Positions 1-64,000 of a stretch of 64,000 nucleotides of DNA are shown one piece after another; the first letter of the stretch is position 1; every line of letters begins with the position of its first letter. Source of the DNA: Reticulascus tulasneorum (lineage: Eukaryota > Ascomycota > Sordariomycetes > Glomerellales > Reticulascaceae); contig LSAX01000013.1 of assembly GCA_001557505.1 (NCBI GenBank), positions 186,001 to 250,000 on the forward strand, written 5' to 3'. The notes below the pieces were generated by a model. That model did not search any database and was not told where the DNA came from. It was given only the letters and a program-made list of their open reading frames with translations. Both the position numbers and the translations under genes were made by a program.

Positions 1-751
1 AAGAACGAGGGACTTTGGGTCAGTTCAAGAGCTAGTAGGTCAAGACGAAGTAGGGAATAACAAGGTATCTGGAGGAGATGGAGAGTCAAAGGAGGAGACG
101 GACGAGATTAGAGAGTGTGGGAGAGAAAGAGATGAATTGTACGAGATGGAGCTCAGATTGAGGGGAGAGAGCAGAGTTTTTCGTGGCCCAAGGTCTTGGA
201 GAAGGAGCTCCATATTCTGGCCTCTGGAGCAGAGGGAAGGCATGCCATAAGTCTGGCCATTTAGACGTCATCATGGTGTCTTGGCGACAAAGTCGTAGAA
301 GTTGCGTTCTTAGACCTTACAAGGAAGCAACGATGACCTCCTGTTTGCGACGCAGGAGGTGTGCCCGAGCATTGAGAGCACAATATCCTCCCCAATGAAG
401 TTGAACGCTTGGAAATCCTTACTGTGGGCACTGATGGAATCATTTTGCCATAAGTGACCGACGTGAAGGGGTTGGCTGTCATGTAGTGTGTATGATACCT
501 CCAACTGCAGGACTTGCTTCATGTCTGGTGAAAGTACTGCAGTTGCCGCACTGGAAAACTGGTAGTGACACATTGGTTGGAAACAGGGACGGGAACATGG
601 TTATCGTCGCAATGCGTCGCGTTCTCTCTTTTGAAGCTCCGCACCATAGAATTGAGACCAAACCCATCGAGTAGAATGGCGACTAAATAGAGGACCTTGT
701 GTAGGAGTACATCTTGATTGGCATCCAAAATACATGTCAGGCTAGGTTAGT
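1..751. other. Left-edge gene-free stretch
   Basis: No convincing coding region. Positions 50-180 are strongly purine-rich (GGAGA/GAGAG runs), which could be the UTR or promoter of a gene beyond the left edge, but nothing confirms this. Confidence 0.3.
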
Positions 752-1691
752 TCAGACAGGCTCATCCTCATATGGCGGAGGTGGGCCGGTATCTCCAACC
801 AAATCCTCCACTGCTTGCTTCTTCTTTTCCTCCTCTATCCGTGCCACCCAAAGAGCGGAACCGGCCGAGGTTGTCAATAGGAAGAAAAAGGACAAGATAG
901 GAATCAGCTCCAAGATCATTCCCACCGTGCCAAACCACACGTATTGCCATACCCTCGAGCTGATTTCCTTCTTCCTCTGCTCCCTCGTCAATCCCCGTAG
1001 TTGGAACCATCTATAATGCGACAGCTTGCCCAGCCTGGCGCCGGTGATGATGATGAAGGCGGGAGTGCCTACCACCGGCACGAAGTTGAGAGGTAGGAAG
1101 ACGATCAATTCGACGATCTGAACCAAGCTCCACGGAGTAAATACAGCCGGACTTGTAGGCTTGCCCAGCTTCTGGACCGCGGTCGGAGCATCGAGGAAGA
1201 GGATTCGATGAGGGGATATTAGGTCGACGTGTCCGCACTTGATCAACGTTGCCTGCCGGATGGGCACGTCAGTTATGCTTTTCCCCAATCAATTCCAAGG
1301 CATGAGCACTCGCATCAAAAACGTCGACTCGGCATTCGTCCACGAAGAAGCCCTCGAATAGGCCCTGGATTATCACCAACCCCTCTCCCAGGACCAGCAC
1401 AATCGCGTTTACCCAAGCACCCCAGCCATGGAAGATGGCCAACAATGCAAATTGCGGCAGGAAAGTGAAGGTAAAAAGTATGAAGTACACAAGAAACGAG
1501 ATTATGGACAGCGGGAACAGTCGACTGAAAAAGAGCGGGTAAAACTCCTTGTTTCGCAAGAAATACCAGATGCCTCGGAGGGGATAGGATGCTGCGATCC
1601 CAGCTCGACTTAGGTAGCTGACAGGCCGGTCGACTTGCCGTCGGAGGCGTTCGGAGTGTGTTGCCTCGCCCGAAGCCTGTGGCTCTGGCAT
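752..1691 (-). CDS. EI24/RRT8-like multi-pass membrane protein
   Basis: Two exons (1691-1314, 1252-752) give 292 residues. The ATG at 1691 opens a polar N-terminus. Several long hydrophobic segments follow (for example FPLSIISFLVYFILFTFTF, LVQIVELIVFLPLNFVPVVG, and a segment near LELIPILSFFFLLTT), then a charged Pro-rich tail. The order and spacing resemble the fungal EI24/CysZ-like family that includes yeast RRT8 and LDS proteins, associated with lipid droplets and the outer spore wall. That assignment is by pattern only. The exons join in frame and keep a continuous VDVFD-ATLIKCGH segment only if the intron 1313-1253 is a GC-AG intron (GCGAGT donor, CGGCAG acceptor). No GT donor gives a better join. 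Confidence 0.75.
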
Positions 1692-3230
1692 GACTGCGTT
1701 CCGTAATTATAGGATCTTGCGAGGAAGAATCGATGGAGTTGACGAAGGTGGGGGGTGTGGAATGGGGGAAGTTTGGGTTTCCGCGTCACACAAAGTTCCA
1801 TGCAGAAACATGGTACGTCATCCTACCTAGGCACCAACCGGGGATTAATAGTGAGTTCCAGCGGGTGGTGCATCCACTGGGCAGCCCCTCCAAACTGCAA
1901 ACAGTAGGTGCGTTAGGGGATGGAGGCGTATGTGCGCCCGTACGCCCGCTCAATTCAGGTGCCAGGTCCAGTGGCACTGCAGTTAAAGATAGTCCGTAAA
2001 TCTTTCAGTATTAATAACTAGTCTAGTACGTAGGTCTACCTTAGCCAGGCGCCAGGTACCTTTTGGTCGGAACCTAGACTAAGTACCTACGCGAAACTTA
2101 ACCTATGCATTGGATCTGAATTTGATATTGATCTTATACAGGTACATAATCACTACAACTCTCATTTCCAATGTGTTCGGCGAATAGCTACTTGGAATGC
2201 ACAGGTGCCACAGCGGCAAGGATCTCGTACGATTTCCCCTTGGACCACTGACAAAAATGATTGTTACACCAATGTCGGCCGGGACATTCGGTGGCTTGCA
2301 TCCCCTTCGCGCCTCACATGCCTCTGACAAGCGGCTGGCCTGGGGCAATATTCATCCAACTCTAGATAAAAACCTTCAGGGAACGCATCTGTGATTATGC
2401 GATCCGCCAGGCCGCTTGCTGACGAGATACATGATTCCTCAATCGGCCTGTGCGCTCTGGCGAGCATTGTTACTCCATTGTCGCGATATTCAAGGCAAGA
2501 CATACATGCCTTAAGGACAGGCAACCCTGTCCTAAGAAGGAGCAGTAAGATGCCGAAATACCTCAATCGATGATGAATAAATCCGGGAAGATAATTCCGA
2601 TTATGCCAGATAGAGTCATTCGGTTCTCGAAATGGCCTAAAATCCAATTATCAGGCCAGACAGCCCGGACTTATTTGCTAGCACCGATGCCCAGACCTCG
2701 TAACTGGTCAAACGGATGGCATGGGGAAGCACCAAAGCCCATGGTTCGACAATGTGATTATTCATGCGGCTCTGCTACAGGATTTAGCTGGGTACATAAA
2801 GCCTCTTGACTGCCCTCGCTCCTTTTGTGCCTCCTCCCGTTGCTTTTCATCTCTGTCCTTCACTATTTTTCTCGGAATCAAGCGATCCAGGAGGATGACG
2901 AAGCCGTCAAGAGTGCCGCTAGTGGCCCCGTCGTCTGACAAATCATGGGATTACTCACGTGGATGCGATCAGATCTCAGATTCTGGGCCCGGCTGGCCTG
3001 CAAGCCTCCTCGCTCAATTTCACCAATTCTGGCAGCTTACGTGACACGCTCGAGTGTGCCTGTGTCACCAACAATTGCCTTTGAGCCAACATCTTCGTGG
3101 GGTCGGAAAAAGAAGCTTTTTCAATTGAGCCTCAAACACCTGCGAGTCAAGCTGATCGCGTTTATCCGGGCTATCGCCACCAGACCGTCGCGAGCTACTC
3201 CAAGCATCGACCCCGTCAATTCCGGACTGT
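1692..3230. other. Intergenic region, 1.5 kb
   Basis: No supported gene. Positions 2020-2100 contain several AGGTACCT/AGTACCTA-like motifs in close succession. The remainder has only short open frames without splice or domain support. The last few hundred bases presumably hold the promoter of the downstream regulator. Confidence 0.4.
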
Positions 3231-5921
3231 ATGGCGAGTACCTCAGACACTGGCTCAGCCTCCGGAGCCCCTCATTCTCCCGGAGCGCTTGGTGCGCCAG
3301 CCTTGGCCGCAGCTGAGCAGAAGAAGAGGAACCGCATCCGGTTCTCTTGCACCACATGCCGCGAGAAAAAGTGAGATTCCAACCTCCAGGCCTGGCTACT
3401 GCCATGAGCTTCAGTCACTTATTGATCCCATCGCAAGACTTAAATGTAACCGCGCCTTACCGTGCGACCAGTGCCAGCGGCGTAACATCACTCATGCCTG
3501 TGCATATGTCCCGTACCTTCATTCTCGGGCGTCGGGGCATGGTTCCACAGCTGCCGCTACCTCTCCCCGTGGCCAGCGACAGCAATCTGAGGACGCTCAG
3601 TCGCTGCAGAATAAATTACGGTACCTAGAAGAGGTTGTGCATGGCCTAAGGGCTAGGCTTGGAGAAGACGGCATTCTCGGCGAAGACCAAGTCTTGATTG
3701 GCAGAGAATTTGGCGGCGAGGATGCTAATTCGACCGTGCCCGAGACTCTTAATGACCTGAGAGGTGTCAAGGAGCCAACCATAGCAGGATCAATGGTTGG
3801 CAAGCTGCGGTATGTAGATGCGGCAAATTGGGAGGCTATTCTTGACGATGTGAGATCTCCTTCTACTGCTCCCCGTCTCAGACTGACAGTGTGTAGGTGA
3901 CGAAACTCACCAATGAGCTGAAGGCTACCGATGATATTGAAGACGAGGATGACGATCAGGATTCCGCAATCGATCCAACAGTGGCCGCCCAGGAAGGCCC
4001 CGTCCTCTTGCTCGGCTCCTTTCCTACTGCAAGTTTAGCTGACTTGACTGAATATCTCCCGCCTAGAGATGTCACGGACCGACTAGTATCGAGGTTTTTC
4101 AAGGGCAAGGAACCGGCTTGGTGTATGTTAAATGCCGGACCTTCCCCCTCGCCTACGAATGTTTTGATCCCATGCTAACCAAAGCTCAGCCATGTTCCAC
4201 GTCCCGACGTTTCTGAAGCAGGCATGTGATAATCGTTCAGTAATAATAAGTCTTCCTCCGCTAACAGTATCAAGTACAACGAATTCTGGAATGATCCTCA
4301 GAGCTACTCAATCACATGGATAGGCTTGCTGTTCATTATGATTAGCCATGCAGCATTGTTCTGTCTTCGGGGCGACGAGGAGATTCCGGGAAATCTTGGT
4401 ACTCCTCAATATGTTTCTGATCTTTTCAGGATCAGATCCGCCCAATGCCTAGCTTTGGATGACTACACGAAGCCAGGAAAGTATAAGGTCGAAACCCTTA
4501 TCTTGTACTTCGGTATTGAATATCTACGCCTTAGCGATGCGCAGCGAGGGACATCCATCATCATGTCCATCATCGTCCGCCTGGCCATGCACACAGGCTT
4601 GCATCGGGATCCGAAGCACTTTCCAGGCATATCAGCGTTCGAGGGTGAAATGAGGAAACGACTTTGGACCATTCTGACAGAGATTGATGTTCTCGTATCT
4701 TTCCAATTTGGTCTACATGCGAACGTGCAATCACGATACTTCGATACGGGGCTGCCGCATAATCTTCTCGACGAGGATTTCGATGAATCCACGACCGAGC
4801 TGCCCCAGGAGCGACCCTTCACGGAGCGAACTCCCGCACTCTACACCATTGTGAAGTCCCGAATAGTAGTAGCTTTCAGTGATATCCTATCGCGAATGGC
4901 TGATAAGGATAGTCCTACATATAGAGAGGTGCTACGACTCGATAAAGACCTCGAGGCTGCCCACGAGGCGATCCCGCCGGTGCTCCGAATGCGATCGTTT
5001 GGGCTGTCAATTACTGACCCTATCGACCTTATCATGCAACGGCTCTGGATTGAGCTTATGTTCCAGAAGGCTAGAATTGTTCTCCATCGTCGCTACTTTG
5101 CCCTTGCAAGAAGCAATATTCGGTACGAGTACTCGCGCTTCGCTTGTATTGACGCTGCCACGAGAACCCTCGAATACCAGTTCGACGTCCACACCGAGAT
5201 TCAACCAGGTGGCAGGTTATCAAAGGAAAGATGGTTCCTCTCGAGTCTCAGCACCCATGACTTCCTCCTTGCCGACATGATGCTGTGCCTTGAGCTATCG
5301 TACCTACTTGAGCAGACTCAAGACACTGAGATGGACTGGGTCTCAAAGGCACCAATCACAAAAGAACGATTGTTGGAGATTATTCGCACCTCGCGAAATA
5401 TCTGGCAAATGAGCCGCAAGGATTCAGCCGAAGGCAATAGGGCATTCAAAATTCTCTCTCGTATGCTCAGCATTTCTACTGGCACGCAATACGAGAGCAG
5501 CCCCGATTCCGGAGGGGTGGATATCGGCATGGATTTGAACCAGCGCCCATCATACCAATTCGCTTCTGGTGAGTCTTACATGGTCAGGCGCTTGTAATTT
5601 GAAGCTAACTCGTCTGCAGGGCCTGGGGTGCGAGGCGTTATTCCGCAACAGACGCCTGGTCTCATGTGGACCACAGGGGGGTTACCGGTCGGAACCGGCC
5701 ACCCTGCCTGGACCCAGCAGCCTGAGTTTGGCCCAGAGGACACTACTGGCTGTGAAGTAGTTATCGATCCATCCATGACTGTGGATTGGGTACGTTATTC
5801 TTTGAATATTGTATACACTATTGCTCACATTATTTTGCAGGCATCTTGGGATACTCAAATTCAGAACACCAGCGCAGAAATGCTTCAGATCCCGTGGTCG
5901 GCTTTCTTCCGCACATCTTAG
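3231..5921 (+). CDS. Zn2Cys6 fungal-specific transcription factor
   Basis: Seven exons (3231-3370, 3438-3849, 3897-4122, 4190-4221, 4275-5568, 5620-5789, 5841-5921) encode 784 residues. The binuclear zinc cluster begins near residue 40 with CTTCREKK. Intron 1 interrupts it, and it resumes as LKCNRALPCDQCQRR, giving a C-x2-C-x6-C-x5-C-x2-C-x8-C pattern. A leucine-bearing helix follows (NKLRYLEEVVHGLRARL), a likely dimerisation coil. Exons 4-5 carry the Fungal_trans middle homology region (FLKQ-YNEFWNDP, then LRLSDAQRGTSIIMSIIVRL and MRKRLWTIL). Intron 4 (4222-4274) starts with GC (CAG|GCATGT) and is needed to keep frame. Expected to be a nuclear sequence-specific regulator. Its targets cannot be read from the window, and no pathway enzymes lie beside it. 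Confidence 0.88.
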
Positions 5922-6981
5922 CGCGCGTGGAAGTGCCAGTCTTTTGAATTTGCCTACCTTTGGGCTGCCTCGTCTGTGACCTGGCAGATATGTAAGCATT
6001 TTGATTTGATGAAAAATGAAATAAATGAGACATGCAGTAGCTTTGGGATTTCCTTTGTTTGTTTGAGGCTCTAATAATCGTTATTAAGGAGGTGTGGTCG
6101 GCATCATGCCTGATCTGTCATTTCTTGATAGGTGTACAGATATTAGCAAGTTAAAATGCCTGCCAGGGCTCACAGCTATGGAAATTGGTACTTCCCGGAG
6201 TTGTCGAATATGTTTTTCCATCAATGCAGCTTCAATCAGCCTCAAGGAGCCTCGGAGTAGTCTTCTAATTTGAACAAGAGTTTGCCGCGATGGCCGCATG
6301 ACATGTTCTCTGCAGACCGAACTAGACGAGTGGTGCACTTGTGATGATATAGCGGGATGTGAGGGAGGGATGCATCTCGATCTGCTTAGTTACCAATGAC
6401 AACTTTGTTGGCCTCCTGCAGATCGAGCAGCACTCTACGAAAGTCTCTCGCGCTCGTACATATGGTGGCAAGGCTGCATATTATGGTGCTTTGGAATGGC
6501 GGAAGGTTGAGGGTTGTGGGTTTTCGTATTCCAAGGAACATAACCCCTCTTCAATTAGGTGGTGTGACGCAGGATCCAAAACCAGAGTCTCATTTGTAGA
6601 GGCGTGGGGAAAAGTTGCCACCTCTGAGCTCAGTCAATATAACCTTCGGGTGGTGAACCAACGGCTGGGCGCCAGTAGTACTAGTTCTCACGGAGAAGCT
6701 ATCGATCAGCCGGATTCCCCCTGTGAAATTATTAATTCTCCTATACCCCTGCGGCAGATACAAATTTAAGGACGAGCCTTCAGTGGTATAGTGGTGCGTT
6801 GAGCAACACAATATATGTACTTTGTAATGATAGTCGTGAGTATGTACAAATCCACCAGCTATATGTTCACCAGGCAATGCGATCGGCTCCTCAGCTATGC
6901 ATCCAAACTGCGAGACTACCAACTTTCCAGCTTTGTCCCCACCAGACACCGACACATGTCGATGACTGAGCTAATGATTAT
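5922..6981. other. Intergenic region between regulator and chitin deacetylase
   Basis: This is the 3' side of both flanking genes, which converge here. Open frames are short with no family signature, and I see nothing else. Confidence 0.4.
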
Positions 6982-7846
6982 CTAGCAAGACGATTGGCCA
7001 TTGCCGGTGAAATTTCCAGCCTGGTAAGCACCATCCGGGTCATCAAGGCACTCAGCTAATCATATGTTAGCGAATCTGCAACCACCAATTTCACGTTCCC
7101 AGTCACGTACCAACTGTAACCAGCTTCAGGTTGTTTGTCTTTGCCCAGTTGATCAACCATGGGGTCAGAGTCTGCACGGTGCCAGCATACGTCTCGTGCA
7201 TGAGAGGGATATGGCCGTTGCCACCGGAACCGGCTTGTTGGAACTTCTGCTGGCTCTGCTGGGGGGACTGGTTGTTCCAGTCGCCGGCATCGACGTCATT
7301 GGTGATGACCTTGTAGTTGAGGGACTTCATCGTCGGGAGAACCGAGCCGCCGGTTGCAAGGTAAGGTGGGCGCATGTACAGTGGCTTCTTGCCGACGAGG
7401 TTGACGATAGCCTGCTCATACTTTTGCATCTCGGTCGTGAGCTGCTGGGTGTTCATGTTACCGAAGCTCTGGGAATGGGTCCTGCACGTTTGTTAGCTGT
7501 GTTGCGTGCCGCGGGGAGACAAAACGAACCATGAGTGCGATGCAATTTGGTGGCCGGAGGTGTATGCCTTGACGACTGCTGCCTTCTGGTTGTAGATGCA
7601 GCCGTAGAGAGTACCCGTCCAGAAGAAGGTCGCCTTCGCGCCAGCCTTGTCCAAGATGTCTACCAACTGCGACGTGTAGGTGTACGGGCCGTCGTCGTAT
7701 GCAAGAGCAAGAAGACCGGGCTTGGCACACTTGGTGATGACGATGCCGGGACTCGGGGCTCGCCTCATCAAAGTAATGGGGTTGTCCACGGGGTATGCTG
7801 CTGCGCTGGCGGCCAGCAGCAGAGTGACAGCAGTATTGAGAAGCAT
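6982..7846 (-). CDS. Secreted chitin deacetylase (CE4, NodB domain)
   Basis: Three exons (7846-7530, 7481-7111, 7055-6982) encode 253 residues. The N-terminus MLLNTAVTLLLAASAAA is a signal peptide. All NodB motifs are visible. AYDDGP holds the metal-binding Asp pair at residues 51-52. HSWTH at 104-108 is completed across intron 1. RPPY is motif 3, DVDAGDW is motif 4 and LMHET is motif 5. The family removes acetyl groups from chitin oligomers in a metal-dependent way, producing chitosan in the wall or masking chitin from hosts. Length and the short third exon ending in GNGQSSC are compatible with a single-domain secreted enzyme. No carbohydrate-binding module or GPI signal is seen. The upstream in-frame codons before 7846 are not ATG, so the start is well supported. 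Confidence 0.9.
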
Positions 7847-9236
7847 TTTCACTTTGTTGATGGTGATGCTCGGATTGACAATTCGACACTGGGGCGACAG
7901 GTCGGAGAACCAAGCAACGGGACAAGCTTCCTTACCCGGAGATATATATGCCAATCTCGTCCTCCGAAGCGAGAACCCAGCCCGCTTGAATGGTAATCCT
8001 GCACTCCGGTTTCTCCATATCTCTTAAAGGGCGGCCTGTGGGGACGTGTGACGACTAGCCACGGGTTTACCACCAAGATAGGCTCGCCTCACGGGGATAG
8101 TCTAATCTTCCAGGGATCCAAATACCAATCCCGGCTGGGCGTTGAGGGGTACAGCAGGGGAAGCAGTCATTTTTGGGGTAAACTTTGCTCGTGGTTTAAT
8201 CTATATGAATATCCTGGTGGGTTCTGGTATACAGCCTCATTTAGCCGCGTCGAGCAGCTGGGCCTAATCCGGAACGGAGGCAACGGTCAAAGGGAATATT
8301 GCGGGGGATGAGCTTTGCGGTCGTTCATCATGCCGCTAAGCTGCCCACGGGGTCCATTTCCACGTGTCTGGGCGGGTCGCCGAGGCCGTATGCGATGCCG
8401 GCCAAGACAAAGTCTTTTTCGTTCTCACAGATCACGACAGAATCTAGGCATTCGGCTTAGCGATGGGCACGATTGGCGCTCGGATCTTACGGCAGTCAGA
8501 TGTATGCCGTCTCGGTGAGCGTGGTGGATGGGATTTGGGAACAAAAGCGGATGTGGATACCGAACGTGGGGGAATTAGGGGATATGAAAACACGGGGGCA
8601 ATCGAACAGGTGTGGATAATATAAGCTACCATTCTTTTGAGGCCATTCCCAAAGATTGTCGTTGTCTAGTTTTGAAATGGATCCGTGCCACCATTGAGTG
8701 AATCAAGTTGATCTCAATGCCTATGAATCACATAGCGTCAGCGGATCAAATGATAGTGTGAATTACAATTATCGCTGTCATCGTCTTCCCCTTTGTTCTG
8801 CTTCGTCGATGGACGGCTTCATGAAACAGAAGTTCACAGATCTCAACCCATCTCGTTTGGGTCCTCAAAGTTTTCCCGGCGCCCAATGCCGTATCACATG
8901 CAGGCTCCAGGGTGACTTGAAACACCGCTGAGAGGTTCAGGACTCAGTGCGAATAGTCCAGGGATCCATTGGATAAAAAAACTTGTATCAAAACCGTAAT
9001 GGACCCTTGATGAATGGTGGAGGGCGCCATTGACGAGAAGCCAAGATGCAGATCATGAACACGGCCGCCGCCCGTCGACTACATCTACCCAGCCAATCCC
9101 ACCTGAAAACGCGGATTCGACCCCGCATTCAGCTTCCTCTCCGACGACTCTTCGCCATCAAATCAACACTTCAAGACCAGCATTTACCGAGCTTACGACT
9201 CGTCTCGTCTCGTCTCGTCCTAGAGATCCCATCGCG
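7847..9236. other. Intergenic region, 1.4 kb
   Basis: Bidirectional promoter space for the chitin deacetylase (minus) and the GFA protein (plus). Open frames here lack ATG starts or family signatures. No other feature recognised. Confidence 0.4.
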
Positions 9237-9680
9237 ATGCAAGTCTCATGCCAATGCGGGCAGGTTAGCTTCCTAACGCCGGCGCCAAAACCTCTTGACC
9301 TGTATTGTTGCCACTGCACCGAATGCCAGAGGCAGTCAGCGTCCGCGTTTGGCTGCTCGGCCATCTTCCCCGCCAATGGCCTCTTCCCGCTCTCTGACGA
9401 GCTGAAGGCGAATCTCAACAAGTGGACAAGGCCGGCAAAGAATGGAAAATCAATGGATTGCTATTTCTGCAAAAATTGTGGGAGCCGTGTCTTTCACCGC
9501 ATCAGGGAACAGGACGGCACCGAACGACCGACTGTCAGCATCAAAGGAGGACTGGTTGAGGGGCTGAAGCTGGATGGGGCAAAGCACATTTGGACAAGTC
9601 GAGCAGTTTTCCCCATCCCGGACGGCGTCCAGAGCTGGGACGAGTCGCCGCCTTCATCCCCTGTCAAAGAAGACAAGTAG
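9237..9680 (+). CDS. GFA-type (CENP-V/GFA) zinc-binding protein
   Basis: Single exon of 147 residues from the ATG at 9237. The frame extends upstream but without an ATG. Cysteine pairs typical of the GFA fold are present: CQCGQ near residues 4-8, CCHCTECQR near 24-32 and YFCKNCGSRVF near 80-90. A C-terminal KxxWTSRAVFPIPDG-type segment follows. The family includes glutathione-dependent formaldehyde-activating enzyme homologues and centromere protein V. Most fungal members are uncharacterised, so a formaldehyde role should not be assumed. It stands alone between two long gene-free stretches. Confidence 0.85.
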   Translation: MQVSCQCGQVSFLTPAPKPLDLYCCHCTECQRQSASAFGCSAIFPANGLFPLSDELKANLNKWTRPAKNGKSMDCYFCKNCGSRVFHRIREQDGTERPTVSIKGGLVEGLKLDGAKHIWTSRAVFPIPDGVQSWDESPPSSPVKEDK

Positions 9681-11554
9681 ATTGCAACAACACAGAGACT
9701 GTCGTGCTACTGAGCGGGATTCATTTGAGCTTTGAGCTTCTCTTGGTGCATTTGTCCACCCTATCCCCCATATCGTTGCTAGCGCTTATGTACCTCGGCG
9801 CATCGTCTACGTCAGCGAGTGCAATCGGCTTAACTCGATATGGGTGCGATTGCTGAAGTTCAGTCTGGAGTTTTGGACGTTTGGTAGGTTCAAAAGCTTA
9901 GGCATATTGCAAAGTTTGTTCGAATCAGGCAACGAGGTGTAGGAAAGCGAGCCTCATCGAATGGTAATACCGGCCCAGAAAACAGAGAATCATGAACAAG
10001 AAACTAAGTCCATTTCGTTAGCGAGGCTAGGTAGATTAAGCCCACTCATATTGCATATCCGGCATCGCGAAAGAACAAAGACTTTTGATGACCTCGTTGA
10101 TACACATCGCTGCATGCTTCCGGAGTTGCCAAGCCTCGACCCACGTTCGTCTCTTTAGAAGGAAGCGCCACGAGAGCCACAAGTGTCTCTACGTATCTGG
10201 GAGGACATAGCTTACTTCCAAGCAGTCAACTTTATACCCCTCGCAAGACAACAGCGTCAAGTGCCAGCAAGATACAGCATCCCAGCAGCTGAAATGTTTG
10301 GAGTAGCGATGATTCGAGATTTCTAGGTAGCAAGGCCAGACCTCGTACCCAAATGGGGCTTCTAAATGAGGCCCTGTATGTCCACGGATGGCACATTAGT
10401 GTTCTTCCAAGCACTCCTCTGCTCTTTGAACCTAAACACAATAATAAGAGCTATATCCTTGCCTCGGACAAGTTCCAAGCTATATCGCGCACTTTAGGCT
10501 TTGTTACCACAGGGCATCCAAGACCGCGGACGGCTGGGCCAGACGTGGCGTTGTTAGTGTCTGAATGTTATACAAGACGTTGGGAATGCTACTTCCTTAT
10601 GGGCGGTTTGGTTGTGCTTACACGTTGACAATGATCGTTAATTGATGTGTTGAAGACGATGAGAGGACTTCCTAAAAGATATATTTTAACCTTGACACTC
10701 CACTATGGCTTGATGTTTGCTTTAATTTGAAACAGCGGCCGAAAGCCGCCAGTGCAGCATGAATGCCTAAACCCCTTTCCCTGGCGGCCAAATCGCATTT
10801 ATCGCCTTCATTCACATCTCGGTCTCGTTTTTCTAGCGAGTCGTATTTGGTACGTATAAGGCTGCTTTTCCGGAACAAACGGCAAGTATCTTATCTCGAG
10901 GTCCGTAGAATCTTGGTTGTGGTTTCTCAGGCAGGACGAGGCGATGACGTTGCTGAGGCCCGGAAATGATACCCGACTAGACTTATGTATGCAGTCTGCA
11001 GGACATGTGAAACCCAAACTACGAACAAAGTGAATTGGGCACAGGTTCTGGGCAAGCGTACCCAACGCTGACTCGCTTGATTATTCCGCTCGCCCGGCCC
11101 ATCATCGAATGCTCGAAATGGACTTTAGCGACAATTCTGTCTATCTTAAACCCGGCGCCGTCGATTCCTGTATCTGGCTGGCCAGGAACGAAAGTGGGTA
11201 TGCTTTTCCGCCGGGCTGTTGAAATCCTTGGGAGGGAGGCTAACAAAGGAGCCGCAGCGCGGGGAACGTCACAGGAACCGACTTGATCTCCACTTATCCC
11301 GCATAGCCAAGCCGATTTTGATCCCCAGACAATTCGACCTGGAACGTAATTGGTCGAGGGATGATTCATTACTCAGGATGGTGTTGGGGATGTGAGGTTG
11401 TCGAGTCGGACTACTTGACCATGGTGGGGTGCGTGAAAGGGATATATCTACCTGAAACTGCATTTCCCATGGACTAGATTGACCAGACGCTTAACACCAT
11501 AGTTGTAAATCAGACCTCAAGATTCATTCCAAGTAAAGAGAATCTTTTATCACG
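9681..11554. other. Intergenic region, 1.9 kb
   Basis: I see no coding region, RNA gene or repeat that can be supported. Short open frames in both strands overlap each other without domain signatures. Confidence 0.35.
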
Positions 11555-13473
11555 ATGCCGTCCATGAAAAGAGCCATTCGCATTGCCGGTTCCTCGGGGG
11601 GGTTCTCGGACCGGCAACGGGCAATCGGAGACCTGGCCAAGAACTGCGACATCGACTGCATCATCGGAGACTGGCTCTCGGAATGCACAATGACGCTGCA
11701 CGGCGCTCAGAAGTCTGAGAACGCACGACTGAGAAAGGAGGGCAAACTCGAAGAAGATCCGGTCGGTCTTTTCGATCCCACTTTTATGGATAACCTGCAA
11801 CCCGCCCTGCCATATCTGAAGAAGAAGAACATCAAACTGGCTGTCAATGCCGGAGCAAGCGACACTGAGCTGCTTGCGAAGCTTGTGGAAGATGAGGTCA
11901 AGAAACAGGGGCTTGACTTGAAAGTAGGATGGGTCAGTGGTGACGAGGTTACCGAGACGGTACGGAGACTCTACGAGAGCGGGGAGGTATTCCCGAGCTT
12001 GATGAACGGGAAGCCGTTGAAAGAATGGGGATATGATGATTTCATCTGTGCGCAGTAAGTTTTCCCTCGGGATTTGCGATAAGGCCTTTTACTAACAATA
12101 CCAGATGCTACCTCGGAGGTGCTGGTATTGCCGAAGCACTAAGACAGGGCTGTGACATTGTCATCGCTGGTCGAGTTGCAGACGCCGCACCAACTATTGG
12201 TGCCTCAATGTGGTGGCACGGATGGGACCGAGAGACAGACTTTGACCAAATCGCCGGCTCCCTCGTGACGGGCCATCTGATCGAATGTTCTGCCTACGTC
12301 ACTGGTGGTTATTACTCCGGATTCAAGGGGCTTATGGACAAGTGCGAGAACTTGGGATTCCCAATCGCCGAAGTCGAGGCCGACGGAAGCTGTGTTATCA
12401 CCAAGGAATCGGGGACTGGAGGCGAGGTCTCCGTCGGAACCGTGGCATCCCAGCTCCTCTACGAGATCCAAGGCCCTCTCTACTATGGCTCAGACGTCAC
12501 CGCCAATCTCGAGGGTGTTGTCATGACCCAAATCGGCAAAGACCGCGTCCAAGTCACTGGTGTGAAGGGCCTGCCTGCACCTGCCACCACAAAGGTTGGG
12601 CTCACGTCCTTCGGCGGCTATCAAGCAGAGTTCCACATTTATCTCGTCGGTCTCGACCTTGAAGCCAAAGCTGAGTGGACGGAACGCCAGATTCGGTATT
12701 CGATCGGGGATGCAGCCAAGGATCTATCATGTCTCAAGTTCACTATCAACGGGTATTGTCCCGACAACCCGCGCAACCAGGAGATCGCCACTGTCGACTT
12801 CCGCATATTCGCCCAGACGCAGAAGAAGTCACTTGTGGACAAGTCTACTCTCGATGTTCCGGGATTCAACCGATGGTGCATGGAGAACTTTCTACAAAGC
12901 TGCCCTGGTGCGTCTCTAGGTAATGACCAGCGGCAATCGGAGGGCAAGCCATTCTATGAGTATTACGTGACTCTCCTGCCGCAGGCGGAGGTCGCACACC
13001 GTGTCGAGCTACCCTGGGCCGGCAAATCTATCGAGATCCCAGTCCAGAAGAACGTCACAAATTACCCCCGTGATCAAGCTAGCTACGAGACCAAGAATGC
13101 AGTTGATCTCTCCACTTTCGGTCCCACGACTCGCGGTCCTCTCGGCTGGGTCGTGGGCGGCCGCTCAGGTGACAAGGCCAGCGATGCGAACGTCGGCTTC
13201 TACGTCCGCCATGAGGACGAATGGGATTGGCTGAGGAGCATTCTGACGATTGAAAAGATCAAGCAGTTGTTGGACGGGAGCGACAAGGGGAAGAAGGTCG
13301 AGCGGTTTGAGATCCCAGGTATTAAGGCTGTGCATTTCCTGCTCAGAGACCATTTGGATCGCGGTTTCAACTCTAGCAGCGAGTACGATACGCTGGGCAA
13401 GAATGTTTGTGAATATTTGAGGGCCAAGTATGTGGATATCCCGAATAAGTTCTTGCATCGGGGAAGAATCTAG
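11555..13473 (+). CDS. AtuA/DUF1446-family protein
   Basis: Two exons (11555-12054, 12105-13473; 50-nt intron with GTAAGT and ACCAG) encode 622 residues. The N-terminus IRIAGSSGGFSDRQRA and the segment CYLGGAGIAEALRQGCDIV followed by AGRVADAAPT match the AtuA (PF07287, formerly DUF1446) family. The C-terminal part (RGPLGWVVGGRSGDKASDAN) is the smaller AtuA-like domain often fused in fungi. In Pseudomonas, AtuA belongs to acyclic terpene (citronellol/geraniol) utilisation. The biochemical role of fungal homologues is unsettled. No acyl-CoA carboxylase or dehydrogenase genes sit nearby, so no pathway is implied. Cytosolic or mitochondrial location cannot be decided; no signal peptide is visible. 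Confidence 0.88.
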
Positions 13474-13880
13474 GTGGGAAAAATAGGAGTCTCTGGTTTT
13501 GACTGAGCCAGCAATAAAATAAAAGTATCAAGTCCAAAAGTTGATGTCATCGCACGCATCATCATTTGTCGAAGACTTGTTTTCATGAGAGGTTGGCGTC
13601 ACGTCTCACTGGTCTATGAGGCTCTATCCTTGCGGGTTTCCTGGGCGTTGCCTGAATGTAGCATAAAATCACCCAAATTTGATACGCGGATAGATATTTA
13701 TCCGCGGCCTGTCTGAGTGACAAGGCAGCAGCAGTGAGCGAACACTTGAGTGAACAATCATAGCTTTGATCGGAATTCTTCATTCGGCAGGATTCAATTG
13801 TTTGTCGAATTTTGTCCAGTCTACGAAAGTGTACTTCAGATGCAAGTCCATTTACGAAGCAACACTGCCGTCTTCATGCC
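13474..13880. other. Intergenic region before HET gene
   Basis: No gene. It contains the terminator side of the AtuA-like gene and the presumed promoter of the HET gene. Confidence 0.4.
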
Positions 13881-15982
13881 ATGCTTTGCGCAACATGCCA
13901 GGCGGCCTTTGGCCCTGCGTTGAAAGCAGCCGCCGTCGGCGCCCCGTATCCTCCAGCAACAGAAACCCTACATCTTCAGCCCAACATCTGGAAGCTTCAA
14001 GAAGCCGCTGAAAGCAGCTGTCAGATATGCCGCCATGCCTGGAATTTTCTTCAACGGCATGGCGACGTTCCACCCCTTGCGACATACAAGGCCGGTGACG
14101 CGAAGGAATGGTGGGAGCAGGCGGTAAAATGCGAGATCGCAAACACGTCCGACAGTCGTGTTATCAGTGTTCGAATTGGCTTTGCAAAGAAAGATCTGTA
14201 TGGCTGCGAGCTATCCATCGTGGGAACTAGCTGTTAGTTATATTCTAGCGCAACCTCAAACTTGGAGAGAAGCTGGCAGATCAATCCACCTTGGACTAAC
14301 TCTTCGGTAGATTATTCTGAGGGAACTCCATGTCAGCCAGCCGCGAGGAACATGTGCTTAAGTTACCGGACCAGTAAATTTTCACTAACATTTGGGCAGA
14401 TATGCCAGAATGCGCTGGATACCGGCCCATCTCGACGAACACGGGCTCTGAGGCCTGTTTGGACCTCGCCCGAAAGTGGCTGAGCGAGTGTATTAAGCAC
14501 CGATGCAAGGTATCGAGCCTTGATAATTCCCCTCCATTTTATCCGACACGGCTTGTCGACCTCGGCCCTCTTTCAGACCCTTCTAGTCCTCCATGCCTTT
14601 GTATCACCAGCGAATGCAAGCCAGACGGCCCCTACACTACACTGAGCCACTGTTGGGGTACAATACCATTTATCGTCCTCACTGCTGACAATCTTGAAGA
14701 TTTCAAGAAAGAAATTCCGGTTGAGAGGCTGCCGAAAACATTTCGAGATTCGTTTCAAGTGACTCGCAAGCTCGGCGTTAGGTATATCTGGATCGACTCC
14801 CTTTGCATCCTGCAGTCCGGGGATGGAGCGAGGACGGACTGGGAGGCCGAATCTGCTCAGATGCATCGGATATACGAAGAAGGGCATTGCAATATCGCGG
14901 CCTCGGCATCCTCGAATGGCAATGGGGGTTTGTTCCTTGACAGAAACCCGCTGGAGGTCGAATCAAGCGAAATCGATATCACTCCAGACCACGGCAAATG
15001 GAAGGATGTGTACAAGGTCGTTGACGACGAGTTTTTCCTGGCGCATGTGAATAACTCTCCCCTGAGCCGCCGGGCTTGGGTTATGCAGGAGTACCTATTC
15101 TCCCCGCGCATCCTGCAGTTCGGTAGGGACCAACTGTTCTGGCAGTGCCAAAGGTTCCATGGGTGCGAGACTCACCCTTGCGGTCTCGCGAACACGTTTT
15201 CGCGTCTGATGCCGACTCTCCGGGATAACGACAAATTCGACCCTCCACTCGACCTGTCTGTTCGAGGGAGCAGCTACCACACTACGTCAAACTTTCTGAG
15301 GGCCTGGCAACGCCTGGTCAGAGCGTATACGTCTTGCGGATTGACGAAAGAAGAGGACAAATTGATGGCACTGGCCGGGCTAGCTCAGAGGTCATTGGAG
15401 CTTTCGGACGGTAAGCTGTCTTACTACGCCGGCTTATGGTCTGGGCGTGACCTGATCGCAAGTCTCCTCTGGAGCGGAGCCCGTGAGGTTGGTCACCAGG
15501 CTCCGTTTCGACCCAAAGCCTACCGAGCACCAACCTGGTCCTGGGCATCGATCGAGAACCAGATTCATTGGCCTGTAGATCTTCGAAATACCCAGCGCTA
15601 CCAGCAGGTCGCTACGATATCTCACATACACACAATTTCCCGGACCGGACATCCCACCGGCCCATTGAAGGAGGCCAAGTTAATCATGAAAGGCCCCTTG
15701 TTTTACAGTGTATTCTCTGATGCAGAATCAAAATCCCCAGTTCATCTGAAGGCGGAGACTGGCGATTTGATTCTGGATGTGCCAGGCGAAGAATACCAAC
15801 AGAGTATCTGTTTTGGAATCGCCATGGACGATGCACATTTCACGACACAGGCGTACGGAATCGCCCTGTTGAAGACCCTCGATGGTTCATATCGGCGAAT
15901 AGGATACTTCTCATTATATGGACTTGCCGCGATAGAGATGTTTAGGAACGGCTGTGTCAAGAAGGAGATAACAATTATCTAG
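13881..15982 (+). CDS. HET-domain (heterokaryon incompatibility) protein
   Basis: Three exons (13881-14232, 14311-14331, 14400-15982) give 651 residues. The middle exon is only 21 nt. It was chosen because it restores the frame and yields SYYSEGTP-YMPECAGYRP, the usual lead-in to the HET domain. HET signatures are clear: YTTLSHCWG, LGVRYIWIDSLCILQ, MHRIYEEG and RRAWVMQEYLFSPRILQFG. The N-terminus begins MLCATCQAAF with a second CQICRHAWNF motif, common in the group. HET domains are TIR-like modules that trigger cell death in non-self recognition. No NLR or other sensor domain is attached here, so a trigger cannot be inferred. Splice choices for the two small introns are the weakest point. Confidence 0.82.
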
Positions 15983-16330
15983 GCGTGCGCGACAAGATTA
16001 ATACCGCCAATGGCTGACCACTATTCACTCTAACCTGCGAGTGCATGTCGGAATCTTACGCCCTGTACGACTGCAGATTGTCCATATTTGAAGAGAACCC
16101 GACAGGAGCATTAGAAACTTGCTTAGCCCTTCTCTTTCAATACACACCGTACCCGTTGATAACCACCGACAAAGAGCTGTTATCAGAAGGCAGAGATGAT
16201 GCTTGAAGCTTTAACCAACTTGAATTATATGGAAACGCTATGCATTTAAATTACAGGTCTAAATCGTCCATAAGCATGATGCCAATCGGAAGACATCAAG
16301 TACTAGATTCACTAATATATCGTGATATCC
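15983..16330. other. Convergent intergenic spacer
   Basis: 3' ends of the HET gene (plus) and FET3 (minus) face each other. Nothing else seen. Confidence 0.4.
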
Positions 16331-18312
16331 TTAATCTTCGTGATCCTCGTTCGTTACTACTTCTTTGCTGTCATCGCCCATGCCGCCGTACCTACGGACG
16401 ATGCTAGTTAGCTTGTGCAACACAAAGAGGATGAAAGGGTAGCTCATGAAGGGATGGAAGAGAGAGGCCCTCACCATGATACAACTGCCAACCCCATGAC
16501 GGCAGCCAGACAGCTGAAGAACAATGCGACGTAACCCTTGGCAGTAAAGCCCGAGGGCAGCGGCGGAACTGGCTTATTCTCCCCTCTCAGGTCGAAAACA
16601 TCCTTGACGTTCGCCGCAGCATTGCCCGCAAACGGCAGTCCAGCGTCACGGCAAGCATCCAGATGGTCCTTCGGAATCCTCAGGCCCTGCAGAGCCTCGG
16701 GCGCCTCGACCATGGTCGCAATGAGGCCCTGATCCATGTGCCATTCGATGTGGCAATGGAACAGCCAGATGCCGGGATTGTCGGCCCTGAAACGGAGAAC
16801 CAAGTTGCCGTTGGGCTGGACAAGAACCGTGTCCCGACGCATTGGGGTCTTGGACAAGGCGATGCGGCCGTTGTTCCAATATGTACCGGCGTCTTCGTCG
16901 GACCGGTACACGACCTGGAAGTTGTGGCCGTGAAGATGGAACGGATGCTTCCCCGGATCGGCGTTGTTAAGAACGATCTCGACGATTTGATTCCGTTTGA
17001 GGACGTACGAGAGTGTGTTGGAGCCGTAGACGAGGGGATTAGTGGAGTTGCCAGAACCGACTGTCAGTGCCGTGTAGAGTGATGGTACCTTCGGCAAGAC
17101 GTATGTGACGTCGTTGAAAAAGGCGCTGGCAGACGGTGAGCTGCACGGCATGAAGAAACAGGTGAATGCTGGACTTACTAATTTGCTCCATCACCCAAGT
17201 TGTCCATCTTGACATCGAGGGTGAAAGAATAATCCACTGGCTCGTAGAGCCCTTGCTGATCGTACGGGACGAGATCAAAATCGTCAAAGGAGTCGAGTTC
17301 ATTAACGAAAGCAGCATCCGGCAAGGGCTTCGCTTCGTCATACACCAGCCAGCCGGTGACGTTGGCTTTCAGGCCTTCCGGAATGACGTCGAACAGCTCC
17401 TGATCCATGGCACCGACGATGGGGAAATTCCCGGATACGTCATCTCGTGTGCTCAACAGCACGCTGTACCGCTGCGCAGCAGTGATGTAGAGCATGTCTG
17501 CCTCGGCTTCTTTCGTCCAGACCCCGTCGACTTCGACGATGCGCATCTGGTGGCCCTCAAACCAGACGTATTGCGCTGCGAATGCCGCGACGTTGACCAT
17601 GCGGATCAGGTACGTCTTTCCCGGCTCGACTTTGACTTGCAGATTCTGCGTATCGTTCATGAGGGCAGCTTGCGGTACGGGCTCAGCCCCCGTGGGATTC
17701 TTGTAATCGATGAAGTCCTTCAACAGCACCCGCACCGATTGATGATACCAGTCGGAGAATGTGATGACCAGCTCATGGTCATATTTACCTTCATACGGCC
17801 CATTCGGGTCGTGAATTACGACAGGGCCGCGCAGGCCGTCCGGGTACTGGCCCTCGTTATGAGCATGGTACCAGTATGTTCCTGGTTGGTTGACCTGTAT
17901 CGGATCAGTAAAGGCCGGCTGGGAACAACAAGCGGTTGATGGCAAATAAACTGACAGTGAAGTCGTATGTCAGTGACTTTCCAGGAGGAATGGCGCACTG
18001 CGTTACTCCGGCGGCTCCGTCCATATGGTTGGTGCCGTTCTGGAAAAGGCCATGGAAATGGAGGCTAGTGCTGGCATTGCCGAGGTCGTTGTGCAGATTC
18101 ACAATGATTCTGTCGCCAACAGTGGCGCTGATCAGGGGCAGCGGCCATTGTCCATTTATGCCAATCGTCGGCCGGTCGAAAGCACCATCTGGATTAGCAG
18201 TAACCCATCCCACAGTAAAGTCGTGAACGATTTTCCTCGACTGGATGGGCTGCGAAAAAATCAGAAACGCGAGCAGTGGGACCACAAAATGGTAGGCCAT
18301 CGAGCTGGCCAT
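16331..18312 (-). CDS. FET3: Iron transport multicopper ferroxidase
   Basis: Four exons (18312-17956, 17894-17179, 17125-16475, 16391-16331) give 594 residues. A signal peptide is visible after [16 protein letters not shown]. Copper-site motifs occur in order: [47 protein letters not shown] and [14 protein letters not shown]. The [14 protein letters not shown] segment is the region that in yeast Fet3p holds an acidic iron-oxidation residue. A single C-terminal membrane helix ([21 protein letters not shown]) is followed by a short acidic tail encoded by the last exon. The family oxidises Fe(II) at the plasma membrane for transfer to Ftr1. The gene is divergent from FTR1, sharing a 490-bp promoter with GATA sites, so iron repression is likely. 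Confidence 0.95.
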
Positions 18313-18403
18313 GTACCGTGGTTGTGATGGGGTGTATGTTTTGCGTGCGTGTGTGCGTTGTCGGCAGATTTTTTTTTAGCTGCTGGGAAGGAGACCACGG
18401 ACG

Positions 18404-18412
18404 ATCTGATTA
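18404..18412 (+). promoter_or_regulatory. Near-match iron GATA site
   Basis: ATCTGATTA, one mismatch from ATCWGATAA, lies 27 bp from the exact site. Function is uncertain. Confidence 0.35.
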
Positions 18413-18430
18413 GATTGCATGACAGGCGCT

Positions 18431-18439
18431 TTATCAGAT
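18431..18439 (-). promoter_or_regulatory. SreA-type GATA iron repressor site
   Basis: TTATCAGAT on the plus strand is ATCTGATAA on the minus strand, an exact match to the ATCWGATAA consensus known for SreA-class repressors. It lies about 120 bp upstream of the FET3 start and 365 bp upstream of the FTR1 start. Confidence 0.65.
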
Positions 18440-18802
18440 CTTGGAGATTCAAAAGATCGCGAAGGGGGTGACAAGATCTTCGCGGAAAAAAGGGCTGGGC
18501 GCTCGCTCCACCGAGCTTCATTTTGTTTTTCTTTTTTCGTAAAGCCGAGCCTGGCCGACATCGGCTACGCATTAAACAAAACCCACTGCAAGGACCCCCA
18601 TTTCCGAGTCGATCAGCAGACTTTTTGATGGCGTGACGAGTTTGAACCTGAGACATCATCACCACCAGTCCGCGCCTGGCAATCCGTCACGACGACACTC
18701 GACCAGCTACCCGCGTTTTATATTCCACGTCCGCCGCGCCTTTTGGGTGTATGAGAGACTGTCAGTGTCTTGCGCTTTCGTAGCGTGGTTACGCGGGCAG
18801 AG

Positions 18803-20152
18803 ATGGCCGACCTTTTTGCTGTTCCAGGTACGGAAGAAATGGAAGAGAGACAAAAAAAAAAGAGCCCTAAAATTAGGGATGCGCGTCGCTGAGCTAACGA
18901 CCGCCAAGTCTTCTTCATCACCTTCCGAGAATCACTCGAGACGGCCATCATCGTCTCCGTCTTGATTGCATTCATCAAGCGGACACTGGTATCGGAAAAT
19001 GATCACGCGCTGTACAAGAAGCTGGTCCGCCAGGTAAACCTACACAATCCCCAGCTAATCCAGGCCCAAACGTATTCTGACCGCCCCCGGGGGTACAGGT
19101 CTGGCTAGGGACCGCTATTGGAGTGGTGGTATGCATCATCATCGGAGTGGCCTTGATCACCGGCTTCTACGGTCTCGGCCCGGAGCAATGGGCAGGCACT
19201 GAAGACATCTGGGAGGGTGTTTTCGCCCTGGTTGCCTCGGCCATCATCACCGTCATGGGCGCCGTTCTTCTGCGTGTGTCCAAGCTGCAGGACAAATGGA
19301 GGGCCAAGCTTGCGACAGCCCTGAACCCGAAAAAGGATCGCGGTGTCTCCCTGTCTCTGGGAAACCGTTTCAAGCAGTTCGGGGAGGAGTATGCCCTGTT
19401 CCTGCTGCCTCTCGTCACTGTCTTGAGAGAAGGATTCGAGGGGGTGATCTTCATCGCCGGCGTCGGCCTGGGATTCCCGCCAAGTTCGATCCCTCTTCCA
19501 GCCATCATCGGCCTCTTGACTGGAGCAGTCTGCGGGGTCCTGATTTACAAGTAAGTCGTGACGAGCATCCTGTGTGTGCAGGTTGCTGACCGGGAACCCA
19601 GAGGATCCAACCACGCACCAATCCAGTACTTTCTCATTTTCTCGACTTGCTTTCTGTATCTCGTCGCCGCCGGGCTCTTCTCGAAAGGAGTTTGGCATCT
19701 TGAAGCAAATCAGGTACCGCAGCCATCACATCTTTTGAGGCCGACGAAGCTAACCCTCTGCCTAGTGGAACAAGATTGTCGGAGGTGATGCTGCCGAGCT
19801 CGGATCTGGGCCAGGCTCATATGACATCACAAAAAGTGTCTGGCATGTAAACGTAAGTCCACTATTCTCCGAGAAACAATGAAAATGCTGTCGGCCAGAA
19901 GAATAACCATCCCAGTGTTGCAATCCCGATCTAAACGGCGGTGGGGCATGGGGCATTTTCAACGCAATCTTGGGTTGGCAGAACTCTGCCACAATTGGAT
20001 CTGTCGTTGCATACAACCTGTACTGGGTCGCCGTCACTGTCGGCTTCCTGGTTTTGATCCGCAAGGAGAAGAAAGTACAGCGACACGTCAGCGAGTCTGG
20101 CACCCAACTCGATGGTGACCGCAGACCGTTGCTGGAGGACAGCACGAACTAG
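18803..20152 (+). CDS. FTR1: High-affinity iron permease
   Basis: Six exons (18803-18827, 18909-19033, 19099-19550, 19602-19713, 19766-19852, 19916-20152) encode 345 residues. The first exon is only 25 nt (MADLFAVP) and joins to [17 protein letters not shown]. The two REXXE iron-permeation motifs are present: RESLE in the first helix and REGFE in [15 protein letters not shown]. Multiple hydrophobic segments and the conserved WHVNCCNP and [12 protein letters not shown] segments near the C-terminus complete the family pattern. The intron 4 region was placed at 19714-19765 and the intron 3 acceptor at 19601 to keep this frame. It works with the adjacent ferroxidase as the plasma-membrane Fet3-Ftr1 complex. 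Confidence 0.95.
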
Positions 20153-21345
20153 GTAGAGGTGATGATGGGAAGATAGATCTGGATCATGTGCATCTATAGA
20201 GAATAGTAAGCGTCTAATCACATGGCTTGTCGTTACATCGTCACCACCAGGTCGGCACAGGGCAGGTGTTTGATGTTAAGCCTAAGTAGCAGTCTGTAAT
20301 CCTGGATCTTAACATGTCTCTCGTGAAGGCTTGGCGAATGTGAGCACGTGGGCACTCTGAGATGGGCATACTCAGTTGCTTGTTAGGTGAAGCCGTCAAA
20401 TCATCTTTCCGATTCCATTCTGAGAAGACAGATCTCCCAGCTTACCAGATACTCTCGGCTGTTCTGTTGCGACTGTGATTCCCTTTCCACACGGCACCCA
20501 AGCTCGTGCAAATACCTTCTTGGCCAGACTCGTCCAAGGCTCTAGTCTCTTCCAGATCTTGAGCATCACACTTGGGCGAGCGAACAATGGCCTAACGGCA
20601 CTACTTGGCGATCATTTGGTGCTAGAGTGCTACCCAGGCGCATGAAAGCCTGCATGTGGGAAAGTGGAGGTTATTCAGATTAGGAAAACCCCGGCCCACC
20701 TCATGATCTCGCAAGTGGCGTGCGGCTGATAAGGCTCTCCCCACTACGGCAGGGCCAAGAATCGCTAGCAATGGCGCTAATGCGTGGAACATTCGTCACT
20801 CACTGCACCTCTGTGATCGTTCGACTAGAATCATCGTTGCCTAGGGCTTGGTATCATCTGCACGCAAGGGGCATTTCTGGAATGACCCTTGGTTCGGGGC
20901 GTTTTCTAGACTCGCAAACAAGACATTCCGTCTGCGCCGCTCACCTTAGAAGGATTTCGTGCATGCAACTCTCGTGTCGGCAGGGCGGCTTGTCCCCAAT
21001 GGCATGTTGTATATCGCTGCGTGTAGTCTACGATAGATTGACTCCTTGGCAGGTACCGGATCTCGGATGTTCGACCTACGCTGATAGCATATGCACCCTC
21101 CTATCTTTGACCGCCAGTCCCGCCGCGGTTGACAATCCGTCCCTTCGGCCCTCCCGGCCTTGGTTCATGGCCATCCTCATGCTACACCTGTCATTTTGGG
21201 AGATTTTAAGCAACTCAGGACGCAATCACGCATGCAGATCGCGAAATGCTACAATAGGCAGGCAAATGTTCAGGCATGTCGCTTAGCTTAATCAGTAATG
21301 GAGAATTAGGCAACTTCTTCCAAACCGAAATACTAGCCGCCAGAA
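20153..21345. other. Convergent intergenic region, 1.2 kb
   Basis: Lies between the 3' ends of FTR1 and the sulfite oxidase gene. An open frame at 20720-21286 has no recognisable domain or codon pattern. No feature supported. Confidence 0.35.
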
Positions 21346-23212
21346 TCACTCGTCCACATCTCTTGGCTCCATCGTGGCCCACGCCTTTTCATACTCGTCC
21401 ATGCTCATGGTCTTGAACTCGGTTGGCCGCGTGAGGGGCACAAAGCTCTCGCCGTGCTTCTCGAAGTCCTCCAGCCGCTTTCTGGTCTCCGGCCGGCTCG
21501 CGTTCACACTGTAGATCTTGACCCTGTGACAGCTGCTTGTCACATGCAGACCCCAGTTCCAGCTCTCGCGGACTGCCATGGGTTGGGTGTTCAGACTGTT
21601 GTCCCAGCACCGGACTACGAGCTCCGTCCACCCCTCGTGGTCGCAGGGGACGGAAACAGACCAGGTTCGCCATGCGAACTTGTGTTTGGCTGAGAGGTTC
21701 TCGAGCGGCACGCCATACCAGGCCCAACCACCGTCGGACGAAACCTCGACCCGCTCAGGCCAGCGACCGCCGCCGGAATAAGCCCAGCCTACCCCGCGTT
21801 AGCCATCACGGTTCTGTCAGTCACAATGGGTTGTCATGTCTTACCATTTACTTCAATATGGCCGTTATGCACCACAACCTCCTTGTGCCAAGGGGTCATA
21901 ATAGCACTGCTCACTGGCATCTCTTGGATCTGGATTCCCACTATGCCCAAATTAGCTGCTCACTCGTGGTCTCAAGACACTGAAATGCTCACATGTAGGC
22001 AACTGGTTGTGCTTTCCGTACTGCTGCTGAAAGTACAGATATTCTTTGCTCTGCACTGGAGCCCGACTAGGCGTTTTGATCGCCTTGATCCGGTAGAGCC
22101 ACTTGACGCTTCTCGCACCAATATACCCCATGATCACCGCCCTCAGGGGGAATCCGTGGATCTTCGGTAGTGGCTTGCCATTCATCTCCCAGGCCAGGAG
22201 CACCTCATTCGCCTTTACCTTGGACCAAGGCACGGAAACAACGTAGTTCATGACCTCGCCGCCTTTGAAGTACGTGTCTGCTCCGAACAGCTCGAGGTGC
22301 TTGGCGCCATCCTTGAGACCCCCGCAATGCTTGATCACCTTTTTCAGGCTGACGCCCGTCCATTTGGCGGTGCTGATTGCCCCCTCCGCCCAGGGAGCGT
22401 TGATCATCTCGTCGCCTTCGCCTGCGTACTCAACAATCTGCTCCAAGCGTCTTGTGCCGCTGCACTGGATAGTCACGAGCTTTGAGGTGCGTGGGAACAG
22501 GTTTTCGTTCTGCAAGTCGGCAAAAGTAAGCTTCTTCGGCTCATTCACAAGACCATCGAGGCGGAGGTCAAATGCATTGGGGTCGATATCTGGAATTCCG
22601 CCATGGTTGCGCACGAAATGGAGCTCGTTTGGAGTCACAGCTTCCTGGGTCAAGAGGCGCTTTGGTGACTCGCCGTTGTACGGAAACTGGAGGAGATGCA
22701 GCATGTCCGGATGTTTCTCCTGCGAAAATCGTTTAGTTGCTTCAACTTTTTGCATCATGACTAAGAATGATTCATACTTTGAGTACCGTCTTCCAACTCT
22801 CGTCGGGTACATCCGTGAGAGCTCCGCCGATTGCCTCATGCCATAGCTTCCACCGTACGCCTTCAAGCACGGGATTTGTGGACGGGACGGGCCCAAGCTG
22901 GAATTCAGGAGGCGGAGGAAACTTGTACCGCGAGAATCGCTCATGGGCCTTGGCTTTCTTCTCGGGATAATCCTCCCACTCCACGTAGCCTTTCCAGCCT
23001 TCCCGCTCTTCCTTCACCACGAACGCTTGGTCATCAGCGGCCGCATCTGCGCGAAGCTCCGCCGAATTGGTGTCAGATGTGTGGGGCGACTCTGTATTTA
23101 TTTTAAGGTCGCTCTGGTTGCGAAGGCCAAGCAGAGCCGGCTCCAGGCCTTGCTCAAGCTTCCACTCATTTGCCGGCTGGTGGCCCAATTGCTCTTGTCG
23201 CGCTGCATCCAT
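21346..23212 (-). CDS. Sulfite oxidase (molybdenum cofactor enzyme)
   Basis: Four exons (23212-22778, 22719-21993, 21940-21845, 21788-21346) encode 566 residues from the ATG at 23212. The molybdopterin domain shows NELHFVRNHGGIPDID near the start. LVTIQCSGTRRLEQ carries the molybdenum-ligand cysteine. WTGVSLKKV, GFPLRAVIMGYIGARSVKWL and the C-terminal Mo-co dimerisation domain (WAYSGGGRWPERVEVS, then WSVSVPCDHEGWTELVVRCWD) follow. There is no haem-binding cytochrome b5 domain and no FAD part, so it resembles plant-type or fungal sulfite oxidases rather than nitrate reductase. It would oxidise sulfite to sulfate. An N-terminal extension of about 100 charged residues precedes the catalytic core. 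Confidence 0.92.
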
Positions 23213-25080
23213 GATTACGTCGGACTTGTAGCTTCGAAAATGATCGAAAATGACCAAGTTACAGAGGAGGCCATATTAATTACTGCAACGCCTCGAACGA
23301 ACTCTATATGCCCCTTCAACCCCGCCAAAACGCTGAGTGAGAGTTCGAGTGCAATGACGCTGACATATGCTTTAGACTACGTCATTCTGTGACTGAGCAT
23401 ACTGCTGGCCGACTACTTGATTCGCAGTTATCGTTCTTATCGTAGCAAAAGTTGGAGTGCAGCCGTGGTGGTAATCCCTGTTTTCGCACCACAATCTGAT
23501 CATCATCAGTCATCAGTCATCAGTCATCAGTCAGCCACCCGGGTTCCGGCTATATCGGCTCCGACCCGAGTCGACAATCTCCTCAAGAACACACCCGGGT
23601 CCCGCAAGGTGTTGGATGGAAAGGACTGTCCGTTTGAGATCGGCCACGACTTTTGATAGCCCGTTCATGTTCATGTTCGGGGTGGGATGCTCATTCAGTC
23701 GCGATCGAACAGAAAACACCAGAGGGTGCTGGAGTCACGGCCCGCCTCCCCGGCCCGCCCTCCCCAGCCCTACTACTGCTTGGAAATAGAAATCCTTCGG
23801 GCCAGAGTGGGCGCGAAGATCCCTCGACACGGTACCTGCGCAGTCGCGCCCACTTGGCCCCATGCGGGAGGGGATTTTGACGTCTGCTTCGAACCCCTCT
23901 CGGGCAGGTATCATCGCGATGTCTGAATTAAGATTGTGTCCGTGCACGCGTGCAATGGCCTGTCTGTGCTCAATTGTTAGTTCAGTACCTTGAGGGATCC
24001 ATCTGTCAGCTTCGGAAGTACAAAGCAATGCAACAGTCGGTCCGCTTTCCCTGGAGTACTGGGCGGCGCGATGCGTGGCTGGTTGGAAGTATCCGCTAGA
24101 CAAGCAAATGGCCCGATAGTGTGCAACTAGAGCGTCCCAAACCGTCCATCGCCTCACTCGCAGCGCACGGAATCGTTTTCCATGGGCATGGTTATTTACA
24201 GAGTAGTCTGACAAAGACTTGTCGGGTCCGTTGATGCTGACGATGACCAAGGACATCACCGCTTCTTTTAAATGCCCCTAATTCCCGTATCCATCCCCGC
24301 ATCCGCAAGGCTCGACAGCTAAGATGGCTCCGATCAGTTGTGGGCGAGAGTGCAGCGAGACTATCGCATGCGGTAATGGGCATGGGGAAATGCGACGTTT
24401 GTTGAGACCTTCCGAGTTCGGTACAGATACTTGGCATCCACCTTATCTTCTTTCCGGGGTCACTGGCAATGCCAGACTTCATGCCAGTCATTTTTACGTG
24501 TCAAATGCCAGCCTGCGAGCCAAAACCAGGATCCGACTACCGCTGTCAGCATACGACCGCAAAGAGGAAGGTCGAGCAGGGGCTCGAGGATTTGACCTCA
24601 AACTGGCCAAGCTGGTCATAGGTTCAGCAATATTGAGACACATTATTCAATCGACAGTAGCGGTTCTTTTCCAGCCTGCCATTTCAAAGTAAGAGCGCCA
24701 TACTCAACCCTCCGTCTTGGGCATTGATCACAAGGCGACCTTCCTGATTAGCGTAATGCTACGCAGTATGCCCAGTCTTGTCGAGCAGGATCTTAGCACC
24801 TTGACGATCTCCTTCCATCGCAAGCTTAGTTTTAGCGGCGCGGCGCCTTTGGCGTGAGCTACGCAAGGGCCTTCCTATTTTACATGGCCAGACTTTGGTA
24901 GAGAAGGCCTCGTTTTGGGATGGAGATCCCAACGGTGTCAGGTTTGGTCCGGTTGTCGGCACGAGCTTAATTTCCGCCAAGAGAGAGGTTAAAAGAAAGC
25001 AAGACTCCCAATATCTATCATTTGAGACAGTTGTTCTTTCGTGCGGAACTCTCCAACAATCTCAGACCCTCGCCGCTAAC
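23213..25080. other. Divergent intergenic region, 1.9 kb
   Basis: Promoter space for the sulfite oxidase (minus) and the secreted protease (plus). Apart from a heptamer microsatellite at 23504-23531, no gene or repeat is supported. Confidence 0.4.
23504..23531 (+). repeat. Heptamer microsatellite
   Basis: CATCAGT repeated four times without interruption. Confidence 0.9.
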
Positions 25081-28000
25081 ATGTTGCTTTCCACTCTTTG
25101 GTTGCTGGCATCAGCTGCGATCGTGTCCTCGAAATCTCTCCCGGACATCCCATTGGTAAGACCAGAGGACCTGAAGACCAACGAGGTCACGCACGGAGGC
25201 TTCATTGTGCAGCTAAAGAATGATGCCTCACTCGGAAAGCGCGCCGGAAAGCGGAGTTCCCATGCGCAGTTTCACAAACGGGCATCTTTAGCACTCGATT
25301 ACGAGGTTCGAACAGAATTCACCAATGAGAAGCTGTTCCACGGAGTCTCTATTCAACTCAGCCAAAATAAGACAACAGCCGAGATTGAGAGTCTCTTCAG
25401 TGACATCCCCGAAGTCAGGGCCGTTTGGCCTATTCGCCTGGTTTACAGGCCAGATGTCACCAAAGTCGCGGGAAACTTCTCTGCTTTCGCGAGCGATGAG
25501 TCCAGGGCTGCTGTAACCGGCGCTTGGACTCCCACTGATGACAGTCCCGTTCTCCCTCTTATCAAGGGAGCCAATGTCGCATCGACTCACAAGATGGCAG
25601 ACGTTGACAAGCTCCACGCTCTGGGTATCAAGGGCAAAGGAATCAAGATTGGTGTCATTGACACAGGTGAGTTGAATTCGGGGGACATTCGAATGTTATC
25701 CGTGCAGAAAGTTGCTGACACCAAGCTCTACTCAGGCGTTGACTACCGTCATCCTTCGCTGGGCGGCGGGTTTGGACCCGGATTCAAGGTTGCTGGAGGT
25801 CATTCTTTCATGAATGACGAGTGGTATGGCGTAGGCCAGCCCATCGAGAGCCCAGACCCTTTGGCAACATGCGACGGCAATGCGCATGGCAGCCACGTGT
25901 CAGGTCAGTTTGAGTGCATAATGCCACTTCACTCTCTCATCTGACATCCTTTAGGAATCATTGGTATGCAAGACCCTGAAGGCCAGGGCTTTGGGCTGAG
26001 TGGAGTCGCCCCTGAGGCATCTCTCTACGTTTACAAGATTTTCAGCTGTCTTGTTGGCAGCACCCCTGACGACGTCATCATGAAGGCTATGGTTAGGGCC
26101 GCTGAAGATGGCGTAGATGTTATCAACATGTCTCTTGGCTGGACATCTTATTTCGAGGCCAGTTCGCCCTTCACGGAGCTTATCAAGTCCATCATCGCCC
26201 AGGGAACGGCGCTTGTCATATCTAACGGCAACGACGGAGAGTTGGGAATATACGCCCAAGCAACTCCCGCGGATGGTCCCGGTGTCATTGCGGTAGGCTC
26301 GGTTACAAATGACGTCTTCCCTGTCGCGTATACCGGCGAGGATTCCACGGGTGAGAGCTTCAAATATGGCTCCGTCTGGCCATTGGAGGCCCCGGAATTG
26401 AAGACATACTTTCACGGGGATCTGTGCTCGTATGAGGCTGTAAGTTCTTTCACAATGCATTTTGGAAGAAATTGTTGGCTGACCGGAACTTGAATAGTGG
26501 ATTACTACTGCTCGGGCGGTCTCTGATCCTGACAACACCATTATAATCGCTCAACTAGGTCGTTGCGCATTGGGATCCCAGATGAGTGGAGCGTCCGCAT
26601 TTGGACTCAAGTACCTCCTTGCGTACACTCTGGAGAGTGTCGACCCATCTCCTTTTGGCCAGGATATCGAGACCCAAGTTCCCTTCCCAAGTGTCGCCAC
26701 CATTGTGGTCCCACCAGCTGCGGGGGCTAAAATAGCCAAGAATGCCCAGGCTGATCCAGCATACACGCTCAAATTCACCAGCGTTGCCGCGTCCAGCATC
26801 GAACTCGTTACCGGAGGACTGATGAGCAACTTTTCAAGCTTCGGCCCATCTTGGGATTCGCTAACGGTGAAGCCGAGTCTGTCGGGCCCGGGTGGAAAGA
26901 TTCTGTCAACGTATGCCCATCTTCCATTTCTCTCCACGATATCAAATATGCTTGGTACCTGACCTAGACTGAGCTGACTGTTTCATTGCGTAGATGGCCT
27001 CTTGGACCTTCTGGTGGCTATGCGATCATCTCTGGGACATCAATGTCCGCACCGTTTGTCGCCGGATGCTACGCCCTGGTCAAGTCCCAATACCCCGGTC
27101 TTTCCGTCGCGGAGATTGCAAGCCTGCTCACGTCAACTGCAACGCCGATGTCCTACGTCTACGACAAGTCGATTCTCTCAACAGTTGCCCACCAAGGAGC
27201 CGGCATGGTTAACCCCTATAAGGCGATTACCTACAAGACGCTGGTTTCTTCTCAGGTTCACATCGGTGACCTCGATGACTTCACCAGAACTCCACAGACA
27301 ATTAAGATTACCAACACGGCTACCTCTGGTAAGAAGATCTTCCAGATCTCGCACCAAGGTGCTGGCTATGCCGAAGTTTTCCCGTATCCTGAACTCCTGG
27401 AGCCGAATGACTGGAGCTTGTTGGGGCAGCCTCAATATTCAACCTACGCAACCGCTCGCTTCTCACAGCCCAGAATCACTGTCCACGCCGGCGAGACACT
27501 GGAGTTCCGAGCCTACATCACTCAACCCAAGCTCACCGATGCGCAACTCCTCAAGACACCGATCATCTCCGGCTTCTTCCAGCTCACGTCTGACCAAGAA
27601 ACCCACACGATCCCATACATCGGTGTCCCGTATTCCCGCCAAGACGAAAGCATATTTGACCTATCAGTTTACACTTTTACAGACGCCTTGGGGGTGACAC
27701 ATTCCGCCAAGCAGCCATTCGTATACTGTGGAACCTGCATGGATAGAACCCCCAATCCCGGTTTCATGGAATACAATGGAACAGATTGGGCGTTCGCAAC
27801 GCTCTGGTTCAACTTCCTTACAGGCTTTGAGCATTTCCAGACCAACATCGTCCCCGCGAATACGACATTCAAGCCTACCCACCACGGGGGTAGCCCCGCG
27901 AAGAACTCCGGTTACAAGTACCTGGATCCGGGCATCACACCCCACGACACATGGATGGGAATGCCCAGCTATGGTTGGCTTCCTGATAGTACGCAGTATG

Positions 28001-28301
28001 ACAACTACGCGCCCAGAGAGGATACTGCGTTCTCTTGGCCGTATCAGGCGTACATTCCCTTCATGTGGGGTAAGTCTTCCAAGCTCACTTGTTATTTGTC
28101 CCTGAATCCTCGTACTAACGTCTTTTAGGAGCTGCCTGGTTCCACACAATCAACGAGGACGGCGAGACGTTTGAGTATCTACCCAACGGTGATTATCGAC
28201 TTCTGATGTCGGTCCTCAAGCCTGGGTCCGATTATGCAGATTATTCGAAGTGGGAGACATATCTGAGTCCCGTCATTAGACTGGTGGGCGACAATTTCTA
28301 A
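25081..28301 (+). CDS. Secreted subtilisin-like serine protease (S8)
   Basis: Six exons (25081-25666, 25736-25903, 25955-26439, 26498-26910, 26994-28069, 28129-28301) encode 966 residues. MLLSTLWLLASAAIVSS is a signal peptide, followed by an inhibitor-type propeptide. The catalytic triad is visible: Asp194 in GVIDTG, His246 in GNAHGSHVSG and Ser567 in SGTSMSAPFVAG. The oxyanion Asn lies in VISNGNDG. The long segment between His and Ser fits a PA-like insertion, and some 400 residues after the Ser form a C-terminal beta-rich region as in minor extracellular protease Vpr-type fungal subtilases. The frame is open upstream to 24895 but without an ATG. Expected to degrade extracellular protein. 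No neighbour suggests a specific target. Confidence 0.92.
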
Positions 28302-29518
28302 TTCTTTTTTCCGAGGTGGTTAAGTTTTAAGTGACAAAGATGCGGGTTGAAGGACGGCGGCGGGCTTCGGCGGATGTTTACAGATATTAGATTTTTCATT
28401 TTGGCATACGAGGTAACGGTGTCATGATCAGACTCATTATGATCCATGATTGACTAAATAATCGCATTTCGCGCTTCCAGAAACAAGGGATGCGAACCTT
28501 AGACAGAATTACATTGATCCTCAGCTTTCTCCGCGTTGTTGTATTTATTACCAGGTTGCCTCCCAACATGTCGGTCATCCGTGTTGTACATGGCAACTGG
28601 TCAGGGTGACGTTCGAGGAACAAGAGGACAACTTGATGTCAAGTGGATCCTATCTTCGGCAATCCATAACCGGGCCAACGGAGAACGAAACCCATCTTAG
28701 GACTAAAATCGCGGCTGGTGGTGGTGGATTCGTTGCATGGCCAAGAGTGGTCCCTGCACAGACGATCGACGCGGACGAGCCGAACCCAATGTACCGCGAT
28801 GCATACATGGCCAGCTACGATATCAAACATGTTGCACACTTATTAAACGTGGATATTACATGTAGATACTGTTGAAGTAACTCGAAGCTATTATCCAAGT
28901 TTGGAAGCAGCAAGAAAGAGAAGATTGGTCATGGTATCCAACAGCTAATTCTCCCTGCCATACTTCTCTAATCGAAGCGGCGATTTTTACCCTCTGATAT
29001 CTGAATGCCAAGTATCTCTTGCTTACGGCCTGGGCAGGAACACTAATTGGATAGTAGTCACAGGGGCTGGATAACGACCTAAGAAGGCCGCGGCATCTCC
29101 TCCGCCATATACGGCTGTGCTCTGTAGCCATAGAGCGATATTTATTGGCGCTGCGGCAGTAAAGGCACAACTCATCAGCATTCTACCCGTAGTCGCTTGA
29201 AATGGCACGGCATAAACTTACTTCCATCTGGATTGGTCCATTTTGGAGTCAATGCTCCGCTCACAAGGTCAACTGCCCACTATTCGCAGGAAACGGCCAT
29301 TAGTCCTTGATCCAGGGAGTAACAGAAGTTAGGAGCACTCACCACGGATGACTCGCTCGATCTCTCTCTTCCGGTAGCTGAGGAATACGAGTTTCCAATA
29401 AACGCTGGGAGGGCGTTCGGTGGTGCTGCAGGTGGTCAGAATCTATGGGCCCCCTGCACATAAGAAATGAAACTCACAGTGGTTGGTCCCACTGAGATAG
29501 AGATAGCTGGAGTTATGG
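28302..29518. other. Convergent intergenic region, 1.2 kb
   Basis: Between the 3' ends of the secreted protease and the next minus-strand gene. A plus-strand frame at 28636-28875 is open but has no recognised domain. Confidence 0.35.
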
Positions 29519-30324
29519 TTAGCTATTGGCCATCTTCGGTAGGGGATCTGGTGCATCATACTGATATGAGCCGGGCTGTATGACATCATCTGTATTGTCT
29601 CGCCCTTGGATCAAGCCAAGAAATGTGTTTGGCGCGGCCAGGTCGCTCTCTAGTATGGTGAACTCTGCGTCAACCACACTCGTAGCACCGGCGGGAGTCT
29701 CAAAGGTAACAAACAAGGCCTCCTCCTCAGTGGCCTTGTTTCCGAGCTGAGAGCCGCCAAAAGAAGCCTTGCCCACGAAGCCCAGGACCTGGTCTCCGTC
29801 TAAATTCTTGACTTGGATGATTCCTCGAGCTGTTACCACTGCAGGCGGCAGAGTCACGGTGGCGGTCACGACCGTAGTGGTTGTCGGCGCTGCTACTGTC
29901 ACTGTGTTGGCAGTGATGCCCCAGCAAGAGCAGGCACTGGAGTAGCGTACAGCACCAGAGCAAGCACTGGCGTACGTCGGGACTGCACTCGGTACAACGG
30001 TGACCTGGCGAGGTACGACGACGGGATACGGAATAGTGGTTGTAAGTGTCTGGGTGACGGTGCTATAGAAGAGAGGATGGTAAGTCCAAGAAGTCCAAGA
30101 GAGCAAGCCGGTATGTGGGCAGTCAGTCAGTCATACCTGACAGCAGGCGTGACAGTCGCGGTCATGAAGCTGGAGCAGTCTGCCCGTCGGCGAGTGAGGG
30201 GAACACGCGTGTCGGTGCCGGTAACTGCTCTGGCGCAGTTGTTTGGGCTGCATTCCCTCTCGACCAGCACGGCCGCGGTGGCCGCGTGAGCGAAGTATGC
30301 CCAGAGAAGAGTAGTGAACTTCAT
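29519..30324 (-). CDS. Predicted secreted Cys/Thr-rich protein, unknown
   Basis: Two exons (30324-30137, 30062-29519) encode 243 residues. MKFTTLLWAYFAHAATAA is a signal peptide. The centre is rich in Thr, Val and Pro (TVTQTLTTTIPYPVVVP) and contains a compact cysteine group, CSGAVRYSSACSCWG, then a further TTTTVVTATVTLPP linker. The C-terminal third (IIQVKNLDGDQVLGFVG onward) looks globular. The Cys motif with a Thr-rich stalk occurs in many secreted or wall-bound fungal proteins, where the linker is probably O-glycosylated. I do not recognise a named family. No GPI signal is visible. Confidence 0.75.
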
Positions 30325-32523
30325 CGTGAAGTGGTGAATGTTTTACTGATGTCTTACTGATTTACGAGTAAGGTTGAATTGGACTGGAACACTACTCTTC
30401 ACATTTCAACAACGGCGAACTTGCTCGACTTAAGACTTCTCTCTAGATTCCGGCTAGATGCAATGGCTCCATGTGTTAGTTTCAATAGAATGGTTCAGGT
30501 TCAGCGAACTGATCCCAAAGGGGCTAATACGCAGTTACTAGTGCACGACCCGCGCTTATTGGATGTGGGCTAGACCCATGTTGGGCTAGTCGGCCAAGCC
30601 AGGCGTCCAGATCTGGGGCTCTCCTTTCAGCTCCCAATTTCTTCCCCATGTTATAGTTAAGATTCGGGGCTGGCCAATTTATAACCGGGAAATATTGGCT
30701 TGATTTCAGCTCTACCGTATATGCATATTAACTAGGACGGCATACGTCAGCTAGCCTTGGACAAATGCGTGCTTAGCGTAGTAGAATCCCAACCGGCAGC
30801 TAGATTCAAGTGAATGACGTTTCACCAAGTCTTCGCCCCGCCTTGCTAATCCCTTCTCCTGTGGTTTACATCGGTCTAGAACGAATATTAAGTTCAGGTG
30901 TATGAACGCCAACATCGGTCGTCCCAATTACTACCTATTCAGCTAGTCCGGGAGACATGCTGAAGTGCATTCAAAGCTGCGAGATTCGTCCACGTTTGCT
31001 ACGATACATCATTTCTTTGTGGGCTATTTACCAGTCAGCCACCTACAACGCCACGAGTAGCCAAGCCCAAGCTCATGATACACTCCAGGAATTACTTGTA
31101 CCTAGCGCATTGACGCACTGAGATTTGAGGCATCCAGTTTACAAACATGCAGGAGGCATATTGTATCAGCAAAATATTGAGCCCAAACTAGTTGTCGAGG
31201 GTGACAGTCGGTGTTATAGGTAAAGCTGGGATGGCTATTGGAAGCACAAACATGAGCTCGTGTCGTGCTCGTACTTCATTCCCAACCACAACGCGGCAGC
31301 TGACCAAGTCTTACCAAGATGAAAAGTCTTTCATGTCGTACCCATCTAATCGCGCACTGAACCGACCTGCGTAACCTGCAAGCCACACCTACGAAGAGGC
31401 AAATCGAAAAAAGCCACTTCGTATTCACATCAAGGATTGCAGAAGGCGGCGAACTAAATATCAAGCCAAGAGATTACATGGCTGTCATCTGGCTTGATCG
31501 CAAAGAGTTGTTTCCATCGGAACACATTCCTGCAACGCACATGGTCTATGTCCCAATAGAATCTTACCCTCAAAGATACTGCACAGTCCGTCAGGTTACA
31601 AAACATGCGCGAAACTTATTGTTGCTCCACTATTACATCTCTCCCATAAACAAAAAAGACGAGTTCAACCCATCCTTCCTATCTTCAACGCGTTGGGTGA
31701 GTAGAGGGGCGTAGATGTCGTGCAAGCGAAGTATCTAGTTTAGGCTATCCACCAAGAATGAGGTTGGCCGCGCGTCCGTCACCCATTACTCCAACCATAT
31801 TAACCTTGCGACTCGTTATCATCCTGGAAAGCTACGTTCTACGCACGTTGTGCTACGCGGATAGGTAGCGAGCTTTCCCGACTCCAAAATGCTTGATCGC
31901 TTACAACAATGGCTGACCCCGCAACTTGGTGACGTTATGCTATGCCTCCGCTAATCATATGTGCCTTAGTCCGCAGCGTTAATACTTCCCTCTCCCTTAC
32001 TTCATGAAGTAGACAGGATCTCTGCCGTGACACCAGAGCTTCATTCGTCATACCATGATGATGGCGCAACTGGCAATATACTTAATATTATTCCATGTTC
32101 GCGTCCACTGCAGTGCTTCAGAGTTATCTTCAGGGGATTGGAGATGCAGTGGAACTGCCTGCCGCAGCAGTGTCATAGTATACATCCCCAACCGGCATAT
32201 ATTCTTATCTCATTAACCGGCTTGGCTAGGATCGCTAGACAATTTATCTGCAGGTCTGGTGTGTAGCTTAGATACTCTAATAAGTGCACGCCATCTCTAA
32301 GCTTCCCGAGAAAGTCGCGTTGAAGGTGATTACATGCACCGCCGATTCCATCAGGCTAATGATTCAATTGGATTTAAAAACCAAAAGCCATGCATTGGGT
32401 CTCCCCTTCTCGCTATGCTGTAAACCATCGTCTTCCCAAAGAACACCCTCTTGGGCTGCTTCACTCGTATCCAGTCACCACAGCTACTTGAACCAGTCGT
32501 GATTTGCCATATTCGTAGCCAGG
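30325..32523. other. Intergenic region, 2.2 kb
   Basis: No supported gene. Stop-rich in all frames, with only short open frames. The flanking genes are divergent, so both promoters lie here. Confidence 0.35.
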
Positions 32524-34039
32524 ATGCATTGGCTAGCAGCTTGCATTGGCGCGGTCGCCATTCTTTGTGACACAGGTATGACACTTGCTAACACGATAGC
32601 TGGGGGAATCGTATCCTGACTGAGCATTTTGGTAGCTTTCGTCCAGGCAGCATCGCCAATCCCGACAGCCTGCGCCGGCGCAACTGCCAGCACGCGATAT
32701 AAACTGAGCGTCGCCACTGGATGGAATTATACTTTGGTTACCACGGGCATATCAAAGCCGCGAGGGATTCTATTTGACACCCTGGGTCAGCTGCTTGTTC
32801 TTCAAGCCGGAGTTGGTCTTACTGGCCACACTATTGGACCGGATGGCTGCCTCAATTCGACAAAAAGCTTGATCAGACTGCAGCAGCTGAACCACGGGCT
32901 CGCCCTAAGCCCTGATGGAAAGACGCTGTATGTCAGTGCGGCTCCAACAGTTTGGTCGTATAGTTATGACGCAGCGACTATGACGGTGTCGAACCAAACA
33001 GTGGTGGTGAAGGGCATGAACCCGGGTGGCCATAACAGCCGGACGGTTGCCATACCTCCGAACAATCCGAACCTTCTAATCGTCTCACTGGGATCTGCTG
33101 GGAACATAGACACTCCATCCTTGATGAAAGAGACTGGCCGAGCGATCGTCAAGGTGTTCGACCTGTCCAAAACACCATCAGGCGGCTACACATACAACAC
33201 TCAAGGTTGGTATCTAGGCTATGGCTTGCGCAATGAGATTGGCATCATCTTTGATGGAAATAACATGTGAGTACTGGAAAATTTCTTTGTAAATTGGGCT
33301 TCCAATGGCTCTCTATCCTTTTCCACTTAGACTGATCTGTAATCAAGGGTTTGGGGAGTCGAGAACAGTGGAGACCAGCTCACCCGAGATGTGGGCGGCA
33401 GATCAACAGATGTCCACATCAACAATCCGGCTGAGGAGCTCAACTTTTGTAAGTACTCGCAGAATCTCGCTGTAAAACCTTGTATGCATGACAGTAGAAG
33501 TAACCGTATGATTCTCAAAATTAGTGGGCGACCCATCCAAGTCTAACGAGCAGTGGTACGGTTACCCAACATGTTGGACAGTCGGCGATCCCTCCGTGAT
33601 CACCGACAAGACCTTCAAAGTCGGCCAACAGTTTCTGATCGCTCCGAATTCGACCTTCGACGACAACACATGCGCACAGAAAGCGGTCCCGCCACGGCTG
33701 TCGATCCAGGCGCACAGCGCACCCATTGATGGCAAGTTTGACAAGGACTTCAGCAACCTGTACGTGTCGTTGCACGGATCGTGGAACCGCCAGCCCGCAA
33801 CGGGCTACAAGGTCATCCAAATTCCGTTCCAGAAGCTGGAGACTGGTGCCTATGATCCTATAGCTCCTCAGGACAGCGTGAAGGGCTACTCGGACATATT
33901 GTGGACACAGAATGAGGGCTCGTGCTCCGGGCAGACATGTTTGAGGCCGTCTGGCATCACATGGGACCCTGATTTCACCAGGATGTACGTTGCTAGTGAC
34001 GGGACAGTTGGAGAGATTTATATTCTCTACAAGACGTAG
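32524..34039 (+). CDS. AA12-type PQQ-dependent sugar dehydrogenase
   Basis: Four exons (32524-32575, 32636-33266, 33348-33448, 33525-34039) encode 432 residues. The first exon supplies a signal peptide (MHWLAACIGAVAILC), completed by FVQAASPIP. Family segments in order are TTGISKPRGILFD, LNHGLALSPDGKTLYV, GWYLGYGLRNEIGI, VWGVENSGDQLTR, NPAEELNF, WYGYPTCWTVGD, LHGSWNRQPATGYKV, and CLRPSGITWDPDFTRMYVAS near the end. These follow the six-bladed beta-propeller of the glucose/sorbosone dehydrogenase superfamily, specifically the fungal pyrroloquinoline-quinone pyranose dehydrogenase (AA12) pattern. It would oxidise sugars extracellularly and pass electrons to cytochrome or LPMO partners. No cytochrome or cellulose-binding domain is fused here. 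Confidence 0.85.
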
Positions 34040-34490
34040 GCGGCTTGGGAAGAGGATGCTCGAAAAAAAGAACGAATCCACACAGCTTCCCGCTGCAGGC
34101 GTAGTTAAATACGTTACTTACTACCGTGATTGTGTTCGAAAACAATGGTAGCGACCTGATTGCTGCTTTGGAAATGCTATCATCATAAGTGTGGCCAGGG
34201 CCTTGCTCGTCATGAAATAGCATATATATCGGCCTAGTATGACGCCTGTGTAGAGTGAGTGACTCACATCTAAACAGCGCAACGGTAGTATTCCACTTTA
34301 GTTACCTCTCCAAGATTCGAAAGGCAAACAAGATGACAGAGACAACGAATATGGCAAATGGTAAAACGCGAACGGTGTTTATATGCACAGGGCACGGTAG
34401 AGCGCAAATCAATTCCTCGGGATTGAAAGGAAAAGTAAGATGAGGGACTGTGCTAGAAACAAAAAAAAAAAGAAGGGAAGGGCAAAAAAA
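34040..34490. other. Spacer between dehydrogenase and tRNA
   Basis: No gene. Poly-A runs at about 34461-34490 act as the T-rich Pol III terminator for the minus-strand tRNA. Confidence 0.5.
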
Positions 34491-34579
34491 GGGGCGAACC
34501 GCGAATTGAACGCGGGACCTCTCGCAAGTATGCTTGGGTGTAACCCTAAGCGAGAATCATACCACTAGACCATCCGCCC
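34491..34579 (-). tRNA. tRNA-Pro (AGG) with intron
   Basis: Read on the minus strand, the 5' arm GGGCGGA pairs with the 3' TTCGCCC. The D-arm region (GGTCTAGTGGTATGATTC) is an A box, and GGTTCAA-type B box sequence (GCGTTCAATTCGC) forms the T arm. The anticodon stem CTCGC/GCGAG encloses TTAGGG, giving anticodon AGG. A 17-nt insertion after position 37 is the canonical intron place. The mature length is 72 nt. A run of T follows the 3' end, as expected for Pol III termination. Confidence 0.9.
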
Positions 34580-35503
34580 TGTTATCAACATTTCTTGTTA
34601 AATCCTCTTATGTACCCCGCCAATAAGTCTGCTCCACAAACCTCCTTGTGCGGTCCCCGCTCCCCATAATTCATCGTGTGCATCTCATGTGCTTGTACGA
34701 AGTCTAGATGATGACACATTAATGATGAATTTCCCTCTTAAAACTTGACAGAATATTGCTCTAAAAGGTCTCGCCCCCAATTCTTTGAACGGGGTTCTAA
34801 TGGCGGGCTATACGCCCGTACCCCAGTCCTTTAACAAACCCCCTGAACTCACTTAATCTAGGTGTCACTGTGCGAGGGCAACCCGCAACTCAGACTGATG
34901 CACTTCTCAAGTCACGCAATAAGCAGCTTCGGTGCACCTTCGATATCAGTCTGTACTTAGCCACAGTTCAATGGTTTTGTGATCATCCGGATCCGGCTAG
35001 CAGTCATGGATAGCGGGTATGTATCCGCACTTGGGCAATCGGATGCGAATTGGCGGTGCCTAGGTACATTGGTGATCTCAACGGAGCACAAATACTTTTT
35101 GCAAGCCCACAAATGCGTGTGAACCATGGACATTGGGGCTTAACACAACGGTTGGCGTGCAAGTCTACATGAATTTGAGCGTAGGTGGGCCAGAGTCCTT
35201 TTGATTTGACAGATTGCTCTGTGTAGAATTTTATGGGCTAAATTGATAGAATCCGAGCGAGCTTCAGAATCGAAAAGAGTGACATGAAAGAAACAACCTA
35301 AATCTTCGTATACCATCTTGGAGACTAGCCATCTGTTAGCTAGCCACTTCCATCGTCGGCGGCTACTGGTGCTAGTCGCCAGTCACTTTTCTCCCGTCCA
35401 TTTCATGTGTCCATCGCATGTTGGCTTGAAAGTTAGAATGGCCTGAAATATTCTGGTCAGCCCTCCATGCTCTGTGCGAAGGCTAAGTTACGGCAACGTA
35501 CCA
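34580..35503. other. Intergenic region, 0.9 kb
   Basis: No supported feature beyond the tRNA's upstream flank. Confidence 0.4.
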
Positions 35504-36085
35504 CTAGCAAGTGCTCTGGAATATGAGAGAGAGAATGTCATAATTCACAGTGATCTCGCCACTGCCGCTGCCCTGAAGTGCAATTCGGGTCTGAACGGTG
35601 AAGAGGACGTCCTGCTGGTTTGGTGTGTTGATGGTGACCCGGGCCAGGTTGGCATCGTCCCTGTCCCAAGGACCAGTGGAGGAAAGCTGCAAGTCGGCTG
35701 GGTTGGGGTTGGACAGCACACCGCCATGATCGAGGACAAAGTTAGTGTGGACTCTTCCTGTAACCCCCGGCGATAGGGTGGCCTCGCCCGTGAGAAGGTT
35801 ATCGAAAATCAAAGAGGTGCAGCCAAGTGGGAAGTGGACGGTAAAGATGACATCGCAGAACTTCTCACGGTTGGAGTCCGGGGGTTGCGAGGCACTGTAG
35901 GTGAGAAAGCCAACTTGAGTGGCCGTGTCGTTTCCAACAACGAAGATCTGGCCACAGTCTGCGCCGCGGGTTGCGACGTTGGTGATGCGGGCAAAGGGAT
36001 CAGGCTGGCGAGCAGCAAGGTCGGCGAGAGGGCTGGCCAAGGCAGCGGTGGCCGCAAGGAGAAAGGTAGTAGCTGTGGTGAGCAT
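35504..36085 (-). CDS. DUF4360-like small secreted protein
   Basis: Single exon of 193 residues. MLTTATTFLLAATAALASP is a signal peptide. The segment NREKFCDVIFTVHFPLGC, then ATLSPGVTGRVHTNFVL and a final FTVQTRIALQG, follow the DUF4360 layout (a Cys-containing beta-strand pair, a GVTG turn and a terminal strand). The usual central WSPCG motif is not seen, so membership is probable rather than certain. DUF4360 proteins are secreted and of unknown function. A TATA box lies 145 bp upstream of the start. Confidence 0.75.
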   Translation of the reverse strand: MLTTATTFLLAATAALASPLADLAARQPDPFARITNVATRGADCGQIFVVGNDTATQVGFLTYSASQPPDSNREKFCDVIFTVHFPLGCTSLIFDNLLTGEATLSPGVTGRVHTNFVLDHGGVLSNPNPADLQLSSTGPWDRDDANLARVTINTPNQQDVLFTVQTRIALQGSGSGEITVNYDILSLIFQSTC

Positions 36086-38765
36086 GATGGGCTTTGGCTT
36101 GAAGGCTAGAGCGGTATTTGAAAACTGGGTAGGTCTGTTGGAGCTTTGCTTATGTGTTTGGTATGGAAACTGAGGTTGTTGAGCTGGTTGGAGATGAACT
36201 TGAACTGGAACAGTTGGCCCTTATATAGTCGATCAAGACTCGTGAGCGGATTCTAATAAGGGAGTCGGCGAGACATCATTGGTCTAATCGACATGCTGGC
36301 AAACCTGTTTCGTCGGTTCTTTGCCTCCTTCTTGTCAATGCACACGGAGGAGAAAGGATTACACGACGCAGGCCACAAGACAGGAGAAGGGATGCTGAAC
36401 GTACGAAGTATCATCTCGCGAGGAGGCGCAACTTCGTCACGGCGATAACCTTGGCGACGTCAAAAAGAATACACACCATTACGGAACTTTCGGTAAGGCT
36501 GTGTGCCTAGGCGGGGAAGGTCATTCAGGGGGTGGCTGCCCATGAAGCTGGCAAACTTACCAGGCACCTGGTTGCAAGTCTGACCTCGTGGGAACCTCGT
36601 GGAATAGAAAACCCGATGGCAACCGCGTGGTGTTGACATGAGCAGCCTTATTCGTCCTAGAAGAGCCAGGACGTAGCTGTTCTTGGTAAATCAGCAATCC
36701 CAATAGGGTCATGCGGCATAAAGATTAGGTATGTTCGTCCGGAATCCGCCGTCCAATTGGCACTGGGCATAGAACGGATTTGAGCCTCGGGCGCCAGGAA
36801 CACATTCAACATGGTCCGGAAGAGTTACCGTGCGCTCGTCAGCCGGTCTCCGAGGGCGCCCGCATAGCAGTTTGCCTTGTGCAACCATCATCCACACCTA
36901 GATCCGCGTATGCACAAATGCTGACACAAAGTACCGCCCATGATTCGCCCAAATCGCTGAGAGCCCCCCAAATTCAGCGGCACACAATAGTTTCGATTTG
37001 TCAAAGAGGATTCCGGAGATACCAGATTTGAGTTTCCGTGGCTAGGATGCTCACATACTGCTCACGCATAGCGCAGACACGAGAACAATCGTAGAGGGCC
37101 CGCCGACAGATCCTACTCTTTCGGAGACATTGTATCACCCAAGGCTGGGTGGCTGTGTCTTCGGTTTCGAAAAGAAAGTCCAGCATTATCCAATGACATA
37201 GAATTGATTGATCACGTACAAAAAAGGCTTTGCGATGCTGATTTCCGATCGGATTCGAGATCCACTTAGTGTCCAATATTATCAGTAGAGAGCTGCCAGT
37301 ACTAGTCAAAGGAGCAATATGCTATATTATTGGGGTTTTCTACGACTATAACTGGTCTCCCAGCCTTGCCTAAAATCTTTTTAACAATCTTCTTGCATAG
37401 CAGTCTTTAACCAGCTAATAGATTACAAAGACACTGATGAAAACTCGTAGAAAGATAGGATGTCAGATAGCCGATTCTGACATCGTCACAAGACCATGGC
37501 AGGCGAGTATTTCCGGCGGACATAATCCACAGGGACTCGTTGAATCATAACGACAGACGTAACCTGTCTGATGCCTAATAGAGTGGCTCTCTTCCCCTCG
37601 GATCAAACGTAGTGGTGACGTCTGGTATACGCATACACAATGCATAAGACTCTGAGGATGTGCTTTTGTGTCTGCAGCTCCTCTACACCAACAAACCCAG
37701 TTACTATTCAAGACAAAGAAGACTTCTCCGGGCACAGTTTGCGGCGCAGCGCTTACACCGTGCATATTCACAGGTAGCCATATTCTATGCTGTCTGACTC
37801 GCAACCCTATGTTCGAATCAAGAAGCTGCGCCGCCTATGTTCATTATAACTGTACTACCTCGATCCGAGTCTCAGCTTCTTCCGTACTCCGCACATCTTC
37901 GCTGCAGCTTCCGTTTGGTATTACCATCTCTCAAGCGGACGAGAGGTTCCAGGAAGATGAAGGTTGCAATCCTCTTCGACGTATCATATCTCAGCTTAGC
38001 GGTGCCGCACTCAATGACCAATTCAGCAAAATAAGTGCAGCCGTCGTGCCAACCTCCATTAATCGGTTATATGGACCGGTGTGCCGCCGCTGAAGCTATA
38101 CGAACTATGCCACAACTCCGCATGGGATTGCGCATTGCAAAGCTCCGATCACATTTTCAGTTGATCTACATCAGTTCTTCAAGCAAGTATCTTAGCTTGG
38201 CAATTGCAGAGGGCCGACCCCTATTTGAACTCATCGGGCCTATTTGGTCTAGCGAGCGAATGTTAGTTCCTGATACGTCTTAGACTCCGGTACTGTTGCT
38301 GTTCCTTCGGCTGTTTATTTGACCGAATCTGACTCATGAACATGACCTGGTGCGGAATATGAGAGAGGCATCAACGATCCTCAAGCCTTGACAAGGCAGC
38401 CATCACTACTACTAGCATGACAAGATCACAGGTGCCGGTGGCTTTGTACGCCAATTGCCAAGATCATGTCGACCCCTGATACTCTTTATTAAATCCTCGG
38501 GAACTAGTAGCTAACCAATTCCCCAACACTATTTTAACCCAATAACCGTTCAAACAAAGATTTGCCTACGAAACACCAACTCATTAATCCCCGTACAATA
38601 CACCAAATTCAGAATGCTAACCGGAAAAGTCTTAGGTAGAAATGGGTGATCTTTCACAACTTATCCTTTTTGGTGCCTTCTTACATGAAGGCGCGACCAC
38701 TTTTGTCGGCAGACCAGCCCAATGTAAGCACTATTCGCATCAACTTGTCCTCCGTCGTCTTCCCA
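36086..38765. other. Intergenic region, 2.7 kb
   Basis: No gene supported. The first 200 bp hold the promoter of the DUF4360-like gene. The rest has only short unsupported open frames. Confidence 0.35.
36230..36237 (-). promoter_or_regulatory. TATA box of DUF4360-like gene
   Basis: TATATAAG on the minus strand, 145 bp upstream of the ATG at 36085. Confidence 0.5.
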
Positions 38766-39398
38766 TCAGTGCACTACAACAAAGAAACCCACAGGACATC
38801 CTCCATCCCCATCAGCCGATGTCTGTTCCCACTCCAACCCCGTATCTTCGCTGCATAATGCCCCGCTAACCGTCTGACCACCACTGCCCGGCAGAATGAG
38901 ACACGGAAGATCGGCAATCGTGTATGTATTCCCAGGCACCATAACTGGCGGTGGGAATGGCGGGCTCGGGCCCGGCACGGGTTGGTTATTGTATGTCGTC
39001 TCCTCGTCCGCGCCGAACCCGGTCAGGTATCCCGTGAAGGTGAAATGACCCGGGCCGGAGAATGCGACGTGCCTTGGTGCCGCTTGCTCGGGCGTAGGGA
39101 AGGAGAAACTCAATGTGCAGGTTTTGAGCAGCGTTAGCTCTCCGTCGATTTCGTCTGGGATCAGAAGGTCGACGATGGTGCACAAGTCTCCGGGAGTGAC
39201 GACACCAACCGGAACGAAGCCGTAGGCGGTGTCTGGCGACGACTCGGAAATAGGCACGAGGCCATATGGAGAGATGGTACCGGGGCCGGTTGGGTATTCA
39301 CTGCCGGCGGGACAGGTAGCTCTAGAGTAGAGTGGCGATCGCAGGGCCATCGCGGCAGAGAGTAGTGCCATAACAGCAACGAAGGGTTGAGTTTTCAT
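38766..39398 (-). CDS. But2-like secreted protein
   Basis: Single exon of 210 residues, started at the ATG 39398 because it opens a signal peptide (MKTQPFVAVMALLSAAMAL). In-frame upstream codons would bury that peptide. The body shows TISPYGLVPISESSPDTAYG, LCTIVDLLIPDEI, KTCTLSFSFPTPEQA and FSGPGHFTFTGYL, matching the ubiquitin 3-binding protein But2 C-terminal domain pattern (PF09792) common in secreted fungal proteins. A Pro-rich spacer and a Cys-containing tail follow. The name comes from a yeast protein. Nothing suggests ubiquitin binding for a secreted member. Confidence 0.75.
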   Translation of the reverse strand: MKTQPFVAVMALLSAAMALRSPLYSRATCPAGSEYPTGPGTISPYGLVPISESSPDTAYGFVPVGVVTPGDLCTIVDLLIPDEIDGELTLLKTCTLSFSFPTPEQAAPRHVAFSGPGHFTFTGYLTGFGADEETTYNNQPVPGPSPPFPPPVMVPGNTYTIADLPCLILPGSGGQTVSGALCSEDTGLEWEQTSADGDGGCPVGFFVVVH

Positions 39399-40469
39399 CT
39401 TGAGCGATCTTTGCAAGGAAACTCTTGATAATCGGCAGAATATTAATCTAAATAGATCGTCGAGATGTCCGCTATAGATAGCCAAGAGAACCCCATAACC
39501 ACTTGTGTTAAAACTTGGGTACCGGCTTATTTATCTTCTGGTAATCCATGCCCATTCCTTGCAACAGACCCAACGCCACCTCTGCCTTCTAGTAGCCAAA
39601 AACATCTACGCTAATTCTATACTGAACTGACAAGTTACACGACTTCCCTGTGACAGCACGTCCTCTCGTCTCACGGACGACACTGTAACCCTGCGACCAC
39701 GAATACAACGGCTGAGAAGCTCTAGGCATGTTGTGTTGCCGTGACATTTGAGGTGGATTTCCCCAGCTTTTCACCGAACCCGGCAGGCCTTGCGGATTTC
39801 ATTCGTGCGCGCTCAGCTCCCTGGCCTTTCGGTCGCCGAAAAGTTGGTGAAGATCGGCCGGCTCACGCCGAATTGCTGGCAACGATCGGCATGCAGCCGC
39901 TGACCGGGGTTGCAGTTGACACCACCCAGAGGCGGAATGATGTCAACCAAGCGCCAGGTTTAGCAGCCCTGGCGCAACCCACCACCAAGCCACGCATTTT
40001 AATTCACTACATAATTACCGTTGTGCCGTGCCCTAGCTGAGAGGTCCGGCCAAATTTCGGTTCATTGTTTGCGCTTCGTCCTCTCACATCGTGAAGCTAC
40101 CACCTACTACCAGGGCTGTCTTTTGGCTTCGCGGGTCGGGTACCTCGGTGATAATCTTGCGATCACTTTTGCATTGTGAATGGCTAGGTCTTTGGATTCG
40201 CCAAAAGGCTAGGCAGCTGGGCTTACACGTCATGTGGTCATCACGCACCTGGAGCCTCACTTCGTAATCATCAAGCATCGCTACAATGCACGTGGGGCAG
40301 TTGGCTTGTCTCTGGAGTCAATTCTCTTTAATGTTTATATATCGCCCCGAGCTAGGAAGGAGGTACTTCCTCTAGACCAGAGGAATCACCGGCGATGCAT
40401 GGGTCTGTTTGCGCTCGGCTCCATCTCGCTGGCTATCCTTCGACCTCCTAGTTACACTCAAGTTTACCC
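39399..40469. other. Intergenic region, 1.1 kb
   Basis: No supported gene or repeat. It holds the promoter of the But2-like gene and the 3' flank of the DUF1993 gene. Confidence 0.4.
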
Positions 40470-41039
40470 TCACGAGATGTACGGGTCCCTGAATGCGCCG
40501 AGGTAATCAGGCTTGCCGAGAGTAATGCCCTTAGATCTAAGGATGGCGTATGCAGTCGTGACGTGGAAGAAGAAGTTAGGTATGCCATGAGCCAAGAGAA
40601 AGGCGGATGCTGGCACACGGATAATCTTGCCTCCGCTTACACGCAGATCTACCTCCTTGTCCTCGAGACCGTTAACAGACTCGGGGGTAACGGCCTCAAG
40701 AACCTGCAGGGTGTCCTTGACCCGCGCAATCAGCTCCGGCAAGGTCTTCTCATCGTCCGCCCAAGACTTGGGATTTTTGCCGGTCAGGTTTTCGATCGTT
40801 CTCTTTGCTGTATTGGAGGCGACCTGGATCTGGAAGGACAGGGGCAGCATGTCCTCATAGAGTTTGGCCGACTATTAAATATCAATGATAATACTAATTA
40901 TCAATTAAATAATTAAACAACTCACTGGGAGGGATTCTGCATCTGGGGACTCAGAGGCTTTGGTGAGTATGTGGAGTAAGGTGTTGAATCCGCGGATATA
41001 GAGCACAATGCTACTATCATAGATGGTGATGGGAGCCAT
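40470..41039 (-). CDS. DUF1993 family protein
   Basis: Two exons (41039-40926, 40871-40470; 54-nt AT-rich intron) encode 171 residues. The N-terminus IYDSSIVLYIRGFNTLLHIL followed by YEDMLPLSFQIQVASNTAKR, LIARVKDTLQVLEAV and FFFHVTTAYAILRSKGI, then a C-terminal GKPDYLGAF, match DUF1993 (PF09351). This is a four-helix DinB-like protein of unknown function. It is cytosolic by appearance. A TATA sequence lies 132-138 bp upstream. Confidence 0.88.
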
Positions 41040-41849
41040 AGTGTTGTTATGAATTGTATCAGACAAATTGAGCAAAGGTTGGATAGTTGAATGTCGGAAT
41101 TTGCTCACTGTGAAGCCTGGGCAATATGTGGAGTCGGGCTGAAGGGAGGCACCTCGTGGAGAAGCCTCATTATATAAGGCCTCATTATACAAAAGGCAGC
41201 TTAGAAATCAAGATCCAGGTTTTGGGCGGGTTTCAGAATAAAACGGATTAGGGTTAAACTGCCCCTTAGCCTGCATAGCCAAAGCAGCAGTCAATTACGC
41301 CCTGCTCGCCGCCAGCCACGATCTTTGTTGCCGAGCACGGGGGAGTGGACCGAAAGTAAGTTTCGTCTGCAGGTCGCAATTAATTCTTGGCGCGGTTGCC
41401 GATAATACGGCTATTCTTCGCCGATTTGCTCCACCTCGGCGGGGTAAATGACTCGCCGCAGCTTGTAGCCTTTTGCTGGTTACGATGAACGTTATGCGAA
41501 CTGACTTATACGACCAATATAACGATGTTAGGTATGTGGGAAACTTGATTCCCAACGAGAATTGCCGTATCTAGCTATTTGCAGACGCTGTGCAGCACAG
41601 GGGCCATGTGCTTATCCCTTCAACTGTGAGAAGACCTCCAATGCACCAAGCTGGGAGACAGCCCAATCAAATCGGCCCCTCGGGTTTATAGCGCTTCAGG
41701 CCACTAACGTGCCTGTAAACCCAAGATCAAACACAGCGCTTTAATTAGGATCTTACATCGCAAATGCTTCATAAAATTTGAGTTCTGGAGCCTCAATACA
41801 TGTCAATCCTAATTACATCGACCGCATTGGTTGCGATCGTCTTCCCGAA
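41040..41849. other. Intergenic region, 0.8 kb
   Basis: Promoter of the DUF1993 gene and 3' flank of the SDR gene. Nothing else seen. Confidence 0.4.
41171..41177 (-). promoter_or_regulatory. TATA box of DUF1993 gene
   Basis: TTATATA on the minus strand, within a short direct duplication of CCTCATTATA on the plus strand, upstream of the ATG at 41039. Confidence 0.45.
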
Positions 41850-43022
41850 TCAATCCTTCATGCTGTCTAGTATTCTTTGAACTCCAGCAAACTCAAACTC
41901 TGCCATCGTCTCTTTCCACAACCGCTGTCCCATCGCCTCTCCCTCCGATGTGTATGCAAATGCGGCAAACCTGAGTCAATAATCATTAGTCACTCGGTAC
42001 AACGTATTGACATTTGCAAAATGATTAAAGATAGAGAGATACCACCAACCAATCTCAACAAGACCAACACCAGGCTTGGGACAGTGAAGAAACGAAGTAG
42101 AAGGAGCTTACGGTGAGATTTTCCAATCCGCGACATTGCATCCATGCGTCTCCTTCCCACGGACGACCGCCGCATCGACATATGTGGACGCGCCTGCGGA
42201 CACGGTTCGTCCGAAGACCGCCTTGAAGCAGTAGAAAAATGCACGCACGGGCAATGGTGCGAAGCCCTGCAAGTTTGTACCCTTGACCAGCCCCGGATCG
42301 ACGAGGTTGATGATGACATTGTCTGCGTTGACATAGCGCACCAGATTGATAATGAAAAGATGACCCAACAGCTTGCTGACGGCGTAGCGCTCAACAGAGC
42401 TCCAAGGCCGCGTTTTGTCATCGAGACCGGATAGAATCGAGTTGTCTTTGGATTCGGAGATCTTGGCACCGCGTGCCGTACCAGATCCGACGATGGTCAG
42501 CCTGCCGGGGCTACCCGGAGACGACTTGGCCTTGAGAACCGGCAGGAGAAGAACGGCAAGAAGCATGGTGGAGAGGTAATTCACCTGCACATATTTCTCG
42601 TGGCCCGTGCTGGGGACGAGGTTGTAGTCGGCCGTCTGCATAGCCGCATTCAGGATGGCTATATCTAGGCGAGGGAGCTCGCCGTCGGCGCGGTGAGCAA
42701 AAGCTTGGATGGAGTCGTATGATTCCATTTCGAGGTACCAGACCTGTATGTTGGCCTTGGGGTACTCAACGCGGAGCTTGGATGCAACTTGGTCGCCCTT
42801 CTCCGTTGATCGCGCGGCGATGACCAGGCCTGATAGGCCGAAGGACAGAAACTGGCGAGATGCCTCGAGCCCAAGACCGCTGGTGGAACCCGTTACGATG
42901 GCGACTTTGCCGTCAAGATTGGTCTCCTTGGGAGGCCACCGAACCGAGGCATGGAACTGCGAGTTGAGAAACATAGAGCCAGGACTCTCCTTAGGCGGGC
43001 CGAGATTGAAGGATGCTGACAT
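41850..43022 (-). CDS. Short-chain dehydrogenase/reductase (SDR)
   Basis: Two exons (43022-42112, 41970-41850; 141-nt intron) give 343 residues. The NAD(P)-binding TGSTSGLG glycine motif is at about residues 44-51. An LNAAM variant of the NAG motif follows. Catalytic Ser lies in LTIVGSGTARG, and Tyr and Lys lie in RYAVSKLLG. After the core comes a PGLVKG loop and a C-terminal extension (FAYTSEGEAMGQRLWKETM) resolved by the second exon. The pattern is the retinol dehydrogenase-like fungal SDR subgroup often found in secondary metabolism. No backbone enzyme is nearby. The substrate is unknown. Confidence 0.9.
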
Positions 43023-43665
43023 GACGATGATTGACCAGGTTGATCGACAGAGGGATTGAGGAGAGTATGAAGAAAGTTCACGGCAAACAATTCTTTAATA
43101 GCAAAGAGGGAAGGCTTGTCTCCGTCGCTTTGACAGTGAAATTGTGTCTGAATGTTTGTCTAATAGGAGAAGCAGTTTGATGTGCCTGGCTGGACTGCTT
43201 ACGCACAGGACTTATAAGGTCAGCGCCTGGACATCTGAATGGACACGACATGTCGCTTATACACTGCCGGGCAGTTCCTCGAGTCCGATATGTCCGTCTC
43301 GTTGATCAGTAAACTCTGCAAATGAGCAGAGAAGAAACAAGCATCCCACTTCATGCATGGCTGCTCTCGCTACGGTGGATCCCCTTGGACACACTACTGC
43401 GAGAGACCGTGACGGAAGAGGCAATCAGATGGCCGCTAAACTGTATTTGGAGTACAATCTGGGCTTGGCATTCGGGCCCAAGCGCCTCATCGGTGCTAAC
43501 GTTACGAAGCATCTAGCCTACGTCCCGACATCACATTCATTCTCCATTTCGTTCCCTTTGTCTTTTGCCCTTTGCCTGTACCTCTTCACCGCGCATCACG
43601 AGCCACCGGATGAGTAAAGACTCCGAGCTTCCGATCCGTTAGCCACTCTCGCTACCGATGTGAGA
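43023..43665. other. Divergent promoter region
   Basis: Lies between the SDR (minus) and a regulator gene (plus). A TTATAAG element at 43211-43218 may be the SDR TATA box. A shared promoter is possible. Confidence 0.4.
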
Positions 43666-45184
43666 ATGCTAAGCACTAAACCACCTGACGACACCGTGCC
43701 ATGGATAGTCACCACCCCGGTGGGGCAGTCTGTCGAAGACAAGCGCAAACTCATCCGCAGTCATGTCATGCGCGGCAAGAACCGCAAGAAGCCGCCGTCG
43801 AAGCCCTTGTCATGGATTAGCGGTGGTAAAGTAAATGATACAATTAATGAAAATATGGAAAATGGCCCCTCTATCCCCGCTAGAGTCGGCTGCGAGTTCT
43901 CCTTCACGGCTTTCCCGGCCGAGATGAGCCCGGATACGCTCGAAACCATTTGGAACTGTGAGCGACTACTCCCCTACCAGTGAAACTTTCGTAACATGCC
44001 TTCTGTCATGACTAACTCCCTGCAAGTCAAACACGCAATGTTCCCCCGCGGGTTCGGCCTGGCCTCCGACCAAACCGAGTCATCATGGTTCGAGCCTATA
44101 TGTCGCGATGCGGCTTGTCTCCACTTCACCATTTTCATAACAAAATCTTACATAGACCATGTCCACGGGCAGAAGACCAGCATGGCCGCTTTGGCTCATT
44201 TTGTCACGGCCTTGGCTATCCTCCAACAGCGCCTGGCTACTAACGATAGCGAGCTTTCCATCTCCGACTCAACTATCTTGGTTGTCATCGGCCTTACCAT
44301 GGCGGCAACTGCCATAGGCGATCTTGAGAATGCCACAAAGCATGTCAAGGGCATGCATAAGATGGTAATGCTACGAGGGGGCCTTTCGGCGTTTAGGGGG
44401 AATACGCAATTAGAACCCAAGATTTTCAGGCAAGTTGAACCTGACTTCTTGCATTGCGTGAATGCTATTACTGATCCTATATAGTGCTGATCTTGGAGTG
44501 GCCCTCAGCACGGGATGCGGGACACTGTTCTTCTCCGACGGCGTCTCGTGGGACTCCTACATTACCACGCAGGGAACCGCGTCTATCCCGAGGGCTCATG
44601 ATCCAGATACAGATTCCCGAATTCTCGCCCCCGACCTTGACAGTCTCTTTGATGGCTTGGATTTCCGCCTCCGCCTCGTCTGGAGTGACCTCTCCGAGTT
44701 TGTTCGAGCCGCCAACATCGTGGCACAGTGTAGAATGACTATCGACAGCACACTCTACCACGAGGTCATGGTCTCGATCCATTACCGTCTCGTCTGCCTC
44801 CGCTTTGACACGGAAGACGCGAATGAGATTATCCGGCTTGCACTGCTAGCGTTTGCTAGTACCATTTACCTTCAGTGGCGCGGAGTAAAGACTCGTTACG
44901 AGTATCTAGCTCAGTCTCTTAAAAGCGCCTTGTGTCTCTTCAAGCATGCAGGTAGGGCTATTTCAGCTCAGCTTGCTCTCTGGCTACACGTCATCAGCAT
45001 TGTTTCCGTTTTCAACGAGGATGAGCAAGCTTGCTTTGAACCTGCTCTGGGGGAGATACTGCAGGCCATGAAGCTAAAGTCGTGGAGTGAAGTTAGAATA
45101 TCGTTGAAGTCCGTTATCTGGTTGAACGCGCTGCATGATCCTCCTGCAAAGAAGATAGTGGAAGCAGCGTTGGCCCTCGTTTGA
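43666..45184 (+). CDS. Fungal_trans_2-type regulator without zinc cluster
   Basis: Three exons (43666-43957, 44027-44429, 44485-45184) give 464 residues. The N-terminal stretch PWIVTTPVGQSVEDKRKL then IRSHVMRGKNRKK is the conserved basic lead motif of the fungal-specific transcription factor family often annotated DUF3468/PF11951. It continues with FKHAMFPRGFGLASD and a helical middle region (TKHVKGMHKMVMLRGGLSAF). No Zn2Cys6 motif is encoded. Intron 2 (44430-44484) uses a GC donor (AG|GCAAGT), needed to avoid a stop and join KIFR-SADLGVAL. Divergent from the SDR, it might regulate it, but this is only context. Confidence 0.8.
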
Positions 45185-46443
45185 TGAGACATGGAAATCA
45201 AAGTTTAGCCCTACACTGGCAACACGGTATACTGCACTAAGGAGCCCGATATCACTACCTATTTCATGCACGACGAAAGCCAATGGGGGTAAGATCATAC
45301 ACTCCCTGCATAGTTGTTGAACGGTGTGTTGCGTCTCCCGAATGTCGCTCTCGTCAATCCTTGCTGACCACACCACTCACTTGCCGCTTTTGCTCAGGCA
45401 ATAGCCATGACATCACCAGGGATATGACTGAGATTGGCCTAGACTGGATGGACAGTGCTATAAATACCTGGAGTTCAGAAGATAAAAGTCGTTAAGTTTT
45501 CGGAAGAGAAATGTTTAGGCCATAGCTGGGCCTAAAACTGGGACTACCGAGGAGCACATAAATACACGCCTACTCACCTTGAGAATCTGTTTGCAGAGTC
45601 TAGTTTATAGCAATATCCACTATTAGCTTCTTAATAGCGCTACTGTAAGGGATTAGCACGGAAATCTATACTGGTATGCAGTTTCTTACACACAGCCATT
45701 CTAGCATTCCGATACATACGAAAAGGACTCAGTAAAGAGGAGAGTCCGAACCGCATGACCCCAAGAGGAGACCATCCCGCTATACACAAGGTTAGATCAT
45801 AATGTCTCACCCAAACCATAACTATTAAGGAGCCAAAGCCCTTGCCATCGATATGTGATATTCGACACTACCACTAGGTCACCATCACGTACTATTATAA
45901 TGTAGGCCATCACATCATGTACTAGTATATTTTAGGCCATTCAATCGTGTGTCATCCTAACTTCTAAACTAGGGCGTTCCAGAGCCTAATTATATTTGCA
46001 TGTTCTGTGTATCAAATTCAGGATCTCTTGGCCTATGATTTAGGCCATGTTTCATAATGCCTAGAACACAGACACAGCAGAGGCGCAAACGTAATATGTT
46101 AGCCCACTTCTGCAAATGTTATTAATCCGTTGAGTAAGGCGTAAACCACTCTCGCGGAAACAACCTCTGGATCGTAGCCCTGATAGGATGATTACGGGCT
46201 GCAGGCCTAACAACGATAACGGCAGCTTTGCACCGAGTTCAAGACATATGGGGGAGGGTCCAGCACAGCGCTTCACGGCTTTGTTAACCTAAGCTAGGAG
46301 TAAGAAGAGCCGGCCGAAAACTACCCGCTCCGTAGCAGTGATTTATGCGTCGTCTTTCCAGTCGCTTGACCATGATTTTAGGATAGCAGCAGCTGAAGAG
46401 ATGGAATCGATTGATACATTATCAATCACAGCAATCAAGACTA
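45185..46443. other. Intergenic region, 1.3 kb
   Basis: No supported gene. Positions 45880-46050 are AT-rich with three TAGGCCAT copies inside imperfect repeats of about 30 bp. They could be remnants of an element, but no transposase is legible. Confidence 0.35.
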
Positions 46444-49400
46444 TTATGCTAGTGGTTGGTCATTCTCCTCCAGCCAAGCCGTCAGAGTTGCCAGTGTAGA
46501 CACCGCGTACGGATGATCTAAGCCTAATACCCTTTGCTGGAGCTCAGAGCAACTTTGTATCAGATCAAGAGCATCTCTGTGACGACCTATATCTTTGTAA
46601 ATAAAGGCGAGATTGCTCATGCTGACCAGTGTGTCAGGATGGCTCGGACCCAGCACCCTTGAGGAAGATTTAAGTTCCATTGCTTGCAGTTTCTCTGCCT
46701 CTTCCCATCGACCCTGATGCCAGTACGTTAACGCTAAGCTAGCCATACTAGCTAGCGTAGAGGGATGATTGACCCCAAGCTTCGTCTTACGAGTTTCCAT
46801 CACTTGTAAACCTAGCTTCTCGGCCTCATCCCACCGGCCTTGATCCCGGTAGATTGACGCTAGGTTAGCCATGCTGGTTAGTGTAGAGGGATGATTAGCC
46901 CCAAGCTTCGTCTTCTGAACGTCTATTACCTGCACCTCTAGCCTCTCAGCCTTCCCCCATCGACCCAGTTCCCAGTATGTTGATGCTAGGTTAGCTATAC
47001 TAGTCAGCGTATCAGGATGTTCCTCTCCAAATATATTCTTGCTCGTCTCCATCACATATACTTCTAGCGTTTCAGCCTCAGTCCATCGACCTTGATCCCG
47101 GTACGTCGACGCTAGGTTGGCCATACTAGTCAGCGTGTCAGGGTGCTCAGGCCCTAGTACCCTCTTCCTCGTCTCCATCACATATACTTCTAGCTTTTCA
47201 GCCTCAGTCCATCGACCTTGATCCCGGTATGTCGACGCTAGGTTGGCCATGCTAGTCAGCTTGTCAGGGTGCTCAGGCCCCAGTGCCCTCTTCCTCGTCT
47301 CCATCACATATACTTCTAGCGTTTCAGCCTCAGTCCATCGACCTTGATCCCGGTACGTCGACGCTAGGTTGGCCATACTAGTCAGCGTGTCAGGGTGCTC
47401 AGGCCCTAGTACCCTCTTCCTCGTCTCCATCACATATACTTCTAGCTTTTCAGCCTCAGTCCATCGACCTTGATACCGGAACGTCGACGCTAGGTTGGCC
47501 ATACTAGTCAGCGTGTCGGGGTGCTCAGGCCCTAATAGGTCTCTCCTAATATCAATAGCTCCTTTCTGAAAACCTTCCGCATCTTTCCACTGGCCTTGGT
47601 AATCAAAGAGCCCCGCGACAGAGTGGAGAAGAGTAGCCTTTGCTATCCCTTCGTCTCTTGAACCAGTCCCATCGTTGCCAAGCACCGTATGTGCATGCGC
47701 AAGGTATGCGACACATACAGCCTGGCTTTCATGCCTGCCATACGGGTAACAATGCGACACTGCTAATAGTGCTTGGCCCTCGAAGTGCCTTGCTGCGCCC
47801 TTTTCGTCGAGCCAGTCCTGCGTAGCGACTTGTACAAGTCGGTGCATGCCAAGGACATTGTCTTTCTCCTCTTGTACGAGAGAAAATGCCTTAAGCATAC
47901 CGACTGCCTTCGTAAGTGGAAGTACCCCTTTAGGCTCTTGCTGCTGCTTGCCGTAGTCGGCCAGAAATTCCAACGGAATAGCCTGTGGGCCAAAGAAGCT
48001 CATGAGTGAGAGAAGCTCACTCGCGAAGGCATCATCCAGCTGGATCTGCTCGAATGATAGAATCAGTGTCTCTGCTAACGTACGAGTCTTCAAGTTTCTG
48101 CCAATCTCAAACTCCGTGTTGAATAACTCGACGTGATGCTGGTTCCTGTCCATAAGCTGTAGATACTTGCTAACGGTCATAGTTTTAGCTCGGATAAAAC
48201 CTGCCGCGTGGACGAGTGCAAGAGGTAGATGTTCTAGCCGAGAAGAAAGTGCCGCTAATTCAGCGGAGGAACAGTTAACTCCCTCAAGTGTGGTATGAAG
48301 TAGCTCTTGTGCCTCGTTTGTATGCATTGCTGCGACGTCGATGGAGACAGATCCCTTGGGAAGACCCGAGCTAACCTGCTTACTCCTGGTCATGATGAGG
48401 ATTGATCCGTGAACGCACTGGGGAATGTAACATTCGAGGTTCTCTTGTTGAGTGGACGCGCTGTCAGCCATTGAGTGGTCAAAAAGGAATTGCGGGTCGT
48501 CGGCATCATCGATGACCATCAACCACTGACCACGGTCTTCCCTCTCCAGCCACCACTTCACCATCAACATAATGTCCACCTCAGGATCTTCATATCCAGG
48601 AATTTCGAATATTTGTGCGATTGAAGCGTATGACTGGCGGAGGCTCTCGACATCGCTTCCGTGGACCCAGAATACTGATACATCCGGACATGCCTTTTGC
48701 AACCAGTACACGTACGCAAGTGCAATCTGCGTTTTCCTGTGATAGATTAGCAAAGGCCACCTCGAACAGTGGCGAAATTACCCGATGCCTCCCACGCCGA
48801 TGAGGGCGACCATCTGGGCCAACGTGCTTGGTTGATGCTGCCCGTGGCCGAACTGATGTTTCAGCTCTTCGAGGACGTTGGAGCGTCCAATAAAGTACCG
48901 ATTCTCGGCGAATGGCACAAGAACTATTCTTCTGTTAGCCTGGTCCGACAAATTTGATACACTCGACGCACAATACGTGCCGAGAACCTCGACCGTCTTG
49001 ACCGAACCAAGGAGCGTAACGCATCCGGGATCTGAGGTAATGATTAAGTAATTTCCGCACAACGCTTGTGGCAATAAGCCCTCAAAAGCGAGATACAGAG
49101 AAGTTCTGAAGTTTATTCCATCCAAGACCATGAGCCAAGAGCCACTGAATGACCACGTGAGATAGTGTACAAGGTGTCGTCTCCTCACAGACGCATTTCC
49201 GGCTGTGGCGATAATAGTCGGGAAAAGGTCGGCCATCTCAGCCAAAGACCGATTGATACTATCTTCGGTACTTGCGTTTATCCAGAAGATGGAGAAGGGG
49301 CTGTCTTTTTGGAGTCTGTGAGCGAGTTCGCAGGCAATAGTTCGTTTTTCCATACCCGATAGACCAGCAAGCACAACCCTAACTTGCTGGTCCGACTCGG

Positions 49401-51691
49401 GCCCTGATATGAGAATTTCTTCCAGCTGATCCATGACGTGTTCTCGACCTTTGAATTCTGCTTTCCTAAGAGGAATATGGGTGGTTTTGGGCCCCACAAA
49501 GGGCTCTAAGCTTCATCAGCATAGTCACCACAACTGGGATCGAATACGTTGGCCACTTACCCCATGTTCCGTTGCCGGGACAGTATGGAGGTGCTGCATA
49601 TCGTGACGAAGAACTCAATTCATCGATTGCGTCCTGGAATAGGATGGACCACTGTTCCGCATCTATTTCGTCGCGCATCATGATCATTGCGTGAAGTCTG
49701 TCGGCCCTAGCTTGCCAGACGTCGAATGCGGCTTCATCAGAATCCGGTGGCACCGTTACGGCACCAGTTTCCAGATCATGCATGGTTTCAGAAAGTTGCC
49801 TGGCCGAGATGGTAGGGTATTGCAGCTTGGCAGTGGCATTGTTGGTGGATTGAGTATCCGACAGGACGGCATACGTTCGCACTGTCGCACTTGTATTGTT
49901 CTCCGATAGGTTGACTACGGTTTCAGGAAGAGCTCGAAGGGCAAATTCGTGCAAGTGGGCCAAGATGTGATCGTCGATGCCGGCCGTCAAGGAATCGCTC
50001 GCAAAATCACAGAGAGGACAGGATAGTTGCCCGATCATTTGTCGCTTATTGATGTCGGCGAAAATACTCTGTTCTTGCGGCGCAATTAAATCTGGGTGCA
50101 TTTTCACCACGTGCGATGTCCAGGCCTCAGCCGTCGGAAAGAATTGTTTCGGCGTGTGAATACTTGTTTTACTTCCTGCCTTGACTCCGTCACCGTAAGA
50201 GCAGTAGTCGCAAGTCCAACATGGAACAGAGTGCTCTTCGAGCATATGGGCGAGCAGTTTTTGGGCAGTTAAGTACATCTCATCTGGAACGACGCAGTCA
50301 TCGAAGATGCAGGAGTAGGGAACAAGGTCTTCGGCAACATGTGCCCTGCATCAAACATGTCAACGAACCGAACGGCTCGCAAAAGGGACACACGAGGGTA
50401 CTATACTTACTTCCAACTCTCTCTGTATCTTGGCTCAGCATACTCTGCCGGCAACAGATCGTCGCAGTATGGACATATCAACGAGCCGTTCATATCTCGG
50501 GACGGACAACGAGGATACGTCTGGGACGCACCAATTCGTGTCATATTTGTGACTGCCGATACCTGTTTCCGGGCCAGAATCAGCTTGAACCTTTCGTCGA
50601 GATCAGAGCCAGCCTCGGTGATAGTAGCGGTAGCGGTGACGGTTTGTGACTGGCCAGCCTCACTGCTCGCCTGCGGGGTTGGACGTGACACCGCCAAGCC
50701 GGGATTTGGCTGCTGCGGAACGACTCGACTGGCTGCTGCTTGAGATGACGTGCCTGCCATGCCGGGAGATTTCACCAGTGGTCCCGGTTGCTGAGTTGAC
50801 CTCATTAGGCCGGTTCGCAACTGGCGAGACTGAGCCATAACCTGGATTCGATTTCTCCTGAGGATATTGGCACGGATGAGGCGTTGCTGGACCTTGCCTA
50901 GTCTTGTAAAGTCTGAGACGCGAGTCATCTTTGCCGAGGCAGACAGATCCCGAACTTCGGAGTCTTCAAATGCCCTCAGGATGACAACGGTGAGGTGCTT
51001 GCGAAGATCCACAAACGTACTTTCGTCCAGCGAGGCATCTGCTTTTCTAAATCTGTCCTTGTTTCCAGATTTTCGAATCGCCACGGCGAGTCGAGAGAGC
51101 TGACCAAGGATTGATTTGACATAGGACATATGCTCGGCCACGATAGGGTCCTCGACGACCAAGTCCTCGGGGACCGAGTCCGAGGCACCAGATATGACGG
51201 CCCAGGACAGAGGGCTCTCAGGCCTCTCCTCATCTGATAACTCCTTGGTCGGTCCAGCATCACTCGCTGTGGCTTCAACCTCTTGCAGGGCTGCGTGACC
51301 GTCAGCCAGGCCAAGGACCAGAGCAACCGGGCAGGCACAACTCACCAACAATGGCATCGAAGCACGTCTCTACCGAGTCGGTTAGAGCACGAATTAGGCC
51401 GCAGATGGCCGCCCGAGCATCTCCTTTCTTCCTTAAGCAATGACCCAGGGATGACCTGCTGGTGCTGATCGCCTTGGTGGCCGCACACCACAGGTTGAAG
51501 TCTCCCTGCGCGGAGTGGAGCCATCCCTGCTGCGCCACAGCAGGGTTGGCGACACATACCTCAAAAATATGCTTGCACCGCCGGGCGATGGCGGATATCT
51601 CAGCGTTTTCATTCATGTGAGTTACGGAATCCAGCTCAATGGTGAGGCGAGGCGACTTATCGATACCGAGCGGGGGAAACGAATCCGGCAT
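46444..51691 (-). CDS. NLR: zinc-finger module, tandem NB domains, TPRs
   Basis: Five exons (51691-51346, 51290-50411, 50345-49561, 49505-48782, 48736-46444) encode 1675 residues. The N-terminal ~370 residues are helical and then low-complexity. Cys/His pairs of C2H2 type follow at 388/391, 421/426, 451/454/457 and 518/521/535/539. A first nucleotide-binding domain (GREHVMDQLEEIL, from ~690) has a degenerate P-loop, GLSGMEKR, at 718-725. A second (FIGRSNVLEEL, from ~875) has an intact GVGGIGKT at 907-914, completed across intron 4, and Walker B WLMVIDDADD from 983. TPR repeats of 42 residues run from 1314 to the end. NB plus TPR proteins are STAND sensors in which repeats bind a ligand and oligomerise to activate effectors. 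The downstream effector here is unknown. The adjacent protease and gasdermin genes are candidates. Confidence 0.85.
46525..47532 (-). repeat. TPR repeat array, eight 126-bp units
   Basis: Eight consecutive 42-codon units start at 47532 on the minus strand and run to 46525. Units 1-4 (47532-47029) are nearly identical in DNA and protein. Units 5-8 are increasingly diverged. A partial ninth unit ends the protein. Confidence 0.9.
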
Positions 51692-52038
51692 CGTCGGGGT
51701 AGGGCGGTGAGATGAACATGGCCAGAAGCTTACTTGTGGTCACATGACATAACGCTTTAGACCTGTCGGGTCGTAAACAATGTCAGCTGCTAAGAAACGC
51801 TTCTTCTTGATCAGCAAATTCATATGATGATCACTGATAAATTAAGAAGGCTGTTCACTAGATATTTAGAGAGTACCCAATAGCTCTCGGGCCTCACTGT
51901 CACTCCATGTTATTGGGTGTCACGGCGACCGATATCCACTCGAACATCTGGATGCACCTGGAAATCGGAGCAAAAGGCACGAGTGGGACAAACGCGGACA
52001 CAAGATGAATAGCCTTTTAACTCGAACTGAGGGTCTAT
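51692..52038. other. Spacer between S8 protease and NLR
   Basis: 347 bp between the protease stop and the NLR start, same strand. It must hold the protease terminator and NLR promoter. No clear motif recognised. Confidence 0.4.
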
Positions 52039-55000
52039 CTAGGGTGTATATCCTCCCAGACCATGTTTGAGCATCTCACGAATCAAGTTCGGTTCCAGGG
52101 CTTTGAAAAACCGCTTGGGATAGACGAGGTCGTAGCCCCCCTTCCGGTTCTCCTTGGACATCATGTGGAAGATAATCCTCACGCCTTCGGGACTCATAGG
52201 ATCCGTATTCCAGCCGAGGTCCCCTAGATTCATGCGTATGTAACCGATGACGAATGCAGCGATGGACACTGCGACCGGGGTGGCAAACGATGTCCCTGAC
52301 ATACGCCTATACCCGACGTCCCCCTCCCTTCGCATCGGCCAGGACGACTTAATGCCGTCGCCCAGCACGGTAAAGTTGTCCTTCCCCGTTTCCCTCGGCT
52401 CTGCCGTCGGATTGAAGTCTGAGCAACTGCCGTGACCTGTGGCCGAATGAATGCAGAGCACCCGGTCATACTTGCCCGGATATGTGCGTGGCATGTTGGC
52501 GCCGTCGTTGGAAGCCGAAGAAAACATGATGATATTTTCTTTTAAGCATTTCTCGACCTCTTGCTTGACCGTGTCGGGGCCACCCGCCTTGTGGTAGCCA
52601 AATGACATAGAGATCATGTCGACATGCCATACCGTTCGCGCCCAGCGCAGCGCCTGTAGTTCGGTCGGTTAGCCAAAACAATAAAGAAATAAAGTTAAAA
52701 TAAAATAAAATAAAATAAAAAAAGGGGGAGAGGGAGGGGCCAACTAGCTTCAACGATCCGATCTCGATTCACGGATAGCCGCGAATCGGTGACCTGGGCA
52801 ATGTACAGCTCGATGTTCGACGTCAGATCGAGTACAATGCCGGCGATATGGGTACCGTGGCCAGACGGGTCCACTCTCGCATCGCCACCATTCACAAACG
52901 ATTTATACTCCACAATTGGCTTGCCCAGGAAGTCCTGATGGTTGGCGTCGGCGCCAGTGTCGAGAATGGCAACCTTTATACGTTGCGGCTCGCGACCGAT
53001 CCGGAATTCAGTGCGCATCATCTTGAAGGCCTTGACCCACTTGTCCGCTTGATCGCACCTGCCCGTTGTTAGCGCTTGTCGCCTAAGCTAATATATCGGA
53101 ATCAGAGGGTCTTTACAGGGCTGTGGGAACATCATGGCCGTCCTCGGCGCCAAAGAGCGGGCATTCGTCTTCATCGTCCTCTTTCTCCTCCGCACGCGTA
53201 CTGTGGTGCAATGGCCGATCTGAGTTGTCGTCTGCGAAGGAGTCCGGTGAGTAAGACGGCTGTGGTTGTTGAGTGGCGATCTGAGACAATTCGGGCGACG
53301 AGGGAAGAGGGAAATCGGAGTGGGATGGCGCACCAGCCTCGTTGAAGTCGATGGGATCGGGTGTGAAAGCCTCGGGCCGCTGTTCCCCAGAGAGCCACAT
53401 GGTGGAAAACAGATTATCAAGAGGCCAGACGACGGCCGCGTACAAGCTGTCGCGCGTCCTATTGGGATCCAGACGCGACGTGTCCGGCTTCACGCAAATT
53501 TCGATCGCCTCAGCTAGCGGCAGAGGAGCCCGCTTCCGCCGAGCCTTCCACTCTAGAGAATTGAGGACACTGGAAGCGGCAATGTGGGCGGCGTTCGCGC
53601 GTTGCTGGTCGTTCATGTTGAGCGAATCTTCGCCGCCGGGGACCATAATGGGTCGTCCGAGCTCTATCTCGAGAAGCACAATGCCCAAGGCTAGAACTTT
53701 TGGCAGAATGTGGGTTCGGCCGCTGGTATGTTCCGCCGCTGTCTGCGGTGTCGTGCTCACCCGAGGCGTCGAGGATCGCAAGTCAGCTAGGATGAAGGGC
53801 TGGTGGCTGAGCGGGGCTATCTGTTGTCGCTCTTCTAAGCCATCCAGATCCTGTCGCATGAAATGCACAGCGTCCTTGATCCAATATTCGGTGATCCAAT
53901 CCAGGTCGTAAAACATCCAGACCGCCTTGGCCAGGAGGTACGACAGAAGCAGCCTGCGTTGCTCGTCGGTCCTCATGCTGGCTGATGCAAGCAGCCTGGC
54001 AAGAGACACGCTTGGTGCTCGAAGAGATATCCTAGGCTCGCCGGGCAGCTCAACTCCCTCTTGAAACAGACCGTTGTTGGAGGCGCTGAGCTTCACGAGC
54101 GAGGGATCGCGGTCTCGGACAAGGGTGCAGAGCTCGGCGATCTTCTCGCCAACTTGCTGGAATTTGGCGGCGGATCTGCAAGCAGCCACGCTACGGGTCT
54201 CGACAGCCGGCACCCAAGCCATCCAAGCCAGTACTTGGACGTAGGCCGGTCTCTCGAGATCCGCACCGTGGGGAACGTCAGCCACCGATCAAGCCAATCT
54301 TAGATCGCCACAGGAAACATACCCCTGGAGAAACGCGCGTATGCGAGTCTCCCTCCAGTCGCCGGATGCTCTCCCGTCCTCGACATGAACATGTAGAATA
54401 AACATGTCAATGATGACATCGTCGCCGGATCGGGTAGGACCCAACGCAAAGTTCAGCGACATGTTCGCCTTGAAGTGCCCGACCTCGACGCCAACGACCT
54501 TCGGGCAGTGGGCGAGCCTGCACAACGTCGCGTACAGCTCGCGGAGACACTCGCAGGTGGTGTTCTCGGCTCTCGGCTTCGACCGGATGCCGTCTCGAAG
54601 CTGGGAAGCCTCGGACCCCCGGGGTGGCGTCTCGACCGGTGCAAACGCTCGAAAGGATTGGCGCAAGGCTTTTCGGGAGAGCGTGCCCTTTGCCCCCGAT
54701 CCCGCCAGCCCCACAATGCACACCCGTGCTAGCCGCTGTCCCACTTTCTGGTTGTTGGCTACCAGGTGGAGGCGAGGATACGATTTCGGATTGAAGCGAT
54801 TCGGAATCGGTGGCGGCGGTTCGAAGCGATTGGGCCACTGCGCGCAATAGTTGGTTAGCAACGCGAATTGATGCAAGTTTTGGGTCTGAGCCAGTCGGCT
54901 TGCCGTTGATAGTCTCTCGAGAGCGGCGAGAAGCTCGCAGACCTTTTCCTCGGTCTGAGTACCGCTCTTCAGTCGCTCCTCGACAGCATCCAGCTGTGCC

Positions 55001-55197
55001 TCCAGCACTGTCAGGAAGGGTCGTGGGCTAGACTTCGTGTCGGAAGCGGCGACCGACTTTTTGGGGGTTGGCGCGACATCGCCGGAGCAATCGAGGAGGC
55101 CGGCCAATGCATGGCGAACTTCAGTACCGAGGCCGCCCGTCGCCTTAATGGCGAGTCGGTCAAGCTGTTGTCGTCTTGGCTCTCTGGGGGTAGCCAT
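52039..55197 (-). CDS. Intracellular subtilase with DUF7580-like N-terminus
   Basis: Four exons (55197-54323, 54250-53117, 53058-52749, 52653-52039) give 977 residues. No signal peptide is visible, so it is probably cytosolic. The N-terminal ~620 residues are helical. LLLSYLLAKAVWMFYDLDW (~392-410) and HILPKVLALGIVLLEIELG (~472-490) are the signature of DUF7580, a module linked to fungal NLR and cell-death proteins. The S8 domain follows with Asp703 in ILDTG, His737 in SGHGTH, Asn822 in SSASND and Ser895 in SGTSFATP, all intact. Intron 3 (52748-52654) is placed with a GC donor to keep RIVEA-LRWARTV. Divergent from the gasdermin-like gene at 430 bp. It resembles HET-Q2-type proteases that cleave gasdermins. 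The partner is inferred from position. Confidence 0.84.
52696..52720 (+). repeat. TAAAA microsatellite in intron
   Basis: Five TAAAA units followed by extra A and a G run, inside the third intron of the subtilase gene. Confidence 0.9.
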
Positions 55198-55627
55198 GGT
55201 CGACGGTAGCGACCTAGCACGAGCGGGGAAGAATTGGGAGTACCGTAGGAGCGGACCGGCGTCTTACTCTCCCTCGGGGCCAGAGTTGACTGCAAAAGCA
55301 TCGGGTGTTATCACGCTATGTTATCACGCTAGCCAAGGGCCTTCGACCCGAGCGGCAGTAGGCGGACGAGGCATCGAATATCCCTCAGCTCCCACAAGTC
55401 CAGGTTGGATCGGTCTGGACGGGGCCCGTGCTGCTCCTGATGGCTCGCTTCATTGGCCAACTGCGCTGGGACAACGGCGGCTTTGGGACGATGGTCCATT
55501 CCAAATGTTTTGTCCAGCGCCAACCCACAAAATTCTATCCATCGTAAAACTTCTGGACTGGAACACAATTCCATCTTTCTTCGACGGGAGTGAGTCAGTA
55601 TAAAGCTCGTAAGGGGCCGACGCAGCG
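55198..55627. promoter_or_regulatory. Bidirectional promoter of protease and gasdermin genes
   Basis: 430 bp separate the two divergent start codons, so the protease and its presumed substrate share this control region. No TATA or known factor site was recognised with confidence. Confidence 0.5.
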
Positions 55628-56470
55628 ATGAAAGGTGACCCCGAATTTATCATCCTCAAGCACGCTGCATGGGTGTCGGCCGAATTCGAGAAGAGCATCC
55701 TTGGCGCCATCATCAGGCATCCGCTCTCCCCGTCGACCGACCACGTTCCCAGCGCTCCGCTTCAATATAATAAATACGACCTACTAGAGCGCACGGCCAC
55801 CGATTTTGTCCTCGCCAACACGGGCGCCGCCGCTAGCGAAGTGAGCGGCGCGGTCACGACCATCGCCAACTTCGCGATCAAGGGTAGAACTGAGGACAAG
55901 ATCCACCTCCAGGGCAAGTTACTGCGTATCAAGCGCCTCCAGCAGGTGGGCGAATTCTGGGCCGGCCTCCGGTCCGACCCGGCCGTTAAGTCAACCGTTC
56001 CCGGCTGGATATCCTTCTACAACACTTGGCCCGCCTGCTTGGTCGTGGGCATCATGATCTGCGAGGACGTCGAGCTCGGCGTCAACACTGTGACATCGGA
56101 CCAGTGCCTGGCCACCGGCGAGGTTCCCGTCGGCGCCATCGCCCTTGCCGTTGGCGCACCCGCACCACTCGGCAACTCAGTCAACCCAAAACTCACCGCC
56201 TACAAGAGTCGCGAGGCCGCAACCGGCTTTGAGGCTAGATTTAGCAGCAGCCAGATATTTGCCGTTGAGCTACGGAAGGTTACGACCGAGCGTTTCCACT
56301 GGAAGGAGCTGAAGCTGAAGAGTGACGGTCCGGGCAACATTGACCCTTCCCGTCTGGCGAGTAATGAGTCAGACGAGGACAAAGACGACGACCTCGACAA
56401 GCCAATTGACCCTGAGGACTTGATTTGTGTCGAGCTTGACTCCAAGGACTCTAGTGATATGGCACACTGA
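55628..56470 (+). CDS. Gasdermin-like pore-forming protein (HET-Q1/RCD-1 type)
   Basis: Single exon of 280 residues with no signal peptide. The N-terminal pattern (FIILKHAAWVSAEFEKSILG, then IIRHPLSPSTDHVPSAPL), a YDLLERTATDFVLANTG segment and a later VPGWISFYNTWPACLVVGIM with a GAIALAVGAP strand match the fungal gasdermin family as I know it. The C-terminal ~35 residues are acidic and short, as expected for the fungal form, which lacks the large autoinhibitory domain of animal gasdermins. Family members bind acidic phospholipids after proteolytic removal of this tail and kill the cell. The divergent S8 gene is the presumed activator. This is a cell-death effector of the fungus itself. Identification is by recognised pattern, not by alignment. 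Confidence 0.82.
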   Translation: MKGDPEFIILKHAAWVSAEFEKSILGAIIRHPLSPSTDHVPSAPLQYNKYDLLERTATDFVLANTGAAASEVSGAVTTIANFAIKGRTEDKIHLQGKLLRIKRLQQVGEFWAGLRSDPAVKSTVPGWISFYNTWPACLVVGIMICEDVELGVNTVTSDQCLATGEVPVGAIALAVGAPAPLGNSVNPKLTAYKSREAATGFEARFSSSQIFAVELRKVTTERFHWKELKLKSDGPGNIDPSRLASNESDEDKDDDLDKPIDPEDLICVELDSKDSSDMAH

Positions 56471-58869
56471 CATACTTCGAGGTGCATGGAGGCATGACCG
56501 AAGAGAAAGATTAACTACTAAGTTCATGGTTTTTATTATTGCAATGAAAAATGTGCTATTATGTCTCTTTAGCTACTACTATCCCACGGCTATGGTTGCG
56601 CCGGTGACAAAGACGATGCGTATTCGGGGCCTTCTGCCTGCTCTATGTGACAGCGTTCGATCAGGAGTCTGCTCAGCTCCCTGGCTCCCTGGATTGTTTA
56701 CTACGAAGCTTGTGGAAGAAGGGGAAAGAAACCCACCACTAAGTCCTCGTCGGGGACTGATGACCTCCCTTTTGTCCCAGAAGAGCGTTGGCCAATGTTG
56801 CTTCTTCCACCTCGCGCGTTATGCCTAATGAGACATTCTCCCCCACCGTCTCACATCGCGTAGCCGCGGCGGACTTGCACAGTGGCTCGGCGCTGTGGCT
56901 GGCATCAATGGGCTTGCGGCCTATTACCAAATGTCATTCGATGTGGTGAACGGCACCCAGGGCAGCCAACAGCAAGAAGGGGTGCAACCTGTGACACTCT
57001 TCGCTTCTGGCTGACAGTGAAGTACTGTGCTGGCCTGTGCTGGACATTCAACAGCGGGATCAGGCACGGTGTAAGCACCAAGAGGCCCAAAATGGGTCCC
57101 CAGACAGTTGCACAGTAAGTCAAAAGCGGAAGCCGATTTCGCTAGTGACTGAACTCTACAAGACTTAGCACAAAGAAAGAGCAGAGAAGCAGTCGGATCG
57201 GGAGGCCACAGAGGAACTGCGACACTACCTATCCCTGATTACGTAATGACGATGCCCTCAACTTGCGCAGTGCTCCGAGCCATGGGCATTTATTTCTAAC
57301 CCCAGCTCTGGATCGTTAACGCTAAGTTCTAGGCCACTGGCCTCAGTTCTACCTACTGATCTAAGTTCTAGCCACAGACCCGTATTGGGGACTCTTGGTT
57401 GGTAGCCCTCATTGTGGACCACTATGAAGTGTAAGAATACAGATTGTCACAGGAAAGGGGCATATAACTAGTTACCAATTAAGGTACCTAGTTTCTTCGG
57501 CGCTGGGTCGGGACTAGTGGCACTGAATCTTGCCTAATACCCGGCATCAGCCCTTGACTCGATGCCCGCTGCTGTAAGCTCAGCAGCCTCTTCTTCATCA
57601 TTATCAACATCATCATCAAATACAACCAATTGATATGTTGTTGGTCACCATGACGGCTTCACCCACCTGCTCTGCTTACCCTACTATATCCTAGCTACAC
57701 CTAAAGCACCCTTGAACTGCCGCCAGTTCGGTAATCTAGATTGTATTCTAGGTCATAGGTTTTCTTTACCATCAAACTGACCTGCTTCTGCTCGAGGCAA
57801 ATACGACGACGCAATATGCTAAACTCTACTTCATGACCCGCAAATTTCTGGCGGTCACCGTGTTCAAATTGTCCAGGTTTAATTGCTGATATCGTCGCCT
57901 AACAGTCTGCCTTACTGAACAACGAGAAAAACAACGCAGTCATCTCGGAGAAGAGCATTTTGGAATCGGGTAGGGATCAGTCGGAACGTTTCTTGTCCAG
58001 TTCGTATATAACTTGCAGCGTAAACTAATATATTCGAGTCATTATCAACCTGTTATCTATGTAGATAGCTACTTGTCTTATTCTAAACTGGTTCGCCGGT
58101 ACATATCCAAAGCCAAGTCCGAGTTATTCTCTACGTCTAGTTCGGCATCGCCGACATCCACACTTCTCTAGCAAAGCGCATTTAGATTACCTAGTAAGGA
58201 TATATTAGTATGTATCGTAGCACCAGGCTTCTCGAAGTAATGCTAATCGGTATTCTAAGTCGGATGGATAATAAGCCCTCGGCCCTTTAGATAATAGCTT
58301 CAACATTAGCGAAAGATGCAGACTTTACGGTCCCTATGTGTAAAATAGTATGCTAAAGGAGTTATCTACGCCGTGCCATTACATTCTCAGTAGCGTCTTC
58401 ACTCACCACGTATAGTACTAGTTAAAGGATCTACCTTTATTCCGACTAACTAGAGCTACTAGCTCCTCTGGCCTAGGGCTGGTAGGCCTTAGTTGAGATA
58501 GAGCGTCTAGTGCAACTCTGGTTCCACCCACTTACTTTGCCCTATGTCGGCTAACGCTTCCCTTCTTCACTAACCAACGAATCGCCCTCGTTTGTGGGCA
58601 ACAGAGGCACACACCAAGATCACTGCAGCTCAGTTTAAAGCAGCGGCAGCTCAGTACCATGCCTGCCTACGGAAATTACTGAAGGCAACATTCGGGAAGC
58701 GCATAGTGCTGTTGCAATATACACTTGCAGCTCAACTGCTAGCAATCTCCGGTAGAAAGTGGGTGAGGCCTTTGTCATTCGCAAGGCCAGATCCAATAAT
58801 TCATCTCATGCTGATCCCACATTATACACGGCGATGTATCTAAATGATTTCAGACATGCTCCTCATCGC
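56471..58869. other. Intergenic region, 2.4 kb, TA-rich
   Basis: No supported gene. Positions 57300-58560 are rich in TAG/CTAG steps and stops in all frames, with repeated CTAAGTTCTA at 57330-57370. This could be a decayed transposable element, but no terminal repeats or enzyme fragment are legible. Confidence 0.35.
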
Positions 58870-60410
58870 TCACGGATCACTGTCGTAATTCAGTGCTACA
58901 GGCCTCCAGTTGTAGTCAAGCTCGATCTCCTCAACTAGCCACGGCTCTATCTTCCACTGCTTCGCGATACGCTCCTTCGCTCCCAATTCGGTCCACCGTC
59001 GCTCGTCCCACATTACATAACCCCATGAGCGCGGCGCCTTTGGGACATACTCTCCGTAGATATTGGCATACTTTCCATCCCACAAGAGGACCCAAGCCAA
59101 AGGCGTTCCGTCGGGTGGCATGGTGTCGCCAACGAAGGCCATCAGATCTCGCCTCTGCTGGGCCGCGTGTCCGGGGTCGGGGAAATTGGTCGACATCGCC
59201 ACCCTACCGTTTTGAGCAATCGACCAAAACACATTCCACATGGGAGCGTCTAAGTTCTGATCATGAGTAAGACACCGTTGCATCTTGGAGACGAGCCTCT
59301 CGTGGTCTTTGATCGTCAACAACCGCACTATCATCTTCAAGCCACGTGAGACGGTGCCGTCCAGGTAGTCTGGTTTCCATCCCAATTAGCTGTGATCTTT
59401 GATCGTTACTGGCGACGCCGACAATAAATTGGCCCCAAGATGCGGGTCGGATGTTCATACATACCGCTATACTCATTATCAAGATCGAACGACCCTTCAG
59501 GGTTGTATGACCCATTCTTGAGCCTGAATCTGGTATTTGTGGGGTGTAGGTCCCCTTTGACTTTATCGAAGATCTCCGTGTAACTCTGCCTGACGAATAG
59601 GTCGACGCATCCGACAGCCTCGGCTTCCCAAGGCTCGAAAAGAGAGAAGAAGAATTCACTGATCTCATGATGGCGGAATCCACCGTGGCGTTGGCCCTGA
59701 TTTCGACCGAAGAGATGGTGGTAGGTCTCGTATCGGTAGAGATCTCGGAAAACTCGTATCTCTTCAGTTCTGCTCAGCCTGGTGTAATTACCACCACGTG
59801 CCACTGGTTCTTCTACTACTTCTTTCTGGGCTGTTGACGATGAGGTCGCGTTTTCTAGGTTCGCGATTGCCCAGTTGCTGTATTGAATGGCTAACGGCCG
59901 GGCGACGGAAATATGGTAAGCCGCCAACCAACGAAGCTGGCCAGTTTCAACTAGGCTGGCATCGAGATGCAGACTTGGGCCCGAGAGCCAGCCCCGGTAG
60001 GTATCCAGGAAGCCGGTGCACTTCTCGTCAGTCCGCGGGGACTCTAGCTCGCGCACCCGAGACATCAGGGTAGCATACGCGTCAACGACGAAGCCATCCA
60101 GTTCGCGGGCTAGACACGCGCGAAGAATGGCATTGCGGTCTTTTACGTACTGGGCATGCAGTATGGGAGAGGCATGGACGAGCGAGCGCAGGGTCGGCAG
60201 GTCTGGCATGTTTGAGAGGAGGAGGAATCTCAACTCGTAGGGCAGTTTCTCCAGGAACGAGGAAGCACCATCAGTCTGGAATCGGCGCTTGCTCTCCGCA
60301 AGAATCTCATCTCCCGCGTTCTTAAAATCTGGTCCGTCAGAATCAATTCCATCGGAATCGTGGTTGGTGAGAGGGCTGTCCATGTTATTGCTGGTGGTGT
60401 CTAGTAGCAT
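58870..60410 (-). CDS. F-box-like protein
   Basis: Two exons (60410-59465, 59369-58870) give 481 residues. FLEKLPYELRFLLLSNMPDL followed by LRSLVHASPILHAQYV is a fungal F-box-like start near residues 44-80. The rest is a helical fungal-specific region (YRYETYHHLFGR, EISEFFFSLFEPWEAEAV) and a C-terminal segment (WGYVMWDERRWTELGAKE). The exon join SDYLDGTVSRG was chosen because earlier acceptors leave an in-frame stop. F-box proteins supply substrates to SCF ubiquitin ligases. Fungal genomes hold many such lineage-specific genes of unknown target. Moderately confident as a gene, less so as F-box. Confidence 0.7.
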
Positions 60411-61026
60411 CGTGGCCTTGCTCGCGTACTAAGTATGTCGTAATTATGGACGCTAATTACAGCATGAATGACCCCAACGCCTCATTGATGATAGGGCTTC
60501 ATTCGGCTTCAGACTTGTATCAGTTTTTGCATCCGGCTTGACTTTGCCGAGTATGCTCCCTTGTGTCTCCTTATTTGACTTCGCTCTTCACTAAGTATCA
60601 CTTTTTAATCTACTCTGACCCACATAAACCTTTCACAGTTTGTTTCTAGAAGAGAATATCATCTCGCCAGATGAGGTGCCCTGCCTCTGGCCGAGCTGGG
60701 TGACAAGACCCCGTTCATGGTGGCTCCAAACGCAGCAGCCATAGACGCAGCAATCATGTCGTCTTATGTGTCGGGCAGCACACGAAGAAGGCTGCCTGCG
60801 GCCAGCATGTAGTTCATGCTGCGTGAACAAACTGAGACAATCAATATACAAGTCTAATACATCTAGTCGCCCGTCCGATCTAATTCGTAGGTCAATACCT
60901 TCTCGTAAGTCACCCCAGCACCTTCTTGCCCATAACTATGATCAATAATACCAATCTGTAACGACCTTCGAATTCTAAATGGAACTCGGGAGTAGTCTCC
61001 AATATTTCTTTCCTCGAACCTAGCTC
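60411..61026. other. Intergenic region, 0.6 kb
   Basis: No supported feature. A small open frame at 60766-60948 is not convincing. Confidence 0.35.
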
Positions 61027-61588
61027 GCCATCTTCTCGCAAACTGCTTTCAAGTCTTTATTGAACACCTCGAAACTTGCTCGAGTCTGCTCTGCTAGGCT
61101 CCAACCAGGTCGGAAGAGAAAAGCAAGCAGACCCGTGAAGTCCTCCTTATGGACTAGTGTCGTGCTCCCCGTAGTCTTCCCACTGGAGGAGAATTTGAAC
61201 TTGTGTGTGCCGTTCAGCAGACCGTTTAGAGATCCACGCCATTCGAAGGAATGTTCTGAGTTTTCCTAGTAAACATTAACCTCGATAGTTTAAGTTGGCG
61301 AAACAATCCGCGAGGGCCACCAACCACGATTACTGGCTGTAGCACCATTCCTTTGAGATCAACCTTGATTTGGTCGCCTGTTTGCAAGTCGGCGGGCTGT
61401 CTGCCAGAATCAAGCGGTGTGAAAACCCAAGCTTGATGCCATGCCTCATAACGCTGAAAATCCAAGAACTGTCGGCTCTGAGCAATTTGCAATTGTTGAT
61501 TAAGATTGAGAACATACCACCGATCTTACAGTCTCTGGTGATGCTGCAATCTCAATTTGAGTTGTTAGGGCTTTGAGACTGCCCCATA
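61027..61588 (-). pseudogene. SRPBCC (polyketide cyclase-like) pseudogene
   Basis: The minus strand carries pieces of an SRPBCC-family protein. An N-terminal QIEIAASPETVRSV joins across a well-formed intron (GTATGT to CGACAG, about 61539-61490) to FLDFQRYEAWHQAW. DLQTGDQIKVDLKGMV follows, then HSFEWRGSLNGLLNGTHKF and FLFRPGWSLAEQTRASF, ending at 61027. Two breaks occur: the only nearby ATG (61585-61587) is out of frame with QIEIAAS and meets a stop, and the middle shifts frame around 61265-61275 at an AGGAAAAC run. Frameshifts are the simplest reading. A missed intron or sequencing error in the A run is possible. SRPBCC proteins bind small hydrophobic ligands. Confidence 0.55.
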
Positions 61589-62297
61589 GTTTAATATATC
61601 AAAATTGATTACTTGTGCAGGTGCAAGTAGGCTACGATCGATCAGTGCAGACTACAGTTTTTATCTGGCTTGGTTGATCTCGAAAGTTGGTAGTACGCGT
61701 AGTACGTAGTCCGAGGCGAACAAACGCTGGAGGAGCGGGATTGAGATCCCCTATAAGCTCTCCAGTCGTCTTTCCGTAACGGTGCTTCCTCCACACCTCG
61801 GAACGAACTGAAGTCAATAAGTCTTGCAAATCAGGTCCGCCGGCCATGAGGTTGAGCCGGCCAGGAGCGCCACAGAAGTGCCACCTTCCGCTTGGCTGGT
61901 CTGTTACTTTTTTCTCCGAAGCGCAAATTAACTCGTCTGGTGGGTGTCTTTGATCAGAAACTCTCCGAGGCATAGGAAATATCTCCTGTCTATATTTAGT
62001 CGCCAATCATTTAACGCAAAATTGCCGTATACATCGGGGTAATGGTAACAAATCGGTGGCGCATCGGAGCCCGTCATTTCCCGCAGCTGAAAACTCAGCC
62101 GCACATTGTTTTCTTCAACGTCCAGAAATTGATAGCAAACAAGATCAATATTCTGTCAATTCTACTACCGTCGAATCGGTCATGCAATAGGACAGTTTTG
62201 AGCAAGAAACTCTACAACACCTTGAGCGATATGCGGCATCATCTTGTCTCTGTCGAATTAACGATCGCACACAAATCATAATCACATAGCATTCGTA
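61589..62297. other. Intergenic region before the right-edge HET gene
   Basis: No gene supported. A minus-strand frame at 61632-62006 lacks an ATG at its start and has no recognised domain. Confidence 0.35.
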
Positions 62298-64000
62298 ATG
62301 GCCCAACAATCCATACATCCCGGAACCCCGAGTCCGACAATAGCGTACCAACCCCTCAGCCGTGATGAGATCCGCCTGATCCGTCTCAAGCCAAGTTCTT
62401 ATAGGCACTCGGACATTCCCCCGCCAGATGACAAAGATATCGTAGTCTGCGGGATTGAGGTCCACCTCCATAGCAAGGCTCCCCAATACACTGCGCTCTC
62501 ATACGCTTGGGGCAAGGGAAACTCACTGAAACCATTGTTCGTCATCGACAACGGGCTTCTTGATATCAGCGCTAACGTGGTGGACGCGCTGTATCACCTG
62601 CGCCTTGAAAATGAAGATCTTTTCGTCTGGATCGACCAGCTCTGTATTAACCAGACCGACAACGTAGAAAAGAGCCACCAGGTGCAACAGATGCGCCGGA
62701 TTTACAGCGATGCAGTCCGTGCAAACGCTTGGCTGGGCGAGCCCGCCGACAACAGCGATCTACTCCTCGCTCATATCCGTTCCATGGCGACTTTATCAGC
62801 AGCAAAAGACTATGCAGCAGTGATCAAGATGCACGCCGACGCATCCTTCCTGCAGAAGACATCACAAGCGTTCCGTGCATTCTGTCAGAGATCGTACTGG
62901 AAACGGCTTTGGGTCATCCAAGAGTTTAGCGTGGCGAAAGAAGTGATCATCATGTGTGGGCAAGCGTCGGTGGCGTACCTGGAGCTGCGCGAACTCTTTG
63001 CCTTTCTGTTGAATATGCCGCTTCCTTGGCCAGAAGTCGAAGGCTTTGACTCCACCGCAGTCCTCAAAGTAGCACTTGATATAACACGAGCATACAAATC
63101 ACCTGCCACCAGCTTTCTGGAAGGGATATTTACCCGCCGCAGGCGGTACCAACTTCGTCATGGCGTGACTGCGATTCCGCCGGAAACCCTCAGTGCCCGA
63201 GACAAGACCGTACTGCAGGAAAAGGACACATTATTCCAGGTTGTCGTGACTTCTTTGGTTGTTGAGATCGACCACAACCAGCCGGAGGCTACAGATCCGC
63301 GAGACCGTATATTCAGTGTCATGCATTTCGCAGACGACTGGGACGAGTTTCCTAGCTTTCCAGACTACACGCGGAGCTGCGAGGACGTCTACAATGAGGT
63401 AGCACAACGCATTCTTATGCAGCGAAACATTGACCTCTTGACCTTCTGTCAGCCCCCTCCGCCTGAACATTCTCTTGATTCTCCGCCAACCGCAAGCTGG
63501 GCTCCTGATTGGCGCGTGATGATCAAGAAGCCATGCGTGCTTCCTCCTTGGTTCAGCAAGTTTAATGCATCAGGTGATACGCATGCACAGCAGGTGGTTA
63601 CTGCTTCTGATCCGAAGACCATTGCTCTGCGCGGCGTGGTTGTTGATACCGTGAAAGAAACGGGTTCTACCTGGGACCCTGACTGGCTTGTGCCATTGGA
63701 TTGCCACGCAACTTTGGCTTATCTTGCTGAGGTTGAAAGTCTTTGCGATAGATCGCCTCGAATTCCCACGGAGAGCGACAAGGATGCCAAAATCGCGGCT
63801 ATCCGCATTGCGATTGCTGATCGATACAACTACACATCCCACGAGACCCAGCCGGAATTGTTGGACGGGTATAACGAGGCGATCAAGTGCATGGAGACGG
63901 CAATAAAGGAAGAATATTTTCGCAACCCTTTCGGCCTGCACCTTACAGACACATTAGGACTACATCAGCCGTGGTACATGTTCTGCCTACAGCATCTTCA
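62298..64000 (+). CDS. HET-domain protein, 3' end beyond the window
   Basis: One open frame from the ATG at 62298 runs uninterrupted to the window edge (567 codons and counting). HET signatures: YTALSYAWGKGN, FVWIDQLCINQTD, MRRIYSDAVRANAWLG and YWKRLWVIQEFSVAKEVII, followed by DPRDRIFSVMHFADDW. This is the common NLR-independent fungal HET architecture with a long C-terminal region. HET domains cause incompatibility cell death. It sits at the border of the gasdermin/NLR island. C-terminal domains and any later introns cannot be seen. Confidence 0.9.
   Translation, partial: MAQQSIHPGTPSPTIAYQPLSRDEIRLIRLKPSSYRHSDIPPPDDKDIVVCGIEVHLHSKAPQYTALSYAWGKGNSLKPLFVIDNGLLDISANVVDALYHLRLENEDLFVWIDQLCINQTDNVEKSHQVQQMRRIYSDAVRANAWLGEPADNSDLLLAHIRSMATLSAAKDYAAVIKMHADASFLQKTSQAFRAFCQRSYWKRLWVIQEFSVAKEVIIMCGQASVAYLELRELFAFLLNMPLPWPEVEGFDSTAVLKVALDITRAYKSPATSFLEGIFTRRRRYQLRHGVTAIPPETLSARDKTVLQEKDTLFQVVVTSLVVEIDHNQPEATDPRDRIFSVMHFADDWDEFPSFPDYTRSCEDVYNEVAQRILMQRNIDLLTFCQPPPPEHSLDSPPTASWAPDWRVMIKKPCVLPPWFSKFNASGDTHAQQVVTASDPKTIALRGVVVDTVKETGSTWDPDWLVPLDCHATLAYLAEVESLCDRSPRIPTESDKDAKIAAIRIAIADRYNYTSHETQPELLDGYNEAIKCMETAIKEEYFRNPFGLHLTDTLGLHQPWYMFCLQHL

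Follow-up and report, generated by a model that had tools for sequence, protein, structure and literature searches.

Do three adjacent genes of Reticulascus tulasneorum, encoding a gasdermin candidate, a protease and an NLR, form one regulated cell-death unit, and if so, how might its protease be controlled? Fungal gasdermins adjoin proteases in about 80% of cases, and S8 proteases in about 63% (PMC10197012), and the control of fungal gasdermin-activating proteases has been stated as an open question (PMC12881547). The genes lie in a 64,000-nucleotide stretch of DNA (C6:186001-250000; hereafter the window), and we scanned the genome to which it belongs (42.8 Mb, 35 contigs). By its introns and by the relatives of its proteins, the window is typical of a filamentous ascomycete.

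Locus layout and gene models

An initial annotation had placed the three genes and read them as a sensor, a protease and a pore. Its coordinates and strands agree with ours for all three: the start codons of the gasdermin candidate and the protease gene are head to head with 430 bp between them, and the NLR gene (46444-51691, minus strand) lies 347 bp from the protease gene (52039-55197, minus strand). The features of the locus, in positions of the window, are as follows.

55628..56470, plus strand: predicted divergent fungal gasdermin (fGSDM), 280 aa, one exon (profile comparison)
56330..56467, plus strand: acidic C-terminal end of the same protein, residues 235-280, net charge -12; candidate inhibitory piece for removal by a protease (charge count)
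55198..55627, no strand: head-to-head intergenic region between gasdermin and protease genes, 430 bp (gene coordinates)
52039..55197, minus strand: S8 subtilase with DUF7580, 969-aa model, introns 54322-54251 (acceptor uncertain), 53116-53059 and 52772-52654 (open spliced model and Pfam)
53416..54150, minus strand: DUF7580 region of the protease, proposed receiver of the NLR signal (Pfam)
52039..53021, minus strand: Peptidase_S8 domain, two exons, D703, H737 and S887 in the 969-aa model (Pfam and motifs)
46444..51691, minus strand: NLR, 1675-aa model, introns 51345-51291, 50410-50346, 49560-49506 and 48781-48737 (open spliced model, junctions of relatives)
49913..50347, minus strand: C2H2-type module of the NLR, about residues 386-551 (module searches)
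48778..49497, minus strand: first NOD of the NLR, with degenerate P-loop, and start of the second NOD (Pfam, P-loop motif)
47800..48777, minus strand: second NOD and DUF7779; intron 48781-48737 interrupts the intact P-loop (Pfam, P-loop motif)
46557..47612, minus strand: TPR array of the NLR, in 126-bp (42-aa) units (Pfam, repeat analysis)

The spliced protease model, with three introns, is open throughout. Its first intron has a good GTATGT donor and, if left unspliced, introduces an in-frame stop near 54291. The 72-bp choice used here ends in GAG, and a TAG acceptor (132 bp) and CAG acceptors (147 or 237 bp) are also in frame; as no acceptor is clearly best, at most 55 protease residues after residue 291 are uncertain. 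For the NLR, all four splice junctions match those of the annotated relative from Cercophora, and three of the four match those of the relative from Monosporascus, with a 5-residue gap at the first.

The 280-aa protein belongs to a divergent subclade of fungal gasdermins

Searched by itself, the 280-aa protein matches nothing in Pfam or, at E<=10, in the PDB, and within its genome (E<=1) it finds only itself. A genome search with the last catalytic exon of the protease turned up, on contig C2, an S8 gene with an ankyrin-repeat frame ahead of it; at this locus, L043, the ankyrin and S8 frames adjoin an fGSDM as a second pair. The L043 gasdermin gene gives a weak PDB match to HET-Q1 (E 0.086). 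A paralogue of it, L045 (E 2.6e-15), matches RCD-1 (4e-6), and a search with L045 alone retrieved 27 relatives. By BLASTP, the 280-aa protein matches L043 (E 0.011) and L045 (E 0.007) weakly.

It is conceivable that the 280-aa family has only remote ancestry or composition in common with fGSDMs and forms no pores. The first tests were weak: an early hhalign with a two-sequence profile gave 0.4%, and two shuffles and one spurious ORF outscored the candidate under a two-sequence hmm. Further, stretches that are otherwise conserved, such as VYMITGIKIA and VFAY, read ACLVVGIMIC and IFAV in the 280-aa protein, and AlphaFold2 gave no usable model (pLDDT 32.6 from the single sequence and 29.8 from a 3-row alignment). 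Searches of the PDB with the profile of the whole clade (A4, below) gave no match at E<=10, to solved gasdermins or to any other entry, and Pfam assigned the 31 clade members to no family, with three stray matches in single members (E 0.03-0.1).

Larger profiles tell against this explanation. A 29-sequence profile was built from L043, L045 and the 27 matches of the L045 search, with the 280-aa protein excluded; it scores that protein at 12.5 bits, against 5.4 bits for the best decoy (5000 shuffles), and the only ones of 313 ORFs to score as high are L043, L045 and frames of the candidate itself. When a 7-row alignment containing the 280-aa protein served as query, the search widened to 82 proteins, 31 of them close relatives at 38-89% identity. 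The clade profile A4 has 31 rows (the 280-aa protein and 30 of the 31 close relatives; a 164-aa fragment was omitted). The canonical fGSDM profile A5 holds 37 sequences, chosen manually with an eye to diversity and fragments from a pool of 80 further fGSDM-like ones: L043, L045, the 27 relatives from the L045 search and 51 from the 7-row search. Aligned by hhalign, A4 and A5 match at 97.6% (E 3.1e-12) over 226 columns, colinearly and at nearly full length, A5 having been gathered in part with an alignment that contains the 280-aa protein. The controls are clean: a reversed profile gives 1.3%, and none of 100 column shuffles exceeds 2.7%. The 29-sequence family, assembled with the 280-aa protein left out, still matches A4 at 92.1% (E 6e-7, 104 columns). 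A5 in turn matches RCD-1 (3.9e-17) and HET-Q1 (4.9e-9) in the PDB.

Fungal gasdermins are recognized by N-domain sequence homology to RCD-1/HET-Q1, by the gasdermin fold, by a short inhibitory tail at the C terminus and by pore formation with cell death. The homology is found both through the chain from A4 by way of A5 to the PDB and with the independent 29-sequence profile. From these profile comparisons and their controls we conclude that the 280-aa protein belongs to a divergent subclade of fungal gasdermins, which bears out the initial annotation at the level of sequence rather than structure. Given this match and the protease neighbour, a family that forms no pores is highly improbable.

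The neighbouring protease is of the HET-Q2-like kind

Pfam finds DUF7580 (7.9e-16, residues 262-570) and Peptidase_S8 (8.1e-20, residues 696-901) in the spliced protease, and the motifs DTGAD, GHGTH and GTSFATP start at residues 703, 736 and 885. The catalytic serine is therefore Ser887 in the 969-aa model, not Ser895 as had been given. Published Q2L (HET-Q2-like) proteases are recognized by a subtilase domain with Asp/His/Ser motifs within a multidomain protein encoded beside an fGSDM gene. The window protease has these motifs, carries DUF7580 as a further domain and starts 430 bp from the gasdermin gene; judged by these features it is of the Q2L kind, with putative cleavage of the neighbouring gasdermin. 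The pairing of the two genes counts toward a gasdermin-protease relationship, a reading supported by the second such pair at L043. Repeat or kinase-like domains on such proteases have been mentioned (PMC12881547).

On inspection alone, the N terminus of the protease looks non-secretory. DUF7580 is, we presume, of kinase-like appearance; kinase homology by sequence is rejected, the search for it having returned one irrelevant ribosomal match (E 0.91). The first exons of the protease and the NLR were compared for a common domain, with no match. Elsewhere in the genome, a subtilase at C17:109966 looks secreted on inspection of its N terminus.

All members of the gasdermin clade have an acidic C-terminal end

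HET-Q1 sheds a C-terminal piece of roughly 5 kDa (PMC12881547), and we therefore cut the clade alignment at residue 235 of the 280-aa protein. The resulting tail is acidic in all 31 clade members (net charge -5 to -18, median -12), and the remainder of the proteins is near neutral (-3 to +7); the median tail length is 45 aa, but as the boundary was chosen from HET-Q1, agreement in length is by construction and the charge alone is a result. The acidic end is a candidate inhibitory tail.

Its presence throughout the clade, with the protease gene head to head at 430 bp, bears on a second alternative, in which the gasdermin is activated without cleavage, as RCD-1 is, by a divergent allele or by the NLR itself, and the protease has another substrate. 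RCD-1 is indeed not under proteolytic control (PMC12881547). Set against the tail and the gene arrangement, activation of this kind seems improbable here.

Linkage of a tandem-NOD NLR and the gasdermin recurs in two further organisms

The 1675-aa NLR carries a C2H2 module, two NODs (the first degenerate, the second intact) and TPRs. We confirm the tandem NOD reported initially: its P-loop is degenerate in the first NOD (GLSGMEKRT, residue 718) and canonical in the second (GVGGIGKT, residue 907), and both states recur in the Cercophora and Monosporascus NLRs. Fungal NLRs are recognized by a NOD with an intact P-loop, here GVGGIGKT at 907, and by C-terminal superstructure repeats, here nine stretches of TPR_10 (1.1e-112); within the TPR array, positions 46957-47534 show an internal match of 91%. 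Pfam's NB-ARC scores above cut-off in P0110 and P0111 and below it in the split frames of the window NLR.

We searched for relatives with NLR residues 1-1150 among the 7,992 candidates with the most words in common with them. Among the best 120 of 198 matches, only two cover the whole region (98 and 100%), and the next best covers 48%. The two come from Cercophora sp. LCS_1 (OQA88_1853, 74%) and Monosporascus sp. mg162 (DL768_010977, 60%). Conservation is highest in the N-terminal and C2H2 parts (79-88% in Cercophora, 68-73% in Monosporascus), followed by the second NOD (64% and 51%); the TPRs are conserved at 64% in Cercophora, and just 15 residues align in the annotated Monosporascus protein, where the array is almost wholly missing.

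These organisms also hold gasdermin orthologues, OQA88_1851 (87%) and DL768_010975 (83%). In each, the gasdermin and NLR genes are two locus tags apart on one contig (948,736 bp in Cercophora, 19,328 bp in Monosporascus), with one tag between them, and in the window one gene, the protease, lies between the two. Of the synteny expected for all three genes, the gasdermin-NLR part thus holds in two organisms, the comparison covering those two genes only. Cercophora belongs to the Sordariales and Monosporascus to the Xylariales, orders of two subclasses.

This linkage must be weighed against a simpler reading: the known two-gene gasdermin-protease pair is itself the unit, the protease senses through its own N-terminal and DUF7580 regions, and the NLR is linked by chance or serves another pathway. 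Two-gene fGSDM-protease clusters are the described rule (PMC10197012), and the NLR was found in two of ten named gasdermin-clade organisms, among the best 120 of 198 NLR matches. No such NLR is among the matches listed for the other eight (from Dactylonectria, Colletotrichum, Xylaria, Pestalotiopsis and Periconia), so the third gene may be limited to the closest branch. Against this reading stand the two-tag distance, identical in genera from two subclasses, and the exon of the NLR's C2H2 region, which has no close paralogue in its own genome at E<=0.001. We regard a two-gene unit as unlikely, yet as the most serious of the alternatives, and a third argument against it comes from the partners of DUF7580 genes.

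C2H2 modules recur beside DUF7580 genes

By Pfam, DUF7580 occurs at 13 places in the genome, 12 of them above cut-off. We inspected about 20 kb around ten of the 12 places other than the window, and genes with the C2H2 module of the NLR adjoin three of the ten, combined with NB-ARC (C32), NACHT (C17) and WD40 (C15). The modules from C15, C17 and C32 were used as genome-wide queries, two at E<=0.001 and the third at E<=0.01, and found 6, 6 and 7 places including the query, with a union of seven. For five of the seven (C15, C17 twice, C32 and the window), the distance to a DUF7580 match is 1.8-3.8 kb. The one newly found place among the five has a C2H2 frame running toward serine/threonine-phosphatase frames, on the opposite strand to the DUF7580 gene and apparently head to head with it. 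Of the other two, C1:2341854 is 437 kb from the nearest DUF7580 match, and C16:645778 is marginal (E 0.009), on a contig with no DUF7580 match. The searches start from words, and more distant modules may consequently have been missed.

With the module of L023 as query, four of the five non-query matches are within 5 kb of DUF7580; the P of 5e-10 under random placement is to be taken as a guide and not as a formal test, since proximity to DUF7580 genes is how the seeds were first noticed, and immune genes could be clustered. No gasdermin-like ORF of at least 60 aa was found in the ten inspected DUF7580 neighbourhoods outside the window (profile E<=1, single frames). The repeated adjacency of C2H2 modules and DUF7580 suggests a recurrent receptor-partner pairing and is the third point against a two-gene unit. 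We read it as a pairing of C2H2-module proteins, diverse in their sensor parts, with partners that carry DUF7580; in the window, on this reading, the partner has a protease domain and an adjoining gasdermin to cut.

A three-gene cell-death unit as the preferred reading

We consider it likely that the NLR, the subtilase and the gasdermin act as sensor, protease and pore of one regulated cell-death unit. The computed basis consists of three open genes (with one uncertain protease intron), gasdermin homology, catalytic motifs, the architecture and orthology of the NLR, the gasdermin-NLR linkage in two organisms and the linkage of C2H2 modules to DUF7580. Thus the initial interpretation finds support in part, from the identity of the gasdermin and its linkage to the NLR; control of the protease by the NLR we infer, with backing from the C2H2-module/DUF7580 linkage.

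Each activation step in what follows (sensing, NOD assembly, C2H2-DUF7580 contact, tail removal and pore formation) is likewise one that we infer. The TPR array of the NLR would sense a trigger, and the second, ATP-binding NOD would power assembly, with the first, degenerate NOD as a scaffold or lock. The C2H2 module might then contact DUF7580 of the neighbouring subtilase and switch the protease on. The gasdermin would lose its acidic C-terminal end to the subtilase, and its N domain could form pores in the plasma membrane and kill the cell or compartment. The purpose may be defence against infection or nonself recognition.

More tentatively, as a proposal that falls somewhat short of an even prospect, the locus might represent a fungal inflammasome in separate parts: a conserved NLR-protease-gasdermin unit wired by a C2H2-module/DUF7580 adaptor pair, with the same pair serving NB-ARC, NACHT, WD40 or serine/threonine phosphatase receptors in this genome. 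DUF7580 proteins would then be general downstream partners of a class of fungal receptors, and the pairing rule, if true, could match receptors with partners in other genomes. For the control of gasdermin-activating proteases, the locus offers a concrete candidate in the linked NLR, and a concrete contact in that of the C2H2 module with DUF7580.

Comparison with known systems

Gasdermin-S8 pairs and NLR-protease fusions are already known from published work. A separate NLR conserved beside a gasdermin is not described in the literature searched, the gene lists of Clave et al. 2022 being outside the comparison, and the available part of PMC12881547 does not describe an fGSDM-protease pair with a separate linked NLR. 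Our literature search found no paper on DUF7580 or on its pairing with C2H2 modules.

Like the window, HET-Q1/HET-Q2 of Podospora anserina and the Q2L-fGSDM two-gene clusters encode a fungal gasdermin with an S8 protease (PMC10197012, PMC12881547). Tail removal is reported for HET-Q1 (PMC12881547), whereas for the window gasdermin it is a proposal. In addition, het-Q1 and het-Q2 are idiomorphs, whereas the window gasdermin and protease genes are co-resident; the window has a third gene, a separate tandem-NOD NLR linked to the gasdermin in two other organisms, and its gasdermin comes from a divergent subclade.

The contracted pathways, in which NLR-S8 and NLR-CHAT proteases are encoded beside fGSDMs, also combine NLR, protease and gasdermin in one locus (PMC10197012, PMC9815663), but there the protease is fused to the receptor, whereas the window has separate genes, as in mammals. 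Among the NLRs of the Sordariales, an N-terminal S8 domain is rare or absent, and five have zinc fingers as their sole N-terminal domain (PMC12258605). The NWD2/HET-S and PP-motif NLR-HELLP clusters likewise place an NLR beside its cell-death executioner, but they signal by amyloid to HeLo/HELL proteins, with neither protease nor gasdermin (PMC12881547).

The mammalian NLR inflammasome, caspase-1 and GSDMD have the same order of parts as the window, namely a separate NLR sensor, a protease and a gasdermin (PMC12881547). The mammalian system uses a caspase and a large inhibitory domain, whereas the window has a subtilase and a short tail. If our reading is true, fungi have both contracted (fused) and expanded (separate) NLR-protease-gasdermin pathways, and the logic of the mammalian inflammasome would be open to study in laboratory fungi. 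In the mammalian inflammasome the parts are coupled by CARD/PYD contacts; in the window, a contact between the C2H2 module and DUF7580 would take their place.

Conservation of the gasdermin and further gasdermin genes of the genome

The window gasdermin (55628-56470) is 83-87% identical to relatives in Monosporascus sp. and Cercophora sp., which belong to different subclasses. Gasdermin family evolution is reported in PMC10197012 as birth-and-death; such identity is high for a family of this kind, and either horizontal transfer or strong constraint could account for it.

The R. tulasneorum genome has a second gasdermin-protease locus (L043:48-4144; C2:176547-180643), in which an ankyrin-repeat frame is followed by S8 frames, with a 291-aa fungal gasdermin gene convergent with them. 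A third fungal gasdermin (L045; C2:3952350-3953380), of which 268 aa of frame were read, matches RCD-1 at 4e-6.

Other genes of the window

14402-15982, HET-domain gene (PF06985, 2.2e-30)
24895-28128, second S8 subtilase gene, with an fn3_5 domain

The HET-domain gene is a further gene of cell-death type, ~30 kb from the gasdermin-protease-NLR trio. By inspection, the N terminus of the second subtilase is signal-like; this protease is apparently secreted and distinct from the trio.

NLR repeats and C2H2-module/DUF7580 pairs

Within the NLR, TPR units at 46957-47534 are near-identical in DNA (period 126 bp, match 91%), as would be expected of repeats reshuffled between alleles.

C2H2-module genes adjoin DUF7580 genes at four loci besides the window (L023-L028, L031-L032), and carry WD40, NB-ARC, NACHT or serine/threonine phosphatase frames there. 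The sole clear C2H2-module gene with no DUF7580 neighbour detected (C1:2341854-2342270; frame of 1244 aa) provides a test case for this pairing rule. The DUF7580 partners at the four loci seem to have an N-terminal hydrophobic stretch (e.g. MAEIAGLVLGAVPLL), whereas the window protease is without this apparent initial stretch.
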